A stretch of DNA of 64,000 bases from NCBI GenBank assembly GCA_012103255.1, contig WLXD01000005.1, positions 266,560 through 330,559 of the forward strand, written 5' to 3'. A program made the position numbers and the translations under genes. The notes beneath the pieces were generated by a model, which was given only the letters and a program-made list of their open reading frames with translations, was not told where the DNA came from and did not search any database. Of the stretch, positions 1-64,000 are shown piece after piece. The stretch is from Acidobacteriota bacterium. GTDB lineage: Bacteria; Acidobacteriota; UBA890; WLXD01. Position 1 is the stretch's first letter. The number at the start of each line of letters is the position of its first letter.

Positions 1-103
1 GCTCGGGCCGCGTCAACGCTCCACCTGCCGTTTGGTTCTGTTGCGTTCCAAACCTGCATTGACCTGTTCGCACCTATGTATGGGCCGGTGTTAGCGTTCG
101 CCT

Positions 104-1489
104 ATGCAGCCACCTCATTCCGGCGATCTGTTCGCCACCGACTCCCCGATTGAAGCCGCTGCGCCAGCGTCGTCCGCGGCGCCGCTAGCAGAGCGCATGC
201 GCCCGGCTACCATTGACGAAATCGTTGGCCAGGAACATCTGCTCGGTCCCGGCCATCTCTTGCGTGGCCTTGTCGAGAATCGCCGATTGACTTCGATGAT
301 TCTGTGGGGCCCGGCCGGTTCGGGCAAGACAACGATGGCGCGAGTGCTGTCGGCCGCTGCGGAGCAAACCCTGGTCGAGCTTTCTGCGACGTCCGCGGGC
401 GTGCGGCAGGTTCGCGACACGGCCGAAGCCGCGGCCCGACTTCAGAAGGGCGGCGGCAGACAGACGGTTCTATTCATCGACGAGATTCATCGCTTCAATA
501 AAGCGCAGCAGGACGCGCTGTTGCCGTGGGTCGAGAACGGTGCCGTCTGCCTCATCGGCGCAACCACCGAGAATCCATCATTCCAGGTGGTGGCGCCACT
601 GCTGTCCCGGTGTCGCGTCGTCCGGCTCAAATCTCACTCGGCCGGCGATCTGAAGGTCGTCTTGCGCAGGGCGCTCACCACGCCCGCGCCACGAGGTCTT
701 GGCGGCGCCGGTGTGGAAATTGGCGAGCCGGTTCTCGATTTGCTCGCCACCGCGGCAGATGGCGACGCGCGTGCTGCGCTTGGGACCCTCGAGTTGGCCG
801 TCCAGGTCGCAACCTCCGCGCAACGTTCCGTCCTGACGGCAGAGGATGTCGTGGAGGCGCAACAACGGCCGTTTCTTCGCCACGGGGCGGAGGAGCATTT
901 CAACGAGATTTCGGCGTTACAGAAGAGCATCCGCAACAGCGACCCTGACGCAACGGTCTACTGGCTGGCGCGACTTCTAGAGGCGGGTGACGATCCTCTT
1001 TACGTGGCGCGCCGTCTGCTGGTGACGGCAAGTGAGGATGTCGGTCTCGCCGATCCGATGGCTCTAACTCTGGCTACTGCCGGGATGCAGGCCGTGAACG
1101 CTCTCGGGATGCCGGAGGCGCGCCTTGTTCTTGCTGAGGTTGCCGTCTACCTGGCCGCGGCCCCGAAGGGAAACTCCGCCTATCGTGCCTATTCGTCGGC
1201 TCGGGAAGCAGTACGCGAAACCGGCAGCCTGCCGGTACCGATGCAATTGCGCAACGCAGTGACACCGCAAATGCGCGCACAAGGCTACGGCAAGGGGTAC
1301 GAGTCGGCGCACGACGCGGCGGGCGGGGTGGCGCCCATGGAGTGCCTGCCCGATGCCCTCGTCGGCCGTCGCTTTTTCGACCCGGGTCGCCGGGGCCACG
1401 AGGCGGAACTCGCAGACCGCGTTGCGGACGCTCGTGAACGTCGCGCCCAGGTGAGTCGAGATCCTGGCCCAAACGACGCCGCAGAATAG
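104..1489 (+). CDS. rarA: Replication-associated recombination protein A (RarA/MgsA), AAA+ ATPase
   Basis: A 461-aa AAA+ ATPase of the clamp-loader-like RarA/MgsA/WRNIP1 family, which acts at stalled replication forks. Visible features are the family N-terminus (LAERMRPATIDEIVGQEHLL), Walker A GPAGSGKTT, Walker B LFIDEIHRF, sensor 1 GATTENPSF, and the C-terminal family-specific region containing RHGAEEHFNEISALQKSIR and a KGNSAY motif. Length is normal for the family. It is alone on this strand and its tail faces lon, whose stop lies 13 nt beyond. The ATG at 104 has no strong Shine-Dalgarno. The family assignment is secure. Confidence 0.96.
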   Translation: MQPPHSGDLFATDSPIEAAAPASSAAPLAERMRPATIDEIVGQEHLLGPGHLLRGLVENRRLTSMILWGPAGSGKTTMARVLSAAAEQTLVELSATSAGVRQVRDTAEAAARLQKGGGRQTVLFIDEIHRFNKAQQDALLPWVENGAVCLIGATTENPSFQVVAPLLSRCRVVRLKSHSAGDLKVVLRRALTTPAPRGLGGAGVEIGEPVLDLLATAADGDARAALGTLELAVQVATSAQRSVLTAEDVVEAQQRPFLRHGAEEHFNEISALQKSIRNSDPDATVYWLARLLEAGDDPLYVARRLLVTASEDVGLADPMALTLATAGMQAVNALGMPEARLVLAEVAVYLAAAPKGNSAYRAYSSAREAVRETGSLPVPMQLRNAVTPQMRAQGYGKGYESAHDAAGGVAPMECLPDALVGRRFFDPGRRGHEAELADRVADARERRAQVSRDPGPNDAAE

Positions 1490-1501
1490 GTTCGCGGAGG
1501 G

Positions 1502-3988
1502 CTAACTCGCTGGCGCTTCCGGCCGTCGTGTCGGTGTTTTCGAGCGCCGCTTGCTGCCGCCGCTCGTCTTGCGAGGGGCCGGCGGCGATCCCGGGAGCGC
1601 GAGTTCGAGCATGTCGCCTACGCGCTCGACGAAGTGGAATTCGATTCCCTCCCTTACGTGCTCGGGAATCTCTTCCAGGTCTTTGGCGTTCTTCGCCGGT
1701 AACGCAATGCGGCGCAGGCCAGCGCGACGAGCAGCAAGTACCTTGTTCTTGACTCCGCCAACGGGAAGCACGAGCCCGCGCAGCGTCAGCTCTCCCGTCA
1801 TTCCCAGATCCGGAGCCACCGAGCGACCGGTGAACAACGAGGCCAAGGCGGAGACGATGGTCACACCAGCCGAGGGCCCGTCTTTGGGCGTGGCTCCGGC
1901 CGGCACGTGGACGTGGAGGTCGTGCTCGCGGAACGCCTTGCTCGGAATGCCGAGTTCATCGGCATGTGAGCGCAAGTACGACAGCGCGGCCTCGGCCGAC
2001 TCTTTCATCACGTCGCCAAGCTGACCGGTGAGTTTGAGATTGCCCTTGCCGGGCATTCGAGTTGCCTCGATGAAGAGGATGTCGCCGCCGGTGGCGGTCC
2101 AAGCGAGGCCTACCGCAACGCCGGGCACGGCTGTGCGCTCGGCGACCTCGGTGAAGTACTTCACGGGTCCCAGAAAGTCATGAAGTTCGGCCGGCGAAAC
2201 GTGAACGGCCGGGACTATCTCCGATTCGTCGTCAAGAGCCTCGGCGACGCGGCGTGCCTGAGCCCGACATATGGTGGCAAGTTCTCTCTCTAGCCCTCGT
2301 ACTCCGGCCTCTTCGGTATAGTCGCGCACGATTGCTGTGAGAGCGTTGTCGTCGAAGCTCAACTGCGCATCGGTGAGCCCGTGATCGTCGATTTGGCGCG
2401 GGACGAGATGGCGACGGGCAATCTCGACTTTGTCCTCCGCGGTGTAGCCCGGGATCTCCAGAATCTCCATCCGGTCACGCAGCACCGCCGGGATGTCCTC
2501 TGGGACGTTGGCGGTGGCGATGAACAGAACCCGAGATAGATCGAACTCGATCTCGAGGTAGTGATCGGAGAACGTGTCGTTCTGCTCGGGGTCGAGCACT
2601 TCCAGTAGTGCTGCCGAAGGATCCCCGCGAAAGTCCTGACCAACCTTGTCGATCTCGTCCAGCATGAACACTGGGTTCATTGATCCGGCGCGCTTCAGAC
2701 CCTGGAGAATGCGGCCCGGCATGGCGCCAACGTAGGTGCGTCGGTGTCCTCGGATCTCGGCTTCATCGTGCACTCCCCCCAAGGACAGGCGAACGAACTC
2801 GCGGCCGAGAGCGTTTGCGATCGAGCGCCCGAGCGACGTCTTCCCTACCCCCGGCGGGCCGATGAAGCAGAGGATCGGTCCACGCTTTTCCGGCTTGAGT
2901 CGCCGGACAGCGAGGTACTCGATGATGCGCTTCTTGACCTTCTCGAGATCGTAGTGCTCCGCGTCCAAGTGCTCGAGAGCGGCGCGGAGATCCAGATTGT
3001 CGGAGGTGTGGGTGCCCCACGGCATGTCCAATAGCCAGTCGATATACGAGCGCAGAACGTGATACTCGGCCGCCGCTGGCGACATGCGCCCGAGTCGATC
3101 CATTTCCTGTCGAGCGACCTTGCGTGCCGGCTCGGGTAGTTCGAGCTTGGCGATACGTTTCTCGAGCGCTTCAATCTCGGCGTCGTCCTCTTCTTCGCCG
3201 AGTTCCCGCTTGATTGCCCGAAGCCGCTCCCGGAGGTAGGCCTCTCGCTGGCCCCGATCGATCTCGCCCTGCACGTCCGACTCGATCTTCCTTGAGAGTT
3301 CGAGAACCTGCAGTTGGTGCGTGAGCAACTCGAGCAGTAGAGTCAGCCGCAATCCTGGCGTCGCGGTTTCGAGAAGTCTCTGCCGATCTGAAGTTCCGAA
3401 GCCGACATGGGCAGCGATGACGTCGACCAGTTCGCCCGCCGTATTGGCTCCGGCTGCGAGCGATTCGAGTTCATTGGGCAGGTTGGGCGAAATCTCCATG
3501 AGTCGGCTGAGCAGGCGATGCGCACTCTGCACCTGCGCTTCGATTTCCACCGTTTCCGGAGAGTCCGGGATCGGTATGCGATCGCAGGTAGCTCGCAGGT
3601 ACGGCGTTTCGGCGCTGGCCTCGCCGAGTTCAACTCGGGCGATCCCCTGCACAATAACGTTCAGATTTCCGTTGGGCAGTTTCAGTACCTTGACGATACG
3701 CGCCAGGCACCCCACGTCATGAACATCAGTCCGGACAGGGTTCTCGACATCTGGATCGCGCATCGCGGCGACGCCGATCATCCGATCGCCCTCGAACGCC
3801 TCCAGGATCAACTGGCGAGTCGATTCTTTCCCGACCAGAATCGGCAGGATAATCGTCGGGAACAGCACGGCCCCGCGCAGCGGCAGAATTGGCAGCGTTG
3901 CCGGCAGTTCGAACTCTGCTTGCTCGGCCGCGCCCGCGAGCTCAGCGCGGATCTCTGCTTCCAGGTCGCGCGTACGACTGTCAGACAT
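1502..3988 (-). CDS. lon: ATP-dependent protease Lon
   Basis: Cytoplasmic AAA+ serine protease that degrades damaged and regulatory proteins. From ATG 3988 it is 828 aa, with the N-terminal LON substrate domain (LPILPLRGAVLFP), a coiled-coil helical region, Walker A GPPGVGKTS, Walker B VFMLDEIDK, and the protease domain with nucleophile Ser in KDGPSAGVTI and catalytic Lys in GGVKNKVLAARRAG. The reading frame stays open upstream to an ATG at 4090 that overlaps the cbpA stop (ATGA). Those 34 extra residues are Arg-rich and unlike Lon, whereas ATG 3988 has a GAGG about 11 nt upstream, so I prefer 3988. The ATGA contact could still couple translation. It is the last gene of the lexA-like/clpB/cbpA/lon run. 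Confidence 0.95.
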   Translation of the reverse strand: MSDSRTRDLEAEIRAELAGAAEQAEFELPATLPILPLRGAVLFPTIILPILVGKESTRQLILEAFEGDRMIGVAAMRDPDVENPVRTDVHDVGCLARIVKVLKLPNGNLNVIVQGIARVELGEASAETPYLRATCDRIPIPDSPETVEIEAQVQSAHRLLSRLMEISPNLPNELESLAAGANTAGELVDVIAAHVGFGTSDRQRLLETATPGLRLTLLLELLTHQLQVLELSRKIESDVQGEIDRGQREAYLRERLRAIKRELGEEEDDAEIEALEKRIAKLELPEPARKVARQEMDRLGRMSPAAAEYHVLRSYIDWLLDMPWGTHTSDNLDLRAALEHLDAEHYDLEKVKKRIIEYLAVRRLKPEKRGPILCFIGPPGVGKTSLGRSIANALGREFVRLSLGGVHDEAEIRGHRRTYVGAMPGRILQGLKRAGSMNPVFMLDEIDKVGQDFRGDPSAALLEVLDPEQNDTFSDHYLEIEFDLSRVLFIATANVPEDIPAVLRDRMEILEIPGYTAEDKVEIARRHLVPRQIDDHGLTDAQLSFDDNALTAIVRDYTEEAGVRGLERELATICRAQARRVAEALDDESEIVPAVHVSPAELHDFLGPVKYFTEVAERTAVPGVAVGLAWTATGGDILFIEATRMPGKGNLKLTGQLGDVMKESAEAALSYLRSHADELGIPSKAFREHDLHVHVPAGATPKDGPSAGVTIVSALASLFTGRSVAPDLGMTGELTLRGLVLPVGGVKNKVLAARRAGLRRIALPAKNAKDLEEIPEHVREGIEFHFVERVGDMLELALPGSPPAPRKTSGGSKRRSKTPTRRPEAPAS

Positions 3989-4086
3989 TAGCGGCGGGCC
4001 TCGTAATCGGTCAGGGGGGCAGCTCCCCATGGTAGCCCGGTTGCGGCGCAAGGTTGTGGCTCTTTTCTGTACCGCGAGTCCGTCAA

Positions 4087-5022
4087 TCATGAATCCACCT
4101 TCGTATCCCGGCGGGGTTCATAGGGGTGTGATTCGCGGTACTCCTCCATCACTTCGTTGATTTCGGCCGTGATCTCGTGAGGCGTCTGGATAGAGACTTT
4201 TGCGAGCAGGTCTCCCTTGGACCCGTCAGGACCAAGTCCTTTGCCGCGCAGTCGAAACACCTGCCCGGTTTGCGTACCTGGCGGCAGGTTGATCGTGGCG
4301 TCGCCGACGAGGGTCGGAATGTCGATGGGCCCGCCCAGGATGGCTTCGTAGATCGTTATCGGTACCTCGGTGCGCAAGGTCTGGCCGTCTCGCCTGAATC
4401 GGGGATCCTTGGTCACGCTGATCTGGAGGATCAGGTCTCCGGGCGCGCCGCCCGCGCCGATCGACTCCCCCTTTCCCCGGACCCTCACCCTGGCCCCGTT
4501 CTCGACTCCGGCGGGAATGCGTACTTTCGACTTGGCGCTGCCGGCGGCCGCCCGGTACGCCACCGTGCGTTCGACACCGGCTCCAGCTTCCGCGAGGGTC
4601 AGCTGTAGCGGAACCTGAACGTCTCGGCCGCGACGCTGCCTCGGCGCGCTCTGTTGTCCGAATCCCCCGAGCCCGCCGAGGATTTCCTCGAACATCCCGA
4701 AGTCGCCGCTGGCGCGCGGCGCGCCGGGGGCTCCTACGCCACCTCGAAACAGGTTGCCGAAATGGCTCGTGAAGTCGGACATGTCGAAGTCTTGCGCGAA
4801 AGCGTCGGGCCCGATCTGGTCGTACTGTTTACGGCGCTTGTCGTCGCCGAGGACGTGGTACGCCTCGGAGATCTCCTTGAACCGCTCCTCGGCGTTGGTG
4901 TCGCCAGGGTTCACGTCCGGATGCCATTTACGCGCCAGCCGGCGGTAGGCTCGTTTGATCTCGTCTGCTGGCGCACCCTTCTCGACACCAAGCGCCGCGT
5001 AGTAGTCCTTTCTGGCCGCCAT
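4087..5022 (-). CDS. cbpA: DnaJ-family co-chaperone lacking the zinc finger (CbpA type)
   Basis: A 311-aa class B J-protein. The J domain (residues about 5-70) carries the HPD motif in RKWHPDVNPG, which stimulates DnaK ATPase. A Gly/Phe-rich linker (about 75-125) and the two beta-sandwich substrate domains of DnaJ_C follow. The four CxxCxGxG zinc repeats of classical DnaJ are absent, so it is CbpA-like. The ATG abuts the clpB stop with no gap, and its own TGA overlaps an in-frame ATG ahead of lon, so the genes are cotranscribed and probably coupled. It is expected to help DnaK and ClpB in disaggregation; dnaK and grpE are not in the window. Confidence 0.93.
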   Translation of the reverse strand: MAARKDYYAALGVEKGAPADEIKRAYRRLARKWHPDVNPGDTNAEERFKEISEAYHVLGDDKRRKQYDQIGPDAFAQDFDMSDFTSHFGNLFRGGVGAPGAPRASGDFGMFEEILGGLGGFGQQSAPRQRRGRDVQVPLQLTLAEAGAGVERTVAYRAAAGSAKSKVRIPAGVENGARVRVRGKGESIGAGGAPGDLILQISVTKDPRFRRDGQTLRTEVPITIYEAILGGPIDIPTLVGDATINLPPGTQTGQVFRLRGKGLGPDGSKGDLLAKVSIQTPHEITAEINEVMEEYRESHPYEPRRDTKVDS

Positions 5023-7647
5023 CTAGCTCAAGGCCTCGACTGTTTGCTGGGAATCCGTCGGCTCCCGCGAGCGGAAGACGAAGGTCGCGCTCGTGGGATC
5101 AATGTCGACAACGATCGTGTCGCCGACTCCATACTGACCCTCCAGAATGGCCTGTGCGAGCGGGTTTTCGATGAACTCGCGAATTGCTCTCTTGAGGGGG
5201 CGCGCGCCATAGACCGGGTCGAATCCGCGCTCTGCGAGCAGGTCGGCGGCTTCAGCAGAGACGTCAAGATCGAGGCCCCGATCGTTTAGGCGTTTGCCGA
5301 CGCGCTCGAGCTGAATCTGCACGATTGCACGCAGTTCCGTCGCCCCGAGCGGTTCGAAGATGACCATGTCGTCGATGCGATTGATGAGCTCCGGCCGGAA
5401 AGTCCGCCGCACCTCTTCCTGGACTGCTACGTGGCCGTCGGATAAGTCGTCGGCATCGGTACCGGTCAGGTGAGAACTCCCCAGGTTCGACGTCATCAAG
5501 ACAACTGTGTTGGCGAAACTTACCGTGCGACCCTTGCTGTCGGTGAGGCGGCCATCGTCCAGTACCTGGAGCAAGATGTTGAAGACGTCGGGGTGTGCCT
5601 TTTCGATCTCATCCAGCAAGATCACCGCATAGGGCCGGCGGCGAACCGCCTCAGTGAGGTGTCCGCCTTCATCGTGGCCAACGTAGCCGGGCGGGGCGCC
5701 AATCATTCGAGCAACGGCATGCCGTTCCATGTACTCGGTCATGTCAATCCGAATCAGGGCGTCTTCGCTGTCGAACATGAACTCTGCGAGTGCCTTCGCG
5801 AGTTCCGTCTTCCCCACACCGGTCGGGCCCAGGAAGAGGAATGATCCATATGGCTGCCCAGGCTCCTGAAGCCCTGCGCGAGCACGCCGAATCGCATCCG
5901 ACACTGCACGGACCGCGACGTCCTGCCCGACGACGCGCTCATGAAGTCTGTGCTCCATGGCGAGGAGCTTCTCCACCTCGCCTTCGATGAGCCGGCTCAC
6001 CGGAATGCCCGTCCATCGCGCGACGACGGTAGCGATGTCTTCGGCCGTGACATCCTCGCGCAGCAGAGCGTCGTCGCCATCCTGGATCTCCGCCAGTCGC
6101 GCTCGCGCGGCCTTGAGCTCATTTTCCTTGTCCGGGATCAGCCCGTAGCGAAGCTCCGCGGCGCGGCCGAGATCACCTTCTCGCTCAGCGCGGTCGGCTC
6201 CAGCACGCGCGTCGTCGATCGCCCGGCTGAGCTCCTGAATCGCGCGGACCTGGCGCACCTCCTCATCCCACCGCTGGCGCATCGCATCGTGCTCGATACT
6301 TAGACTCTCGAGATCGGTCTCCAGCGCGCCAAGGCGTTCGCGGGATGCGGGGTCCTTCTCCTTTCGCAGAGCCTCGCGTTCGATCTCGAGCTGACGCCGC
6401 CGCCGCTCCATTTCGTCGAGTTCGGCGGGCATGCTGTCGATCTCCACTCGCAATCTGGCAGCGGCCTCGTCAACAAGATCGATCGCCTTGTCAGGCAGGA
6501 ACCGGTCGGCGATGTAGCGCGCCGAGAGCGTGGCAGCCGCCACCAGGGCGCCGTCGCGAATGTGCACGCCATGGTGCACCTCATAACGCTCCTTTAGGCC
6601 GCGGAGAATCGAAATCGTGTCATGGACGAGAGGTTCGTCGACGCGCACCGGCTGGAAGCGTCGCTCCAGGGCCGGGTCCTTCTCGATGTACTTGCGGTAC
6701 TCGCTTAGCGTTGTGGCGCCGATAGCGTGGAGTTCGCCACGCGCCAGTGCCGGTTTGAGCATGTTCGACGCATCGACGGCTCCCTCCGAGCCGCCGGCGC
6801 CAACCACGGTATGAAGCTCGTCGATGAATAGGATCACGTCGCCCGATTCGGTGACCTCACGAAGGAACGCCTTCAGGCGGTCTTCGAACTCGCCGCGATA
6901 CTTGGCGCCGGCGAGCATCGCGGCGATGTCGAGAGTGATCACACGACGTCCGCGTAGCCCCTCGGGGATGTCTCCGTCGACGACGCGCTGGGCGAGGCCT
7001 TCGACGATCGCCGTCTTACCCACGCCGGGCTCCCCGATGAGAACCGGATTGTTCTTGGTCCGACGGGACAGCACCTGAACCAGGCGCCTGATTTCCTCGT
7101 CTCTTCCGATCACAGGGTCGAGCTTGCCCTGTCGCGCGCTTTCGGTCAGGTCCGCCCCGTACTGACCGAGGGCGTCGTACTTGTCCTCAGGATTTACATC
7201 GGTGACTCGCATGCTGCCTCGGATGTCGTGCAGAACCCTGAGCAGTTGATCCGGGACTACACCGCCTTCTCGCAGAATTCGGGCGGCGTGGCCCCCTGTC
7301 TCGAACAGGCCCAGGAGAAGGTGCTCTGTGGAGACGTACCTGTCGTCTAGTTCGTCTGCGACAGAGTTCGCTGACTCCAGAGCCTTCGCTACTTCCGGGG
7401 CGAGGTGCGGTTCGGCGGGGCGGTCCAGTGTGGGCAGACCGTCGATTGCGGATTCGGTCGCGGCGGAGAGACCTGACTTGTCGGCGCCGAGGCGTTCGAG
7501 CAGTCCAGTGACGACGCCGTCGGGCTGCGCGAGCAGCGAGGCGAGCAGGTGGACATCTGCCAGAGCGGAGTGGCTACGGCCCTGCGCCGTGTTCTGGGCC
7601 GACTGCAGGGCTTCCTGTGCTTTGACGGTGACGCGATCCAATCGCAT
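5023..7647 (-). CDS. clpB: Protein disaggregase ClpB (Hsp100)
   Basis: An 874-aa Hsp100 that rescues aggregated protein together with the DnaK system. In order: the N-terminal repeat domain ([14 protein letters not shown]), AAA-1 with Walker [10 protein letters not shown] and Walker [10 protein letters not shown], a long Glu/Arg-rich coiled-coil middle domain (about residues 410-520) that separates ClpB from ClpA and ClpC, AAA-2 with Walker [11 protein letters not shown] and Walker [10 protein letters not shown], and the C-terminal D2-small domain. Length is typical. The start lies 2 nt after the stop of the LexA-like regulator, which implies cotranscription under the promoter at 8306-8334 rather than a HrcA or HspR system. 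Confidence 0.97.
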
Positions 7648-7649
7648 GA

Positions 7650-8267
7650 CTAGGGCCTCCTGCCGCTGCCGGCTCCGGGGTGAGGAAGTCGAATGATTGC
7701 TGCAACGCGGCCGTATCCGCGGACGTCGGCCGATGGGTCGATTTCGCCGGCGACCGGCACCGCGCTGCGGCCTCTGTCGTCGACGCGAAGAATGGCAACG
7801 GCCGACCGCTGACGACCTATCACCAGATCACCGGGGCCGACTTCTTGATCCGAATCAGCAACGAGCAAGTCCCCCCGGAGAATTCCGGAGCTGCGCAACG
7901 CGTCGGTTGATGCCTCGAACGCCACTGCGTCCGGACCGCACCACGAGGCGTCGAGCGAGATCCGGCGCGCTCCCCCGCGATCGACTCCGCGCCCGCCGGG
8001 TGCGGATCCGATCACCGGCACGCTGCGGGCGCCGGGACGTTGGGGGCTGGGCACCGCAGCTCGTACTTCGATTCCCCGGGAGACGCCGGGGCGGCGCCGG
8101 ATGTACCCCTTGCGCTCTATCGCCTTCAGATGATCAACGATGCCGGCGGCTGAACGGAGTTCGAACGCGGCAGCGATCTCCATCAACGTCGGCGGCATCC
8201 CCTGCGCATGAACATGCTGCAGGATGAACTCGTAGATTGACTGCTGACGTCGTGTCAGGTGACTCAC
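7650..8267 (-). CDS. LexA-like repressor with a degenerate (inactive) autoprotease domain
   Basis: 205 aa starting at GTG 8267, with GAGG nearby as ribosome site. The N-terminal winged helix is clearly Lex[41 protein letters not shown]. The C-terminal half still aligns with the S24 fold ([21 protein letters not shown]). However, the catalytic Ser (S119 in E. coli LexA) aligns with Ala123, the catalytic Lys (K156) aligns with Leu160, and the Ala-Gly scissile bond aligns with Gly91-Gly92. It therefore should not self-cleave on RecA and is unlikely to be the SOS repressor. It lies 2 nt before clpB, so it may be an autoregulated repressor of clpB-cbpA-lon; that role is inferred. The signal it senses is unknown. 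Confidence 0.85.
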
Positions 8268-8305
8268 TGCCGCCTCGTTCTGTTCGATTTTTGAGAACGA
8301 GGTTC

Positions 8306-8334
8306 ATCATACCGAAAAAATTTACGGTATACAA
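8306..8334 (-). promoter_or_regulatory. Sigma-70-type promoter of the LexA-like/clpB/cbpA/lon operon
   Basis: On the minus strand TTGTAT (8334-8329) is followed after exactly 17 bp by TATGAT (8311-8306), 39 nt before the GTG of the LexA-like gene. The spacer is filled by a palindromic operator candidate. I see no CIRCE (TTAGCACTC-N9-GAGTGCTAA) or HAIR element. The transcript would start near 8299. Based on sequence only. Confidence 0.6.
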
Positions 8335-8349
8335 GAAATAATTACGGTA
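8310..8349. promoter_or_regulatory. Tandem 20-bp operator-like repeats in the repressor promoter
   Basis: Two adjacent 20-bp units, 8310-8329 and 8330-8349. The first is a palindrome, TACCG-N10-CGGTA, lying between the -35 and -10 boxes. The second shares TACCGTAA at the same end (minus strand) and matches the first at 15 of 20 positions, but its other arm is degraded (TTGTA). The arm-N10-arm geometry resembles LexA operators (CTG-N10-CAG), which suits binding by the adjacent winged-helix protein. The 20-bp phasing puts both sites on similar faces of the helix. Confidence 0.55.
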
Positions 8350-8396
8350 GTAACTCGATACTGGGAAACGGCCTTGGCGCGTCTGGGGAAAGGAAC

Positions 8397-9035
8397 TCAG
8401 TCGACCTGGTCGCGAAACCAGGGGCACAGATCCTGCAGGTTGCACTCAGCGCAGAGCGGCGTTCGTGCCTTGCAGGTGTAGCGGCCATGCCAGACGAAGA
8501 GCCGCGACACGTCGGCCCAGACTGTTGGAGGGAACAGGCTCCCGACCTCGTGCTCGATCTTCACTGGGTCGTTCTGCTCTGTGAATCCAAGTCGCTGGCT
8601 TAGCCGCTTGCAATGCGTGTCCACCGTAATTCCGGGCAGCCCGAAGGCGACCGCGCGCACAACATTTGCTGTCTTGCGCCCCACCCCAGGCAGCGCCGTG
8701 AGGTCATCCATGTCTTCCGGCACGGACCCTCCGTGCTCTTCAACGATTCGTTCGCAGCAGGCGATCACGTTCTTGGCCTTCTGCCGGAAGAATCCGGTGC
8801 TACGGAGATCTTCTTCCAGCTCCGACTGATCCGCGCCCGCGAGCGCGGCGGCATCCGGGTACTTCTTGAAGAGTTCCGGGGTGACCAGGTTGACCCGCCG
8901 ATCGGTCGACTGAGCCGAGAGAATTGTGGCGATCAGCAATTGCAGCGGGTTGTCGTGATCCAGCTCGACGCGCGCCTCCGGGTGCAACTCCCGGAGTCGT
9001 GTCAGGACTTCGGCCGCGCGCTCAGCGTCACTCAT
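8397..9035 (-). CDS. nth: Endonuclease III (DNA glycosylase/AP lyase)
   Basis: 212-aa base-excision repair enzyme for oxidised pyrimidines. It has the helix-hairpin-helix LPGVGRKTANVV with catalytic Lys121, catalytic Asp139 in TVDTHC, and the C-terminal [4Fe-4S] loop with Cys188, 195, 198 and 204 in the standard Cx6Cx2Cx5C spacing. All active residues are present. Its start overlaps the trmI stop by 8 nt, so the two are cotranscribed. 129 nt separate its stop from the LexA-like gene and hold the operator and promoter. Confidence 0.96.
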   Translation of the reverse strand: MSDAERAAEVLTRLRELHPEARVELDHDNPLQLLIATILSAQSTDRRVNLVTPELFKKYPDAAALAGADQSELEEDLRSTGFFRQKAKNVIACCERIVEEHGGSVPEDMDDLTALPGVGRKTANVVRAVAFGLPGITVDTHCKRLSQRLGFTEQNDPVKIEHEVGSLFPPTVWADVSRLFVWHGRYTCKARTPLCAECNLQDLCPWFRDQVD

Positions 9036-9879
9036 CGTCCGGAGTGGGTGTTCCGCCTTCGGGCTCTGCGGCTGCCTCGGGCTCGGGCTCGGGTTCGGGC
9101 GGCGGCGCGACCTTGACGGCCGTGGTCAGCAGTTGCGTGTGACCAATCATGCGGTGTGCGGGCCGGGTCTTGCCTCCGCGCGCAAGGATCGTGCGCTGCA
9201 GGATCTCGACCGTTTCGATCTGGGCAAACCCGTGATGGTCGAGCGCGATCGCGAGTTTCTCAGCCTGGTTGAAGGTCGGGATTCCAGCGGCGTACCGCCC
9301 GCTTCCGTTCAGAGCCTCGCGAATCACTTCCATCTCGGCCCAGGGCTCTGGAACATCGGTGAAGATCGCATCCATACCGGGCTCAAGCGGGTCGCGGGCC
9401 TCGCGCAGCCTGAAATCAACTTCGGTGATCCCGGCCGCAGCGCAGTTGTCTCGCGCGAGTTCAAGGAATTCCGGGCGTCGGTCGTAGGAGATCACCTGCC
9501 CTCCAGGGGCCACGGCGCGCGACAACGCCTGGGTCATCGATCCCGACCCGCAGCCGATCTCGATGACTCGTGAACCGCTCTGCAGGTCCATTTCCGCAAT
9601 GAGGTAGGCGACGTCCTTCGGGTACATGATGTTGGTACGCCGGTGCACCTTCATCATCCGGTCAATTCCGCGCGGTCGGATCAGGGCAACAGGCCGGTCC
9701 GAGGTGCTCACGAGAACGTCGCCCCACTCCCGCCCGATCACGTCATCGTGATCAACGGACCCGCGATGCGTGCTGTGGCGCTTGCCGGCTTCCATCCGGA
9801 CAAGAAATGTCTTGCCATCTTCGAGCGTGAAGAGCACCTGTTCGCCAGGCTGAATCGTATCGGTCAAGCGAGACTCCAT
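9028..9879 (-). CDS. trmI: tRNA (adenine-N1-)-methyltransferase, TrmI family (m1A58)
   Basis: SAM-dependent methyltransferase that makes m1A58 in the tRNA T-loop. Visible: an N-terminal beta domain (TIQPGEQVLFTLEDGKTF), the linker RTNIMYPKDVAYLI typical of TrmI, SAM motif VIEIGCGSGSMTQAL, and catalytic-region DAIFTDVPEPW. I start it at ATG 9879 (283 aa). The frame is open to 10110, but the extra 77 residues are not family-like and would run under the divergent CNNM gene. The C-terminus carries an unusual Pro/Glu-rich tail (PPPEPEPEPEAAAEPEGG), likely disordered. It overlaps nth by 8 nt. Confidence 0.92.
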   Translation of the reverse strand: MESRLTDTIQPGEQVLFTLEDGKTFLVRMEAGKRHSTHRGSVDHDDVIGREWGDVLVSTSDRPVALIRPRGIDRMMKVHRRTNIMYPKDVAYLIAEMDLQSGSRVIEIGCGSGSMTQALSRAVAPGGQVISYDRRPEFLELARDNCAAAGITEVDFRLREARDPLEPGMDAIFTDVPEPWAEMEVIREALNGSGRYAAGIPTFNQAEKLAIALDHHGFAQIETVEILQRTILARGGKTRPAHRMIGHTQLLTTAVKVAPPPEPEPEPEAAAEPEGGTPTPDDE

Positions 9880-10024
9880 CCGGTGATGCAGCAAGCGCCC
9901 GACTGAGTCGTCGTGGCGCAGCGTCGCGGGGTGGCGAAGGTTCGGCAATTTAGCACGGTGCTGGATCGGCGGGTCAGCCTCGTCGTGGGTGTTATTCTCG
10001 CTCTTTACCGCTGGAGGCCCCCGC

Positions 10025-11278
10025 ATGGCTGATCTGACCGGCCCACTGATCGGCTTGGTCATTCTGCTCGTACTGTCCGGATTCTTTTCGAGTTCGGAAA
10101 CAGCTCTCATGGCGGTCAGTCGGTACCGGCTGCGCTACCTGGAACGCCACGGGAACAAGCGGGCAGCGATGGTGCGCCGACTGCTGCGGGACCCCGATCG
10201 CCTGCTCTCGGCGATTCTCCTCGGCAACAACTTCGTCAACATCGCGGCTTCTGCGCTGGCTACGGTCATCGCGATCGAACTGGCGGGCGAAAACGGCGTT
10301 CTTGTCGCCACGGTGGTGATGACGGCGCTCATCCTCATTTTCTCCGAGATCGCGCCTAAGTCGGTGGCGGCTCGGAGACCAGAGGTGATGTCTCTGCTCG
10401 TCGCTCCCGTGGTCCGAGCGGTAGTGTGGTTGCTTCACCCGTTCGCTGTCGCGGCAGCCGCGGTGGCGGGTGTGTTGACGCGACCATTCATCGGATCAGA
10501 AGCCGCGACACCGGTGGTCTCCGAGGAAGAGATCCAGGGGATGTTGCAGCTGGGCGAAGAAGAGGAAGTGATCGCCCGTGAGAAAGGTCGAATGTTGAGT
10601 TCGATCTTCCGTCTCACCGAAACGACGATCGAGGACGTGATGATCCCGCGGACCCAGATCCGAGCTGTGGCGCGGAACGCGAGCCCGGCCGAGGTTGTTG
10701 AAGCGATTCGTGGCTCGGGTGCGACCCGGATCCCCGTCTACGGCGCGGATCTCGACGACATTGTCGGGATCCTGCACTCGAAGGATGTGTTTGCGTACTG
10801 GGAGCGTGTGGACGATCTGGATATAGCGGCGATCATGCGACAGCCACTCTTCATTCCGGAAACGGCCACCCTCGAGACGCTGCTCCGCATGCTGCGGCAC
10901 CACCGCCAGCATCTGGCGGTTGTTGTGGACGAGTTTGGCGGCGTTGAGGGCATTGTCTCGCTCGAAGATCTGCTCGAGGAGATCGTGGGCGAGATTGAAG
11001 ATGAGCACGATGCACCCGCTACACCTCAGATGATGGAGATGCAGGACGGCAGTTTGCTCGTGGAAGGCGCCTGTCCGCTCAACTTGCTCAACCGTAGCTA
11101 CCACCTCGCTCTCGAGGCGGAGGACTCCAGTACTTTGGCCGGGCTCATCATGGAGCTCAGCGGAGAGATTCCGGCTCCCGGGTCCCGAATCGAGCACGGA
11201 GAACTTGTTTTCAACGTGCGTCGCGCGAGCCGCAACCGCATCGACCTGATCAGGATCGAGGGCCACTCCGGTCAGTAG
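10025..11278 (+). CDS. CNNM/CorC-HlyC family transporter-like membrane protein with CBS pair
   Basis: 417 aa from ATG 10025, preceded by CTGGAGG. The N-terminal DUF21/CNNM transmembrane domain (about residues 1-185, FFSSSETALMAVSRYRLR and SAILLGNNFVNI) is followed by a CBS pair (about 205-330, IEDVMIPRTQIRAV and VVDEFGGVEGIVSLEDLLEEIVGEI) and the C-terminal CorC_HlyC domain (about 345-415). Members are linked to Mg2+ or Co2+ efflux; older annotation as hemolysin is misleading. Substrate cannot be told from sequence. Tail-to-tail overlap of 7 nt with moeA. Confidence 0.92.
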   Translation: MADLTGPLIGLVILLVLSGFFSSSETALMAVSRYRLRYLERHGNKRAAMVRRLLRDPDRLLSAILLGNNFVNIAASALATVIAIELAGENGVLVATVVMTALILIFSEIAPKSVAARRPEVMSLLVAPVVRAVVWLLHPFAVAAAAVAGVLTRPFIGSEAATPVVSEEEIQGMLQLGEEEEVIAREKGRMLSSIFRLTETTIEDVMIPRTQIRAVARNASPAEVVEAIRGSGATRIPVYGADLDDIVGILHSKDVFAYWERVDDLDIAAIMRQPLFIPETATLETLLRMLRHHRQHLAVVVDEFGGVEGIVSLEDLLEEIVGEIEDEHDAPATPQMMEMQDGSLLVEGACPLNLLNRSYHLALEAEDSSTLAGLIMELSGEIPAPGSRIEHGELVFNVRRASRNRIDLIRIEGHSGQ

Positions 11279-12462
11279 AGGGTGACCTCGACCTGAGAGC
11301 CTGCAGCGACGTGCGTGTCTTCTGCAGCGATTTCGATCCAGCCGTCGGCCGCAGCCATGCTGGACACCGCGCTCGAGAACGTAAACGTGGGTATGGCGCG
11401 GTCGCCGTCCAGTTGTACTGGGAGAAAATGGGTCTTGTCTGCAGGCGACTCGACGTCGACGGTCAGAACTGCGGCGCGGGGCGGTTGTATCGTTTCCAGG
11501 TGTCCGATCTTGCGGACCAGAGGAACCGCTGTAACGTACGCCATCATCAGACAACTAGTGGGGAATCCCGGGAGTCCCACAAGAGGGCGGTTGTTCACGG
11601 TGGCGAGCAGAAGTGGTTTGCCCGGCCGCACCGCGACGCCGTGGAGGTGGATCTCCCCTACCTCGTCGACGACATCACTGACAAGGTCACGTCGTCCGAC
11701 CGATGTGCCGCCGATGGTGATCGTGAGGTCGACGTCAGACTCGCGCAGTGACTCCCTCAGCGCGTCGCGGTCGTCAGCGACGATCGGAGTGCGGTCGACG
11801 ATACAACCGAGTTGCGTGAACAGCGCGGTAAGAGCTGACGCGTTCGAATCGTAGACCTGCCCCGGCGCCAATGGTCCTTCACCAAGCGGGATCACCTCGT
11901 CACCGGATGACATCACCCTGACTCGGGGAGCCCGCAGCACCTCGACTTCCGTCACGCCGCTAGCGGCGCAGGCGGCGATTCGACTCGGATGCAGCCGCTG
12001 CCCGGCGCTCGCCACCACCTGGTCGATCGCTAGATCTTCGGCCTGGCGCGACACGTGCTGCCCGATCACGAATGCCGAGTCCGCGGTGACGGCGCCTTCC
12101 TCGCGCAGAGCGTGCTCCACAGGGACAACACAATCGGCGCCGGTAGGCAGAGGCGCCCCGGTTGCGATCTCCACGCATTCACCCGGGTTGAGTTGAGACT
12201 CCTCTTCGACATCGCCGGCGGCGATCCGGCCGATCAGTCGCAGCGCTTTGTGGCTCGCGGTGTCCGATGCCCGCGCGGCGAACCCATCCATGGCTGCCCG
12301 ATCAGCGTTTGGGACATCGACGGCGGAGCTCGCGTCCGAGGCGAGCACCCGGCCAGTTGCGTCGCTCAATGGAGTGATCTCGCTATCGCTAATCGACACC
12401 GCCATCTCGGCGAGTACGCGACGGACCTCTTCGAACGGAGCGAGCCCACCGAACGGGCGCAT
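11272..12462 (-). CDS. moeA: Molybdopterin molybdenumtransferase MoeA
   Basis: 396 aa from ATG 12462. Inserts molybdate into adenylated molybdopterin to form Mo cofactor. Motifs: PNADRAAMDGFA (substrate site), GAPLPTGADCVVPVE, the MoCF-biosynthesis domain with SSGDEVIPLGE, TIGGTSVGRRDLV, and VRPGKPLLLATVNNRPLVGLPGFP. The frame remains open upstream to 12531, overlapping the divergent queG start. M24 begins the recognisable MoeA sequence and has AGGA upstream. Its product would be needed by the molybdenum hydroxylase encoded at 17973-21972, about 5 kb away. Confidence 0.94.
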   Translation of the reverse strand: MRPFGGLAPFEEVRRVLAEMAVSISDSEITPLSDATGRVLASDASSAVDVPNADRAAMDGFAARASDTASHKALRLIGRIAAGDVEEESQLNPGECVEIATGAPLPTGADCVVPVEHALREEGAVTADSAFVIGQHVSRQAEDLAIDQVVASAGQRLHPSRIAACAASGVTEVEVLRAPRVRVMSSGDEVIPLGEGPLAPGQVYDSNASALTALFTQLGCIVDRTPIVADDRDALRESLRESDVDLTITIGGTSVGRRDLVSDVVDEVGEIHLHGVAVRPGKPLLLATVNNRPLVGLPGFPTSCLMMAYVTAVPLVRKIGHLETIQPPRAAVLTVDVESPADKTHFLPVQLDGDRAIPTFTFSSAVSSMAAADGWIEIAAEDTHVAAGSQVEVTLY

Positions 12463-12520
12463 TTCGGAACGTTCCTGGCGGCACATGGCGGCCGAGTCTA
12501 GCAGGTTAGACTCGTGCGTC

Positions 12521-13672
12521 ATGGCCACCACAGACCTCGTTCAGAAGGTGCGTGCCGCCGCTCTGGCGGAGGGTTTCGACGACTGCGCGGCAGCGCCGAT
12601 CGCGGAGCTTCCGGCGGGAGGTCGACTGCGTGAGTGGCTTGCTCAGGAGATGCACGGGACCATGCGCTGGCTCGAACGTGATCCGGCGCGACGCGCGGAC
12701 CCACGTCGGGTGGTCGCCAGTGCCAAGACGGTTCTGGTCGTGTCGCGGAGCTATTTCACGGATCTCCCAGTGGCGGAGTCACCGCGAGACGGAAGGATCT
12801 CCCGCTACGCCTGGGGAGCGGAGTACCACGACGTTATGGGCGCGGCCATCAAACGACTCTACGCGCGTATCGAAGAGCTGATGCCGGGCGCCAGCGGCCG
12901 CTACTACGTTGATACCGGCCCCGTGATGGAGAAGGCCTGGGCGGAGGTGTCCGGTCTCGGCTGGATTGGGAAACACACCAACGTCATTCAGGTCGGCACC
13001 GGTTCCTGGTTCTTCCTCGGTGCGATCGTTCTCGACTGCGAACTCCCGGTGCCGAAGCCGGCGCCTGATCACTGTGGCAGTTGCGTCGCCTGCATTGACG
13101 CCTGTCCTACCGGGGCGATCGTCGCGCCGTATGTGCTGGATGCTCGACGCTGTATCTCGTATCTGACCATCGAGCATCGCGGTGCTATTGATCGAGAGTT
13201 TCGCGCGGACATCGGAAACCGCGTGTTCGGTTGCGATGATTGCCAGGAGGTGTGCCCGTGGAATCGGTTTGCGCAGCTCGGCGATTCCGCTCGACCCTTC
13301 ATGCCGGCGCCGGGGCGGCAGGCGGCGCCGCTGCTCGAGCTGTTCGCGCTGAGCGTCGACGAGTTTCGTGAAAGGTTTCGGCGAAGCCCGGTGAAGCGCG
13401 CAAAGTACGAGGGTTTCAGGCGCAACGTCGCGATTGCGCTCGGCAACAGTGCAGACCCGAGCGCCGTGGGCGCTCTCGCGCGGGCGCTCGATGACGTGTC
13501 CGCGATTGTCCGAGGGCATAGCGCCTGGGCGCTCGGCCGCCTCGGTGGAAGCAACGCAAGGACAGCACTGCGGGAAGCGCTAGTGACCGAGTCAGATCCA
13601 TGGGTGCGCGACGAGATCGCATACGCGGAAACGATGATCGACGGCAGTTCAGAGCCCGTCGTGGCATCCTAG
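12521..13672 (+). CDS. queG: Epoxyqueuosine reductase QueG, with C-terminal HEAT-like repeats
   Basis: 383-aa cobalamin-dependent enzyme for the last step of queuosine synthesis on tRNA. Two ferredoxin clusters are seen in CGSCVACIDACPTGA and FGCDDCQEVCPWNRF, with the family signatures YYVDTGPVMEKAWAE, GWIGKHTN, and CISYLTIEHRG between the clusters. The last 70 residues form a HEAT-like repeat region (AVGALARALDDVSAIVRGHSAWALGRL) as in many QueG proteins. The open frame begins at 12248, but ATG 12521 starts the conserved part (MATTDLVQKVRAAALAEGFDD, shown in two pieces in the family). Divergent from moeA with a 58-nt gap. Confidence 0.93.
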   Translation: MATTDLVQKVRAAALAEGFDDCAAAPIAELPAGGRLREWLAQEMHGTMRWLERDPARRADPRRVVASAKTVLVVSRSYFTDLPVAESPRDGRISRYAWGAEYHDVMGAAIKRLYARIEELMPGASGRYYVDTGPVMEKAWAEVSGLGWIGKHTNVIQVGTGSWFFLGAIVLDCELPVPKPAPDHCGSCVACIDACPTGAIVAPYVLDARRCISYLTIEHRGAIDREFRADIGNRVFGCDDCQEVCPWNRFAQLGDSARPFMPAPGRQAAPLLELFALSVDEFRERFRRSPVKRAKYEGFRRNVAIALGNSADPSAVGALARALDDVSAIVRGHSAWALGRLGGSNARTALREALVTESDPWVRDEIAYAETMIDGSSEPVVAS

Positions 13673-13692
13673 GAATCGGACAGGAGGAAGCC

Positions 13693-14535
13693 ATGACGCG
13701 CCCGCGTCTCGTAGTTATGGTGGCATGCATCTGCGTTGCCGCCAGCACATCAGGTCAAACCCAGAATCTCGTCTACCCCGTCGATATCGTGCGGGCCGAT
13801 GAAGGATGGGTCGTGGCAGATTTCAAGGCGCATGGCCTGCTGCGCCTGGCCGACGACGGCACAGTTACTCCGTTGCGACTCGGCGAAGGCATGCCGCGAT
13901 CGCCTCTGTACGGGACGCGCGCGGTTCTTCCTGCACCAGATGGCAATGGCTTTCTTGTGGCGGACCCGGGCAGCTACGGCCTCTATCGCGTCGACCAAGA
14001 TGGCGCACTGTCCACGATCACGACCGAGCTTGATATTCCGCAGGGTATGGCGCGTTTCGATGACGAATCAGTGCTCGTCGCGGACCTGCGGAGCGGCTTC
14101 GGCGTGCTGCTTCGCGTGACGTTGGACGGCCAGGTCACCGAATTTGCAGATGTCGACAGCCCCAAAGGCATCGCACCCGACGGCGACGGTTTCGTCGTCG
14201 TGTCTCACGGTGCCCGCGCTCTGTTCCGTGTCGATCGTTCGGGACGGGTCTCGACCCTGGCGGCGGGGCCGCCGTTCGACTTTCCGCACGATGTTGTTGC
14301 GGACGGCAACGGCGGATTCGTGGTGACCGACGGCTACGCGTCGGCGCTTTTCACGGTCAGTGCGGACGGCAGCGTCGGTACCCTGACCCAAGGGGCTCCC
14401 CTGGTGAACCCTCAGGGTATTGTTCGCGCGGACGGCGGTGGCTACATCGTTGTTGATCCCCAGGCGGGAGCCGTCTTCAGAGTGGGTGCTGACGGGACAG
14501 TCGAGCAACTCGCGTCGGCTTCCGCAACGCCCTAG
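13693..14535 (+). CDS. Exported NHL/SMP-30-like beta-propeller protein
   Basis: 280 aa from ATG 13693, preceded by a strong GGAGGAAGCC ribosome site. A signal peptide (MTRPRLVVMVACICVAASTSG) leads into about six repeats of 40-45 aa, each with a G-x-V/L-x-x-L-x-x-G or ALFRVDRSG / GLYRVDQDG strand, as in NHL, Vgb or SMP-30-like propellers. No catalytic signature stands out, so the function is unknown; ligand binding or an extracytoplasmic lyase-like role are options. It starts 20 nt after queG and overlaps the convergent phosphoribosyltransferase gene by 4 nt. Confidence 0.75.
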   Translation: MTRPRLVVMVACICVAASTSGQTQNLVYPVDIVRADEGWVVADFKAHGLLRLADDGTVTPLRLGEGMPRSPLYGTRAVLPAPDGNGFLVADPGSYGLYRVDQDGALSTITTELDIPQGMARFDDESVLVADLRSGFGVLLRVTLDGQVTEFADVDSPKGIAPDGDGFVVVSHGARALFRVDRSGRVSTLAAGPPFDFPHDVVADGNGGFVVTDGYASALFTVSADGSVGTLTQGAPLVNPQGIVRADGGGYIVVDPQAGAVFRVGADGTVEQLASASATP

Positions 14536-15092
14536 CCGGAGCCGTCCAGGACCGCGTCGGCGATGCCGTTTCCCTTCGCCCGGATCTCAGCCTCCGTGAG
14601 TCCCTCCAGTTCGTGCGGAAACACGATCCAGTCGTCGGTTTCTTGCACGTAGTAGTCGGGGACGATGTCGGTCTCGTTACGCTCGGGCTTGTAGTAGACC
14701 GTAGCGATGCGGCATTCAGGACAGTTGCGTCGCGACCGCTTCCGGATCTCGGCGACGATGGCTGCCATCGTGTGTCCGGTATCGAAGACGTCATCGACGA
14801 GCAGCAATTGATGATTCGCGTCGACAACATCGATCACGTGTTCCAGTCCCTTGATCTCGACGCCGGAGTCACCGCGTTGCATTCCTTGATAAGACTGCGT
14901 CTTGATCGTGGTGTGATACGGCTCCACACCACGTAAACGCAGGTACTCGTGCATGACGATGCCGGGCGGCGTTCCGCCGCGCCAGATTCCGATGAGGAAA
15001 TCGGGCCGGAATCCGCCCTCCCAGACCAGGCGCCCTAGGCGAACCGAGTCGGCATTCAGCTGGCGCGAGGAAACGTAGGTCTTCTCGGTCAT
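14532..15092 (-). CDS. Purine phosphoribosyltransferase (hypoxanthine/guanine PRTase-like)
   Basis: 186 aa from ATG 15092. A type I phosphoribosyltransferase with the PRPP-binding loop LLLVDDVFDTGHTM and the early strand FLIGIWRGGTPPGIVMHEYL that contacts pyrophosphate. C-terminal WIVFPHELE is the hood strand of xanthine-guanine or hypoxanthine PRTases. Purine salvage is the likely role; the exact base cannot be read. The frame extends upstream to a TTG at 15161, which I reject because the family start matches M24 (MTEKTYVSSRQLNAD). Divergent from glnA. Confidence 0.8.
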   Translation of the reverse strand: MTEKTYVSSRQLNADSVRLGRLVWEGGFRPDFLIGIWRGGTPPGIVMHEYLRLRGVEPYHTTIKTQSYQGMQRGDSGVEIKGLEHVIDVVDANHQLLLVDDVFDTGHTMAAIVAEIRKRSRRNCPECRIATVYYKPERNETDIVPDYYVQETDDWIVFPHELEGLTEAEIRAKGNGIADAVLDGSG

Positions 15093-15225
15093 GGGTGCGG
15101 TCCCGCTGGTGACATGGACGAGTGCGGCCCTCACGCTAGTGCTTGCGTTCAGCGGGAGCAAGCCGCTGCAGGAAGGGCTTCTCGACCGTGCCGAAGATCG
15201 TTTTCCGCAACCCTCGGACGCGAGA

Positions 15226-15254
15226 TTGACCCACCCCGAGGCCGGGAGTAGTCT
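15226..15254 (+). promoter_or_regulatory. Predicted sigma-70 promoter of glnA
   Basis: TTGACC at 15226-15231 and TAGTCT at 15249-15254 are separated by 17 bp, about 95 nt ahead of the glnA ATG. It lies in the 257-nt gap between the divergent phosphoribosyltransferase and glnA. No sigma-54 site is evident here. Confidence 0.5.
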
Positions 15255-15349
15255 GCTGCCTTACCAGGGGGGGCATATCGCGCGCGTGGGGGCGAGCGCG
15301 GTACCCGTAGACGGTCCACGGACCGGGATTCTGCACGGGAGACACTCGC

Positions 15350-16783
15350 ATGGGGTTCATGGGGCACGAGTTCATCCACAAGGTCCGCGAGTTCTCAGAC
15401 CAGATGGTCGAGTACACCTCGCGACACCTTGACGTTGACGGCTTTCCAAAGCCGCTGAAGCTCACCACGGCCGACGACGTTCTAGCGTTCGTTCGCGAAC
15501 ACCAGATCACATCGATCCGGCTCTGGTTCACCGACATTCTCGGGAACCTCAAGACTTTCGAGGTGACTCCGGCGGAGTTGCCCGGAGCGTTCGAAGAGGG
15601 CATGGGATTCGACGGTTCGTCGATCCACGGATACCAGCGGATTCAGGAAAGCGACATGGTCGCGATCCCGCTGGCGGAGACCGCACAGTTCATCCCGTTC
15701 CAGATCGGGCCGTCGCGCTGTCTCCGGATGTTTGCCGAGGTACGCAAGCCAGACGGTTCGCCGTATGCGGGCGATCCTCGCAACATCCTGCGCAATCAGC
15801 TCGCACGCCTGGATGACTTCGGCTTCACGCACATGAACGTGGGCCCGGAAGCGGAGTTCTTCTACTTCCGTACGCCCGACGGCATCGAGACGCTCGACGA
15901 TGCGGGGTACTTCGACCTGGTGCCATCCGATGCTGGGGATGACCTGCGGGAAGCGACCCACTTCGCACTCGAGGCGATGGGCATACCGGTGGAATACAGC
16001 CACCACGAAGTTGCGCCCTCGCAGCATGAGATCGATCTGAAGTACGACCGCGCGCTCGAGATGGCGGACAAACTGCAGACGTACAAGTGGCTGGTCAAGG
16101 AGATCGCACGCCGTAACGGTGTCCACGCGACGTTCATGCCCAAGCCGCTTTCCGGCGAGAATGGAAGCGGAATGCATACGCATCTTTCGATCTTCGACGG
16201 TGATCGAAACTGCTTCTACGATACGGATGACGCGCACCATCTGTCGCCCACCGCGAAGCATTTCATCGCGGGTGTTCTCGACCGGGCGCGCGAGATGTGC
16301 ATGATCACCAATCAGTCGTATAACTCGTACAAGCGGTTGGTTCCGGGGTACGAGGCGCCGGTGTACATCACCTGGGCTGAAGCAAACCGCTCCGCACTGG
16401 TACGCATTCCGCTGTACAAGCCCGGCAAGGAAGTGGCCACGCGGATGGAGTTGCGGTTCCCCGACGCGGTGTGCAACCCCTACTTGGCCTTTGCCGCCAT
16501 GCTTGCTGCTGGACTGGAAGGAGTCAGTAACAAGGCCGATCTGCGCGCGCCGAGCACCGAGGACCTCTACCACATGTCCGAGGAAGAGCGAGCGAAACAG
16601 GGCATCGACGCGCTTCCCCACGATCTCTACGAAGCCGTGAAATGCGCACGCGGCTCGGAGTATCTTCGTGGCGCGCTCGGTGAGGGCGTTGTCGACAAGC
16701 TCGTCGACACGAAGATGGCGGAGTACGACGGCCATCGGCTGCATGTGTCTTCCCGTGAGCTCGAGGAGAGTCTCAAGCTCTAG
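15350..16783 (+). CDS. glnA: Glutamine synthetase type I (alpha-subtype features)
   Basis: 477 aa; makes glutamine from glutamate, ammonia and ATP. Signatures: beta-grasp FTDILGNLKTFEV, GMGFDGSSIHGYQRIQESDM, metal and substrate motifs NVGPEAEFFYF and PSQHEIDLKYD, ATP-binding KPLSGENGSGMHTHLS, and the glutamate flap NSYKRLVPGYEAPVYI. In the region where GSI-beta enzymes carry the adenylylated Tyr (NLYDLPPEE), this protein has DLYHMSEEERAKQGI, as in GSI-alpha enzymes, so control by GlnE adenylylation is unlikely. A slightly extended N-terminus precedes the core. Promoter predicted at 15226-15254; no neighbouring nitrogen regulators. Confidence 0.95.
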   Translation: MGFMGHEFIHKVREFSDQMVEYTSRHLDVDGFPKPLKLTTADDVLAFVREHQITSIRLWFTDILGNLKTFEVTPAELPGAFEEGMGFDGSSIHGYQRIQESDMVAIPLAETAQFIPFQIGPSRCLRMFAEVRKPDGSPYAGDPRNILRNQLARLDDFGFTHMNVGPEAEFFYFRTPDGIETLDDAGYFDLVPSDAGDDLREATHFALEAMGIPVEYSHHEVAPSQHEIDLKYDRALEMADKLQTYKWLVKEIARRNGVHATFMPKPLSGENGSGMHTHLSIFDGDRNCFYDTDDAHHLSPTAKHFIAGVLDRAREMCMITNQSYNSYKRLVPGYEAPVYITWAEANRSALVRIPLYKPGKEVATRMELRFPDAVCNPYLAFAAMLAAGLEGVSNKADLRAPSTEDLYHMSEEERAKQGIDALPHDLYEAVKCARGSEYLRGALGEGVVDKLVDTKMAEYDGHRLHVSSRELEESLKL

Positions 16784-16849
16784 CCACGTGCCGCGGCCGA
16801 TCGGCTCCGCTCTGCCGCTCTAAGCGTCGAGAGACAAAGGAGACTGTCC

Positions 16850-17590
16850 GTGCCCGTGCACCGTCTCGGCGCCGATAATGCGACAGCGATTGCACGGGCC
16901 CGCGGGGCTGCCCTGGCGGTAGCGTTCACGGCGGCAACCGCGATCGGCTACGAGGCGCTCCGCGATGGGTTGAGTCTTCCTACCTTTCTCGCGGTCCTGT
17001 TCTTCTACGGCGGTAGTGCCGGGGTCATCATCGCGTTTTCGCTATGGACGGCGCGGGACGTCGGCCTGCCGGGTTTGTTGGTTCTTGCCGACGAGAGCCC
17101 GCGCGCACGGGCGTTCCGCTGGTTGGTCTTCGGCTGCGGTTTCACTCTCCTTCTCGCTGCTGGCAGCGTTGCGCTAAGTGGTGGTGCGGAGACGCCCTTG
17201 CAGCCGTGGTTCTGGCGTCGAATCCAGACGCCAGGCGGCGCAGCGCTGTTCTCCGCCAGAGCTGCATTGCTGGAAGAGACGTTCTTCCGTCTCTTCCTGA
17301 TTCCGTTTCTCGTCTCGGTGGCCCTGCGTTTCAGGCCGCGGCGGTATCGCCTCCGGTTGCGAGATGGGACGGCCAAGGCGATCACCGAGCACCCCGTCGC
17401 CGGAACGCAGTTGGTGCTGGTCGCGTGCGCGATCGCGAGCGCCATGTTCGGACTCGCACATCCGTTCAATCCACTGGGCGCGATCGTACTTGGCCCGCTG
17501 CTGGCCATCAGCTACCTGTGGGGCGGGTGGGAATCCGCAGTGACGGCGCACTTCGGAGCCAACATGTTGCTGTTTCAGTTCTACTACTAG
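16850..17590 (+). CDS. CPBP family intramembrane metalloprotease
   Basis: 246 aa from GTG 16850 with AAAGGAG at good spacing. Polytopic, with hydrophobic segments near residues 20-35, 45-65, 92-110, 185-205 and 210-225. It carries the three Abi/CPBP motifs: EETFFR (Glu142, Glu143, Arg147), FGLAH (His204) and HFGANM (His234, Asn238), which form the metal site of Rce1-like proteases. Substrates of bacterial members are mostly unknown. It lies 66 nt after glnA, and a small hydrophobic gene follows. Confidence 0.85.
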   Translation: MPVHRLGADNATAIARARGAALAVAFTAATAIGYEALRDGLSLPTFLAVLFFYGGSAGVIIAFSLWTARDVGLPGLLVLADESPRARAFRWLVFGCGFTLLLAAGSVALSGGAETPLQPWFWRRIQTPGGAALFSARAALLEETFFRLFLIPFLVSVALRFRPRRYRLRLRDGTAKAITEHPVAGTQLVLVACAIASAMFGLAHPFNPLGAIVLGPLLAISYLWGGWESAVTAHFGANMLLFQFYY

Positions 17591-17652
17591 GTGGAACCTG
17601 TCAGCCCTGGCTTGCGTATATCACCTAGACGCAACAATTCAGGAGGTCACTC

Positions 17653-17976
17653 GTGTTCCAGCTGCTCGGCTTTCTTGCACTGCTCGCCTTTGGCGGAGTC
17701 ATGGCGCTCTTTGCTCTCTTGCTCATCGCGCCGCTTGTGCTTCTCGCGAAGGTTGTCGGTTGGAGCGTTCACGCGGTAGCCAATGTCGCGGGCGCTGTCG
17801 TGGGCGCGCTTCTGCTCGTGCCCCTCGGGCTATTGGTTCTACCCGTGGCCCTCGTGGTGCTGCTTGTCGCCGGACTGGTCGTGCTGAAGCTACTGCTTTT
17901 GGCCGCACCCTTGCTGCTGATGATCGCGGCGATCTGGCTATTCGTGTCCTTGGTGCGGCGACCCGCGATCGCCTAG
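17653..17976 (+). CDS. Small very hydrophobic membrane protein, unknown function
   Basis: 107 aa from GTG 17653, with an excellent AGGAGGTCACTC ribosome site. Nearly the whole chain is Leu/Val/Ala: about three or four transmembrane helices broken by GWSVHAVANVAG and ending LVRRPAIA. No family recognised. Follows the CPBP gene by 62 nt on the same strand and overlaps the convergent hcrB-like gene by 4 nt. The strong translation signals make it likely real. Confidence 0.65.
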   Translation: MFQLLGFLALLAFGGVMALFALLLIAPLVLLAKVVGWSVHAVANVAGAVVGALLLVPLGLLVLPVALVVLLVAGLVVLKLLLLAAPLLLMIAAIWLFVSLVRRPAIA

Positions 17977-18977
17977 CGGACGCCGCCCGGCGCGACTTCA
18001 AGGCCGCACAGGCGTGCGAGCGCTCGCCTCACGTGAACCCTGGTTACCTGTTTGCGCCAGTAGTAGACCAGGTCGGCGTTGTCGAGCGGCGTTGCCCTCT
18101 TGTAGGCGAGTTCGGCCGCGGCTTCGCACAGCTCAAGCGTGGGTGTCTCACCTTCCATCAGCTCGCTGACCCCTGTGACGGCAAGCGGATGGGTATGCAC
18201 AGCACCGAGCACGAGGCGTGCGTCACGCACGCGGCCGTCCTCGATCCGCAGGCTCGCTCCGACTCCCAGGATCGGGAAATCGAAACTGCCGCGGCGCCGA
18301 ACCTTGACGTAGGTCGAGCGTTGCCCGTTGCCCGGAGCCGGCACCCGAACAGCGGTCATCAGTTCGCCCGGCTTCAAGGTCAGGTACTCGATGCCGTCGT
18401 CCTGGTACATATCACCAAGCGAGATCGTGCGCGGTCCGTCGGTTCCGAGGACATCGACGGTTGCGCCGAGCGCCATGAGGATGGGTGCCGAATCGCTGGA
18501 TGAGATCGCCCAACATTTGCTCGAGCCCGGCGCGACCAGGCAGATGTCGCCGTCCTTTTTCATGCAGAACCCAACACTGCGCCGCCACTCGTAGGTCTGG
18601 TTGTAGTAGTTGCATCGAGTGTCGACGCACAGGTTCCCGCCAATGGTTCCAACACGTTGGATCTGGAGGTTGGCCACCTGGCCGGCTGCTTCGGCCAGAC
18701 CTGGGTACGACTCGCGCACGTTCGGCGCGGCGGCGAGTTGGCGAAGGGTGACTCCGGCGCCAAGCTCCAACCCGTCATCGGTCTGGAGATCGCGACCCCC
18801 TTCGAGTCGACGGATCCCAACAAGCACCGGAGGTTCGAATTGCCGGCGCTTCATGTTCGGGATCAGATCGGTGCCACCAGCTACAAACATTGCGCGGCCT
18901 TCCGACTCGCCCCAGAGATCCACGGCTTCCGCCGCGCTACGAGCATTGCGAAAATCAAAGGGTGGAAGTCTAAGCAT
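17973..18977 (-). CDS. hcrB: FAD/[4Fe-4S] subunit of a 4-hydroxybenzoyl-CoA reductase-like enzyme
   Basis: 334 aa of the FAD-binding (CoxM/XdhB) class of xanthine-oxidase-family enzymes: FAD motifs FVAGGTDLIPNMK and VGTIGGNLC. Unlike ordinary CoxM proteins it has the inserted loop (about residues 117-156) with Cys122, Cys138, Cys146 and Cys155 (DTRCNYYNQ, GFCMKKDGDIC, SSKCWA). This is the hallmark of the HcrB subunit of 4-hydroxybenzoyl-CoA reductase, where it holds an extra [4Fe-4S] cluster that inverts electron flow. Start overlaps the large-subunit stop (TGATG). The substrate is inferred from this loop and from the crotonase/thiolase neighbours. Confidence 0.8.
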   Translation of the reverse strand: MLRLPPFDFRNARSAAEAVDLWGESEGRAMFVAGGTDLIPNMKRRQFEPPVLVGIRRLEGGRDLQTDDGLELGAGVTLRQLAAAPNVRESYPGLAEAAGQVANLQIQRVGTIGGNLCVDTRCNYYNQTYEWRRSVGFCMKKDGDICLVAPGSSKCWAISSSDSAPILMALGATVDVLGTDGPRTISLGDMYQDDGIEYLTLKPGELMTAVRVPAPGNGQRSTYVKVRRRGSFDFPILGVGASLRIEDGRVRDARLVLGAVHTHPLAVTGVSELMEGETPTLELCEAAAELAYKRATPLDNADLVYYWRKQVTRVHVRRALARLCGLEVAPGGVR

Positions 18978-21400
18978 CAGGATTCCTCCCCGCGGCGCAC
19001 CGTAGGTATCCAGTCTTCTGGGGGTTGGTCGTACCAGACAGGATCAACGGCGAGGACCTCTCCGAAATCGACTTCGGGCACCCCGCCAGGTCCAAACCGG
19101 CCGGGACCGCCCTTCTCCTTGTCAGCGAGCGCCGCCATGACCTTCTCCGGCGTGATCGGCAGTTCATCGATGCGCACGCCGACAGCGTCGTAGACGGCGT
19201 TGGCAACCGCAGGTGGCATTGGCAGTAGCGGGCCCTGCCCCACTTCCTTGGCGCCGAACGGCCCCTCGCCATCGATGCTCTCGACAATGAATGTCTCCAC
19301 CGGAGGCATTTCAAGAAACGTCGGACTCTTGTACTCGAGCATCGACGGGATCTTGTGAAGACCGTTTCGGAACACCTGCTCTTCCATGAGGATCTCGCCG
19401 AGCGCCATATAGACGCTGCCCTCGACCTGTCCCTCCACGAGCATCGGGTTCACAGCTCGCCCCACATCGTGGGCCATCCAGACCCGCTCCGGAGTGACGA
19501 TGCCTGTTTCCGGATCGACGTCGACCAGTACCGCGGCCGCGCTGTAGGAGTAGGCGGGCGACGGACCAACACCCGAGCCCTTGTAGGGGCCTGCAAGGCG
19601 TGGCGGTGTGTACGAGCCGGTTGAGCTGAGTTGACCGAACATGGCTTCGGCGATCGGCACAGCTTCAGCGAAGCGCATGCCTTCGCCGGTGCCATGGTGT
19701 TCGACGCGGCGGTGGCGCAGAACCAGTTCGGTGGCGTTGAGTCCGAGTTTTTCTGCCACTGCGGCTACGAGCATGTCGCGGATTTTCTCGGCGGCTTCCT
19801 TCGCAGCATTGCCCATCATGAAGGTGACGCGGCTTGAGTACGAACCCAGGTCGATCGGCGTCGTGTCGGTATCGGAAACAACCAGCTGGACGTCGTCCGG
19901 GGTCAGGCCAAGAACCTCCGCGACGGTCATTGCCAGAACCGAGTTCGATCCCTGGCCGATATCGATTTCCATGCATTTGGCGCAAACACCGCCGCCGCGA
20001 TCGACCTTAAGGTCGACGGACGTGTGCGGCATCTTGTTCCAGTAGATCGGCAACCCGGCCCCGGATAGGTACGAGCCGACGGCGACCCCGATACCTTTGC
20101 CGTAAGGAAGCGTGCCGCGCACGCGCTCGAAATCCGCTGCTTCCGCGATCTTGGCGAGACACTCGTCGAGTCCGCACGAGGTGACGCGCATGTGGTTCGC
20201 TGTCATCGTGTATTCATCCACGAGCATCGAACGTCGCATCCGCACCGGATCGAGGCCGAGTTTCTCTGCCACCTTGTCGAGGTGAATCTCCAACGCATAG
20301 CGCGGCTGCGGCGTGCCATGACCACGCTTCGGGCCGCAAGCCGGCTTGTTGGTGAAGACTCGAACACCGCGGAATCGGTAGTTCGGAATCTTGTACGTCA
20401 CCGTTTGGAGCGCGCCGGTGTAATAGGTGCTCGCGACTCCATAGCTGCCGTAGGAGCCGCCGTCGACGAAGGATTTGAAATCGAGCGCCGTGATGTGGCC
20501 CTGGTCGTCGTGCCCCGTGCGTAGCCACATGAGAACCGGGTGGCGCCCCCGATGCATGTAGAAGACCTCCTCTCGCGTGAGAGTGATCTTGACGGGCCGA
20601 CCGCTCTCCATCGAAAGTTTGGCCGCGCAGAACTCATGAGGGAATGGATCGGACTTGCCGCCGAATCCTCCGCCGTTTGGCGTGGCGACGATGCGGATCC
20701 TGCTCGCTGGCATGTCGAGCACCTTCGCCATCGCTTTGTGTACGTAGTGTGGCGTTTGTGTGGATGACCAGACGGTCAGCCGACCATCTGCGCCGTACTG
20801 CGCCACCGCGGAATGCTCTTCCATCGCGAGATGGTTGTTGCCGGAGTAGAAGTAGACGCCTTCGTGCACGGTATCCGCACGTTCGATGGCGCCCTCAACG
20901 TCTCCGAAGTGCAGATTGACGAGCTTGTGCACGTTGTCGCGAGGGCCGTAGTCGTGAATACGGGCCTCCTCGGCGACCGGGGCCAGACCCTCGTCGATAT
21001 CGAAGGCCGTCGGAAGTTCTTCGTATTCGACCTCGATCAATCGAACAGCTTCCTCGGCGGTTGCCTCGTCGACGGCCGCGACGGCAGCAACCGGGTCGCC
21101 CACAAAGCGAACGCGATCGGTTTCGAGGGGGTACTCGTCCTCACTCACCGGCAGGATGCCGTACTTACGCGGCATGTCGTCTCCCGTGATGATCGCCTTC
21201 ACGCCGGGCAGCGCAGCCGCCTTGGAGGTGTCGATCGAGACGATCCGAGCGTGCGGCACGATGGCACCCAACATCTTGCCAAAGAGCATCTTCGGCAGAT
21301 CGATGTCGTCGGCGTAGATCTCCTGGCCGGTCGACTTGGTGAGGCCATCGACCTTGGCGGCTGGCGTTCCAATGACGTTGAGCTTGTGGCGGTCGCTCAC
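18977..21400 (-). CDS. hcrA: Molybdenum cofactor-binding large subunit, 4-hydroxybenzoyl-CoA reductase-like
   Basis: 807 aa from GTG 21400, overlapping the iron-sulfur subunit stop as GTGA. The long open frame upstream to 21676 is the shadow of that gene. The family fold shows in TGQEIYADDIDLPKMLFGKM, PNGGGFGGKSDPFPHEFCAAKL, AKCMEIDIGQGSNSVLAMTVAE and VYMALGEILMEEQ. At the site of the usual active-site glutamate (GVGEP in xanthine dehydrogenase) it reads GAKEVGQGPLL, giving Gln722; the codon is CAG at 19235-19237 (complement). The C-terminus has a 40-aa extension (GRFGPGGVPEVDFGE onward). Probably reduces or hydroxylates an aromatic acyl-CoA; exact substrate unknown. Confidence 0.82.
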   Translation of the reverse strand: MSDRHKLNVIGTPAAKVDGLTKSTGQEIYADDIDLPKMLFGKMLGAIVPHARIVSIDTSKAAALPGVKAIITGDDMPRKYGILPVSEDEYPLETDRVRFVGDPVAAVAAVDEATAEEAVRLIEVEYEELPTAFDIDEGLAPVAEEARIHDYGPRDNVHKLVNLHFGDVEGAIERADTVHEGVYFYSGNNHLAMEEHSAVAQYGADGRLTVWSSTQTPHYVHKAMAKVLDMPASRIRIVATPNGGGFGGKSDPFPHEFCAAKLSMESGRPVKITLTREEVFYMHRGRHPVLMWLRTGHDDQGHITALDFKSFVDGGSYGSYGVASTYYTGALQTVTYKIPNYRFRGVRVFTNKPACGPKRGHGTPQPRYALEIHLDKVAEKLGLDPVRMRRSMLVDEYTMTANHMRVTSCGLDECLAKIAEAADFERVRGTLPYGKGIGVAVGSYLSGAGLPIYWNKMPHTSVDLKVDRGGGVCAKCMEIDIGQGSNSVLAMTVAEVLGLTPDDVQLVVSDTDTTPIDLGSYSSRVTFMMGNAAKEAAEKIRDMLVAAVAEKLGLNATELVLRHRRVEHHGTGEGMRFAEAVPIAEAMFGQLSSTGSYTPPRLAGPYKGSGVGPSPAYSYSAAAVLVDVDPETGIVTPERVWMAHDVGRAVNPMLVEGQVEGSVYMALGEILMEEQVFRNGLHKIPSMLEYKSPTFLEMPPVETFIVESIDGEGPFGAKEVGQGPLLPMPPAVANAVYDAVGVRIDELPITPEKVMAALADKEKGGPGRFGPGGVPEVDFGEVLAVDPVWYDQPPEDWIPTVRRGEES

Positions 21401-21972
21401 GCCGATCCCCTCTTGCCCTCGATCGGCTCCAGGTCGGGTCCGTGCTCTGCTGCGGGTCGCGCGGGTATCCGATGTTCCGGGCTCGTCTCGCCCGCGGCGC
21501 GGCGTTCGGAGACACGGTCGGCCGCGAGTTCGATCGCTTCGAGGATTTTTAGATAGCCGGTGCAGCGGCAGAGATTGCCTGCGAGGTAGTCGCGAATCTC
21601 TTCGCGCTTCGGCGCCGGATTGTCGCGGAGCAGTGCCGCCGCGGAAACGAGCATTCCGGGACTGCAATAGCCACACTGCGAAGCGCCTAGTTCGCCAAAC
21701 GCGATCTGGAGTTCATGTGGCGCAGATCCGGCGGCGAGCCCCTCCACGGTACCGATCTTCGAATCTTCTGCGTCGAGCGCCAGAAGCAAACAGGAGAGCA
21801 CTGGTTCGCCGTCGAGAAGCACCGTGCACGTGCCGCACTCGCCGAGTTCGCAGCCGTGCTTGGTTCCGGTCAGGCGAAGGTCCTCACGAAGGACCTCCAT
21901 CAGGGTCTTGTTGCCATCCACGACAATGTCGTGAACCTCACCGTTGACCGTCAACTGGATTCGTTCTTTCAA
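21397..21972 (-). CDS. hcrC: Two-[2Fe-2S] subunit of the molybdenum hydroxylase (HcrC/CoxS type)
   Basis: 191 aa from TTG 21972. Plant-type [2Fe-2S] domain with Cys41, 46, 49 and 61 (GCELGECGTCTVLLDG) and the helical [2Fe-2S] domain with Cys100, 103, 135 and 137 (QCGYCSPGM, GNLCRCTGY). All eight ligands are present. The last 45 residues (RVSERRAAGETSPEHR onward) extend beyond the usual family length and look disordered. Translationally coupled to hcrA by a 4-nt overlap. 58 nt upstream is the crotonase gene on the same strand. Confidence 0.9.
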   Translation of the reverse strand: MKERIQLTVNGEVHDIVVDGNKTLMEVLREDLRLTGTKHGCELGECGTCTVLLDGEPVLSCLLLALDAEDSKIGTVEGLAAGSAPHELQIAFGELGASQCGYCSPGMLVSAAALLRDNPAPKREEIRDYLAGNLCRCTGYLKILEAIELAADRVSERRAAGETSPEHRIPARPAAEHGPDLEPIEGKRGSA

Positions 21973-22030
21973 CTGTTAACCCCGTACGCTGAGCTCGCCG
22001 TCTCGGGCCTCGGCGTCTTCCCCGTGATTC

Positions 22031-22837
22031 TCAAGTGGTGTCCTGGCGTTCTGGATCCTGGCCGAAGCGTGGCTTGCGCTTCTCCGAGAAGGCCCGAAGG
22101 CCTTCCATCACGTCGTTGCTGACGAACAGGTCTTCCTGCGCTTCCGTCTCTGCCGCAAGGCTGGCTTCGATGCCTCCGAGCGCGCCCTTGCGCAGGAGAT
22201 ACTTCACAGCCTTCACCATGTCACGCGGTCTTCCCCATTCCGCATATTCGCCGATGGCCTGGTCCAACGCGTCAGTCTCGACCACGCGGTGCACAAGGCC
22301 GAGTTCCAGCGCCTCGCTGGATGAGAAGACGCGTCCACTCAACACGAGCTCCAACGCCTTCGCGTATCCGAGCGTTTGAGGTAGCCAGTGAGTGGCTCCC
22401 CAATCGGGTGCCAGCGCCAGGCCGCGCCAACTGGCGGCAAACCGTGCTGTATCGGTGGCCACGCGCAAGTCACACGCCAGAGCCAGCGAGAGTCCGGCGC
22501 CCGCGGCGATCCCAGGTATTGCGGCGATCGTGAGGCCCTGAAACGCACGCAGTGCCAGTACGCACTCGGCGCCGGCGTGAAGGATGTCGTGGAAGTCCGC
22601 CTCGCGCCGTTCTTCTCGGAGTTGCGCCATGGTTCGGACGTCACCTCCGGCGCAGAAGGCGCCATCCGCACCGGTGATCACCAGCGTGTGAACGGCTTCG
22701 TCGCGCGCCGCATCGCGGATCCGATCGCGAAGTTGGTCACGCATATCGCCCGCGAGCGAATTCAGCTTGCCTGCCCTATCAAGCGTTGCGGTCGCGACGC
22801 CGGCATCTACCGCATACCGAACGGAGCCCTCGCTCAA
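22031..22837 (-). CDS. Enoyl-CoA hydratase/isomerase family protein
   Basis: 268 aa if started at TTG 22837, which overlaps the thiolase stop as TTGA. The conserved crotonase sequence begins at once (SVRYAVDAGVATATLDRAGKLNSL), while the upstream frame to 22963 is thiolase shadow. Oxyanion-hole motifs: GADGAFCAGGDVRTM and PGIAAGAGLSLALACDLRVA. The catalytic-Glu region reads WRGLALAPDWGATHWLP, with Asp rather than Glu near the PaaG-type position; in that it resembles the isomerase-like PaaG/PaaF branch. C-terminal FSEKRKPRF is typical. Likely acts on an acyl-CoA intermediate of the same pathway as the adjacent thiolase. Confidence 0.82.
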   Translation of the reverse strand: MSEGSVRYAVDAGVATATLDRAGKLNSLAGDMRDQLRDRIRDAARDEAVHTLVITGADGAFCAGGDVRTMAQLREERREADFHDILHAGAECVLALRAFQGLTIAAIPGIAAGAGLSLALACDLRVATDTARFAASWRGLALAPDWGATHWLPQTLGYAKALELVLSGRVFSSSEALELGLVHRVVETDALDQAIGEYAEWGRPRDMVKAVKYLLRKGALGGIEASLAAETEAQEDLFVSNDVMEGLRAFSEKRKPRFGQDPERQDTT

Positions 22838-24033
22838 GAGACGCGCTCCAGCAGCACGCTGGTGCCCATACCGCCCGACACGCAGAGCGTTGCGAGACCG
22901 AGTGACTCTTGGCGGCGTTCCAGCGCGTTGATCAACGTGATGACGATACGTGCGCCCGTACATCCGATGGGGTGCCCCAGGGCGATGGCGCCACCGTCAA
23001 TATTCGTACGCGCGTGATCCAGACCGAGGTCGTCCATCACGGCGAGAACCTGCGCGGCAAACGCTTCGTTGAGTTCGATGAGGTCAAGATCACCCGCGGT
23101 GAGATCGAGAGACTCCAGAAGCTGCCGGACCGCCGGGACCGGACCGATCCCCATAACTGCAGGGTCCACTCCAGCCTCGCAAGCTGCCAGAAGGCGCGCC
23201 TGGGGCCGGAGCCCATGGCGCTCCGCGAAGCTCTCCGTAACGAGAACCATTGCCGCGGCCCCGTCCGTAATCCCGCTGCTGTTCCCCGGGTGAACCGTGC
23301 CGCCTTCCTTGAAAACGGGTTTCAGGCGGGCCATTGATTCCATGGTGGCATCGGGCCTGAGATGCTCATCGCGCTCGATCGTGACGGTCTCCCGTCGCCC
23401 CCGTACTTCCACGGCGGTAGTCTCCGCCGCGAAATCACCGGCTGCACTTGCCCGCGCCGCGCGGTGTTGACTCTCCACCGCGTATGCGTCTTGCCTTTCG
23501 CGATCGACCTGATACTGCTCAGCGAGTCGCTCGGCGGTTCGGCCCATGAGATCTCCGCAGAGCGGACACATGAATCCGTCCTGGTACATGCCATCGACGA
23601 TCTCGGCGTGGCCAAGCCGTGCGCCCCAACGCGCTGCAGGCAGCAGATAGGGCGTGTTGCTCATGCTCTCCATGCCGCCGCAAACGATCGCGTCGGACGT
23701 CCCCAGTCGGAGACTCTGCGCGGCGAGGATCAGGGCTTTCATGCCGGAGGCGCACGCCTGGTTGACCGTAAACGCCGGCACCTCGTGCGGTACTCCGCCT
23801 CGAACAGCCGCCTGTCGCGCCGGATTCGGCCCCGCTCCGGCCTGGCGCCCGTGACCCATGATCGTGTGGCCCAGGGATTCGGCCGGGACGCCAGAACGGG
23901 CCACCGTCGCTTCGACGACGATGGCCCCTAGGTCTGGTGCCGACAGGGATGCTAACGCTCCACCGAACTTACCGATCGGTGTGCGTACCCCGCCCACTAT
24001 GTAGAGCGGTTCCCCGTTGCGGAGATCGAGCAT
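22834..24033 (-). CDS. Acetyl-CoA C-acyltransferase (thiolase)
   Basis: 399 aa from ATG 24033; the open frame to 24153 is discarded because it overlaps the preceding crotonase gene. Catalytic residues visible: nucleophile Cys in VNQACASGMKAL, His in ALGHPIGCTGAR, second Cys in TLCVSGGMG, and NEAFA. The conserved start VRTPIGKFGGALA fits degradative or biosynthetic thiolases. An unusual CPLC pair (DGFMCPLCGDLMG) sits in the middle domain. It begins 7 nt after the upstream crotonase and overlaps the following one by 4 nt. Confidence 0.92.
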   Translation of the reverse strand: MLDLRNGEPLYIVGGVRTPIGKFGGALASLSAPDLGAIVVEATVARSGVPAESLGHTIMGHGRQAGAGPNPARQAAVRGGVPHEVPAFTVNQACASGMKALILAAQSLRLGTSDAIVCGGMESMSNTPYLLPAARWGARLGHAEIVDGMYQDGFMCPLCGDLMGRTAERLAEQYQVDRERQDAYAVESQHRAARASAAGDFAAETTAVEVRGRRETVTIERDEHLRPDATMESMARLKPVFKEGGTVHPGNSSGITDGAAAMVLVTESFAERHGLRPQARLLAACEAGVDPAVMGIGPVPAVRQLLESLDLTAGDLDLIELNEAFAAQVLAVMDDLGLDHARTNIDGGAIALGHPIGCTGARIVITLINALERRQESLGLATLCVSGGMGTSVLLERVS

Positions 24034-24040
24034 GCGGGAG

Positions 24041-24820
24041 TTAGACGCCCTTGAAGTCGGGCTTCCGCTTCTCGACATAGGCCGAAATGCCTTCCTTGGC
24101 ATCGCCCGAAGCGAACAGGCGATTCTGGAGTTCACGCTCGAGGGCGAGCCCACTGTTGAGCGACATCTCCATGCCTTCCTGGACGGCGAGCTTGATCAGC
24201 CCCTGTGCCATGGTCGCGCCCTGTGCGAGCTGCTTGGCCCAGTTGATCGTGTATTCCGCCGCGTCTTCGTCGACAACGCGGTTCACGAGGCCGATGCGCT
24301 CCGCGTCCTCAGGCGACAGCAGTTCGCCGGTGACCATCAGCTCGAGAGCCTTCGCCTTGCCGACCGTCCGGGGGAGGCGTTGTGAGCCGCCTGTACCCGG
24401 CAGCACGCCGAGATTGACTTCCGGGAGTCCGATACGACCCGATTCGCGACCCATCACGCGCATGTCGCACGCGAGAGCGATCTCGAGGCCACCACCGACG
24501 CAATGTCCGTTCAGCGCTGCGATCACGAGCTTGGGAATGCGCTCGAGTTCCTGCAGCGTCTCGTTGCAATGCAGGCAGAACATGGACTTGTAGCGCGGCT
24601 CCGAGGTGAGGAGCATGTTGATGTCGGCGCCAGCTGAGAAGAACTTCTCGCCGCCGCCAGTCAGCACGACAACCTTCACGTCGGTGTCGAAACGCACGTC
24701 CTCGATGACCTCATCGAGCTCGTGCATCAGATCGAGGTTGTAGGTGTTGCCCGGATTACGCGACATCGTCGCGATCGCAACGCCGTCTTCCTTCTTGAGA
24801 TCGAAGATTTCCCAGCCCAT
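24041..24820 (-). CDS. Enoyl-CoA hydratase/isomerase family protein, first gene of the acyl-CoA operon
   Basis: 259 aa from ATG 24820, with a strong CTGGAGGAACC ribosome site that fixes the start. Crotonase motifs: EKFFSAGADINMLL and ALNGHCVGGGLEIALACDMRVM (oxyanion hole), GLPEVNLGVLPGTGGSQRLPR with the catalytic Glu, and ISAYVEKRKPDF at the end. Full set of hydratase residues is present. First gene of a run of six (crotonase, thiolase, crotonase, hcrC, hcrA, hcrB). A palindrome lies 39 nt upstream at 24859-24873. Confidence 0.9.
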   Translation of the reverse strand: MGWEIFDLKKEDGVAIATMSRNPGNTYNLDLMHELDEVIEDVRFDTDVKVVVLTGGGEKFFSAGADINMLLTSEPRYKSMFCLHCNETLQELERIPKLVIAALNGHCVGGGLEIALACDMRVMGRESGRIGLPEVNLGVLPGTGGSQRLPRTVGKAKALELMVTGELLSPEDAERIGLVNRVVDEDAAEYTINWAKQLAQGATMAQGLIKLAVQEGMEMSLNSGLALERELQNRLFASGDAKEGISAYVEKRKPDFKGV

Positions 24821-24858
24821 GGTTCCTCCAGAGGTCCCGCCACGATCGGGCGGCGTCG

Positions 24859-24873
24859 GTATCGAATCGATAC
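24859..24873. promoter_or_regulatory. Palindromic operator candidate upstream of the acyl-CoA/molybdenum hydroxylase operon
   Basis: Perfect inverted repeat GTATCG-AAT-CGATAC, 39 nt ahead of the first ATG of the operon and within the 275-nt divergent region shared with the gene at 25096. Its size fits a TetR- or MarR-type dimer. No regulator gene is adjacent. Confidence 0.4.
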
Positions 24874-25095
24874 GAAAAATCGGGCGACGGTACTCGGCAA
24901 AGCGGCAGCGCCGATCCATCGGAACGCTCAGAGTACCACCGGCCCCAGAGGCCGGCAAACGAGGGTTCCGGGGCGGCGAGGCGCGAATTCGGGTGAGCCT
25001 CAGGTGCTAGAATTCGGTGTCCTGGTGGGCCGGAGGCGAGCCATCCTCGCTTGCGCCGGTCCGGTGGTTTTTGGCCCTTCTATTGAGAGACTGGC

Positions 25096-25368
25096 ATGCG
25101 TGTGAAAGTCGTTCGCACTCCCGGCGAACTGCGCGACGAAATCGGGCACAAGATCATGGTGCAGAAGGATTGGTGCGGCACGGTCGTGGAGATCCTCGAC
25201 GAAGCAGGGCTGATCGCCGCCGGATTCCATCCAAAGCGCAGCGAGAAGGTCTACCGGGTCCTTTTCGACGACTGGGGTCAGCAAGTTGCCGTCCCAGCGG
25301 TGAATCTGGTTGAAGTCTCGGCTGATGGTGACGTTGCCGAGGGCGAGGACTCTGGGGACGAGAGCTAG
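25096..25368 (+). CDS. Conserved-looking small hypothetical protein
   Basis: 90 aa from ATG 25096. Compact sequence (VVRTPGELRDEIGHKIMVQKDW) with a Val-rich beta region (CGTVVEILDEAGL, YRVLFDDWGQQVAVPAVNLVEV) and an acidic tail (DVAEGEDSGDES). It could be a small beta-barrel, but no family is recognised. Codon use matches its neighbours. Its end overlaps the convergent dGTPase gene by 4 nt. Confidence 0.55.
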   Translation: MRVKVVRTPGELRDEIGHKIMVQKDWCGTVVEILDEAGLIAAGFHPKRSEKVYRVLFDDWGQQVAVPAVNLVEVSADGDVAEGEDSGDES

Positions 25369-26498
25369 TCGGCTGGATTCGCCACGAGCCTCTCGTATTC
25401 CCTGAGCGCATACCGATCGGTCATCCCGGCGACGTAGTCGGCAATGGCTGGAAGTGCGCCGATGCGCTCACCTCTTTCGCGGTGACGGCTGGGTAGAAGA
25501 TCCATGTCGTTGGCGTACACCTCGAAGAGCGCGGCCAGTTTTGCGCGCGCATCCTCCATTTCGGTCTGCACCAGGGGGCTTCGATAGAGTTCGACCGCCA
25601 GGAAGTCCGCCATCTCCTCGAGTTCGGCGAGCGTCTGGTCTGAATGAGCTGCGAGCGCTTCCGGATTTCCACGGACGTCATCGACTCCCTGGACCCCGGC
25701 GGCCACCAGTCGCTCCTGCGTCGTTTCGATGAGGTCAGTTACCAGTCGATCGACCATCGCGCGAATGGTTTCGTTGAAGAGCCCCCGATCCGTTGCGTCT
25801 GGGATTTCGCGGCGCAGCCGCGCGTACGGACGACCGAACAAGGGCACTGCGGCCAGACGCTTCACCTCGAGGATGTGAGCTTCGACGCCGTCGTCCACGT
25901 CGTGAACGTTGTATGCGATGTGGTCAACGAGATCGATGAGTTGTGCTTCCAGAGGCGGTCGTTCGGCTGGATTGAATTCGGCGATCTCGGCGCCGGAGAA
26001 GCGGTCGTATCGGGTGGCGTGCTTTGCGATTCCCTCGCGGACTTCGTAGGTCAGGTTCAGACCCCTGAAGCGCGCGTACTTCTCTTCAACTTCGTCGACC
26101 GTGCGGAGTGAGTGACGGTTGTGCTCGAATCCACCTTCCGAAGCCATCATTGAATCCAACGCACTCTCGCCCACATGTCCGAATGGCGGATGGCCGAGAT
26201 CGTGGGCTAGCGCAATCGCCTCGCACAACGTGGAGTTCAGGCCAAGGGCACGAGCGGCCGTGCGTGCGAGTTGGGCAACCTCGATGGTGTGAGTCAGTCG
26301 AGTTCGGAAGTGGTCGCCATGGTGATTGGGGAACACCTGTGTCTTGTATTCGAGACGCCGAAACGAGCGTGAGTGCACCACGCGATCACGATCGCGCTCG
26401 AAACAGTCTCGATACGGATGGGCCGGCTCCGGGGTGCGGCGACCGCGCGACTCACTCGAATCGAACGCCCACGGCGCTCGGATGTTCTCGGTTGTCAC
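25365..26498 (-). CDS. dgt: Deoxyguanosinetriphosphate triphosphohydrolase-like HD protein
   Basis: 377 aa from GTG 26498 (TTENIRAPWAFDSSESRGR), with GGAG 10 nt upstream. The open frame reaches an ATG at 26603, but those 35 residues are unlike the family. HD-domain metal ligands: RTRLTHTIEVAQ, AHDLGHPPFGHVGE, LVDHIAYNVHDVDD. The conserved DRDRVVHSRSFRRLEYKTQVFPN opening is that of Dgt/SAMHD1-like dNTP hydrolases, which cleave dNTP to deoxynucleoside plus triphosphate. Likely role in dNTP pool control. Confidence 0.93.
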   Translation of the reverse strand: MTTENIRAPWAFDSSESRGRRTPEPAHPYRDCFERDRDRVVHSRSFRRLEYKTQVFPNHHGDHFRTRLTHTIEVAQLARTAARALGLNSTLCEAIALAHDLGHPPFGHVGESALDSMMASEGGFEHNRHSLRTVDEVEEKYARFRGLNLTYEVREGIAKHATRYDRFSGAEIAEFNPAERPPLEAQLIDLVDHIAYNVHDVDDGVEAHILEVKRLAAVPLFGRPYARLRREIPDATDRGLFNETIRAMVDRLVTDLIETTQERLVAAGVQGVDDVRGNPEALAAHSDQTLAELEEMADFLAVELYRSPLVQTEMEDARAKLAALFEVYANDMDLLPSRHRERGERIGALPAIADYVAGMTDRYALREYERLVANPAD

Positions 26499-26606
26499 GT
26501 TGCCGACGCTCCAAGTGGTGAATACAGAGGGACGGTAGTGAGGTAAGCACGACGCGGCAAGCCCCCCGAGCGCAGTCGCCTGGAGGTTGACAGGCGTTGG
26601 CATGAT

Positions 26607-26636
26607 TTGACGCCGAGTCGACCGAGTCGCTACTCT
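26607..26636 (+). promoter_or_regulatory. Predicted promoter of the FecR/DUF6600 gene
   Basis: TTGACG (26607-26612) and TACTCT (26631-26636) with an 18-bp spacer. Transcription would start near 26643, giving a leader of about 84 nt that includes the structure at 26669-26720. Confidence 0.4.
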
Positions 26637-26668
26637 CTAACTATCCGCTGGCCGATCTCGATTGATCG

Positions 26669-26720
26669 AACTCCTTTGACCTCGCATAAGCGAGGCCGGG
26701 TCCCCTACTCGTAAGGAGTT
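26669..26720 (+). promoter_or_regulatory. Leader stem that can hide the Shine-Dalgarno of the FecR/DUF6600 gene
   Basis: AACTCCTT (26669-26676) is perfectly complementary to AAGGAGTT (26713-26720), which contains the ribosome site 8 nt before ATG 26727. Inside the loop is a second perfect hairpin, CCTCGC-ATAA-GCGAGG (26680-26695). The fold would block ribosome binding until opened, as in RNA thermometers or protein-controlled leaders. Based on pairing only. Confidence 0.45.
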
Positions 26721-26726
26721 GCTCGG

Positions 26727-28781
26727 ATGCGAACTTCCCACGGCCGCAGGATCGGTACTGCCGTTCTCGCGCTGCTGTTGCTCGGCAGTGCCTCAACGTT
26801 GCAGGCACAGCAACGGCCCGTGAACTCTGACGGTGCGTACGACTACGAAGGTCGCGACCCCGGACCGGTGCCGATGCGGTTGAGGCACTTCGAGGGCACG
26901 GTCACGGTTCAGCGGGCCAGTGTCGGCGAAACGTCTGAAGCGATTCCGAACCTGCCGTTGGAAGCCGGTGATCGGCTCTGGACAGAGCAGCATGGCCGCG
27001 CGGAATTGATGCTGAGTGACGGCTCGTTTCTGTGGATCGGAGAAGGCACGACGCTGGACCTGGTGGCACTCGACGACGGGACGGGCTCGGGCACGATTCT
27101 GCGCCTCTGGAGCGGGGCCGCTATCGCCTATCGCCCTGATGTCGCAGGGCTTGCGCCTCTCCGGATCGACGGCTCCGACAGTATCGCCATTATGGATCGC
27201 CCGGGGTTGAGCCGGGTCGATTGGGATGACGAACAGCGTCTCTGGCTTTCTGTATTCGAAGGCGAGGCGACTCTTAGCGCCGGCGGCATCTACGAGGCCG
27301 TGCGCGGCGGCGAGCAGGCATATACCGAACCAGGAACGGCACCGTCCCAGGCCGGGCAGTTCAGCACGGCATCGCTCGACGACTTCGGTGACTGGCAGCA
27401 GTCCCGGTGGTACGGCTACGCCGAGACGACCAGGCACGTCGCGCAACGCGACTACATTCCGGCTGCGGTCCGGCCGCACGCCACCGAACTGGAGACCGGG
27501 GGCTCGTGGTTCTACTACGACGATTTCGGTAGCTACGCGTGGCGCCCCACGGTCGCCGTGGGCTGGTCGCCCTATAACCACGGTCGATGGGTCTGGGGCT
27601 ACGGCGGCTGGACCTGGGTTCCCCGGGCGAACTGGGGTTGGGCAACCGCCCACTACGGTCGCTGGCACCACCTGCCGGCGCAAGGCTGGGTTTGGTTCCC
27701 GGGTCGTGTGTGCCGCCCTGCCTGGGTGAGCTGGTATGTGGGGTACGGCCATGTGGGCTGGAGTCCGATCGGTTATTACAACCGGCCGTTCATCTCGATC
27801 AACCTATGGTTCGGTGGAAGCTGGGGCTATGGCAACGGCTATCACGGCGGCTACTCCTACAAGTATCCGACGCACTACACCAACGGCGGCCGCGCCGTCG
27901 CAGGACGCGGCTACGCTCGCGGCGGCGACTCGTCACGTGGCTGGACCCTGATTGATGCGGCCGACTTCGGGCGCGGTGATCCGGTCCGCCGCGCGGTGCG
28001 TCGCGATTCGCTTCCGTCCTCGGCTGCTCGCAGCGCGATCACGATGAATGGCAACCTGCGCCAACGCAGCGTGGCTGCGTTGGCAGCCGGACGCCGTGGC
28101 CTGGCAACCGACCGAACGGCCGCGGGCCGCGGTGTTGGCATTGCAGGTGCTGTTCCGGATCGCACGCTGACGAGCCGGTCGAGCGCTGGTAGTGCTGCGG
28201 CGCAAACTGATCGTGGAACGCGCGGCGCGATCTCTCGCGACCCGGCTGGCCGCAACCTTGGACCCGGCGGACGGACCGCCGGCGACCGGGGGGCCTCGAC
28301 TCGAGGAACATTGACGCGGCCACCCGGAAGCACTCCGGCCGGTGACAGCGTGCGCGATCGAGTTCTTGGCCGCGCCTCATCAGCGAGTCGCCCGTCGGCG
28401 GGGCGCCCATCGATTTCGAGGCGATCGACGAGTTCACGGCCGTCGATCTCGAGCCGGCCGTCAACGAGCGCGCGCCCCCCAGCGGTGAGCCGGCCGTCGA
28501 GTACCGGGAGGGGAGCGATCGGATCGCGTCCCTCCGGAGGCGGTGCAACCTCACCGTCGCGGCCGACCATCACCCGTCGTTCAACCGGCTCACGTCCGGG
28601 AGGGGTCACCGGTGGGCGTCCCACGGGCGGTAGTCGCCCCGGAAGCGCCGTCGGTGGACGCCCATCGGTTGGGAGTCGCCCTGCTGGAAGGCCCGCCGGC
28701 GTTTCGCGGGGTTCGAGCGCAGGACGCAGTTCCGGGCGCTCGGCAGTGAGCCGCGGCAGGGGCGGCAAGAAGCGTCGCTGA
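26727..28781 (+). CDS. Exported FecR-domain/DUF6600 protein with long Ser/Arg/Pro-rich tail
   Basis: 684 aa with signal peptide (cleavage near LQAQ-QRP). Residues about 50-200 form a FecR-like beta domain (FEGTVTVQR, GDRLWTEQHGRAELMLSDGSFLWIGEGTTLDL). Residues about 250-380 are the Trp/Tyr/Gly-rich DUF6600 region (SYAWRPTVAVGWSPYNHGRW, GWTWVPRANWGWATAHYGRW). The last 270 residues are low-complexity and basic, with many SRPS, GRPS and GSRP units ending RGGKKRR. No TonB-dependent receptor or sigma factor is adjacent, so it is not a classical FecR regulator; a surface or cell-wall role is inferred. Confidence 0.85.
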   Translation: MRTSHGRRIGTAVLALLLLGSASTLQAQQRPVNSDGAYDYEGRDPGPVPMRLRHFEGTVTVQRASVGETSEAIPNLPLEAGDRLWTEQHGRAELMLSDGSFLWIGEGTTLDLVALDDGTGSGTILRLWSGAAIAYRPDVAGLAPLRIDGSDSIAIMDRPGLSRVDWDDEQRLWLSVFEGEATLSAGGIYEAVRGGEQAYTEPGTAPSQAGQFSTASLDDFGDWQQSRWYGYAETTRHVAQRDYIPAAVRPHATELETGGSWFYYDDFGSYAWRPTVAVGWSPYNHGRWVWGYGGWTWVPRANWGWATAHYGRWHHLPAQGWVWFPGRVCRPAWVSWYVGYGHVGWSPIGYYNRPFISINLWFGGSWGYGNGYHGGYSYKYPTHYTNGGRAVAGRGYARGGDSSRGWTLIDAADFGRGDPVRRAVRRDSLPSSAARSAITMNGNLRQRSVAALAAGRRGLATDRTAAGRGVGIAGAVPDRTLTSRSSAGSAAAQTDRGTRGAISRDPAGRNLGPGGRTAGDRGASTRGTLTRPPGSTPAGDSVRDRVLGRASSASRPSAGRPSISRRSTSSRPSISSRPSTSARPPAVSRPSSTGRGAIGSRPSGGGATSPSRPTITRRSTGSRPGGVTGGRPTGGSRPGSAVGGRPSVGSRPAGRPAGVSRGSSAGRSSGRSAVSRGRGGKKRR

Positions 28782-28806
28782 GTACGGAGTGGTGGGCGTC
28801 TCGGGC

Positions 28807-29244
28807 CTAAAGGCGCTCGATGACGCCCACTGCTGTCCCCCACGTCAGGTGCCAGATTCCAATCGAGATCGGCATCAGCGGATCCCAGCGCACACCAAAG
28901 AGTCCCGCGCCGTAGAGAAGCGGCATCAAGACCATGCCCACGACTACGCCGATGACTACGCCCCAGATCGCGCCGCGGAGCGCGGAGGCGCCGGGTAGCT
29001 GATCGCGCATGACGCGGCCGTAGGCGATTCCGAGAAGCGTGCCCAAGCCGAGGGTTTGCAGTGCGCCGATCGTCCAGGCAAAGCCGACGGTAGACGTGGC
29101 AGGGACCAACAGGTTTCCGTTCCAGAGCGCGAGGTCCATGCGAGGCAGGCCGATGGCCGGCATCCAGTAGCCAAGAGTCAGCGCGATCCACGTCGCGGAC
29201 AGGCCCGCGAGTGCCAGCGCTCGTACCGGTCGTGCTTCGGTCAT
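28807..29244 (-). CDS. Small polytopic membrane protein, unknown function
   Basis: 145 aa with about four predicted transmembrane helices (ALALAGLSATWIALTLGYW, VGFAWTIGALQTLGLGTLLG, AIWGVVIGVVVGMVLMPLLY, and the C-terminal ISIGIWHLTWGTAVGVI). No catalytic motif or recognised family. It follows the DUF2203 gene by 3 nt and is convergent with the FecR/DUF6600 gene. Confidence 0.6.
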   Translation of the reverse strand: MTEARPVRALALAGLSATWIALTLGYWMPAIGLPRMDLALWNGNLLVPATSTVGFAWTIGALQTLGLGTLLGIAYGRVMRDQLPGASALRGAIWGVVIGVVVGMVLMPLLYGAGLFGVRWDPLMPISIGIWHLTWGTAVGVIERL

Positions 29245-29247
29245 GCT

Positions 29248-29637
29248 TCAGTTTCGTCCCGGCCACGAATCGTCCCCGTCCGCGACGGAGATACGGTCCT
29301 TGAAAGACTCCCAGGTGAAATGGCGGTGCCGGATTTCCGACTCGCCCGGCGCCCAGCACCAGAGGAGGTTTGGGTCTGGTGACCGGAAATCTACCGTGAA
29401 TACTCCCTTAGGTTGCGCCCCAAGTGCCAGGATTTCTTGCGCCCATTGATGAAGAATCTCCCGAGCGTCGTGGTCGGCATCCGGATGCGTCGTGACGGGC
29501 TCGGCTGCCTGAACAGCGGCCAGAGACGCCTTGGTGCGCTCGGTCAGGTCGGCAACCACCGGGACTAGGCGGTTGGCTTCTTCGATGCTGAATACTCGGA
29601 AACGATGTAACGCCAAGGGTTTACGTCCTCCCGGCAC
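29248..29637 (-). CDS. DUF2203 family protein
   Basis: 129 aa from GTG 29637. Shows the DUF2203 pattern: FSIEEANRLVPVVADLTERT near the start, then GVFTVDFRSPDPNLLWCWAPGESEIRHRHFTWESFKDRI (given here as the stretch from Gly77, with LLWCW and GESEI as the key elements). Function of the family is unknown. No strong ribosome site is visible. Probably cotranscribed with the membrane protein that follows 3 nt later. Confidence 0.75.
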   Translation of the reverse strand: MPGGRKPLALHRFRVFSIEEANRLVPVVADLTERTKASLAAVQAAEPVTTHPDADHDAREILHQWAQEILALGAQPKGVFTVDFRSPDPNLLWCWAPGESEIRHRHFTWESFKDRISVADGDDSWPGRN

Positions 29638-29684
29638 GAAGTTAGCACGTCGTCGACTACCGGACGAAAGCGGCCAACCTCCTC

Positions 29685-29713
29685 TTGCCTAGTCGAGACC
29701 GGATCTCTATGAT
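29685..29713 (+). promoter_or_regulatory. Sigma-70 promoter for the four-hairpin RNA / aminotransferase leader
   Basis: TTGCCT (29685-29690), 17-bp spacer, TATGAT (29708-29713). Transcription would begin near 29720, just before the first hairpin. It lies in the 285-nt gap between the divergent DUF2203 and aminotransferase genes. Confidence 0.6.
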
Positions 29714-29719
29714 TATTCC

Positions 29720-29905
29720 TTGCCCCAGCCGCAAAGGACGGGCTGGTCAGCCCCCCCACCCCCGACCCCCGTCCTTTTAGGGATTCCGGGTACCACCCAC
29801 AGCCCACCCCACCGGAATCCCGCTTTTGATTGCCGGGCCGCGGTTCACGCCGCGGCCCGGCTCGATTTTAGGAAGCCGGGCCAGTACGGCCCGGCTTCTT
29901 CCTTG
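29720..29905 (+). ncRNA. Candidate small RNA or structured leader: four consecutive perfect hairpins, C-rich loops
   Basis: Four uninterrupted stems: H1 29733-29742/29768-29777 (10 bp, AAAGGACGGG, 25-nt C-rich loop); H2 29780-29789/29812-29821 (10 bp, GGGATTCCGG, 22-nt C-rich loop); H3 29832-29843/29850-29861 (12 bp, GCCGGGCCGCGG, loop TTCACG); H4 29873-29882/29888-29897 (10 bp, AAGCCGGGCC, loop AGTAC). T-rich stretches follow each stem, and H4 is followed by CTTCCTTGTTT, giving a possible terminator. H3 and H4 share GCCGGGCC/GGCCCGGC, so they can also pair with each other. It may be a stand-alone RNA of about 185 nt or an attenuating leader for the aminotransferase, whose start is 32 nt after H4. 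Confidence 0.6.
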
Positions 29906-29928
29906 TTTGGTCCAGTTCGGAGATGAGC

Positions 29929-31065
29929 ATGAGTTTTGTCCCCTTCGTGATGGAACGCTGGCAGTCCCGTTACGAGCACGAGGTTGACCTGAACCTCTCC
30001 GAAAGCGGCGTCCATCCGCTCACGCTGGGTGAGTTGGGTGAACTGCTCGGAGTACGTACCGACGAACTGGACCAGGTTCTCCTGGAATACGTTCAATCCA
30101 ACGGCACTCCGGAACTGCGCGAACGCATCGCTGCGATGTACCCGGGTGCGGGCGCCGAGAACGTGGTCGTGGGCAACGGCAGCGCTGAGGCCAACTTCGT
30201 TGCGGCATGGGATCTCGCTTCATCGGGCGGCGAGTTCGTGTTCATGGAACCGAACTACTTTCAGATCCGCGGCGTGGCCGAAAACCTCGGTGTTCCGGTG
30301 AAGAGCTGGTGGCTGGATTCGGCCGATTGGGAGCCTGACTTCGACGCTCTCGACGAGCTGGTGACCGACGCCACGACGGCCATCTTCGTCTGTCACCCGA
30401 ACAACCCGACCGGACGTGTATTCGGAAACGAGTTCGTCGACCGCGTCGTGCAAGCTGCAGAGCGTGTTGGCGCCTGGGTACTGGCCGACGAGGTTTACCG
30501 AGGCGCAGAACACGACGGGGTTGAGACTCCTTCGTTCTGGGGGACGTACGACAAGGTGGTGACGACATGCGGTCTGTCCAAGGCATATGGCCTCCCAGGC
30601 CTCCGTATTGGATGGGCTGTCGCCCCGCCGGAGTTCACTGATCGACTCTGGTCCCGGATGGACTACACGAGCATCTCGCCGAGCACGCTGAGCGAGTGGC
30701 TCGCGACACGCGCGCTCGAGCCCGGATGCCGGGCGTCGCTTCTTGAACGAACGCGTCGGATTCTTACCTCGAACTGGCAGGTTCTCGAAGCGTGGCTCGC
30801 CGAGCGTTCCGAGACGTTCAGGTGGCCTCAGCCTCAGGCCGGGGCGATATCCCTGGTCGAGTTCCGGAACGACGTGAGCACCGGGGCTTTGGCTGAGAGG
30901 CTGCGCGTGGAAGAGAGTTGTCTGATCCAGCCTGGAGATCAATTCGGCTTGCCGCGACACCTTCGGCTAGGGATCGGTCCGCCTGCGGCGCAACTGCAGG
31001 ACGGCCTCGAACGTCTCGGGCGGGTACTCGACAACCCGGGCACTGGCGACGCATCGGAGCGCTAG
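29929..31065 (+). CDS. PLP-dependent class I/II aminotransferase
   Basis: 378 aa. Fold-type I enzyme with the substrate/cofactor motifs CHPNNPTGRVF and VLADEVYRG, the Schiff-base Lys in CGLSKAYGLPGLRIGW, and the terminal Arg region PRHLRLGIGP. Two ATGs compete: 29923 directly abuts GGAG, whereas 29929 has GGAG at 6-nt spacing, so I choose 29929. Substrate is unknown; it resembles aspartate or aromatic aminotransferases and is related to the protein at 36595-37668. trpS follows after 4 nt, so the two are likely cotranscribed. Confidence 0.85.
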   Translation: MSFVPFVMERWQSRYEHEVDLNLSESGVHPLTLGELGELLGVRTDELDQVLLEYVQSNGTPELRERIAAMYPGAGAENVVVGNGSAEANFVAAWDLASSGGEFVFMEPNYFQIRGVAENLGVPVKSWWLDSADWEPDFDALDELVTDATTAIFVCHPNNPTGRVFGNEFVDRVVQAAERVGAWVLADEVYRGAEHDGVETPSFWGTYDKVVTTCGLSKAYGLPGLRIGWAVAPPEFTDRLWSRMDYTSISPSTLSEWLATRALEPGCRASLLERTRRILTSNWQVLEAWLAERSETFRWPQPQAGAISLVEFRNDVSTGALAERLRVEESCLIQPGDQFGLPRHLRLGIGPPAAQLQDGLERLGRVLDNPGTGDASER

Positions 31066-31069
31066 ACAA

Positions 31070-32065
31070 GTGGCTATCAAGCGAATCTTCTCAGGCATTC
31101 AGCCCACCGGTGATCTGCACCTCGGCAACTACTACGGCGCCGTCCAGAACTGGGTAGGACTCCAGAACGGCGACTCCGAGACGATCTACTGCGTGGTCGA
31201 TTACCACGCTATCACCGGCGGCATCGAGCCAGAGCAACTCCCGCAGCGCTCGCTCCAGCTCGCAGGCGACCTGATCGCCTGCGGCATCGATCCGGAGCGT
31301 TCGATTCTCTTCGTGCAGTCACATGTGCCGGAGCACACCGAGCTTGCCTGGGTGTTCAACGCATTTGCGGCCTACGGTGACCTGTCCCGCATGACTCAGT
31401 TCAAGGACAAGTCGGGTCGTACCAAACACGTGAACTCCGGTCTGTTCACCTACCCGGTTTTGCAGGCAGCAGACATTCTTCTCTACCTGGCTGACGGCGT
31501 GCCGGTTGGTGAGGATCAGGCCCAGCACCTCGAGCTGACCCGCGGAATCGCACGACGTTTCAACCAGATCGCCGGAGTCGAGTTCTTCCCCGAGACACAG
31601 ATCTTGCTTACTGAAGGCAAGCGAATCATGTCGCTGGCGGACCCGACGCGAAAAATGGGCAAGAGCTACGGGGAGAAGCACTACGTCGGGATCATGGAAC
31701 CGCCCAAGCGGGTCGCCAAGAAGATCAAGTCGGCAGTCACAGACGCCGGTGGCGAAAGCCGTGACGCTCTGAGTCCGGGCGTGGCCAACCTGTTGGGTTT
31801 GCTGCGATTGGCCGGCAAGGACGTTGAAGCAGACGATTTCGAAGCCCAGGCTCTTTCTGGTGATCTCATGTACGGCTATCTCAAGGTCGCGGTGGCAGAT
31901 GCGACCGTCGAGCTCCTCGAACCGATTCAGGCTCGCCGAGCAGCGCTGAGCGACGATGACATCAGAGCGATTCTGGCGGACGGCGCCGCCCGGGCGCGCG
32001 ACATTGCCGGATCCGTAATGGCAGAGGTCCGATCTCTGATCGGCGTCGGCGCGGGCCGCATCTAG
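31070..32065 (+). CDS. trpS: Tryptophanyl-tRNA synthetase
   Basis: 331-aa class Ic aminoacyl-tRNA synthetase from GTG 31070. HIGH-type motif PTGDLHLGNYYGAVQNW near the start and KMSKS-type loop in DPTRKMGKSYG. GEDQAQHLELTRGIARRFN is the family's dimer/Trp-site sequence. Length is normal. It starts 4 nt after the aminotransferase stop. A small perfect hairpin (CTCGCC-ATAG-GGCGAG, 32095-32110) follows 29 nt after its stop but lacks a T-run. Confidence 0.96.
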   Translation: MAIKRIFSGIQPTGDLHLGNYYGAVQNWVGLQNGDSETIYCVVDYHAITGGIEPEQLPQRSLQLAGDLIACGIDPERSILFVQSHVPEHTELAWVFNAFAAYGDLSRMTQFKDKSGRTKHVNSGLFTYPVLQAADILLYLADGVPVGEDQAQHLELTRGIARRFNQIAGVEFFPETQILLTEGKRIMSLADPTRKMGKSYGEKHYVGIMEPPKRVAKKIKSAVTDAGGESRDALSPGVANLLGLLRLAGKDVEADDFEAQALSGDLMYGYLKVAVADATVELLEPIQARRAALSDDDIRAILADGAARARDIAGSVMAEVRSLIGVGAGRI

Positions 32066-32206
32066 TTCGTTCGCTACGACACTGAGCTAGACGGCTCGCC
32101 ATAGGGCGAGGGTACAGAAACGCTCTTCGTGTCCCCGCTTGGCCATTAAAAGTCACTAATAGTTAGTATCGCCTTTTATTAGTACGCAAAAGAAAGAAAA
32201 AAGGGC

Positions 32207-32235
32207 TTGAGCGCCTCATCGCGAATCTCTAATCT
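32207..32235 (+). promoter_or_regulatory. Sigma-70 promoter inside the trpS-synthetase intergenic gap
   Basis: TTGAGC (32207-32212), 17-bp spacer, TAATCT (32230-32235). An A/T-rich tract (32145-32203, including AAAAGAAAGAAAAAAGGG) lies directly upstream, as expected for an UP element in this GC-rich genome. No ORF follows that I can support, so it would drive a non-coding transcript. Confidence 0.5.
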
Positions 32236-32241
32236 GCCTTG

Positions 32242-32366
32242 CATACCGAGTCTGAGCAAACGGAATGGGTCTCCCTTTTGCTAGACCAGGTTTGATTGAG
32301 GGGCGTGCCGCTATTGTTACGACCGGGGAGGTGGGACAGTCGGCGGTACGTCCCTTCATTTTTTTT
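32242..32366 (+). ncRNA. Candidate small RNA of about 125 nt between trpS and the convergent synthetase gene
   Basis: Bounded by the promoter at 32207-32235 and a terminator-like hairpin plus eight T at 32333-32366. Contains a hairpin GGTCT (32268-32272) / AGACC (32283-32287) whose 10-nt loop shows CCCTTTT, and downstream a GGGGAGGTGGG stretch with no usable start codon. No match to RNA families I know (checked by eye for SRP, tmRNA, RNase P, 6S, common riboswitches). The 335-nt gap 32066-32400 has no supported protein gene. Confidence 0.45.
32333..32366 (+). terminator. Intrinsic terminator-like hairpin with T8
   Basis: GGGAC (32333-32337), 12-nt loop, GTCCC (32350-32354), then TTCA and eight T up to 32366. 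The stem is short, so this is moderate evidence. It would end the candidate RNA from 32242 and any trpS read-through. Confidence 0.4.
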
Positions 32367-32400
32367 GCCTGCGCACTGCCGCGACGAGCAGCCTGCATTC

Positions 32401-35142
32401 TCAGCGCGCGGCCAGAGACTCCGCCTCGTCGGCGAGTTTGATCACGCGATCTCGAACACGTTTCATAAACGCTGCGGGATCTGCGTCTTCCGGGCCGAAG
32501 CGCATGGGCTCCCCGAAAACGAGGGCGGCCCGGTGCGGACGGAAAGAGCCCTCCCGGGGCCACATCTGGTGGGTCCCCCAGATTCCGATCGGTACCACTG
32601 GAACGTCGAGTTCACGGGCGAGGATTCCCGTACCGCGACGGAACTCCTTCACCGAACCGTCCGCTGACCTGGCACCTTCAGGGAAGATCCCCAGCACCAT
32701 CTCGCGCCGAAGGCCAGCCGCCGCAGCCTGCATGGCTGCCTCCAGGCTACGGTTCTGATCAATCGGAACCGTCCTGAGCAGTCGTCCGATCGCCCCCATG
32801 ATGCCTCCGCGGAAGTAGGCCGAGTAGCCGACGAAGAAAGTGCGTCGGAACACGCGCCACGGAAGGCAGATGCCCAGGAGAAAGGGGTCGGTGTAGCTGA
32901 GATGATTCGGCGCGATCATGAATGGATAGTCGGACGGTAGGCGATCCACGCCGGCGACTCGCAGACCCGGAACACGCTGAAGGAGGCCTGCGAGTCGGGC
33001 AACGCCAAACAGAACAGCAGGCCCGACGAGACGGTCTCGAAGGTAGGGCTCGACCTCAGGCGGAGTCTCGGCAAGAACTCTGGTCCACGATTCTGGCGAA
33101 CCCCCGGTCCGGGTCGTGGCGTCGCTTCCGGCACCGGACTTCTCGAGAAGATCGAGTAGATCACCGACGGTCTGCACTTCTCCGGCAGCCTCCTGTGGGA
33201 TATCTAGCCCGAACGCGTCCTCCAGATCGGCATGAAGCTCAACGCGTTCCAACGACTCCAGGCCAAGATCGATATCGAGGTGTTGATGCCGGGCCACCGC
33301 GACGACCTTGGCATGCTCAGCCAGCATGCGCCGCGCGCGCTGCGCCCACGGAGGGTCGTTCGCACCATCGTCCTCAACTTCCGTCGGGGCGTCGACAGCA
33401 TCGCCCGCCTCGGCGCGATTTCCTCGCTCGAGGATCGCCTGCTTCAGCTCAAAGCGTTTGAGCTTCCGGGTGGTCGTGCGAGGCAAGGGCTCGCGGCGAA
33501 TCTCGAGGCTGGTGAGTCGCTGCGGGCCAGGCAAGTTCAGCCCGAGGCCCTCGACCTCCCACGTCACTTCCTCACGGACGTTCGCTTGGCCGCGCTGACG
33601 AGCCACGTCGAAGTCGGGAACGACGATCGCGTGCAGGCGTTCGGCCCCGCGCCGCCGCGGATCCGCGATTCCCAGAATGCAGATCTCGTCGATCAGCTCG
33701 GAACGTGAGTAGTAGTCCTCGAGTTCTTCTGGATAGATGTTCTTGCCGGAGGCGAGGACGATCACGTCCTTCGCGCGCCCGGTGATCTGGAGATGCCCAT
33801 TCGGCAGGAGGCGTCCCAGGTCACCAGTGTGGAGCCACCCGTCCTGAACGACCTCCGCGGTGGCGGCGTCATTCTTGAAGTAGCCGCTCATCAGGTTGGG
33901 GCCTCGCGCGACGACCTCCCCTATCCCTTCCTTGTCGGCCTTGTGGATGCGAACCTCCACGCGTTCCAGCGCCCGCCCCACTGTGTCGGCGCGCAACTCG
34001 TCGGATGGATGAGCTGTCAGGCCGGCGCAGGCCTCGGTTAGGCCATAGCCCTGGATCATCGTGAATCCGAGGTCGATAAAGTCCTGGATCACGCGGGCGT
34101 CGAATTTGGCTCCGCCGCTCAGAAAGGTCCTCAATTTGGGCCCGAATGGCTCATGCGCGGCAGCGAACAGTCGCGGCCCGAGATTGATTCCGATCCGACG
34201 TAGCTGCGCGTTCAGTTTCAGCAGGCCGAACGCCACTTTGCGGCGCACCGGCGGCAGTCCCGACATCTTCTTCATCACGCGGTCGTGAAAGCGGTAGAAG
34301 AACAACGGAACGCACGCGAACAGCGTGATGCCGAAGCGCGGAAACGCCGCGATGATGCGTTCAGGGTTCAGCTCGGTGAGGAACGTGACCTGCGCGCCGA
34401 TATACATGGGGGCGAGGAAGTTGGTCATTACCGGGAGCGCGTGGAACAGCGGCAATACTCCGAGCACGTGGTCTCCTGCGCGGAGGTCGATTCGCTGGAG
34501 GCCGTCCATGACATTCGAGTGAATCGCGCTACGTCGCAACATCACGCCTTTGGGCAGTCCTGTGGTGCCCGACGTGTACATGATGACACCCGGTTCGGCC
34601 GTTTCGGCTGTTGGCGCCCATTCCGGAGTAGCCGCCAACGCAACCGCGCTCCAACCGCTTCCACAGGGCGGGCCGTCCGGCGTTTCGAAATCCACGGGCG
34701 CCTCGCCATCCCAGTGGAACGCGTCCGCATCGACGTCGAATACGTCCGGTGGATTTGCCAGGTCAGCGGTCGCCGAGAGCACCTTTGGGCCCTGCTGCCG
34801 CGAAGTGAGCACCACGACGGCTTCGGAGTGCTCGAGGATTCGTTGGATCGCTGGTGGTTCGAGCGCGGGATCGATCGGGACCACGGTTGCGCCTGCGTAC
34901 CAGGTCGCCAGGTAGGCGACGGGCCAAGCGGGGCGATTCTCCATGCAGATCGCTATTCGTGATCCGGACGCGTGCCCCCAGTTGGCTAGACCGGCGCCGA
35001 GACACGCTACTCGCTCGGACATGCCTTCATAATCGAGGACGACGTCTGACTTGTCGCCGGCCAAGCGGAATGCGGGCGTCGCAGGGCGCGGCGCTGCATG
35101 CCGATGCAGGGCTTCGAGAAAGTCTGGTGCCGGTTCGCTCAT
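32401..35142 (-). CDS. Trifunctional acyl-CoA/acyl-ACP synthetase, carrier protein and PlsC acyltransferase fusion
   Basis: 913 aa with three domains. Residues about 8-590: ANL adenylation domain (MYTSGTTGLPKGVML, GGAKFDARVIQ, MIQGYGLTEACAG, WLHTGDLGRL, GRAKDVIVLASGKNIYPEELE). Residues about 600-675: a carrier domain with the phosphopantetheine Ser630 in LGLESLERVELHADLEDAFG. Residues about 735-900: PlsC acyltransferase with NHLSYTD (746-752) and FPEG (820-823). Activation, tethering and transfer of a fatty acid to a lysophospholipid or glycerol phosphate could occur on one chain, like E. coli Aas but in reversed order and with a built-in carrier. Last gene of a minus-strand run. Confidence 0.9.
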   Translation of the reverse strand: MSEPAPDFLEALHRHAAPRPATPAFRLAGDKSDVVLDYEGMSERVACLGAGLANWGHASGSRIAICMENRPAWPVAYLATWYAGATVVPIDPALEPPAIQRILEHSEAVVVLTSRQQGPKVLSATADLANPPDVFDVDADAFHWDGEAPVDFETPDGPPCGSGWSAVALAATPEWAPTAETAEPGVIMYTSGTTGLPKGVMLRRSAIHSNVMDGLQRIDLRAGDHVLGVLPLFHALPVMTNFLAPMYIGAQVTFLTELNPERIIAAFPRFGITLFACVPLFFYRFHDRVMKKMSGLPPVRRKVAFGLLKLNAQLRRIGINLGPRLFAAAHEPFGPKLRTFLSGGAKFDARVIQDFIDLGFTMIQGYGLTEACAGLTAHPSDELRADTVGRALERVEVRIHKADKEGIGEVVARGPNLMSGYFKNDAATAEVVQDGWLHTGDLGRLLPNGHLQITGRAKDVIVLASGKNIYPEELEDYYSRSELIDEICILGIADPRRRGAERLHAIVVPDFDVARQRGQANVREEVTWEVEGLGLNLPGPQRLTSLEIRREPLPRTTTRKLKRFELKQAILERGNRAEAGDAVDAPTEVEDDGANDPPWAQRARRMLAEHAKVVAVARHQHLDIDLGLESLERVELHADLEDAFGLDIPQEAAGEVQTVGDLLDLLEKSGAGSDATTRTGGSPESWTRVLAETPPEVEPYLRDRLVGPAVLFGVARLAGLLQRVPGLRVAGVDRLPSDYPFMIAPNHLSYTDPFLLGICLPWRVFRRTFFVGYSAYFRGGIMGAIGRLLRTVPIDQNRSLEAAMQAAAAGLRREMVLGIFPEGARSADGSVKEFRRGTGILARELDVPVVPIGIWGTHQMWPREGSFRPHRAALVFGEPMRFGPEDADPAAFMKRVRDRVIKLADEAESLAAR

Positions 35143-35182
35143 CGCACGGCCGAGTATAGCGTCGCGTGGGGCTGAGACGCGG

Positions 35183-36586
35183 TCAGCGCACCTGGACTCC
35201 GCCTTTCACTACGAGATCGACCTCTGCGAGAACACGCATGTCTGTCAGCGGGTCGCCACGTACGCCGATCACATCCGCGAATCGCCCTTCGGCCAAGACG
35301 CCGATGTCGTCTTCGGCTCCAAGAAAACGCGCTGGCCACAATGTTGCGGCCTGGATCACCTGCATCGCGGGAACGCCGAACTCGACCCACAGCGCCATCT
35401 CGCGCCAGGTGGAGTCGTTGTGGAACATCGTGGGAATTCCAGAGTCGGTCCCGATCATTAGGGTGACGCCGGTATCGCGGAGTTGGTTGAACTTGTGTCG
35501 GAGTTTGGGAATCCGCGAAGGGAAGAGCGCGTAGTACGGCAGGTGAGTGATTTGCGCCAGCGATCCCCGAATCTCATCGGCAACCTCGGCGGGCATTCCG
35601 TCGCGCCAGCGTGGGTCGTCGAGTCGCTCCGGGAAGATCTCCCCCGTGTAGCGCATGGTCAGGAGGGGGGTGACCGTGGGAGTCCAATATAGCGACGCGT
35701 TGCGTTCTCGCAGTCCTTCGAGCACATCTTCGGGATAGCCGGGCGCCGTCCCGAGGCCGGTGTGCTCGAAGTTGTCGACTCCGTGTCGTAGCCCGACGCG
35801 GATCTCTTCCATGCGGTGACCGTGCGCCACGACCGGGAGGCCCTCCGCGTGTGCCGTCTCGACGATTGCTGCGACGACCGCATCTTCCATCTGGTCCTGG
35901 TCAATCAGCTTGATCGTGTCGACGCCCTGCCGCGCAAGTTGCTGCACGGTTTGCCGAGCTTCGCGTTCGCTGGAAACCCCCCAGCGAAATGGCGCTTCGT
36001 AGTCCTCGTACGGCGCCACCTGAAGAAAGGGGCCCGAGACGAACATACGTGGCCCGGGAATCTCGCCGGCGTCGATCTGACGGCGTAGTTCCAGGATTTC
36101 GTCCGGCACTGCTCCGAGGTCACGGGCGGATGTGACGCCGCTGCTCAGTAGCTGCGAGGCGGCAATGGGCATTACGAGTTCGTTCATTCGGTCGGCGTAG
36201 AGGTCGTTCCAGCGGCGGTAGTCACCGTGACCGAGCAGCTTCATGTGCACGTGCATGTCGATGAGGCCTGGCATCACCGTCATGCCTTCGGTGCTGATGA
36301 CCTCGGCGCCCGCCGGTACGGGAGTCGTGGCCAGCGTGCCGACTGTTTCGATCCGACCATCTCGAACGATCAAGACGCTGTTGTCGAGTGGCGGTCCGCC
36401 GTAACCGTCAAGGAGTCGTCCCCCGACGAGAGCTACCAGGCCAGGCACAGTCGCCGTGGATGTAGATTGCGCGGCGATTTCGGGCGGCGGGGCGTCTGCC
36501 GCCGCTACAGCCGTTCGGCGTTCCGGTATCTCACAGCCGGTCGTGGCGATCACCAGACTCAGGGCCAAGACTGCACGGCTTCTCAT
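35183..36586 (-). CDS. Exported amidohydrolase, imidazolonepropionase-like
   Basis: 467 aa with a lipoprotein-type signal (LSLVIATTGC, Cys18). Amidohydrolase-superfamily metal site: HVH in PGLIDMHVHMKLLGH, Lys in DTIKLIDQDQ that may be carbamylated, His in VVAHGH and NFEHTG, and Asp in MIGTDSG. C-terminal AEGRFADVIGVRGDP matches imidazolonepropionase/prolidase-like members often found in soil and marine bacteria. It probably hydrolyses a peptide or cyclic amide outside the cytoplasm. 8 nt after the aminotransferase gene and 40 nt before the synthetase fusion. Confidence 0.83.
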   Translation of the reverse strand: MRSRAVLALSLVIATTGCEIPERRTAVAAADAPPPEIAAQSTSTATVPGLVALVGGRLLDGYGGPPLDNSVLIVRDGRIETVGTLATTPVPAGAEVISTEGMTVMPGLIDMHVHMKLLGHGDYRRWNDLYADRMNELVMPIAASQLLSSGVTSARDLGAVPDEILELRRQIDAGEIPGPRMFVSGPFLQVAPYEDYEAPFRWGVSSEREARQTVQQLARQGVDTIKLIDQDQMEDAVVAAIVETAHAEGLPVVAHGHRMEEIRVGLRHGVDNFEHTGLGTAPGYPEDVLEGLRERNASLYWTPTVTPLLTMRYTGEIFPERLDDPRWRDGMPAEVADEIRGSLAQITHLPYYALFPSRIPKLRHKFNQLRDTGVTLMIGTDSGIPTMFHNDSTWREMALWVEFGVPAMQVIQAATLWPARFLGAEDDIGVLAEGRFADVIGVRGDPLTDMRVLAEVDLVVKGGVQVR

Positions 36587-36594
36587 GACTCGTC

Positions 36595-37668
36595 CTACTT
36601 GGTTATGCGGTCAAGCGCCTGGTCCAAGCGCTCCAGTCCTGCGTGGAGATCGCCCGTTTCCATACCGAAAGCGAGGCGGAAGTGATCGTCGTGGCCGAAG
36701 AATCTACCGGGCGGCGCTGTGGTCTCGTACTCGGCCTCGAGAAGATCAATGAGTTGATCCACGCTGCCACCTCGGAGTCGCGCGAAACCGATCGGAGCGT
36801 TCAGTGGGCGGACCCAGTCGAGTTCATCGCGGCTGGCAACGAATGCGGTGGCGATCTCTCGATTGTGATCCACAAGGGCCCGCACGTTGGCGCTGATCAC
36901 ATCGAGTCGTTCGAGGGCCCGGAGTGCCAGACGCTCGGTGGGGTGCGGCATGATGATGCCGAAGAGGTCGTTCAGGCTTCGGATCCGCTCGGCGAGCTCA
37001 GGCGACGCGATCACCCAGCCGGCACGGAGCCCGTCGAGCCCGTAGGCCTTGGTCAAACTGCACGTCGAAATAAACCTCGGCGAGCGCGTAGCGGCGATCC
37101 GACGATCCGTGGTGAACTCGAGGTAGACCTCATCGACCAGGACGTGGAAGTCGTGGTCTCTGGCGGCGTCAGCTAACGCGTCGAGTGCGGCTGGATCGGC
37201 TGGCTGACCCGTTGGATTGTGCAGATTGCTCAGTATCACCAGACGCGTGCTTCCAGGTCGGACGCGCCGCACGACCTCGTCGACGTCGAGTCGCCAGCCA
37301 CCGCCCCGGTGCCGAGGGAACGTCTCGACCTCAGCGCCCAGATAGGCCGGCAAACTCTCCAACGGCTCGTAACCAGGAGACTCGACCAGGACGTGACTTC
37401 CAGGCGTGTCGAGGACCGCTGCGCAGGCCAGGTGATTCGCCATCGACGTGCCGATGGCCAGCACGATGCTGTCGGCGGGCACCGCGTATCGGTCTCCGAG
37501 TGCGGTGCGGAGTGGATCCCATCCGTGGGCGTTATCGCCGGCAAACATGAAGTCTTCGGGGCGCGCGGCGAGGTCCTCGGCCGGACAGCCGCGAATACTG
37601 CTCCTTCCAAGGTTGTAGCGGCAGGCTTCGCGACTCTTGGCCCATTGGATGTAGTTCGATCGCCTCAC
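36595..37668 (-). CDS. PLP-dependent class I/II aminotransferase
   Basis: 357 aa when started at GTG 37668, which overlaps the permease stop (GTGA); a TTG at 37680 is the alternative. Motifs: SNLHNPTGQPADP, HVLVDEVYLEF, internal aldimine Lys in CSLTKAYGLDGLRAGW, and terminal HFRLAFGM. Substrate is unknown. Coupling to an amino-acid permease upstream and an exported amidohydrolase downstream suggests amino-acid or peptide catabolism. Homologous to the enzyme at 29929-31065. Confidence 0.85.
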   Translation of the reverse strand: MRRSNYIQWAKSREACRYNLGRSSIRGCPAEDLAARPEDFMFAGDNAHGWDPLRTALGDRYAVPADSIVLAIGTSMANHLACAAVLDTPGSHVLVESPGYEPLESLPAYLGAEVETFPRHRGGGWRLDVDEVVRRVRPGSTRLVILSNLHNPTGQPADPAALDALADAARDHDFHVLVDEVYLEFTTDRRIAATRSPRFISTCSLTKAYGLDGLRAGWVIASPELAERIRSLNDLFGIIMPHPTERLALRALERLDVISANVRALVDHNREIATAFVASRDELDWVRPLNAPIGFARLRGGSVDQLIDLLEAEYETTAPPGRFFGHDDHFRLAFGMETGDLHAGLERLDQALDRITK

Positions 37669-38987
37669 TGCTTCTGCCAATAGAAGAACACGGGTACTCC
37701 CAGGGCGATGAGCGCTGCGCCGATCGCTGCGTTCCCCGGGTTGGAGGCAATTGAGCTGACCACGATCACCGCTGCTGCGAGGACGAACACGCTTGTGATC
37801 AGGCGGAATGCCGGCATCCTGAAGCCCGGTGTCGGTTCCGCGCCGTCACGCGCGCGATAGACGAAGATCGTGAGCGCCACCAAGCCGAAGAAGATCCAGT
37901 CGCCGAACACAACATAGTCGAGGAGATCGCCGTATGTACCAGAGAGCGACAAGGTAATCGCCCAGCCCGCCTGGAAGATCAACGCTCCCGAGGGGGTGCG
38001 ATACCGGGGATGGAGCCGGGAGGCCGACTTGAAGAAGAGTCCATCGTCCGCCATGGCCTGGTACACGCGCGGAGAAGCGAGGATGAACAGATTCAGTATG
38101 CCGAGTGTCGAGGCGACGATTCCGACATTGATCAGCTGCGCGCCGGTCTCCCCCACCGCTGCCCGCATGGTGTCGGCCGCTGGCGCGACGCTCGCAGCCA
38201 GGCCGTCTACCCCGAGTGCTCGCAGGTAGGCGACGTTGACGCTTACGTACACCACCACAACGATGGCCACGCCCAGCAGGATGGCCCTGGGCAGTGTGCG
38301 TTGTGCGTCGCGTATTTCGGCGCCCACGAAGTTAGCGTTCTGCCAACCACCAGTGGCGAACATGACGGGTATTAGCGCGAGGCCGACGAGTCGGATGCTC
38401 TCGAGGAGACCTGGTGCTGGGACGGATGCGCTTCCAGCTCCCGTCGGAGCGCTGCCCCACGCGATGCCAGCGACGATGACGACGCCGAGTGCCGCCAACT
38501 TCGCAACGGTGAAGACGTTCTGCACCATCGCGCCTGGGCGCACGCCAAGGTAGTTGATTGCTGTGAAGAGCAGGATGTAGCCGATCGCCAAGGGCCCGAC
38601 GAGGCTCGTGCTCGCGCCCAGCAGATCGATCGAGTAGCGAGCGCCGATCTCAGCGACCGCGGCAACAGCGCCGCTGCCAATGACCAGGAGGAGCGTCCAG
38701 CCATAGAGGAATGCGGGAAGCGGGCCGAACGCATCACGCAGATAGGCGTAGCCTCCGCCCGCATGCGGCGCCCGAGCACCGAGCTCCGCGAAGCAGAATC
38801 CGCCGGCTATCGCAACGATTCCACCTGTGATCCACGCCGCGAGCGTGAGTTCGGCGGTACCTACGCGCTCGGCAACGATCGCCGGGTTGAGGAAAATCCC
38901 GGCCCCGATGATCGCGCCGACGACCATCATCGTGACGTCGAAAAGACCCAGACGGCGAGCATATTGGGTCGAGTTGGCAGACGGCAC
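37665..38987 (-). CDS. APC-family amino-acid permease
   Basis: 440 aa from GTG 38987 with AGGAGCGCCACTC upstream. Twelve predicted helices; helix 1 carries the family's unwound glycine motif VVGAIIGAGIFLNPA, and helix 6 the region ALIPVMFATGGWQNANFVGAEIRDAQRTLP (key residues FATGGW and GAEI). Resembles LAT/SteT-type exchangers. Substrate cannot be read. Lies 73 nt after tolC on the same strand and is coupled to the aminotransferase gene that follows. Confidence 0.88.
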   Translation of the reverse strand: MPSANSTQYARRLGLFDVTMMVVGAIIGAGIFLNPAIVAERVGTAELTLAAWITGGIVAIAGGFCFAELGARAPHAGGGYAYLRDAFGPLPAFLYGWTLLLVIGSGAVAAVAEIGARYSIDLLGASTSLVGPLAIGYILLFTAINYLGVRPGAMVQNVFTVAKLAALGVVIVAGIAWGSAPTGAGSASVPAPGLLESIRLVGLALIPVMFATGGWQNANFVGAEIRDAQRTLPRAILLGVAIVVVVYVSVNVAYLRALGVDGLAASVAPAADTMRAAVGETGAQLINVGIVASTLGILNLFILASPRVYQAMADDGLFFKSASRLHPRYRTPSGALIFQAGWAITLSLSGTYGDLLDYVVFGDWIFFGLVALTIFVYRARDGAEPTPGFRMPAFRLITSVFVLAAAVIVVSSIASNPGNAAIGAALIALGVPVFFYWQKQ

Positions 38988-39060
38988 GAGTGGCGCTCCT
39001 GGTTGCGAGCGCCATTATATGGATCGCGACGCCGTCAGCGGACCGTCCGCGACACGTGGA

Positions 39061-40779
39061 CTACTGCCCGGGCCCTGACGCGCTGTCGGCGGGTACGGCT
39101 GCCTGCGCGGGCGCTGCGTTCGTTGCTCGCATCCGGGGACCGCCGACGCCGGCGTCGTCCACATCGACGCCGTAGCTATCGAGCAGCGTTCCCTTGCTCA
39201 GGGCGAGGTTGGCGAGAGCAAGGTTGAGGTTGATCAGCGCATTCAGTTCACGTTGACGCGCGAATGTGAGCTGACCCTGGAAGTTCAACACCTGAAAGGT
39301 GCTACTGACGCCTTCCTCGAACCGTCGGACCTCAGCGTTGTACTGACGCTCGGCCAACAGGACTGCGTTTCCGGCCGTTGCGACCTGTTCCGCTCCACCT
39401 GTGACGCTCCGAGCGGCATTCTGGACACCAAGGCGAACCTGCACCATGTCGGATTCCACCTGCGTCTGGGCCTGTCGCTCACGGATCGTCGCCTGGGCGT
39501 GCTGGGCTTCGGCGAAATCGTTGCGCACCGGCACAATGAGCTGGAGTCCAACGCTCCAGTTGCGGAAATCGCCGGAGAACAGCTGTTGGAAAGCATCCTG
39601 CACGCCGCCAGTCTGAATTTCGGCAACACCCGAGTTACCGAAAACGTTGCCAGCGCGGAAGATCTGATCGCCGCCAAGTCCGCTCAGCGTGCCGTTGGCG
39701 ATGAAGTCGAGCTGCGGGAGGAGCCCGTTCTTGCTCGCGTTCAGGTCGATCTGCCGGCTCGTGAGATTCAAGCGATTCTGCCGGATGGTCGGGTTGTTCT
39801 CGAGTGCTTCGGCAACTTCGCGTTCGATGTTGATCTGTGGCGCGTCGGCGGCAGGTTCGTCAGTGGGGACGATCTCCACGCTCCAGCCAAGGTCGACCAC
39901 CGCGTCGAGGTTCAGCAACGAGCGCATCAGGTCCTGCTGGTTGTCGAGAGCCAGTTCCGCCTGAAGGACGTTGAGTTCGGCGTTCGCAACCTGCTGTTCG
40001 GTTTGCAGCGTCGCGACTTCCTGCAGGGTTCCGACACGTACACGAGTCGTGTTGTCTCGGTGCTGCTGGACGGCCAGCGCGAGGCTCTCTCTCTGAATCT
40101 GTAGGGCCCTCGTCTGCTGTACGAGCGTCCAGTAGGCCTGGATGACCTGGAAAATCGTGTTCTGAAGCTGCGCCCGGAACTGCTCGGTACTCACGAGGTG
40201 GTCGTTTTGCGCGACCAGAAGCTGGCGCTGGTTTGCATCGCCTCGGTTGCGCAGCAGCGCCTGTCGGACACCGATTGTCAGAGAGGTGTTCCACTGCGGA
40301 TTGAAGGTCGAGAACTGGCTATTGCTGACCTGACGCTGCACGGTCGCGCCTACCGACCAGCCGAGGCCCCATGTGGTGTTGGAGTTGAACTGAAAACCAC
40401 CAGCGATGGTTTCGTTCGTGAGTACGTCCGCGCCGCCGAGAACTGATGACTGCGGCTGCGTGCTGCGGTTGAGGCTTTGTGGGATGTTGAACGTGAAGGT
40501 CGGATCGAACTGTGCCCGCGCCGAACGGATGTTCTCCGCGGCCAGGTCCGGGTTCAATGCGGCGATACGCACCTGAAGATTGTGGCGAAGCACCAACTCG
40601 ACAGTCTCGTTGAGCGAGAGTTCCAGGATCTGGGTATCGCCGTCCTGCCGCGCTACGGAAGCTACGAAGCTAGCGATCGCTTCGTCGGATTCCTGAGCAC
40701 TCGCGAGCCCTGCGGGTGCCATCGTGACCACCAAGGCGATCAGAATCCCGACTCGGCGGCCAGGGAGTGTGTTCAACAT
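39061..40779 (-). CDS. TolC-family outer-membrane efflux channel
   Basis: 572 aa from ATG 40779, with GGAG 8 nt upstream (the TTG at 40797 is less likely). Signal peptide ends near GLASAQE. Two OEP repeats contain long heptad-rich helices (LSLNETVELVLRHNLQVRIA, EALENNPTIRQNRLNLTSRQ, VESDMVQVRLGVQNAARSV). The C-terminal RRFEEGVSSTFQVLNFQGQL with LNALINLNLALANLALSKGT is the typical TolC closing helix. The tail is Ala/Pro-rich. No inner-membrane pump or adaptor is next to it. A sigma-54 promoter at 40865-40881 would drive it. Confidence 0.9.
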   Translation of the reverse strand: MLNTLPGRRVGILIALVVTMAPAGLASAQESDEAIASFVASVARQDGDTQILELSLNETVELVLRHNLQVRIAALNPDLAAENIRSARAQFDPTFTFNIPQSLNRSTQPQSSVLGGADVLTNETIAGGFQFNSNTTWGLGWSVGATVQRQVSNSQFSTFNPQWNTSLTIGVRQALLRNRGDANQRQLLVAQNDHLVSTEQFRAQLQNTIFQVIQAYWTLVQQTRALQIQRESLALAVQQHRDNTTRVRVGTLQEVATLQTEQQVANAELNVLQAELALDNQQDLMRSLLNLDAVVDLGWSVEIVPTDEPAADAPQINIEREVAEALENNPTIRQNRLNLTSRQIDLNASKNGLLPQLDFIANGTLSGLGGDQIFRAGNVFGNSGVAEIQTGGVQDAFQQLFSGDFRNWSVGLQLIVPVRNDFAEAQHAQATIRERQAQTQVESDMVQVRLGVQNAARSVTGGAEQVATAGNAVLLAERQYNAEVRRFEEGVSSTFQVLNFQGQLTFARQRELNALINLNLALANLALSKGTLLDSYGVDVDDAGVGGPRMRATNAAPAQAAVPADSASGPGQ

Positions 40780-40864
40780 CTGGATCTCCACGTTCAAAAC
40801 ATCACAGGGGCCATTCGACCCGTGCCGTTCGTGGCACCGCGATACAGCGCCCCGGTCTTGTTAG

Positions 40865-40881
40865 AGCAAGTCACATGCCAA
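40865..40881 (-). promoter_or_regulatory. Sigma-54 (-24/-12) promoter of tolC
   Basis: Minus-strand TTGGCATGTGACTTGCT matches the RpoN consensus TTGGCACG-N4-TTGCW at all key positions except one C-to-T change. GG (40879-40878) and GC (40867-40866) are separated by exactly 10 bp. It lies 85 nt before the tolC ATG, and the leader carries a GTGCC/GGCAC hairpin (40822-40837). Confidence 0.62.
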
Positions 40882-40939
40882 TCGGGCACCAATGTAGGGC
40901 CGTCGATGGGGGCTCACTGTGCCAGAGAAGACAGCGAAG

Positions 40940-40956
40940 TGTCCGATATTGGGACA
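40940..40956. promoter_or_regulatory. Likely enhancer-binding-protein site upstream of the sigma-54 promoter
   Basis: Perfect palindrome TGTCC-N7-GGACA, about 60 bp upstream of the -24 element and roughly 85-100 bp from the predicted start site. This is the usual position for an RpoN activator site. It sits in the 204-nt gap between tolC and the next gene upstream. The activator is not in the window. Confidence 0.5.
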
Positions 40957-40983
40957 GTTCGTTCCGCACCGCACACCCGAGTC

Positions 40984-41940
40984 TCAACTCGGCGGCAGCG
41001 TTTCCATGGTCTCGTCCACTCCGACTCGCAGCCCATCCCGCGCGCAGGCGAGCCCGCGAGCCATCCGCGGAGTGTTGAATGCGGCACATGGCACACCAGC
41101 CTTGTCGACCATGATCATGCCTCCATGGCCTCGAATCCGGCCAAGGTCGCCAAGGGCACTGGACGCAGCCTCATCAGAAGTCAGCCCGCCGGCGATACGA
41201 TCGATCGCTGCTTTCGCCATCACGACACGCATGATGCCCTCGCCCCATCCGGTGCAGGATGCGCCCCCATAGCGGCTATCTGCGTAGGTCCCGGAGCCGA
41301 TCAACGGCGAGTCGCCAACTCGGCCGGGGTATTTGTCCAGGGTGCCCCCGGTGGAAGTCGCGGCCACTATGCAGCCGTTCGCGTCGCGGGCCACGGCACC
41401 GACCGTGCCCATATGTTCATCGCCGTGCGTCGCGTCGGGGTCGCTGCCTGGAGCAAATTCGGTCGCAATGAGGTCAGTTTCCCCGGCCCGGATCCGCAGG
41501 TAAGTCTCTCTCGCGCGTCCCACGAGAAGATCGCGTGAGCGACATTCCTGAATGCCCTGCTCACGGGCAAAGCGTCGAGCCCCCTTCCCAACGAGCAGCA
41601 CGTGGTCGGAGTCCTCGAGGATTGCGCGCGCCAGGTCAACAGGGTTGCGAATTCGTTCGACAGCCGCTACAGCCCCGGCTTCAAGCAGGTCGCCACTCAT
41701 GATCGACGCGTCGAGTTCGACCTTTCCAAGTCGGTTGAGGTGCGACCCGGTGCCCGCGTTGAAAAGTGGATCGTCTTCCAGCGCTCGGACGGCCGCAGTC
41801 ACCGTATCGACGGCCGATGCGCCTCCATGGAGCAAACCCCAGGCGTGGCGCAGGGCACGGGCCACACCATCTCGATGGTCTGCAAGCTCGGTATCCGGGA
41901 CGTTCCAGGCGCCACCGTGGATAGCCAGCGCGATGCCCAT
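40984..41940 (-). CDS. Isoaspartyl peptidase/L-asparaginase (Ntn-hydrolase, type 2)
   Basis: 318 aa from ATG 41940, with AAGGAGTCGCT as ribosome site; the frame open to 42174 is not coding. Starts with the family signature LAIHGGAWN, has PLFNAGTGSHLN, and the autocleavage and nucleophile Thr in DEHMGTVGAVARDANG, followed by ATSTGGTLDKYPGRVGDSPLIGSG (STGG and GRVGDSP are the key elements). The precursor is cut before this Thr to form alpha and beta chains. Releases isoaspartate from damaged peptides or asparagine. Confidence 0.93.
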   Translation of the reverse strand: MGIALAIHGGAWNVPDTELADHRDGVARALRHAWGLLHGGASAVDTVTAAVRALEDDPLFNAGTGSHLNRLGKVELDASIMSGDLLEAGAVAAVERIRNPVDLARAILEDSDHVLLVGKGARRFAREQGIQECRSRDLLVGRARETYLRIRAGETDLIATEFAPGSDPDATHGDEHMGTVGAVARDANGCIVAATSTGGTLDKYPGRVGDSPLIGSGTYADSRYGGASCTGWGEGIMRVVMAKAAIDRIAGGLTSDEAASSALGDLGRIRGHGGMIMVDKAGVPCAAFNTPRMARGLACARDGLRVGVDETMETLPPS

Positions 41941-42041
41941 AGCGACTCCTTGCGAGGATCCTTGACCAGCCGCACACTCTGGCAGCGACTGCGTCGCGTC
42001 GCAAGCGCGTTGCGTTTCATCAACTCGACACTGGAAGAACC

Positions 42042-42596
42042 ATGGCAGAACTGCTGGCCCCGCCACTGGACGAGACCGAAGTCTCCACTCCCTCGCAAGA
42101 GGAGGAGGTTCGCATCGAGGCGCGCCTGCGACAGCTTGAACGGCGCTTCGAGACCTCTCAGCGCAGCCTGCCACGGGCGGCCGCCTGCGGCTTTGTCTTG
42201 CTCTCGATGTTCGTACTTATTGCCGCGAATCAGGCAGCCGGTCGCGTCACGGAAACGGAGGCGCTGGTCATTCGGGATCAGACCGGCACAGTTCGGGCGC
42301 AGCTCGGGGTGGGCGAAGAGGGAGCGGCTCTCGGACTCTTCGATGAACGCGGGTTCCTCCGCATCAGGCTCGCAGCGTCGCCGGAAGGGCCGATCCTCAA
42401 TCTGTTTTCGTCCGACGGTAATCCGCGGATCGTCGTCGGCGAGCGAGGCGAAAGCGCGTTCGTGATTCTTCGAGATGTCGACGGCGCGCCGCGCGCCGCA
42501 ATGGCGATCCAGGCGGACGGTACGCCAAGCCTGTATCTGCTCGACGAGACGATGGCGCCCTTGTGGCGCCAGCCTGCGGAGTCCGTTCAGAGATAG
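42042..42596 (+). CDS. One-TM membrane protein with short beta-repeat region, unknown function
   Basis: 184 aa. A Glu-rich coiled coil (residues about 18-45, EEEVRIEARLRQLERRFE) leads into one transmembrane helix (AAACGFVLLSMFVLIAANQA). Four to five repeats of about 20 aa follow, in the pattern D-x-x-G-x-x-R-x-x-L-x-V/L (TGTVRAQLGVGEEGAALGLF, RGFLRIRLAASPEGPILNLF, DGNPRIVVGERGESAFVIL). It looks like a beta-helix or solenoid outside the membrane. No catalytic motif. Divergent from the asparaginase gene; its end overlaps cls by 10 nt. Confidence 0.65.
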   Translation: MAELLAPPLDETEVSTPSQEEEVRIEARLRQLERRFETSQRSLPRAAACGFVLLSMFVLIAANQAAGRVTETEALVIRDQTGTVRAQLGVGEEGAALGLFDERGFLRIRLAASPEGPILNLFSSDGNPRIVVGERGESAFVILRDVDGAPRAAMAIQADGTPSLYLLDETMAPLWRQPAESVQR

Positions 42597-44044
42597 GGCG
42601 AGGCCAGCCAGCAGGCCGCATCGCGTACCTGTTGCCAGATCGGTCGGGCGTCGAGTTCCGTCAGCGAAACCTCTCGGGAGTCGGCCAAACACTCGGCTTC
42701 CACGTAGCGCCACACTTCCGCTGCGAGGGCCCGGTCGTAGACCTCGACCGATAGCTCGAAATTGAGCCGGAGACTACGGGGGTCGATATTGGCCGAGCCG
42801 ATCTGGACGTACTCGTCATCGACGAGGAAGAGCTTGGTGTGGGCAAACGGCGGCGCCTGGTAGATGACGCGGACGTCCCAATGCAGAAGCTCCCAGAGGA
42901 TGTTCCGCGACGCCCAGTGCACGTACGGGAGGTTGTTCTTCTCCGGCAGGATGATCGTGATCTCCACACCGCGGAGCGAGGCGGATTTCAAAGCGGCCAG
43001 ATGTTCACGCGAAGGCAGGAAATACGGTGTCACGATGACGGCTCGTTGGCGCGCGATGCCGAGTGCGCCGATCAGAATCCCTTCGAGCTTGTCGACGTCC
43101 TCATTGGGTCCGTCAAGAATGGCTCTCGCGTGCGCCGCGCCCGTTCCCTCTTCGACGATGTCCGTGAACGGGAGTACTTCTCCGCACACGAACTCCCAGT
43201 CCGCTCGGAATGCGCTCTCGATGTCGTGCGCGACCGGCCCCTCCAGTCTGAAATGCACATCCTCGGTGCGTCGGGTGCCGTCGTCCAGGGCCAGGTTCCG
43301 GTCGCCAATATTCATGCCGCCGGTGAACGCCACCGTGCCGTCGACGACGAGGATCTTCCTGTGATTGCGGAGATTGATATTGAACTGCGGCGGCAAGATA
43401 CGCGGCGGCAGGAAGCGTTGAACGGGCACGCCTGCCCGGGCCAGAAGCCTACGCACCCGGGGCCAACCATAGAGCTCGCCGATTCCGTCGAGCAGAACGC
43501 GGGTCCTCACTCCGCGAGCGTGGGCTGCACTCAGAGCTTCGACGAACGCCCGTCCACTCTTGTTGCTCTCGAAGATGTAGGTGGCGAGGTAAACGGATTC
43601 CGAGGCAGCCGCGATTGCCTCGAGCATCGCGGGGAAAGCCTCTTCGCCGTTTCGCAGAATCTCGATCCGTTGGCCGGAACGTAGGGGCTGTTCGGTGATC
43701 AACCCAGACAGGCGAACGAGACTCCCCAGCTTGCTTCCCGGCGGCGGAGGGAACGCCGTTTCGGCGCGCTGCGCGAGCGCGTCGGGCGCACCGATTCCCT
43801 CGCGATGCTTCACGCGGTCCGGATCTTCCGCGGTCAGACGCCGCGCACGTGTCCGGATCCGGTTGATTCCGAACACGAAGTACAGCAGCGGCCCGGCGAG
43901 CGGCAGGCCCAGGCTGATCGCGATCCATCCGAGCGCAGCTCGGGGCTCCCTCTTTGACAGCAGCGCATGGAGCGCCGCCGAGACGGAGGTTGCGATTACT
44001 GCGACCGCTAGCGCGGCGGCAACGCCCCCTCCGGGCAGGAGCAA
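42587..44044 (-). CDS. cls: Cardiolipin synthase (phospholipase D family)
   Basis: 485 aa, apparently from TTG 44044, which lacks a clear ribosome site, so the exact start is uncertain. Two N-terminal transmembrane helices (ALAVAVIATSVSAALHALL, LGWIAISLGLPLAGPLLYF) are followed by two PLD domains with HKD motifs NHRKILVVDGTVAFTGGMN and HTKLFLVDDEYVQIGSANID. Joins two phosphatidylglycerol molecules or uses phosphatidylethanolamine. It starts 17 nt after the fhs stop on the same strand. Confidence 0.92.
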   Translation of the reverse strand: MLLPGGGVAAALAVAVIATSVSAALHALLSKREPRAALGWIAISLGLPLAGPLLYFVFGINRIRTRARRLTAEDPDRVKHREGIGAPDALAQRAETAFPPPPGSKLGSLVRLSGLITEQPLRSGQRIEILRNGEEAFPAMLEAIAAASESVYLATYIFESNKSGRAFVEALSAAHARGVRTRVLLDGIGELYGWPRVRRLLARAGVPVQRFLPPRILPPQFNINLRNHRKILVVDGTVAFTGGMNIGDRNLALDDGTRRTEDVHFRLEGPVAHDIESAFRADWEFVCGEVLPFTDIVEEGTGAAHARAILDGPNEDVDKLEGILIGALGIARQRAVIVTPYFLPSREHLAALKSASLRGVEITIILPEKNNLPYVHWASRNILWELLHWDVRVIYQAPPFAHTKLFLVDDEYVQIGSANIDPRSLRLNFELSVEVYDRALAAEVWRYVEAECLADSREVSLTELDARPIWQQVRDAACWLASPYL

Positions 44045-44061
44045 CAGGAGGTCAGTAAGGC

Positions 44062-45732
44062 TCAGAAGAGCCCTTCCACGCCGCCGTCCGGCAGCACCCG
44101 CATGCGATTGGCAGCGGGGACTCGGGGCAGGCCAGGCATTGTCATGACATTCCCGGTATGCACGACTACGAAGCCGGCTCCGGCTGATGGAGTGACGTCA
44201 CCGACAGAGATGGTGAATCCGGACGGTCGTCCCAGGCGCGCCGGGTTATCGGTCAGCGATGCGGGAGTTTTGGCCATGCAGACGGGCGTTTCGCCCAGGC
44301 CGTTCGCTTCCAGGAACGCAATCGACTTCAACGCCGCCGGCGAGAACTCCACGCCATCGGCGCCGTAGACCTTGGTCGCGATCGTCTCTGCCTTTTTCTG
44401 AATGGGCCACGCAGCGTCGTAGATGTGCTGGAAGTTGGCCTCCCCTGCTTCGAGCGCCGCGACCACCTTCTCGGCGAACGCCTCACCACCGGCGCCACCC
44501 CGTGCATGAATCTCGAGCACATCGGCGGCGACACCCCGACCTGCACAGTGCTGCAGAACGGCGTCGACTTCTGCGTCGGTATCAGTCGCGAACCGATTGA
44601 TGCCGACGAGCGGTGGTAGTCCATGTTGAAGCACGTTGTCGATGTGTGCATCCAGGTTGGCAAGACCGGCCTCGACCGCAGCAACGTTCTCTTCGGCGAG
44701 GCTGTCCTTCGAGGCACCGCCATGCAGCTTGAGTGCGCGGATGGTGGCAACGAGCACTGCCGCATCAGGGGCGATCCCGCCGAGGCGACACTTGATGTTG
44801 CAGAACTTCTCGAATCCGAGATCGGAGCCAAACCCCGCCTCCGTAACCACGATGTCGCCGAGCGACATCGCCGCGCGTGTGGCCATGAGGGAGTTGCAGC
44901 CGTGTGCGATGTTGGCGAACGGGCCGCCATGAATCAGCACGGGTCCGCCCTCGATGGTCTGCACCATGTTGGGTCGAATGGCGTCCTTCAGGAGCATCGT
45001 CATCGCGCCCGCGACTTCGAGTTCCTTGGCGCGCACAGGGGCCCCGTCGTAGGTCGCGCCGACAATCAGATTGCCGAGACGTTCCTCGAGATCGTCCAAG
45101 CTGGTCGCTAGACAGAACGTGGCCATGACTTCGCTGGCAGCCGTAATCACGAACCCATCTTCGCGTGGAACTCCGCTCAACGGTCCGCCGAGACCGACCA
45201 CCAGGCGCCGTAGCGCCCGATCGTTCATGTCGATACAGCGCTTCCATGTGATGCGTCGCGGATCGATGCCGAGGCTGTTTCCCTGCTGTAGATGGTTATC
45301 GATCGCCGCGGCGAGGAGTCCGTTCGCTGACGTAATGGCGTGGAGGTCGCCAGTAAAGTGCAGGTTAATGTCCTCCATCGGGAGTACCTGCGAGTGGCCG
45401 CCGCCGGCGGCGCCGCCCTTGATGCCAAAGACCGGGCCCAGACTTGGTTCGCGAATTGCCGCAACCACGCGCTGGCCGATCCGTCGGAGTGCCTGCGAGA
45501 GCCCGACGGTCACGGTCGTCTTGCCTTCTCCTGCTGCGGTCGGAGTCACGGCCGTGACGATGACGAGTTTCGACGTCGGTTTCACCGCATCGAGAAACGA
45601 ATTCCGAAGCTTGGCCTTGTCGGAGCCGTACTGGTCCAGATGTTCGACCCCTAGGTCGACCTCGGCGGCAACGTCGGCAATGGGACGGAGGGGCGCCTCG
45701 CGTGCGATCTCGAAATCGGATGGGAAACTCAT
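44062..45732 (-). CDS. fhs: Formate-tetrahydrofolate ligase
   Basis: 556 aa; makes 10-formyl-THF from formate, ATP and THF in one-carbon metabolism. ATP-binding loop TPTAAGEGKTTVTVGL, the following REPSLGPVFGIKGGAAGGGHSQVLPMEDINLHFTGD region (key elements EPSLGPVFG and MEDINLHFTGD), GLGGPLSGVPREDGF, and the C-terminal ISVGDVTPSAGAGFVVVHTGNVMTMPGLPR end with KSIAFLEANG nearby. Length matches the family. Could feed methyl groups toward methionine synthase (metH, about 13 kb away). Divergent from the acyl-CoA synthetase gene. Confidence 0.95.
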   Translation of the reverse strand: MSFPSDFEIAREAPLRPIADVAAEVDLGVEHLDQYGSDKAKLRNSFLDAVKPTSKLVIVTAVTPTAAGEGKTTVTVGLSQALRRIGQRVVAAIREPSLGPVFGIKGGAAGGGHSQVLPMEDINLHFTGDLHAITSANGLLAAAIDNHLQQGNSLGIDPRRITWKRCIDMNDRALRRLVVGLGGPLSGVPREDGFVITAASEVMATFCLATSLDDLEERLGNLIVGATYDGAPVRAKELEVAGAMTMLLKDAIRPNMVQTIEGGPVLIHGGPFANIAHGCNSLMATRAAMSLGDIVVTEAGFGSDLGFEKFCNIKCRLGGIAPDAAVLVATIRALKLHGGASKDSLAEENVAAVEAGLANLDAHIDNVLQHGLPPLVGINRFATDTDAEVDAVLQHCAGRGVAADVLEIHARGGAGGEAFAEKVVAALEAGEANFQHIYDAAWPIQKKAETIATKVYGADGVEFSPAALKSIAFLEANGLGETPVCMAKTPASLTDNPARLGRPSGFTISVGDVTPSAGAGFVVVHTGNVMTMPGLPRVPAANRMRVLPDGGVEGLF

Positions 45733-45841
45733 TACGGCAGTCCTGTATCAGCGAATTGTCGTCAGGGTCAGGGGCAACGCCGGAGGGGCCAGCGAGTGGC
45801 ACCATTCTAGGTTCTTCAAGGCGCCTCGGCTACACGGTGGG

Positions 45842-45870
45842 TTGACGCGGCCCGGCGTGAGAACTACATA
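45842..45870 (+). promoter_or_regulatory. Sigma-70 promoter of the acyl-CoA synthetase gene
   Basis: TTGACG (45842-45847), 17-bp spacer, TACATA (45865-45870). A start near 45877 leaves a leader of only about 20 nt, including the ribosome site GGAG at 45888-45891. Confidence 0.55.
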
Positions 45871-45896
45871 GTGCCGGTCCCCGACGCGGAGTAATG

Positions 45897-47471
45897 ATGA
45901 ACGTCCCGCTGCTGGTACCAGACTTCTTGCGTCGCTCGGCGCTTCTTTTTCCGGAGAAGCTCGCGATCGTCGACGGCTCGCATCGGTTCACCTACGCGGA
46001 GTTCGAAACGCGAGTGAACCGGCTGTCCCATGCACTCCGCGCCGAGGGCCTGCGCAAGGGCGATCGGGTGTGCTACCTCGGTCCGAACTCGCATCGTTTC
46101 CTGGAGACCTTCTACGCAACCGCCCAGATCGGGGTCGTGCTGGTACCGCTCAACTATCGGCTGGCGGCGTCCGATCACGAGTACATCCTGAATCACGCGG
46201 GCGTGAAGGCCGTGTTGGCGGACCACGAACTCGTCGGGGTGGTCGACACCATCAGGGACAAGCTGGCGTGCGCTACGACGTTCATCGTGGCGCAGGATGG
46301 AGGCAAGGCGGCAGATGGATGGACTGCATGGGAGAACTGGATAGCTGACTCCCCTACCTCCCGACCTGATCCGGTTGACCTCGATGAGAACGATCTCGTG
46401 TCGATCAACTACACCTCCGGCACGACGGCGCGCCCGAAGGGCGTGATGCTCACCCACCGGAATTGCTATGTGAACGCGTATGGCCTGATCGCGCACCTCG
46501 GGTTCTGTCACGAGGACGTCGAGTTGTGGACCCTGCCGATGTTCCATTGCAATGGATGGGGAGGTGTCTACGCACTCACGGGCGTTGGCGGCACACACGT
46601 GGTGCTGCGCGCGATCGACGCGGAGCGCATCTTCGAACTCATCGCGACTGAACGCGTCACGCTCGCATGTATGGCCCCGGCGGTGCTGAGCGCGATTCTG
46701 GAATACGAACACCGAGAGCGACACGCGGTCACTACGAGGCCGCGATTTGTCGTGGCGGGCGCGCCCCCGCCAATCGATTTCGTCCGCCGACTGGAGGAAG
46801 AGCTCGGATGGGATTTCCTCCAGATCTACGGACTGACCGAAACATCGCCCTTGCTGACACTGTCACGGCCGGATCACGCGACGCCGCGGACCGACTACGC
46901 GCGCCGCGCCCGCGCCGGGACGCCGGCGATCGGCGTAGATCTTGTGCTCAGGGATGACGAGGGTTGCATCGTGCCGCGTGATGACTCGTCGGTTGGCGAG
47001 ATCTGCGCTCGCACGAACGTCGTCTTCGCGGGCTACTGGGAGCAGCCGGAGGAGACAGAAAGGGCGGTTCGCGACGGCTATTTCCATACCGGCGATCTCG
47101 CTGTGTGGGACTCCGTGGGAAACGTCCATATCGTCGATCGCAAGAAGGACGTGATCATCTCCGGTGGCGAGAACATCAGCAGCCCCGAAATCGAGGACGT
47201 CTTGTTTGCTCACCCCGACATACTCGACTGTGCAGTGGTGGGTGTGCCCGATCCCCAATGGGGCGAAACACCTCTCGCGGTGGTTGTGGTTCGGGTCGGG
47301 GCCGATCTCTCCCCTGACGAGGTAGTCGCCTACTGTCGAGAGGAGATGGCGCATTTCAAGTGCCCGAGACGGGCCGAACTGATTGATCGATTGCCGCGGA
47401 CAGCGACGGGCAAGGTGCAGAAATTCAAGCTACGTGAGCGCTACTGGGAAGGCGACCGTCGGGTCAACTAG
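45897..47471 (+). CDS. Fatty-acyl-CoA synthetase (AMP-forming, ANL family)
   Basis: 524 aa. Two adjacent ATGs (45894, 45897); GGAG is 5 nt before the second and only 2 nt before the first, so I choose 45897. ANL motifs: INYTSGTTARPKGVMLTHRN, LQIYGLTETSPLLTL, YFHTGDLAVWD, VDRKKDVIISGGENISSPEIE, and terminal Lys in TATGKVQKFKL. The PMFHCNGWG signature is typical of medium/long-chain acyl-CoA synthetases and mallate-type relatives. Ends the upstream half of a run with the S9 peptidase gene 38 nt downstream. Confidence 0.9.
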   Translation: MNVPLLVPDFLRRSALLFPEKLAIVDGSHRFTYAEFETRVNRLSHALRAEGLRKGDRVCYLGPNSHRFLETFYATAQIGVVLVPLNYRLAASDHEYILNHAGVKAVLADHELVGVVDTIRDKLACATTFIVAQDGGKAADGWTAWENWIADSPTSRPDPVDLDENDLVSINYTSGTTARPKGVMLTHRNCYVNAYGLIAHLGFCHEDVELWTLPMFHCNGWGGVYALTGVGGTHVVLRAIDAERIFELIATERVTLACMAPAVLSAILEYEHRERHAVTTRPRFVVAGAPPPIDFVRRLEEELGWDFLQIYGLTETSPLLTLSRPDHATPRTDYARRARAGTPAIGVDLVLRDDEGCIVPRDDSSVGEICARTNVVFAGYWEQPEETERAVRDGYFHTGDLAVWDSVGNVHIVDRKKDVIISGGENISSPEIEDVLFAHPDILDCAVVGVPDPQWGETPLAVVVVRVGADLSPDEVVAYCREEMAHFKCPRRAELIDRLPRTATGKVQKFKLRERYWEGDRRVN

Positions 47472-47509
47472 TACCGCCAAGTGTGCCGATTCAAACGAAC
47501 GAGGACGCC

Positions 47510-49933
47510 GTGAACAAGACACGCATATTGCTGACGACCGCGCTCATCCTGGCCACCGTGACCCTCGGCAACGCGGCTGCGCAGGATAGCGCCAGCTATG
47601 TGCCGCCGCCCGTGAGCGACGAGAACTTCGAGCTTTCGATCCGCAACATCATGCGGGCCGAAGAGAACGTCGGGGTGGCGCCGTCGCAGATCCGGTGGAC
47701 GGATGATTCGGAATGGGTGTACTTCAGCTGGCGCCCAGGTGGGCTGGCGTGGGACGAGCGTCGGAAGACGTACCGGGTGCGGGCTGACGGTACCGGGCTC
47801 GAAGCGCTCACAGCTCAGGCGGCTGACGAGGCAGCGCCACTCATCGCTGGCGGAGACCTGTCCAGTGATGGGACGTGGCGTGTATCGAGCGTCCGCGGCG
47901 ACCTCTACCTGGTGGATCGCGGCACGATGGAGGTCCGTCGTCTCACCCACACTGAGGACAGCGAAGGCCAGCCCCTGTTTACGGCCGATGACTCAGGCGT
48001 GATCTTCCGCCGCGGGAACAATCTCTTTGTCCTCGACCTCGATTCCGGCGACCTTTCGCAGCTGACCCGCGTCGAGGACGGCGCAGCGCCCGCGGAGGAT
48101 GCTGAGACTGAGGGGCATAAGGCGTTCCTGGAGGCGCAGCAGGAGGAGCTCTTCGAGCATATTCGTCGCGATCGTAAGCGAGAGCATCTGCGCGAGATCG
48201 ATCAAGAAGCCCGCGAGGCTGGCGAGCCCGCTTCGTTGCACCTCGCGAGAGGTGAGCGACTGCAAGGGATGCAACCCACGCGGAGCGGGGAATACGTGTT
48301 GGTGCGGGCCGGGCGCCGAGCATCCGACGCCGAGCAGACCATTGTTCCCGACTGGGTCACCAGCGATGGCTACACGCGAGATCTGAACACCCGATCCAAG
48401 GTCGGTGACGAGCAGGGTACGTCACGGCTGGGGCTTGTAAACACGGCCACCGGCGACGTGACCTGGGTCGACGTGCAGCCGGAGGACTACGAGTCCGAAG
48501 AGCCGGCCCGCGTGTTCAACTCCGGCTGGAACGACGCCGGCACGACGGCGTACGTTTTCGCCGTGTCGTTCGACAACAAAGATCGCTGGCTGTGGAGCGT
48601 GGATGCCGCGAGCGGCGAGCGGACACTACTGGATCACCTTCGTGACGAGGCGTGGGTTGCGGGGCCGTGTTTCGCCTTCTGCGTTGGTTTTCTTCCGGAT
48701 AGTGACCGCGTCTACTTCGTGAGTGAGGCGACGGGGTACGCGCACCTGTACGCGGTTGACTCGGATGGAACGGATCACGAGGCGCTCACCTCGGGTGAGT
48801 GGGAGGTGCTCGGCGCGCGGATTTCGGCGGATCGAAGCCATTTCGAGCTGGCGACCAATGAGGGGTCGCCCTTCAATCAGCACGCCTACACGATGGACTT
48901 CGACGGCGGACGGCGAGTGGCCACCACTGCCGGCGAAGGGCGCGCGACAGTTACGCGGGCGCCGGACGGCAAGCGTATGGCGGTCGTCCGCGACATGGCC
49001 AACCGGCCTCCGGAACTGCATCTCGCCGATACAGATGGCGAGGACTGGGCGCAGGTGACTACATCACCCACGGAGACCTGGAACTCCTTCCCTTGGATCA
49101 AGCCCGAGATCGTCCATTTCGAGGCTGAAGACGGGACGATGGTGCCGGCGCGGATCTATCGCCCCGCCGACATGGGGGCCGAGGCCAACGGCGCCGGCGT
49201 GATCTTCGTGCATGGCGCAGGTTATCTACACAACGTCCATAACTACTGGAGCTCGTACTATCGCGAGTACCAGTTCAACCAGTTCCTGGCCGCAGCTGGC
49301 TACACGGTGCTCGACATCGACTATCGTGGCTCCGCGGGCTATGGGGCGGAATGGCGCACGGGCATCTACCGCTGGATGGGTGGCAAGGACCTCTCGGACC
49401 AGGTCGACGGAGCGCGCTACCTCGTCTCCTCCGAGGGCGTCGATGCCGATCGCGTGGGCCTCTATGGCGGATCCTATGGCGGGTTCATCACCCTGATGGG
49501 GCTGTTTACCGCAGGCGACACGTTCAAGTCAGGGGCCGCTCTGCGTTCGGTTACCGACTGGGCGCATTACAACCATGGGTACACCAGTCGGATCTTGAAT
49601 CTGCCTCACGAAGACGAAACCGCCTACCTGCAGTCGTCACCGATCTACTTCGCCGAGAACTTTGGTCCGGACCAGCACCTGGTGATGCTCCACGGCATGG
49701 TCGATACCAATGTGCACTTCTCGGACGTCGTGAGGCTCGCGCAACGGCTGATCGAGCTCGGCAAACCGAACTGGGAGATGGCGGTCTACCCGGTCGAGGG
49801 GCATGGCTTCGTCGAACCGTCGTCCTGGACGGATGAGTATCGTCGGATCTTCGAACTCTTCGAGCGCACGCTTCGCGAGCCTGACTGCACTCAAAACGGC
49901 GGACTGTGCGATATCAGGCTGGGAGGAGAGTGA
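47510..49933 (+). CDS. Exported S9-family prolyl oligopeptidase/dipeptidyl peptidase-like protein
   Basis: 807 aa from GTG 47510 (GAGG 5 nt upstream). Signal peptide VNKTRILLTTALILATVTLG up to AAAQD. A beta-propeller region (residues about 50-530, with YFSWRPGGLAW and SDGTWRVSSVRGDLYLVDRG-like blades) precedes an alpha/beta-hydrolase domain with Ser655 in GLYGGSYGGF, Asp732 in HGMVDTNVHF and His765 in PVEGHGF. All triad residues are present. Likely cleaves proline-containing peptides in the periplasm. The stop overlaps the DsrE-like start (TGATG). Confidence 0.9.
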   Translation: MNKTRILLTTALILATVTLGNAAAQDSASYVPPPVSDENFELSIRNIMRAEENVGVAPSQIRWTDDSEWVYFSWRPGGLAWDERRKTYRVRADGTGLEALTAQAADEAAPLIAGGDLSSDGTWRVSSVRGDLYLVDRGTMEVRRLTHTEDSEGQPLFTADDSGVIFRRGNNLFVLDLDSGDLSQLTRVEDGAAPAEDAETEGHKAFLEAQQEELFEHIRRDRKREHLREIDQEAREAGEPASLHLARGERLQGMQPTRSGEYVLVRAGRRASDAEQTIVPDWVTSDGYTRDLNTRSKVGDEQGTSRLGLVNTATGDVTWVDVQPEDYESEEPARVFNSGWNDAGTTAYVFAVSFDNKDRWLWSVDAASGERTLLDHLRDEAWVAGPCFAFCVGFLPDSDRVYFVSEATGYAHLYAVDSDGTDHEALTSGEWEVLGARISADRSHFELATNEGSPFNQHAYTMDFDGGRRVATTAGEGRATVTRAPDGKRMAVVRDMANRPPELHLADTDGEDWAQVTTSPTETWNSFPWIKPEIVHFEAEDGTMVPARIYRPADMGAEANGAGVIFVHGAGYLHNVHNYWSSYYREYQFNQFLAAAGYTVLDIDYRGSAGYGAEWRTGIYRWMGGKDLSDQVDGARYLVSSEGVDADRVGLYGGSYGGFITLMGLFTAGDTFKSGAALRSVTDWAHYNHGYTSRILNLPHEDETAYLQSSPIYFAENFGPDQHLVMLHGMVDTNVHFSDVVRLAQRLIELGKPNWEMAVYPVEGHGFVEPSSWTDEYRRIFELFERTLREPDCTQNGGLCDIRLGGE

Positions 49934-50478
49934 TGCTGGCTAGGGCTCGGACCTCAGCCTTCGCCGCGGCGGTTTTGCTGGTGACAGCGTCAGCCGGCGC
50001 CCAAGAGAGCGGTCCCGTGATCTCCACGCTGGGACCCGTGTGGGATGTCGAAGCGCCGGACTTTGTGACGCCGCTCGACTTGGACTACAAGGTGGCCTTT
50101 GAGATGGTCACACCTGTCGAGTCGCCAGATCGGGCCAACGGCGCGCTGATCAACGCCGCCCGTTTTCTCAACATGCACGCACGGGCCGGCATTCTCGCGG
50201 ACCAGGTCCAGGTCGTTGTGGTCGTGCACGGCGGTGCCGCTTGGGAGTTGCTCGACGCGGCGGCCTTCGCCGAACGCAACGACGGTGCCGAGAATCCGAA
50301 CGCCGAGCTACTCCGTGAGCTCGTGGCCGCTGGTGCGCGGGTGATCTTCTGCGGGCAAACAGTTGGGGCACGTGGAATCCCGCGCGAACAACTGCTCCCG
50401 GAGGTGGAGGTAGTGCTGTCGGCCATGACGGCGATGTACGTGCTCCAGGAGGAGGGTTTTCGCGTCAACCTGTGGTAG
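49933..50478 (+). CDS. Exported DsrE/DsrF-like protein
   Basis: 181 aa from ATG 49933, coupled to the S9 peptidase stop. Signal peptide (ARTSAFAAAVLLVTASAGAQ). The DsrE fold is seen in YKVAFEMVTP, LNMHARAGILADQVQVVVVV-HGGAAWELL, and the C-terminal GARVIFCGQTVGARGIPREQ (Cys near the active-site position) with VEVVLSAMTAMYVLQEEGF. Exported DsrE-like proteins of this type have no settled function. Translational coupling to a peptidase is unusual and may be only positional. Confidence 0.8.
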   Translation: MLARARTSAFAAAVLLVTASAGAQESGPVISTLGPVWDVEAPDFVTPLDLDYKVAFEMVTPVESPDRANGALINAARFLNMHARAGILADQVQVVVVVHGGAAWELLDAAAFAERNDGAENPNAELLRELVAAGARVIFCGQTVGARGIPREQLLPEVEVVLSAMTAMYVLQEEGFRVNLW

Positions 50479-50516
50479 CCGCCTGACTAGGGAGTCTGTC
50501 GGCGTGTTTGCCTTGC

Positions 50517-52814
50517 CTATCGATCCGGCTCGAAGAGATCGGTTGGAATGGGTCGTTCCCAGAAGACGGTCGCCGTTTGCCCTTCGGCGATGGAGATGCG
50601 TTCCTCGTCGATCCAGGCATCGGCGTCCGCGGCGAGAGAACGCCACCGGACGATGTAGTCGCCGGGCGGGAGCGGAACCGCGAAGGGTGGGCAAGCGAGG
50701 CCCGGACAACCGTCGTCCGCCGGGTCGAGGTTGAGTACGCCATCAGCGACCGACTCGATCGAGACGACCGCGGCCGTCGACGCCGTCACGTGCAACGAGC
50801 CGTCCGCCACGACGGCTGGTACGGGACCCTCGGCGCCTTGCTCGGCGGACGGCCAGAACACCCAGGCCGCGACAGCCACAACGATCACCGTCGCCACACC
50901 CACAAGGATGCCCACAGGCGCCACCGTCGAGGTGCTATCGGCGCCGCTGCGCTCTGCGACGGTAGCCGGGGCGCGTCGGTCGGTGACCGTTTTCTTCGGT
51001 TTCTGCTTCGACTCAGTAGCCGTTCCGGCAGTTGAACTAGCCTCCGCAACCGTAGCCTTCGGCTTGTCCCCTTTTTTCGAACCCCTGCGGGACTCGGTCT
51101 TGCCTCCCTTCTCCGCCGGCGTGGCGGGCTCTGCTGATTCGTCGGTTTGCGCAGGTGACGGGCCCGTGTGGAGAAGGGTCGCGTCTTCACCGGGTGAAGC
51201 CAGGATGGTCGCATCTTCTCCCGGCGATGCCAGGATGGTCGCGTCCTCGGCGGCTCCCGCGCTCTCCACGAGGATCGTCGCATCGTCACCAGGTGATAGA
51301 ACGGTCGCGTCATCGCCCGTGGCGGGCGACTGATCCGATGCATCCTGCAGAGCGACCTTGCTCTCCAGCTCGGATCGTAGAAGTTCCGCCTCCGCGTGAC
51401 TCGGGTCCTCGGCAAGGATCGCTTCGACTGCCGCAAGCGCTGAGCCGAGGTCGTCCCCCGCCAGTTCTCGGGCTTGCGCTGTCCGGTCGTTGAGCTGACG
51501 GGTCCGCTCGAGCTCCTGAGCTTCCGCGGAGAGTCGGAGTGCGAAACCATGCTCGGGATCGACTTCAAGAATTCGATCGCAGGTCGAGAGCACACGCTCG
51601 AAGTCCATCGCCTGTCGGGCGGTGCGCGCGCGTTCAACGAGTTCGTTGACCTTCCGTGTTCGGTCGATGCGAACTCCGAGTCGCGAGGCCATCGCCGAAT
51701 CCGGATCGAGCGCGAGTGCGCGTTCTAGCTTTTTCGTGGCTTCGGCCAGATCGGATGACTCGAGCGCATCGGCAGCCTGCGTGCAGAGTCGAACGACTTC
51801 TACCTGATTTTCGAGCTCCGTGATGCCTTCGATGGTTCCCTTAGCTTCGCGGCGGGCGCGGCTCAGGTTGGCGGCTGCGCGCTTGTATTGCCCGCGCTCA
51901 AGTTGTTCGCGAGCGCGGGTGATGCGGGCATCTACCTGCTCGGCCGCCATGGACTCGAAGCTGTCCTGCTCCGGGAGTGAGGCGAGGAGCTTGCCGAGCT
52001 GAACACGAACTTCAGCGAAACTGGGCGGCCGGTCATCCGGCTCTCGCGCGGTGCAGGCCGCGATGACCTCGTTGATGCCGTCGGGCGGTGCCGATCCGTC
52101 GAAGAGTTCGCTGACGCCGAGCGGCGGATTGCTCTTGTCGAGGATCTTCGTGCCGATTGCGAGGGGATTCTCCGAGTCGTACGGGACATGGCCCGCGGCC
52201 AATTCGTAGAGGAGGATCCCGAATGCGTAGATATCACTACGACCGTCGGTTGGTTTGCCTTCCCACTGTTCTGGCGGCATGTATTGCGGGGTGCCCATGA
52301 GACTGCCGTCCAGGGTCATCTTCGACCCTCCGATGCGCGCGATCCCGAAATCCACGAGCTTCACGCGGCCTCCGGAAAGCACGATGACATTGGACGGCTT
52401 TACGTCTCGATGTACAACGGAGTTCTGGTGCGCATGGTCGAGCGCGCTCGCGACCTGGAAGGCCACTTCGAGGCGTTGTCGCAGTCGCGGCAACCCGTCG
52501 GGATCCGCCAGCATATCCCCGAGGTCTACACCGTCCAGATACTCCATGACGATGAACGGAGTGCCGGCCTCGTCTTCCTCCACCGTGTAGACAACCACGA
52601 TGTTCTCGTGATGCAGATTCCCAGCGGCGGATGCTTCGCGCAGGAACCGTTCGAGCAACTCTGGATTGTCCAAGGCACTCGACTGGACCCGTTTGACGGC
52701 TACCTTCCGGTCGACGATCGGCTGGGAACAGAGGTAGACCTCGCCCATGGCACCACGCCCGAGTTGTTTCTCGACGATGTACTTGCCGATACTTTCGGGA
52801 ATGTTTGCGCTCAT
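50517..52814 (-). CDS. Membrane-anchored Ser/Thr protein kinase with TPR-like and phospho-site-like repeats
   Basis: 765 aa from ATG 52814. Hanks-type kinase domain (residues about 10-275): GRGAMGEVY, Lys41 in VAVK, HRDVKPSNV with Asp137, DFG at 155-157, GTPQYMPPEQW. Then alpha-helical TPR-like repeats (about 300-495), five DATVL/DATIL/DATLL units at 502-548 (DNA 51171-51311), a charged Ala/Lys linker, one transmembrane helix (about 632-654), and a small extracytoplasmic domain with a Cys pair (GCPGLAC). The divergent FHA gene begins 190 nt away and may read its phosphothreonines. Confidence 0.9.
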   Translation of the reverse strand: MSANIPESIGKYIVEKQLGRGAMGEVYLCSQPIVDRKVAVKRVQSSALDNPELLERFLREASAAGNLHHENIVVVYTVEEDEAGTPFIVMEYLDGVDLGDMLADPDGLPRLRQRLEVAFQVASALDHAHQNSVVHRDVKPSNVIVLSGGRVKLVDFGIARIGGSKMTLDGSLMGTPQYMPPEQWEGKPTDGRSDIYAFGILLYELAAGHVPYDSENPLAIGTKILDKSNPPLGVSELFDGSAPPDGINEVIAACTAREPDDRPPSFAEVRVQLGKLLASLPEQDSFESMAAEQVDARITRAREQLERGQYKRAAANLSRARREAKGTIEGITELENQVEVVRLCTQAADALESSDLAEATKKLERALALDPDSAMASRLGVRIDRTRKVNELVERARTARQAMDFERVLSTCDRILEVDPEHGFALRLSAEAQELERTRQLNDRTAQARELAGDDLGSALAAVEAILAEDPSHAEAELLRSELESKVALQDASDQSPATGDDATVLSPGDDATILVESAGAAEDATILASPGEDATILASPGEDATLLHTGPSPAQTDESAEPATPAEKGGKTESRRGSKKGDKPKATVAEASSTAGTATESKQKPKKTVTDRRAPATVAERSGADSTSTVAPVGILVGVATVIVVAVAAWVFWPSAEQGAEGPVPAVVADGSLHVTASTAAVVSIESVADGVLNLDPADDGCPGLACPPFAVPLPPGDYIVRWRSLAADADAWIDEERISIAEGQTATVFWERPIPTDLFEPDR

Positions 52815-53003
52815 GACGTGGTGGATCCGGAAGCTGGCGCGATTCGACAGGGCGTCGTGCGCGAGCATCTTAGCGGCTCCTGTTCACGGCCGCGAGACAG
52901 GCGAGTTATTCACCGCACGAGGACATCGGCGGATTTCGAGTTGGTGCTACTATCCAGGGCGATTCAGCCCCGACCGGCACCGCTACCTACGATCGAGAGC
53001 ACT

Positions 53004-53837
53004 ATGAAGATCTGTCCCCAGTGCAAGGCGGACAACGACGCAGGCTACCGGTACTGCCGGGACTGCGGCCACGCTCTTGCTGACGTCCCCGTGAACCCCT
53101 CGGACAGTGGGATGGAACTCGGCGCCGAACCGTCAGGTGTGGATACCCGCCAGACCCTCGCCTATCGTCGTGAAGGGACGCCCCTGAAGGCGTGGTTGCA
53201 TCGGATTACTTCCGCAAAGGAACGTGAGGAGCCCTACGAGCTCAAGGCGACCATGACCAAGGTGGGCCGCGAGACGGGTGATCTTCTGCTACCCGCCGAC
53301 GTCTTCCTGTCCAGCCCCCACGCGAAATTCTATTTCGACAAGAGTCTGCTCTGGGTCGAGGACATGGGGTCGGCCAACGGTAGTTTCGTTCGGATCGGTG
53401 ACCGGACACCACTCGCCTTCGGCGACACGGTGGTCGTGGGACACCAGGCGCTCCGGCTCGACGATCCGGACGAGGTGCTTGAGAGCGCGTCGACCGGGAC
53501 CACCGACGGAGAGTTGCAAACCGCTGCGTATGGGCGCCCTGCAGCTGACTATGTGGCGTGCCTCTCAGCGCTGCTCGCCGATGGGACGGTGGGCAGTCGC
53601 TATCTACTCGACTCTCGCGACTGGGTCCTCGGTCGCGAGCGAGGCGACATCGTGTTCGCCCGCGACGACTACGTCTCGAACGACCACGCCGTGATTCGCT
53701 ACGTCGCTGGTCGCCACGAGGTGGAAGATCTTGGCTCCGAAAACGGCACGTTCATGCGAGTGGACGCCCCGCGCGCACTGCGCGAAGGTGACGCCGTGAT
53801 GCTGGGACGTCAGGTGTTCGTCGTCAGGTTCGAGTAG
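53004..53837 (+). CDS. Zinc-ribbon protein with two FHA domains
   Basis: 277 aa from ATG 53004. N-terminal zinc ribbon CPQCKADNDAGYRYCRDCG. FHA 1 (about residues 80-150): VGRETGDLLLP, SSPHAKFYF, DMGSANGSFVRI. FHA 2 (about 200-275): LGRERGDIVF, SNDHAVIRY, DLGSENGTFMRV. Both keep the Arg, Ser/His and Asn residues used for phosphothreonine binding. Probable reader for the kinases on either side; a second kinase follows 57 nt downstream and a divergent one lies upstream. Confidence 0.88.
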   Translation: MKICPQCKADNDAGYRYCRDCGHALADVPVNPSDSGMELGAEPSGVDTRQTLAYRREGTPLKAWLHRITSAKEREEPYELKATMTKVGRETGDLLLPADVFLSSPHAKFYFDKSLLWVEDMGSANGSFVRIGDRTPLAFGDTVVVGHQALRLDDPDEVLESASTGTTDGELQTAAYGRPAADYVACLSALLADGTVGSRYLLDSRDWVLGRERGDIVFARDDYVSNDHAVIRYVAGRHEVEDLGSENGTFMRVDAPRALREGDAVMLGRQVFVVRFE

Positions 53838-53894
53838 GCCGATGGGCGCCGGACGCGCGGTGACGAACTCCCTTATTCACGGGTCGACTAGACG

Positions 53895-54863
53895 ATGAGA
53901 GACTGCGTCGACTGCGGCGGCAGCTTGCCGAGCCAAAGCAACTTTTGCCCCCACTGCGGGCTCCGCGCGGCGAAGGCTGGGCTCCCGGTACCTGGAGATC
54001 TGGTCGGCCGCTACCGCGTGATCCGTCGGATCGGCCAGGGTGGGATGGCCACGGTGTTCCAGGGTGTCGACGAGGAGCTGGGGCGGCAGGTCGCGCTCAA
54101 GGTATTGACCGCCGAGACCTTCGAGGAGGACGAGGCGCGCGCAAGGTTCCGGCGGGAAGCGCAGATCACGAGCAACTTCGATCACCCGAACGCAGTGACT
54201 GTCTACGACTATCTGGTCACGGGCGGCGGCTACCCATGCCTGGTCCTCGAACTCGTGCTCGGCGTGCCGTTGCGCGCCGCGCTCCAAGCGGGTCCGTTCG
54301 CGGCGGCAAGAGCAGAAGCAATCGCCAACCAGGTCCTGGATGTTCTCGTCGAGGCCGAATCGCTCGGGTTGGTGCACCGGGACATCACCTCAAGCAACAT
54401 TCTGCTCGTTGGTGCCCCCGAGCGGGAGCGCGTCAAGTTGCTCGACTTTGGGATCGCCAAACCGGTGGGTCCGGCAAAGGCGGGCCCATTGACGTTTGTA
54501 GGCCAGGTCGTCGGGTCGCCCACCTACATGTCGCCGGAACAGTGTCGAGGAGAAGATCTCGACTCGCGCAGTGATCTCTACAGCCTCGGCATCGTCCTCT
54601 ACGAAGCGCTTGCCGGCACGGTTCCCTTCGTCGGAGACAGTCACGTCGAGATCCTCCGGCAGCAGATTCACGACCCCCCGCCGGTCCTGCCACCTCATGT
54701 CCCGCGACGGTTAGCCGATGTCGTCTATCGTGCGCTGGCGAAAGACCCTAACGATCGTTACGCGGAGGCGTCTTCGTTCCAGGCCGCGCTAGCCGCCGGT
54801 GACCAGATCGAGTTGACCACGGCACGGGCGTGTCAGTTGGAGCCTCAAGCCGGGGGGGCATGA
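53895..54863 (+). CDS. Ser/Thr protein kinase with N-terminal zinc ribbon
   Basis: 322 aa. N-terminal Cys motifs CVDCGG and CPHCG (residues 4-22), then a Hanks-type kinase domain: GQGGMATVFQG, Lys69 in VALK, catalytic loop HRDITSSN (161-168), DFG 184-186, GSPTYMSPEQC. The usual Lys of HRDxKxxN is Thr165 here, a change seen in some bacterial kinases that keep activity. No transmembrane helix. Its stop overlaps the ATG of the small FHA gene (ATGA), so kinase and reader are coupled. Confidence 0.9.
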   Translation: MRDCVDCGGSLPSQSNFCPHCGLRAAKAGLPVPGDLVGRYRVIRRIGQGGMATVFQGVDEELGRQVALKVLTAETFEEDEARARFRREAQITSNFDHPNAVTVYDYLVTGGGYPCLVLELVLGVPLRAALQAGPFAAARAEAIANQVLDVLVEAESLGLVHRDITSSNILLVGAPERERVKLLDFGIAKPVGPAKAGPLTFVGQVVGSPTYMSPEQCRGEDLDSRSDLYSLGIVLYEALAGTVPFVGDSHVEILRQQIHDPPPVLPPHVPRRLADVVYRALAKDPNDRYAEASSFQAALAAGDQIELTTARACQLEPQAGGA

Positions 54864-55225
54864 TCACCCTGTCCGGTTCGACCGTCCTTGGGCGGGGAGA
54901 GAACGTCGGGGCGCTTGTCACCGGGCGAGGCTCCGAACTGGTTTCCGCCAACCACGCCGAATTGACTGTCAGGCAGGACGGGGTCGTTGTGCGCGATCTG
55001 GGAAGTACCAACGGGACCTACGTCAACGGCGTTCGAATAGACGAGTCCGATCTGAAGGGCGGCGACGTCCTGCGGCTTGCGGTCCGAGGGCCAGAGTTTG
55101 TGGTGCACGTACCCGTCGAAGTCGGCCAGGCGCGGCCTAGTCCCCACCCCACCGGACGCCATGGCCGCGCCATGCCTATGAGGGCATCGCGCTTCCGCCG
55201 CTGGCTCGGGTTGTCCACGCGCTAA
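54860..55225 (+). CDS. Single FHA-domain protein
   Basis: 121 aa from ATG 54860 (ATGA overlap with the kinase stop). One FHA domain: STVLGRGENVGALV, SANHAELTV, DLGSTNGTYVNGVRI, with phosphothreonine-binding Arg, Ser and Asn in place. The tail is basic and Arg/Pro-rich (PHPTGRHGRAMPMRASRFRR), perhaps a membrane or nucleic-acid contact. Likely partner of the kinase encoded just before it. Confidence 0.85.
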   Translation: MITLSGSTVLGRGENVGALVTGRGSELVSANHAELTVRQDGVVVRDLGSTNGTYVNGVRIDESDLKGGDVLRLAVRGPEFVVHVPVEVGQARPSPHPTGRHGRAMPMRASRFRRWLGLSTR

Positions 55226-55317
55226 GGGCATCGGTGCCTGAAACCATGCGTCGGGCCTGCTGTCAGGTGTTAGTTTTGCAGTCGACCGTGACGAGAACAC
55301 CGGACCAAGGAAGCACA

Positions 55318-56766
55318 ATGCGACGGATTGCACTCGGGACTCTTTGTCTGACTTTTATCGCGCTGGTTGCGCCCTCGGCCAACGCTCAAACGGAAGAGGT
55401 CTCGAACGCCGCCTTGCGGTTCAACTTCTCGCCGCCCGGAGCTCGCAGCCTCGCGATGGGAGGAGCCTTCATAGCCCTCGCTGACGACGCGACAGCATCC
55501 TTTGCCAACCCCGCTGGATTGACCAAGCTGTTGGAACGCGAGATATCCGTGGAAGCTCGATACTGGAACGTCGAGCACCAGTTCACCGATCGCGGGCGGC
55601 TAAACGGAGTTCCTACCGGCCGAGGAATCGACACCTACGACGAAATCGTCGGTACGTCGGTGACCAAGAACGACCCTGTCGCCTCGGGTGACTTTGGTCG
55701 ACCCGTCACACTCGCGATGCCCTACGCTTCGATAGTTCTCCCGTTTGATGGCGTTGTGCTGTCCGCCTACTATCACCAACCCCTGCAGCTCGAATATCGA
55801 TTCGGAGCACAGGGTGGTTTGTATGACCAGGTGGGCAGTAGCTCCGATCCGGGAAGGGTATTTCCGTACGGGGTTGTTGGTAACTACGACATCCGGGCTG
55901 CCGGCGTTGGAGCTGCGTTCCGGCTCGGCGACAGCGTGAGCCTTGGTGTGAGTGCCGCCATGAACTTCTTCGCGGCAGATGTGGCGACCGTGTATTTCGA
56001 CCGCCCGTTTTCCGATCCTACCTTGCCGATCCCTCCGGGGGATTCCGAGGCATCTGTGAGCGTGGATGACAGCGACAGTTCTGTCTCTTTCAACCTCGGG
56101 TTGACCTGGGACATCTCGGAATCTTTCGCTGTCGGTGCCGTGTACCATCACGGCGCATCATTCGACTACGCAACCACGTATAGCGTCCGACGGCAGGTCG
56201 CCGGAGAGCCGCGACTGGACGTGGCGGTTTCGACGCCTTCTCGGTTCAACGTTCCACACGTCTACGGAATCGGGCTCGCGTATTTGCCCAGCGCAAACTG
56301 GCGTATCTCTGTCGACTATCAGCGGATTCAATATTCTCGACTGTCTGATGACTTCTCGTCCGTCTACGCGACCGATCTGGGCGACGCCCGACCGAATATT
56401 CCGGACGTCGACGAGATTGACCTCTTCAACCCGTCCTCCTTCAATGCCGAAGATTTCGCGGCGGTCGATGGGGATCAGGTTCACGTGGGCATCGAGTACG
56501 GCTTTTTCAATCTTAGCCAACCGTTCTTTCTTCGCGGTGGTTTCTAGACCGAATCCGATCCGCGAATCCGTTACGTGGGGCCCGCTGAGCGACCCGGCCA
56601 GACCGTTTACCGTGACTTCTACTGGAATCGCGACTTCGACACGGGAACGCGATATCACTTCACGGGTGGGTTCGGCGTCCCGTTCAGCAATTTCCAGGTT
56701 GACTTCGGGTTCGATTACACCGAATTCCAGTCGGTCGCGTCTCTGTCGGCGGTCTACCGTTTCTAG
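55318..56766 (+). pseudogene. FadL/OmpP1-like outer-membrane barrel interrupted by an in-frame amber codon
   Basis: From ATG 55318 (GGAAG upstream): signal peptide ending NAQTEE, then ARSLAMGGAFIALADDATASFANPAGL typical of FadL/OmpP1 (key elements SLAMGGAF and FANPAGL), and many amphipathic strands. TAG at 56545-56547 stops the chain at 409 aa in RGGF. The same frame continues to 56766 with TESDPRIRYVGPAERPG, FYWNRDFDTGTRYHF, and ends YRF-stop, the C-terminal Phe signature of outer-membrane barrels. Read through, it is a complete barrel of 482 positions. One TAC-to-TAG change would explain it. Pseudogene, read-through or sequencing error are all possible. Confidence 0.8.
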
Positions 56767-57980
56767 CCCTGGCCGGCCAAGCGGCTGAACATTTCGACGA
56801 ATGCCGGAGCGAAGTGCGCCGACGCGGGCCGAGCCTCCGGGAGAGTCTCGATCGCCTGTCGAATCGTGCGCCCGGCTTCTTCATGCCCGTTCTGTAGTTC
56901 GCCTAGTCGCTGCGCATAGAACTGGGCCGCCGCGCGTAGGACGAACAACTGCCAGCGCAGTTCGTCATTGCCAGTCGGCGATACCTGGTCCGTCGCGTCC
57001 AGCACGCCTGCTAGGTCTCCGCGCGAAAAGAAGGCGGTCTTCGCGAGCTCGATTCGAAGCTGGAGGTCTGGGTTCGGATCCGGTCCGGCCTCAGCCAATG
57101 GCGTTGGCAGCGCTGCTGCTGTTTCCGATGACGTCTCAGGCTCGGCGGGCGGAGAGGCCGGCGTCCTTCGCTCTGGCTGCGCAGGCGTGAGCTCGAGAGC
57201 CGAGCCCGCCACATCGTTCGACTCCGCGGCCGCGGTTGGGTCGGCCATCTCGGTGGGAGACGACAGCGCGACATCCGACGCTGGCGCCACGTTTTCCGAC
57301 GGCACGTCGTCGGCATCTTCCGGAGCAGGTGGCGGTGTTGTGGACGCCTGCCGGACCTGGCCTAGGAGTTCGGAGTACCGCGTGCTGAGTGAGTCCGCTT
57401 CCGCTACCAGTCCATCGATACCGTCCATGTTCAATGGGCTGCCCTCGGCGTATTGTTCGAGTTGGCCCTCCAGGGCGGCGGACTCCTGGTCGAGGCTGAC
57501 CAGGACGCGCTCGAAACCCGCCCAGACCGGTGCCACGTTCACGTGCGACGCGAGCGTGCCGATCTGGTCGCGGCTCGGCTGGGCCAGCGTTTCGCGCGCT
57601 GCAGATACGATCTCGTCGCGACAAATTCGTCTAGCACCGACGAGTCGTCCACCGAGGTCGCCGGCCCTGCCGAGCATCGCGTTGTAGCCATCCGCGCGAG
57701 TCAGTGTGCGAAGCGTCGCGCGGCAATCACCCGTCTCTCTGTGAGCGATGGCGAGCATGACGTACGGCGTGTAGTCGACGAGCATGGCGCCGCCGCGGCG
57801 GAGGCGGCCTCCTGGCTCCGGCCGTGCGGCGATCACTTCGTCGAGTGCCCCGATGGCCTCTTCGTAGTTTCCGTCCTCAAACAACTCCTGCGCGGAAACG
57901 TACTGGCGGCTCACATCCTGACCGGACGCAAGTAGTGGGGCGACGGCGATGAGCATGGACGCGAGAATATGAGACGACAC
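56763..57980 (-). CDS. Exported TPR-like hypothetical protein
   Basis: 405 aa from GTG 57980 with GGGAG 6 nt upstream. Signal peptide (LASMLIAVAPLLASGQD). A tetratricopeptide-like N-terminal part (SAQELFEDGNYEEAIGALDEVIAARP), a helical middle (GTLASHVNVAPVWAGFERVL, about 140-220), a Pro/Ala/Glu-rich linker (about 220-310), and a helical C-terminal domain (ELAKTAFFSRGDLAGVLDAT). No family recognised. Convergent with the barrel gene, overlapping by 4 nt. Confidence 0.65.
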   Translation of the reverse strand: MSSHILASMLIAVAPLLASGQDVSRQYVSAQELFEDGNYEEAIGALDEVIAARPEPGGRLRRGGAMLVDYTPYVMLAIAHRETGDCRATLRTLTRADGYNAMLGRAGDLGGRLVGARRICRDEIVSAARETLAQPSRDQIGTLASHVNVAPVWAGFERVLVSLDQESAALEGQLEQYAEGSPLNMDGIDGLVAEADSLSTRYSELLGQVRQASTTPPPAPEDADDVPSENVAPASDVALSSPTEMADPTAAAESNDVAGSALELTPAQPERRTPASPPAEPETSSETAAALPTPLAEAGPDPNPDLQLRIELAKTAFFSRGDLAGVLDATDQVSPTGNDELRWQLFVLRAAAQFYAQRLGELQNGHEEAGRTIRQAIETLPEARPASAHFAPAFVEMFSRLAGQG

Positions 57981-58161
57981 GCTGTTCTCCCGAAGTTGAG
58001 AACCGGCATTCTACGGCGTGGCTGGCTACGGCGCTATGGCACGAGGGCAGAGCGAGCGTCCGGGCGAATCTCGGCCGCATGTGCGTCCCTACGCGTCGCG
58101 CCATTTCCCAGGAACCCGCGCTGCCAAGTCCGGCGCGGGCCGCAAGGTAAGATGAGTGGCA

Positions 58162-58245
58162 GTCGGGGTGGCGAAACTGGCAGACGCGGCAGGCTTAAAA
58201 CCTGCTGGCCGACAGGCCGTCCGGGTTCGAGTCCCGGCCCCGGCA
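58162..58245 (+). tRNA. tRNA-Leu(UAA)
   Basis: 84 nt, class II. Acceptor GTCGGGG (58162-58168) pairs with CCCCGGC (58238-58244) with one G-U; discriminator A at 58245; no CCA is encoded. Anticodon arm GCAGG-CTTAAAA-CCTGC with anticodon TAA at 58196-58198, a long variable arm (TGGCCGACAGGCCGT region), and T arm CCGGG-TTCGAGT-CCCGG. A TAAGAT -10-like box lies at 58148-58153. Confidence 0.95.
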
Positions 58246-58308
58246 TTGCGGTTCAGATTTTGCGCGGGACAACCGGAACCCGGGCCTGGATGGCCGAACT
58301 CGAGGACG

Positions 58309-58749
58309 CTACTCGATGCCCTCGATCACCGCGCCATGTTCCATGATGAACACCTGAGCTCCATGCTCGCCGGTCTTCTGGAAGACGCCTTCGGCGACCA
58401 TGTAGTGCTCCTCGGAGGCGACTTCACGCAGGTCGATGATGCCGTCTTCGACCTTGACGTTGAGACGGTTGCCGGAGCCATCGTCCAGCTGTGCCCAGCA
58501 GCCCATGCCGCTGCAGAGGGCTACCACGGTTCCTTCAATCTGAACCACGGTGCCGTCGAATTGCTCCATCTCGTCGAGAAGGTCGGCGATCGGCGTGGTC
58601 TCAGCAAGAGACACGCCGCCGAGAAGCACGTCCCCGCTCTCGATTGCGGCCTGCCGGCGGGTCTGGCTCGTCTGAGCCCCCGCGGAAACAGTGAGGGCCA
58701 GGCAAAGCGCCAACGCAGCAAGAGTTTTGTTCTGCGAGGAAAGTAGCAT
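58309..58749 (-). CDS. Exported DUF4920-like protein
   Basis: 146 aa from ATG 58749, fixed by AAGGAGACTCCG. Signal peptide (LAALALCLALTVSAGAQ). The small beta domain VVQIEGTVVALCSGMGCWAQ followed by LNVKVEDGIIDLREVASEEHYMVAEGVFQ matches DUF4920, with a conserved Cys pair (LCSGMGCW) that may bind metal or form a disulfide. Function unknown. Divergent from metH with a 200-nt gap in which I see no cobalamin or SAM riboswitch. Confidence 0.75.
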   Translation of the reverse strand: MLLSSQNKTLAALALCLALTVSAGAQTSQTRRQAAIESGDVLLGGVSLAETTPIADLLDEMEQFDGTVVQIEGTVVALCSGMGCWAQLDDGSGNRLNVKVEDGIIDLREVASEEHYMVAEGVFQKTGEHGAQVFIMEHGAVIEGIE

Positions 58750-58949
58750 CGGAGTCTCCTTCGGGCCGTTGTTTCCTGTTCGGGACATATTACGACTCTT
58801 GCGTCGGTTTTGTTCTCTGTCCACGGGCTTCCACGACCTTTGTCGCCTGAGTGCATGGGGAGACTCAGCAGGAAGCCCCCCCTTGCTAGACTGTTCGAGA
58901 ATTTCCGGGTCCGGAACTCTCCGGATCCACGACCCCTCGAACAAATCAG

Positions 58950-61900
58950 TTGGACGCCGTGCACCCTCTACTCGAATTGATGAAGAGACGGATTGTCGTG
59001 CTCGACGGCGCGATGGGCACCATGATCCAGACCTACGGATTGGACGAGTCCGGGTTCAGGGGGAAACGCTTCGCAGATTGGGGTCACGAATTGCGTGGCG
59101 CGAGCGACGTGTTGTGCCTTACGCAACCTGACGTGATTCGCCAGATCCACGCCAGCTTCATCGATGCCGGCGCGGATGTTATCGAGACCAACACGTTCAA
59201 CGCCCAGGCAATTTCTCTGTCGGACTATGGGCTCGAGGATCTGACTCACGAGATCAATGTCGCGGGCGCGCGCCTGGTGCGCGATGCCATCGATGCCGCC
59301 GGCGATGGGAAGCAACGTTTCATCGCCGGCTCGCTCGGCCCGACCAACGCTACAGCGTCGATTTCCCCAGACGTGAATCGTCCCGGCTACCGCGCACACT
59401 CATTCGAGGACTTCCGCGCTGCCTACTACGAGCAAGCGCGAGGCCTTCTCGATGGCGGCGTTGATGTGTTGATGGTGGAGACGATCTTCGACACACTCAA
59501 TTCCAAGGCCGCTCTGTTCGCTATCGAGCAGTTGTTCGATGAACGCGGCGAACGCGTGCCCCTCATCATCTCGGTGACGATCACGGACGCCTCCGGTCGC
59601 ACGTTGTCCGGGCAAACCGTCGAAGCTTTCTGGAACTCGGTTCGCCACGCTCGCCCCGACATTGTGGGCGTGAACTGTGCACTCGGCGCTGATCTCATGC
59701 GTCCATACGTCGAGGAACTCGCGGGAATCGCCGACTGTTCCATCTCCTGCTATCCGAACGCTGGTTTGCCCAACGAGTTCGGCGGCTACGATCAATCGCC
59801 CGAGGAGATGGCTGAGATCCTCGGCGAGTTTGCGAGCGCGGGCTTGCTCAACATGGTTGGAGGCTGTTGCGGTACAACTCCGAAGCATCTGGCCGCAATC
59901 GTCGAGCGCGTAGCTGATGAGCCGGTGCATATTCCGGCCGAACCTCCCCCCTACTCCCGCTACTCCGGGCTCGAACCGCTGACCATCTTCCCTGACACCA
60001 CGTTCACGGTCGTTGGCGAGCGAACGAACGTCACGGGTTCTGCACGATTCCGCCGCCTGGTGAAGTCGGGCGACTACGAGACCGCTCTCGAGGTGGCTCG
60101 GCAGCAGGTCGACAACGGGGCCAACATCCTCGATGTCAACATGGATGAGGGGCTGCTCGACGTCCCTGCCGTCATGACGGAGTTCTTGAACTTGATCGCG
60201 GCCGAACCGGACATCGCCCGGGTGCCGATCATGATCGACTCCTCGGACTTCGAAGTGCTCGAGGCGGGCCTGCGATGCGTCCAAGGAAAGGCGGTCGTCA
60301 ACTCGATCTCCCTGAAGGACGGTGAAGAGGAGTTTCGGCGCCGCGGACAGCTCGTGCAGCGCTATGGGGCGGCCGTCGTGGTCATGGCATTCGACGAAAC
60401 GGGTCAGGCCACGGGAATCGATGATCGAGTGGAGATTCTCACGCGCGCGGCGCGGATCCTGATCGATGAGATTTGCTTCACTGAAGAAGACCTGATTTTC
60501 GACCCTAACGTTTTGACCGTCGCTACGGGTATCGAGGAACACGATTCGTATGCGCTGAACTTCATCGAGGCGACGCGGCGACTGAAGGGTCTGTTCCCCG
60601 CCGCGCGGGTGTCCGGCGGAATCTCGAATCTGAGTTTCTCGTTTCGCGGCAACGAGCCCGTCCGCCGCGCGATGAACAGCGCCTTCCTCTACCACGCCAT
60701 CCAGGCGGGCCTGGACATGGGGATCGTGAATGCCGGCCAGCTTGATGTCTACGACGAGATCGCTCCGGACCTCCTAGAAGCCATCGAAGATGTGATCTTC
60801 TGCCGGCGTCCGGGTGCGACGGATCGATTGACGTCGCTGGCGGGCGAGCACGGCGAAGAGGAAATCGAAGAGACCGCCGAAGCAGAGTGGCGTCAGGGCT
60901 CGGTTCAAGACCGCATTAGCCATGCCCTGGTGGCCGGTATCGCTGACTTCATCGAAGATGACGCCGAGGAGGCTCGGCAGGAGTGCGGGACTCCGCTGGC
61001 GGTCATCGAAGGGCCGCTCATGGACGGCATGAACGTTGTCGGCGAGTTGTTTGGCGAGGGCAAGATGTTCTTGCCACAGGTGGTCAAGAGCGCACGGGTC
61101 ATGAAGAGGGCCGTTGCCTACCTCGAACCCTTCATGGAGGACGAAGGCACCGGTGAGCGAACGTCCGCTGGGAAAGTTGTTCTGGCGACCGTTAAGGGCG
61201 ATGTCCACGATATCGGCAAGAACATCGTCGGCGTCGTTCTGGCCTGTAACAACTACGAGATCGTCGATCTTGGAGTGATGGTCTCCGCCGAGACGATCCT
61301 CGAAGCAGTCCGTGCCGAGCGCGCCGATATGGTGGGACTGTCAGGACTCATCACGCCCTCACTGGACGAGATGGTGCACGTTGCCGGCGAGTTGGAGCGC
61401 AACGAATACGAGCTGCCCCTACTCATTGGCGGTGCTACCACTTCGGCGAAGCACACAGCCGTGAAGATCGGCCCCAAATACGGGTCCGCGACGGTGCATG
61501 TAAAAGACGCCTCGCGCGCCGTGTCAGTGGTCGGACGACTTCGGGGAAGCGATTCAGATGGGTTCGTCGCTGCGAATCAAACGGAACAGGATCGTCTGCG
61601 CCAAGCGTTTGCGGACGCGAGCACTGCCCGCTATGTAACGCTGGAGGAGAGTCGCTCGGCGAACGGACGGCCGGAAATCGCAGTATCTGAGATCGCAGTG
61701 CCCGAGCATCTTGAGCCGGTCATCGAATCGGATATTCCGCTGTCCGAGGTCACTCCATACATCGACTGGACGCCGTTCTTTCACGCCTGGGAGTTGCGTG
61801 GTGCCTATCCGGCAATTCTGAATCGCGACGACGTGGGGGCCGCGGCGCGCGAGCTGCATGCAAACGCCGAGAAGATGCTCGGGGAGATCGTGGAGCAAGG

Positions 61901-62594
61901 ATCGCTAGGAGCATCGTCGATCTTTCGTTTCTTCAACGCGTCTGCCGTTGGTGAAGACATCAACCTGCTTGATGAAACGGGCGACGTAGTTGGTTCGCTC
62001 TTCGGGCTGAGGCAGCAGCGGCAACGAAAGAATGGCAGCTACATGGCATTGGGCGACGTTGTTGCGTCCGCGGGCGGTCCGAATGACTACCTCGGGATGT
62101 TCGCAGTGACGGCCGGGATTGGCATCGATGACCTCGTCGCGCGGTACGAGGCCGCGCACGACGACTACAACGCCATCATGGTGAAGGCCCTGGCAGATCG
62201 ACTTGCCGAGGCGCTGGCGGAGAAAACCCACGCCGACGCACGGGCCTTCTGCGGGATTCAGGAAGACCTGTCGATGGATGACCTGATCGCCGAGAACTAT
62301 CGCGGGATCCGGCCTGCCCCCGGATATCCAGCGCAGCCGGATCACTCCGAGAAGTTGACGATGTGGAAGATGCTCGATGTTGAGGCGAGTGTCGGTATCA
62401 GCCTCACGGAGTCGTGCGCAATGAGTCCTGCCGCTTCGGTGTCCGGCCTGTACCTGAACCATCCCGAGGCTCGGTACTTCTCGGTCGGCAAGATCGGTGC
62501 CGACCAGGTCGAGGACTATGCCCGACGCAAAGGCGTCGAGGTCACCGAGGCAGAGCGCTGGCTCCGAGCCAACCTCGCCTACGATCCTGACTGA
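58950..62594 (+). CDS. metH: Cobalamin-dependent methionine synthase
   Basis: About 1214 aa from TTG 58950; GTG 58959 ([20 protein letters not shown]) is an equally possible start and no strong ribosome site is seen. Domains in order: homocysteine/zinc domain ([11 protein letters not shown] and GGCCGTTP cysteines), pterin-binding domain ([20 protein letters not shown]), cobalamin cap and Rossmann domains with axial-base His in [15 protein letters not shown], and the SAM-activation domain ([20 protein letters not shown] with [15 protein letters not shown]). All four modules are intact. thrS follows after 73 nt. Confidence 0.96.
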
Positions 62595-62667
62595 GGAAAC
62601 GTACGCGCAGCGCCGCAGTTCCTGGCATCCTTGATCAATATTCCGCCAACTCGAACGAGAGTCCGTC

Positions 62668-64000
62668 GTGCCCGTCATCGAAAAGCAGTCGAAGAACGAT
62701 CCGCTCTACAAGATGCGGCACTCGCTTGCCCACGTGATGGCGCAGGCGGTGGTGAAACACTACCCCGGAACTCTGCTCGGATTCGGGCCGCCCGTGGACG
62801 ATGGGTTCTACTACGATTTTCTCTTCCCGGAAGGCCAGGGGATCAGCGACGAGGATCTGCCGGCGATCGAGAAGGAGATGCGGAAGATCATCGACGCGGA
62901 CCAGGAGTTCGTTCGCGAGGATCTTGGGGCTGCGGCTGCACTCGCCCGTATCGAGCAGATGCAGGAGCCTCACAAGCTTGAATACGCCCGGGAACTGATC
63001 GAGCAGGGCGGTTTCGATTCGCTCTCCTTCTACACCAACGGTCCGTTCGTCGATATGTGCGAGGGGCCGCATGTGGAGACCACAAAGGCCCTGCCGAAGG
63101 ATGGCTTCAAGCTTCACGCTGTCGCTGGCGCGTACTGGAGAGGCGACGAGCGCAACGTGATGCTCAGCCGTATCTACGCCTACGCGTTCGAGAACAGGAA
63201 GAAGGTCAAGGCGCACATCCGTGCGGTTGAGGAAGCAAAGAAGCGAGATCACCGCAAGCTCGGCAAGGAGCTGAGCATCTTTGTCATTGATGACGAGGTG
63301 GGCAAGGGGCTACCGCTCTGGTTGCCCAACGGTGCCATCATCCGGCAGGAGCTGGAAGCGCTCGCACGCGAGACTGAGTTCCGCTACGGCTACTATCCCG
63401 TCGCCACCCCGCATATCACCAAGGACAGCCTCTACTGGACCTCGGGTCACCTGCCTCTTTACGAGCAGGTCATGTATCCGCCGATGCGAATTCATGAGGA
63501 TGCGGAGGCTGGCGGTGCGACGGCAGAGACCGGCGACGGCGAGGCGGAAAAGTACTACTTGAAGCCGATGAACTGCCCGCACCACCATGTGGTGTATCGC
63601 GCAGAACCGCGTTCCTACCGGGATCTTCCACTTCGGCTCGCCGAGTACGGCACGGTGTATCGATTCGAGCGTTCCGGCCAACTACAAGGCCTGACTCGGG
63701 TCCGGGGAATGGGGATGAACGATGCGCATCTCTACGTCACCCCCGATCAGCTCCTGGACGAGTTGAAAGCGGTCATGGAACTACACCGCGAGTACTACGA
63801 CCTCTTCGGCTTTGGCGACTACTACATGCGGTTGAGTCTCTGGGATCCGGACGATCCGAAACGCGGCGCCAAGTACATCGATCAGCCCGAAGACTGGGAA
63901 TTCAGTCAAAAGATCGTTCAGCAGGCGCTCGAAGAGATGGATCTCGACTACACGATCGAACCAGGGGAAGCTGCGTTCTACGGTCCGAAGATCGACGTCC
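62668..64000 (+). CDS. thrS: Threonyl-tRNA synthetase lacking the TGS domain (3' end beyond the window)
   Basis: 444 codons to the window edge, from GTG 62668. A stop at 62632-62634 in the same frame excludes a longer N-terminus, so the protein begins directly with the tRNA_SAD editing domain (LYKMRHSLAHVMAQAV, YTNGPFVDMCEGPHV) and has no TGS domain. Class II catalytic core follows: motif 1 around GKGLPLWLPNGAIIRQELE, zinc ligands in MNCPHHHVVYR and NDAHLYVT, and motif 2 around EYGTVYRFERSGQLQGLTRVRGMG (key elements YRFE and TRVRG). A short insert (EDAEAGGATAETGDGEAEK) precedes the MNCPHH motif. Confidence 0.93.
   Translation, partial: MPVIEKQSKNDPLYKMRHSLAHVMAQAVVKHYPGTLLGFGPPVDDGFYYDFLFPEGQGISDEDLPAIEKEMRKIIDADQEFVREDLGAAAALARIEQMQEPHKLEYARELIEQGGFDSLSFYTNGPFVDMCEGPHVETTKALPKDGFKLHAVAGAYWRGDERNVMLSRIYAYAFENRKKVKAHIRAVEEAKKRDHRKLGKELSIFVIDDEVGKGLPLWLPNGAIIRQELEALARETEFRYGYYPVATPHITKDSLYWTSGHLPLYEQVMYPPMRIHEDAEAGGATAETGDGEAEKYYLKPMNCPHHHVVYRAEPRSYRDLPLRLAEYGTVYRFERSGQLQGLTRVRGMGMNDAHLYVTPDQLLDELKAVMELHREYYDLFGFGDYYMRLSLWDPDDPKRGAKYIDQPEDWEFSQKIVQQALEEMDLDYTIEPGEAAFYGPKIDV

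What the first reader, a model, noticed from the sequence alone, without database searches (positions are those of the whole stretch)
7650..8267. LexA paralogue that has lost its protease residues heads the clpB-cbpA-lon operon
Seen: a clear LexA DNA-binding domain and a recognisable S24 fold, but the positions of Ser119 and Lys156 of E. coli LexA are Ala123 and Leu160, and the scissile Ala-Gly is Gly-Gly. Known: LexA needs the Ser-Lys dyad for RecA-stimulated self-cleavage. Inferred: this is a non-cleavable repressor re-used to control protein quality-control genes, perhaps relieved by heat, by a ligand, or by degradation by Lon encoded in the same operon. Such feedback would be a heat-shock control circuit unlike HrcA, HspR or sigma-32.
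Basis: partly seen in the sequence, partly recalled or inferred. Interest (0 to 1): 0.78.

Follow-up and report, generated by a model that had tools for sequence, protein, structure and literature searches.

The report
Protease-dead LexA guarding a chaperone operon
In one small order of Acidobacteriota, a copy of the DNA-damage repressor LexA has lost its self-cutting residues and sits, with its own conserved operator, where other Acidobacteriota carry the heat-shock repressor HspR, heading an operon of protein-repair genes (clpB-cbpA-lon); it looks like a DNA-damage switch recruited to protein quality control.

Summary
ORF 7650-8267(-) is a LexA-type protein without the Ser-Lys dyad (Ala123, Leu160; Gly-Gly for Ala-Gly). 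Six Acidobacteriota genomes from two families of one order carry it, always as lexA2-clpB-cbpA-lon, and none of the six keeps a working Ser-Lys pair. Of 75 other LexAs sampled, 72 keep cleavage site and dyad, and none lies beside clpB. The six form one clade (100/100), so the loss is old and shared, and the DNA-binding domain is under strong purifying selection. The genome also has an intact LexA (lexA-imuA-imuB, with its own SOS box), HrcA/CIRCE (groESL, hrcA-grpE-dnaJ) and HspR (dnaK-dnaJ-hspR). A 20-bp inverted repeat (TACCGTAAATTTTTTCGGTA, 8310-8329) fills the 17-bp -35/-10 spacer of the lexA2 promoter in all six genomes. At up to 3 mismatches it occurs nowhere else in this genome. In four other acidobacterial families the slot is hspR-cbpA-clpB, so LexA2 appears to have displaced HspR. 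Best reading: a non-cleavable autorepressor of one proteostasis operon. Relief by proteotoxic stress (chaperone titration, heat, Lon) is inferred, not shown. Non-cleavable LexAs (Synechocystis) and HspR circuits are known; this combination is a new variant.

The parts
7650..8267 (-). lexA2: LexA-type repressor without Ser-Lys dyad, 205 aa, GTG start
8073..8267 (-). LexA DNA-binding domain (residues 1-65)
   Evidence: Pfam PF01726, 80.5 bits; 58-85% identical between orthologues, dN/dS well below 1
8310..8329 (-). Operator 1, TACCGTAAATTTTTTCGGTA, inverted repeat lying between -35 and -10
   Evidence: conserved at the same place in all six orthologous promoters; unique locus in the genome at <=3 mismatches
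8330..8349 (-). Operator 2, TACCGTAATTATTTCTTGTA, imperfect abutting copy
   Evidence: 2 mismatches to the search pattern; an imperfect copy also precedes operator 1 in G001, G002 and G003, none seen in G006/G007
8306..8334 (-). Inferred sigma-70-type promoter: TTGTAT (8334-8329), 17 bp, TATGAT (8311-8306)
   Evidence: TTGNNN-N17-TANNNT found in all six; the -35 is weak, and the threshold scan did not call it
5023..7647 (-). clpB, disaggregase; starts 2 bp after the lexA2 stop
   Evidence: TIGR03346 1287 bits, over cut-off
4087..5022 (-). cbpA / DnaJ-family co-chaperone without zinc-finger domain
   Evidence: Pfam DnaJ and DnaJ_C
1502..4090 (-). lon protease (likely true start near 3988)
   Evidence: TIGR00763 931 bits; homologues align from residue 34-36

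Best explanation
LexA2 is a dimeric LexA-fold repressor that can no longer cut itself. It binds a 20-bp operator placed between the -35 and -10 elements of the single promoter in front of its own gene, blocks RNA polymerase there, and so holds lexA2-clpB-cbpA(-lon) at a low, self-limiting level. It does the job that HspR appears to do in other Acidobacteriota: local autorepression of the ClpB/CbpA module. Because RecA-stimulated cleavage is not available, repression must be relieved another way, most likely when proteotoxic stress withdraws or unfolds the repressor (titration of a chaperone partner such as CbpA or DnaK, thermal unfolding, or degradation by Lon from the same operon). Shown here: loss of catalytic residues, conserved operon, conserved operator, separate SOS LexA, HspR in the equivalent slot elsewhere. 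Inferred: DNA binding, repression, promoter, dimerisation. Guessed: the inducing signal.
For: (1) Six orthologues at nth/trmI-lexA2-clpB-cbpA-lon in two families, all without a Ser-Lys pair. (2) Of 75 other LexAs from many phyla, 72 keep AG/S/K and none lies next to clpB. (3) The six form a clade with support 100/100; they score over 300 bits against their profile, next best 130 bits among 396 Acidobacteriota. (4) The operator fills the 17-bp spacer in all six promoters and is found at no other locus in the 4.8-Mb genome at <=3 mismatches. (5) DNA-binding domain dN 0.08-0.31 against dS of 1 or more. (6) An intact LexA heads lexA-imuA-imuB with box CAGACATTTGTCTG, which also precedes a dnaE2-like gene. 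(7) HrcA with CIRCE at hrcA and groESL, and HspR at dnaK-dnaJ-hspR, account for the other chaperone operons. (8) hspR-cbpA-clpB occupies the slot in four other families. HAIR-like sites within 250 bp of clpB are 4, against 0.19 expected, in 24 other Acidobacteriota loci, while the six lexA2 promoters have none within 4 mismatches. (9) In the same order, three genomes with no full-length ClpB also lack LexA2.
Against: No binding, expression or heat data exist. The C-terminal domain evolves fast (23-69% identity) and its last part is shortened, so dimerisation is assumed. The -35 hexamer is poor in several members. The co-absence genomes are 72-86% complete. lon may have its own promoter in the roughly 98-bp gap, although none was called.
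Confidence: 0.72

Rival explanations
1. LexA2 still belongs to the SOS response: it is cut in trans by the intact LexA or another S24 peptidase, or is displaced by it, so that clpB-lon is a DNA-damage operon.
For: The operator resembles the E. coli SOS box (16 of 20 positions in G007). Trans-cleavage by LexA is known in principle (own knowledge).
Against: The scissile bond and its surroundings are not conserved among the six. The genome's SOS box is a different sequence and is absent from this promoter.
Confidence: 0.1
2. LexA2 is a repressor tuned by a ligand, redox state or phosphorylation, as proposed for Synechocystis LexA, and clpB-cbpA-lon responds to a non-heat stress.
For: Synechocystis LexA lacks the Ala-Gly site and the Ser, and is thought to be modulated by phosphorylation (PMC7567884).
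Against: No invariant Cys, Ser or other obvious sensor residue in the C-terminal domain of the six.
Confidence: 0.25
3. LexA2 is a decaying duplicate with little function, carried along by the operon.
For: Loss of catalytic residues; fast-evolving C-terminal domain; a second LexA paralogue (LexA-b) also losing its dyad.
Against: Open frame, placement and operator kept across two families; DNA-binding domain dN/dS about 0.05-0.3; retained with clpB in every genome of the order in which ClpB was found.
Confidence: 0.04

Closest known systems
LexA of E. coli and other bacteria (SOS repressor, S24 family)
   Same: LexA DNA-binding domain, LexA fold, operator similar to CTGT-N8-ACAG in one member
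   Different: No Ser-Lys dyad, no Ala-Gly site, proteostasis operon instead of SOS genes
Synechocystis LexA (Sll1626)
   Same: Non-cleavable LexA regulating non-SOS genes (PMC7567884)
   Different: That one is reported to act on many genes of various processes; LexA2 is a paralogue beside an intact SOS LexA and appears to have one operon
HspR/HAIR (Streptomyces dnaK, clpB, lon; Helicobacter cbpA-hspR)
   Same: Autoregulated repressor gene inside a chaperone operon, overlapping target set clpB/lon/cbpA (PMC6032397, PMC9775585); occupies the same slot in other Acidobacteriota
   Different: MerR-type protein and HAIR operator; unrelated to LexA
HdiR of Lactococcus lactis
   Same: LexA-like regulator induced by heat and DNA damage (Savijoki 2003, title as cited in PMC1592510)
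   Different: Works through RecA and ClpP, so presumably cleavage-competent; regulates SOS-type genes

Membership tests
LexA (SOS repressor) | LexA DNA-binding domain | tested here: met
   PF01726 80.5 bits, cut-off 23.7
LexA (SOS repressor) | Curated whole-protein score (TIGR00498) | tested here: not met
   100.5 bits against 110.95
LexA (SOS repressor) | Ser-Lys dyad and Ala-Gly cleavage site | tested here: not met
   A/L and GG here; lost in all six orthologues
LexA (SOS repressor) | LexA fold | tested here: met
   AF2 pLDDT 90; Foldseek best 3jso, E 6e-12, prob 1.0; global TM only 0.42, probably because domain orientation differs
LexA (SOS repressor) | RecA-stimulated self-cleavage | not testable with these tools
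   needs biochemistry
LexA (SOS repressor) | Controls SOS genes through the genome's SOS box | tested here: not met
   SOS box CAGACATTTGTCTG belongs to the other LexA; LexA2 operator only at its own operon
HspR-type heat-shock repressor | MerR-type DNA-binding protein | tested here: not met
   LexA domain instead
HspR-type heat-shock repressor | HAIR operator in the promoter | tested here: not met
   best match 5-6 mismatches in all six promoters
HspR-type heat-shock repressor | Repressor gene inside the chaperone operon it controls | tested here: met
   operon and operator position; control itself inferred
HspR-type heat-shock repressor | Derepression by heat or chaperone titration | not testable with these tools
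   needs expression data
Non-cleavable regulatory LexA (Synechocystis type) | Loss of Ala-Gly and catalytic Ser with DNA-binding domain kept | tested here: met

The most novel reading that the evidence does not exclude
A further dedicated class of bacterial heat-shock repressor besides HrcA and HspR: a protease-dead LexA that senses protein damage (unfolding, a chaperone partner, or Lon turnover in a feedback loop) and replaced HspR on the ClpB operon, running in parallel with HrcA and HspR in the same cell.
Probability: 0.45. Interest if true: 0.75.

Novelty: new variant of a known kind. Interest (0 to 1): 0.62.

Why it matters
It would be a clean case of a DNA-damage repressor losing its trigger and being rewired, by operator and operon capture, into a proteostasis circuit, with the displaced regulator (HspR) still visible in relatives. 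It also makes testable what the LexA C-terminal domain does once catalysis is gone, and whether a LexA can respond to protein damage.

Tried and rejected
A restored dyad was sought in three alignments and not found. An RNA thermometer was considered: the lexA2 leader of this species folds into a 9-bp stem that covers the likely Shine-Dalgarno GAGG (-13.6 kcal/mol), but z is only -1.2 (23 of 200 shuffles as good) and no such stem was seen in the four other leaders folded; rejected as the shared mechanism, kept as a note. The sigma-70 threshold scan found no promoter, so the promoter rests on conserved spacing only. A wider regulon for the LexA2 operator was sought and not found. An origin from a particular outside group was not resolved by the tree. 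Papers combining LexA with clpB control: nothing relevant.

Full report
What is there. The window is part of a 4.8-Mb genome in 9 contigs. Its genus-mates in the public set are Acidobacteriota MAGs (OFTM26, OFTM137). The ORF 7650-8267 on the minus strand encodes 205 aa with a strong LexA DNA-binding domain and a whole-protein LexA match just under the curated cut-off. In all alignments Ser119, Lys156 and Ala84-Gly85 of E. coli LexA fall on Ala, Leu and Gly-Gly. An AlphaFold model has mean pLDDT 90, and its best PDB matches are full-length LexA structures. The global TM is modest (0.42), probably because domain orientation differs; the DNA-binding domain alone matches 1lea at 0.9 A.

Not a fluke of one genome. 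Five orthologues sit at the same locus, with nth or the trmI-like gene upstream and clpB-cbpA-lon downstream, in two families of the same order (in G006 the contig ends within cbpA). The residue at the Ser position is A, Q, E, N, G or, in G003, lies in a gapped stretch where the aligner sets an S; the residue at the Lys position is L or V. No alternative catalytic pair is invariant. The six form a clade with support 100/100, so loss of catalysis most simply dates to their common ancestor. Among 396 Acidobacteriota genomes the six score above 300 bits and the next hit 130 bits. Three genomes of the same order have neither a full-length ClpB nor LexA2, though they are only 72-86% complete. The DNA-binding domain is under purifying selection (dN 0.08-0.31, dS 1 or more); the C-terminal domain is looser.

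The operator. Aligning the six upstream regions shows one conserved island, TACCGTAAATTTTTTCGGTA in the window (8310-8329), TACTGTAAATTATTACAGTA in G007. In every genome it fills the 17-bp gap of a TTGNNN-N17-TANNNT promoter. In this genome a second, imperfect copy abuts it (8330-8349), and a degenerate copy is visible in G001, G002 and G003. With up to three mismatches the pattern occurs in the whole genome only here, so the regulon appears to be the operon itself. The -35 is weak, and an automatic scan did not call the promoter.

The rest of the stress network in this genome. An intact LexA (PAG site, GDSM, TVK) heads a lexA-imuA-imuB-type cassette at contig C6; its box CAGACATTTGTCTG also precedes a dnaE2-like gene (the imuA, imuB and dnaE2 names are judged by eye from the translations). 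HrcA is present, with a perfect CIRCE before hrcA-grpE-dnaJ and a two-mismatch CIRCE at groESL. An HspR-like protein (101.8 bits, cut-off 105) ends a dnaK-dnaJ-hspR operon with a HAIR-like site upstream of dnaK. LexA2 therefore has a slot of its own: ClpB, CbpA and Lon.

Who held that slot before. In four other acidobacterial families (loci L164, L166, L167, L174) the operon is hspR-cbpA-clpB, and HAIR-like sites are enriched just upstream of clpB in the phylum (4 seen, 0.19 expected). The six lexA2 promoters carry none (5-6 mismatches at best). The simplest history is that LexA2 displaced HspR-type control of the ClpB module in this order; direction and timing are inferred.

How it probably works. 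Steric autorepression from an operator in the promoter spacer is the best-supported step (inferred from position and conservation). What lifts repression is open. By analogy with HspR, where DnaK is a corepressor in Streptomyces and CbpA weakens HspR binding in Helicobacter (PMC6032397), a chaperone partner encoded in or near the operon is attractive; Lon turnover and direct thermal unfolding are alternatives. None is tested.

Against what is known. Non-cleavable LexA with non-SOS targets is known in Synechocystis (PMC7567884). HspR control of clpB and lon is known in Streptomyces (PMC9775585). A LexA-like regulator induced by heat, HdiR, is known in Lactococcus, but it acts with RecA and ClpP (title cited in PMC1592510). 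IrvR is a RecA-independent LexA-like protein, but it still needs its Ser-Lys pair (PMC7101444). I found no report of a LexA heading a chaperone operon, within an open-access library. The finding is therefore a new variant: known protein family, known circuit type, new pairing.

Noticed in passing
L035:5367-5975 (contig C7:206 kb of this genome) and L046-L050, L052, L053: A third LexA paralogue (LexA-b), beside ruvX-mltG in G000 and G002, is also losing its dyad: Lys is Gly in this genome, Ser is Ala or Trp in G001-G003, Lys is Arg in three genomes of the other family, both intact only in G006. Stepwise decay of catalysis within one order.
   Followed up: partly
L097, L147, L150 (Deltaproteobacteria/Myxococcaceae): LexA-like proteins with PG/SG in place of AG, Gly or Ala for Ser, and Arg for Lys; L097 and L147 group with an intact relative (L132), suggesting separate losses from that in LexA2.
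   Followed up: no
window 8273-8302: Leader of lexA2 has a 9-bp perfect stem (CCTCGTTCT/AGAACGAGG) covering a likely Shine-Dalgarno sequence; not seen in the other leaders folded, z about -1.2.
   Followed up: partly
window 17973-21972 (-): Three genes that look like a molybdopterin-dependent dehydrogenase (FAD subunit, large subunit, 2Fe-2S subunit), with moeA at 11272-12531; judged by eye only.
   Followed up: no
G004, G005, G008 (same order): No full-length ClpB found in three genomes of the order at 72-86% completeness; possible real loss together with LexA2.
   Followed up: partly
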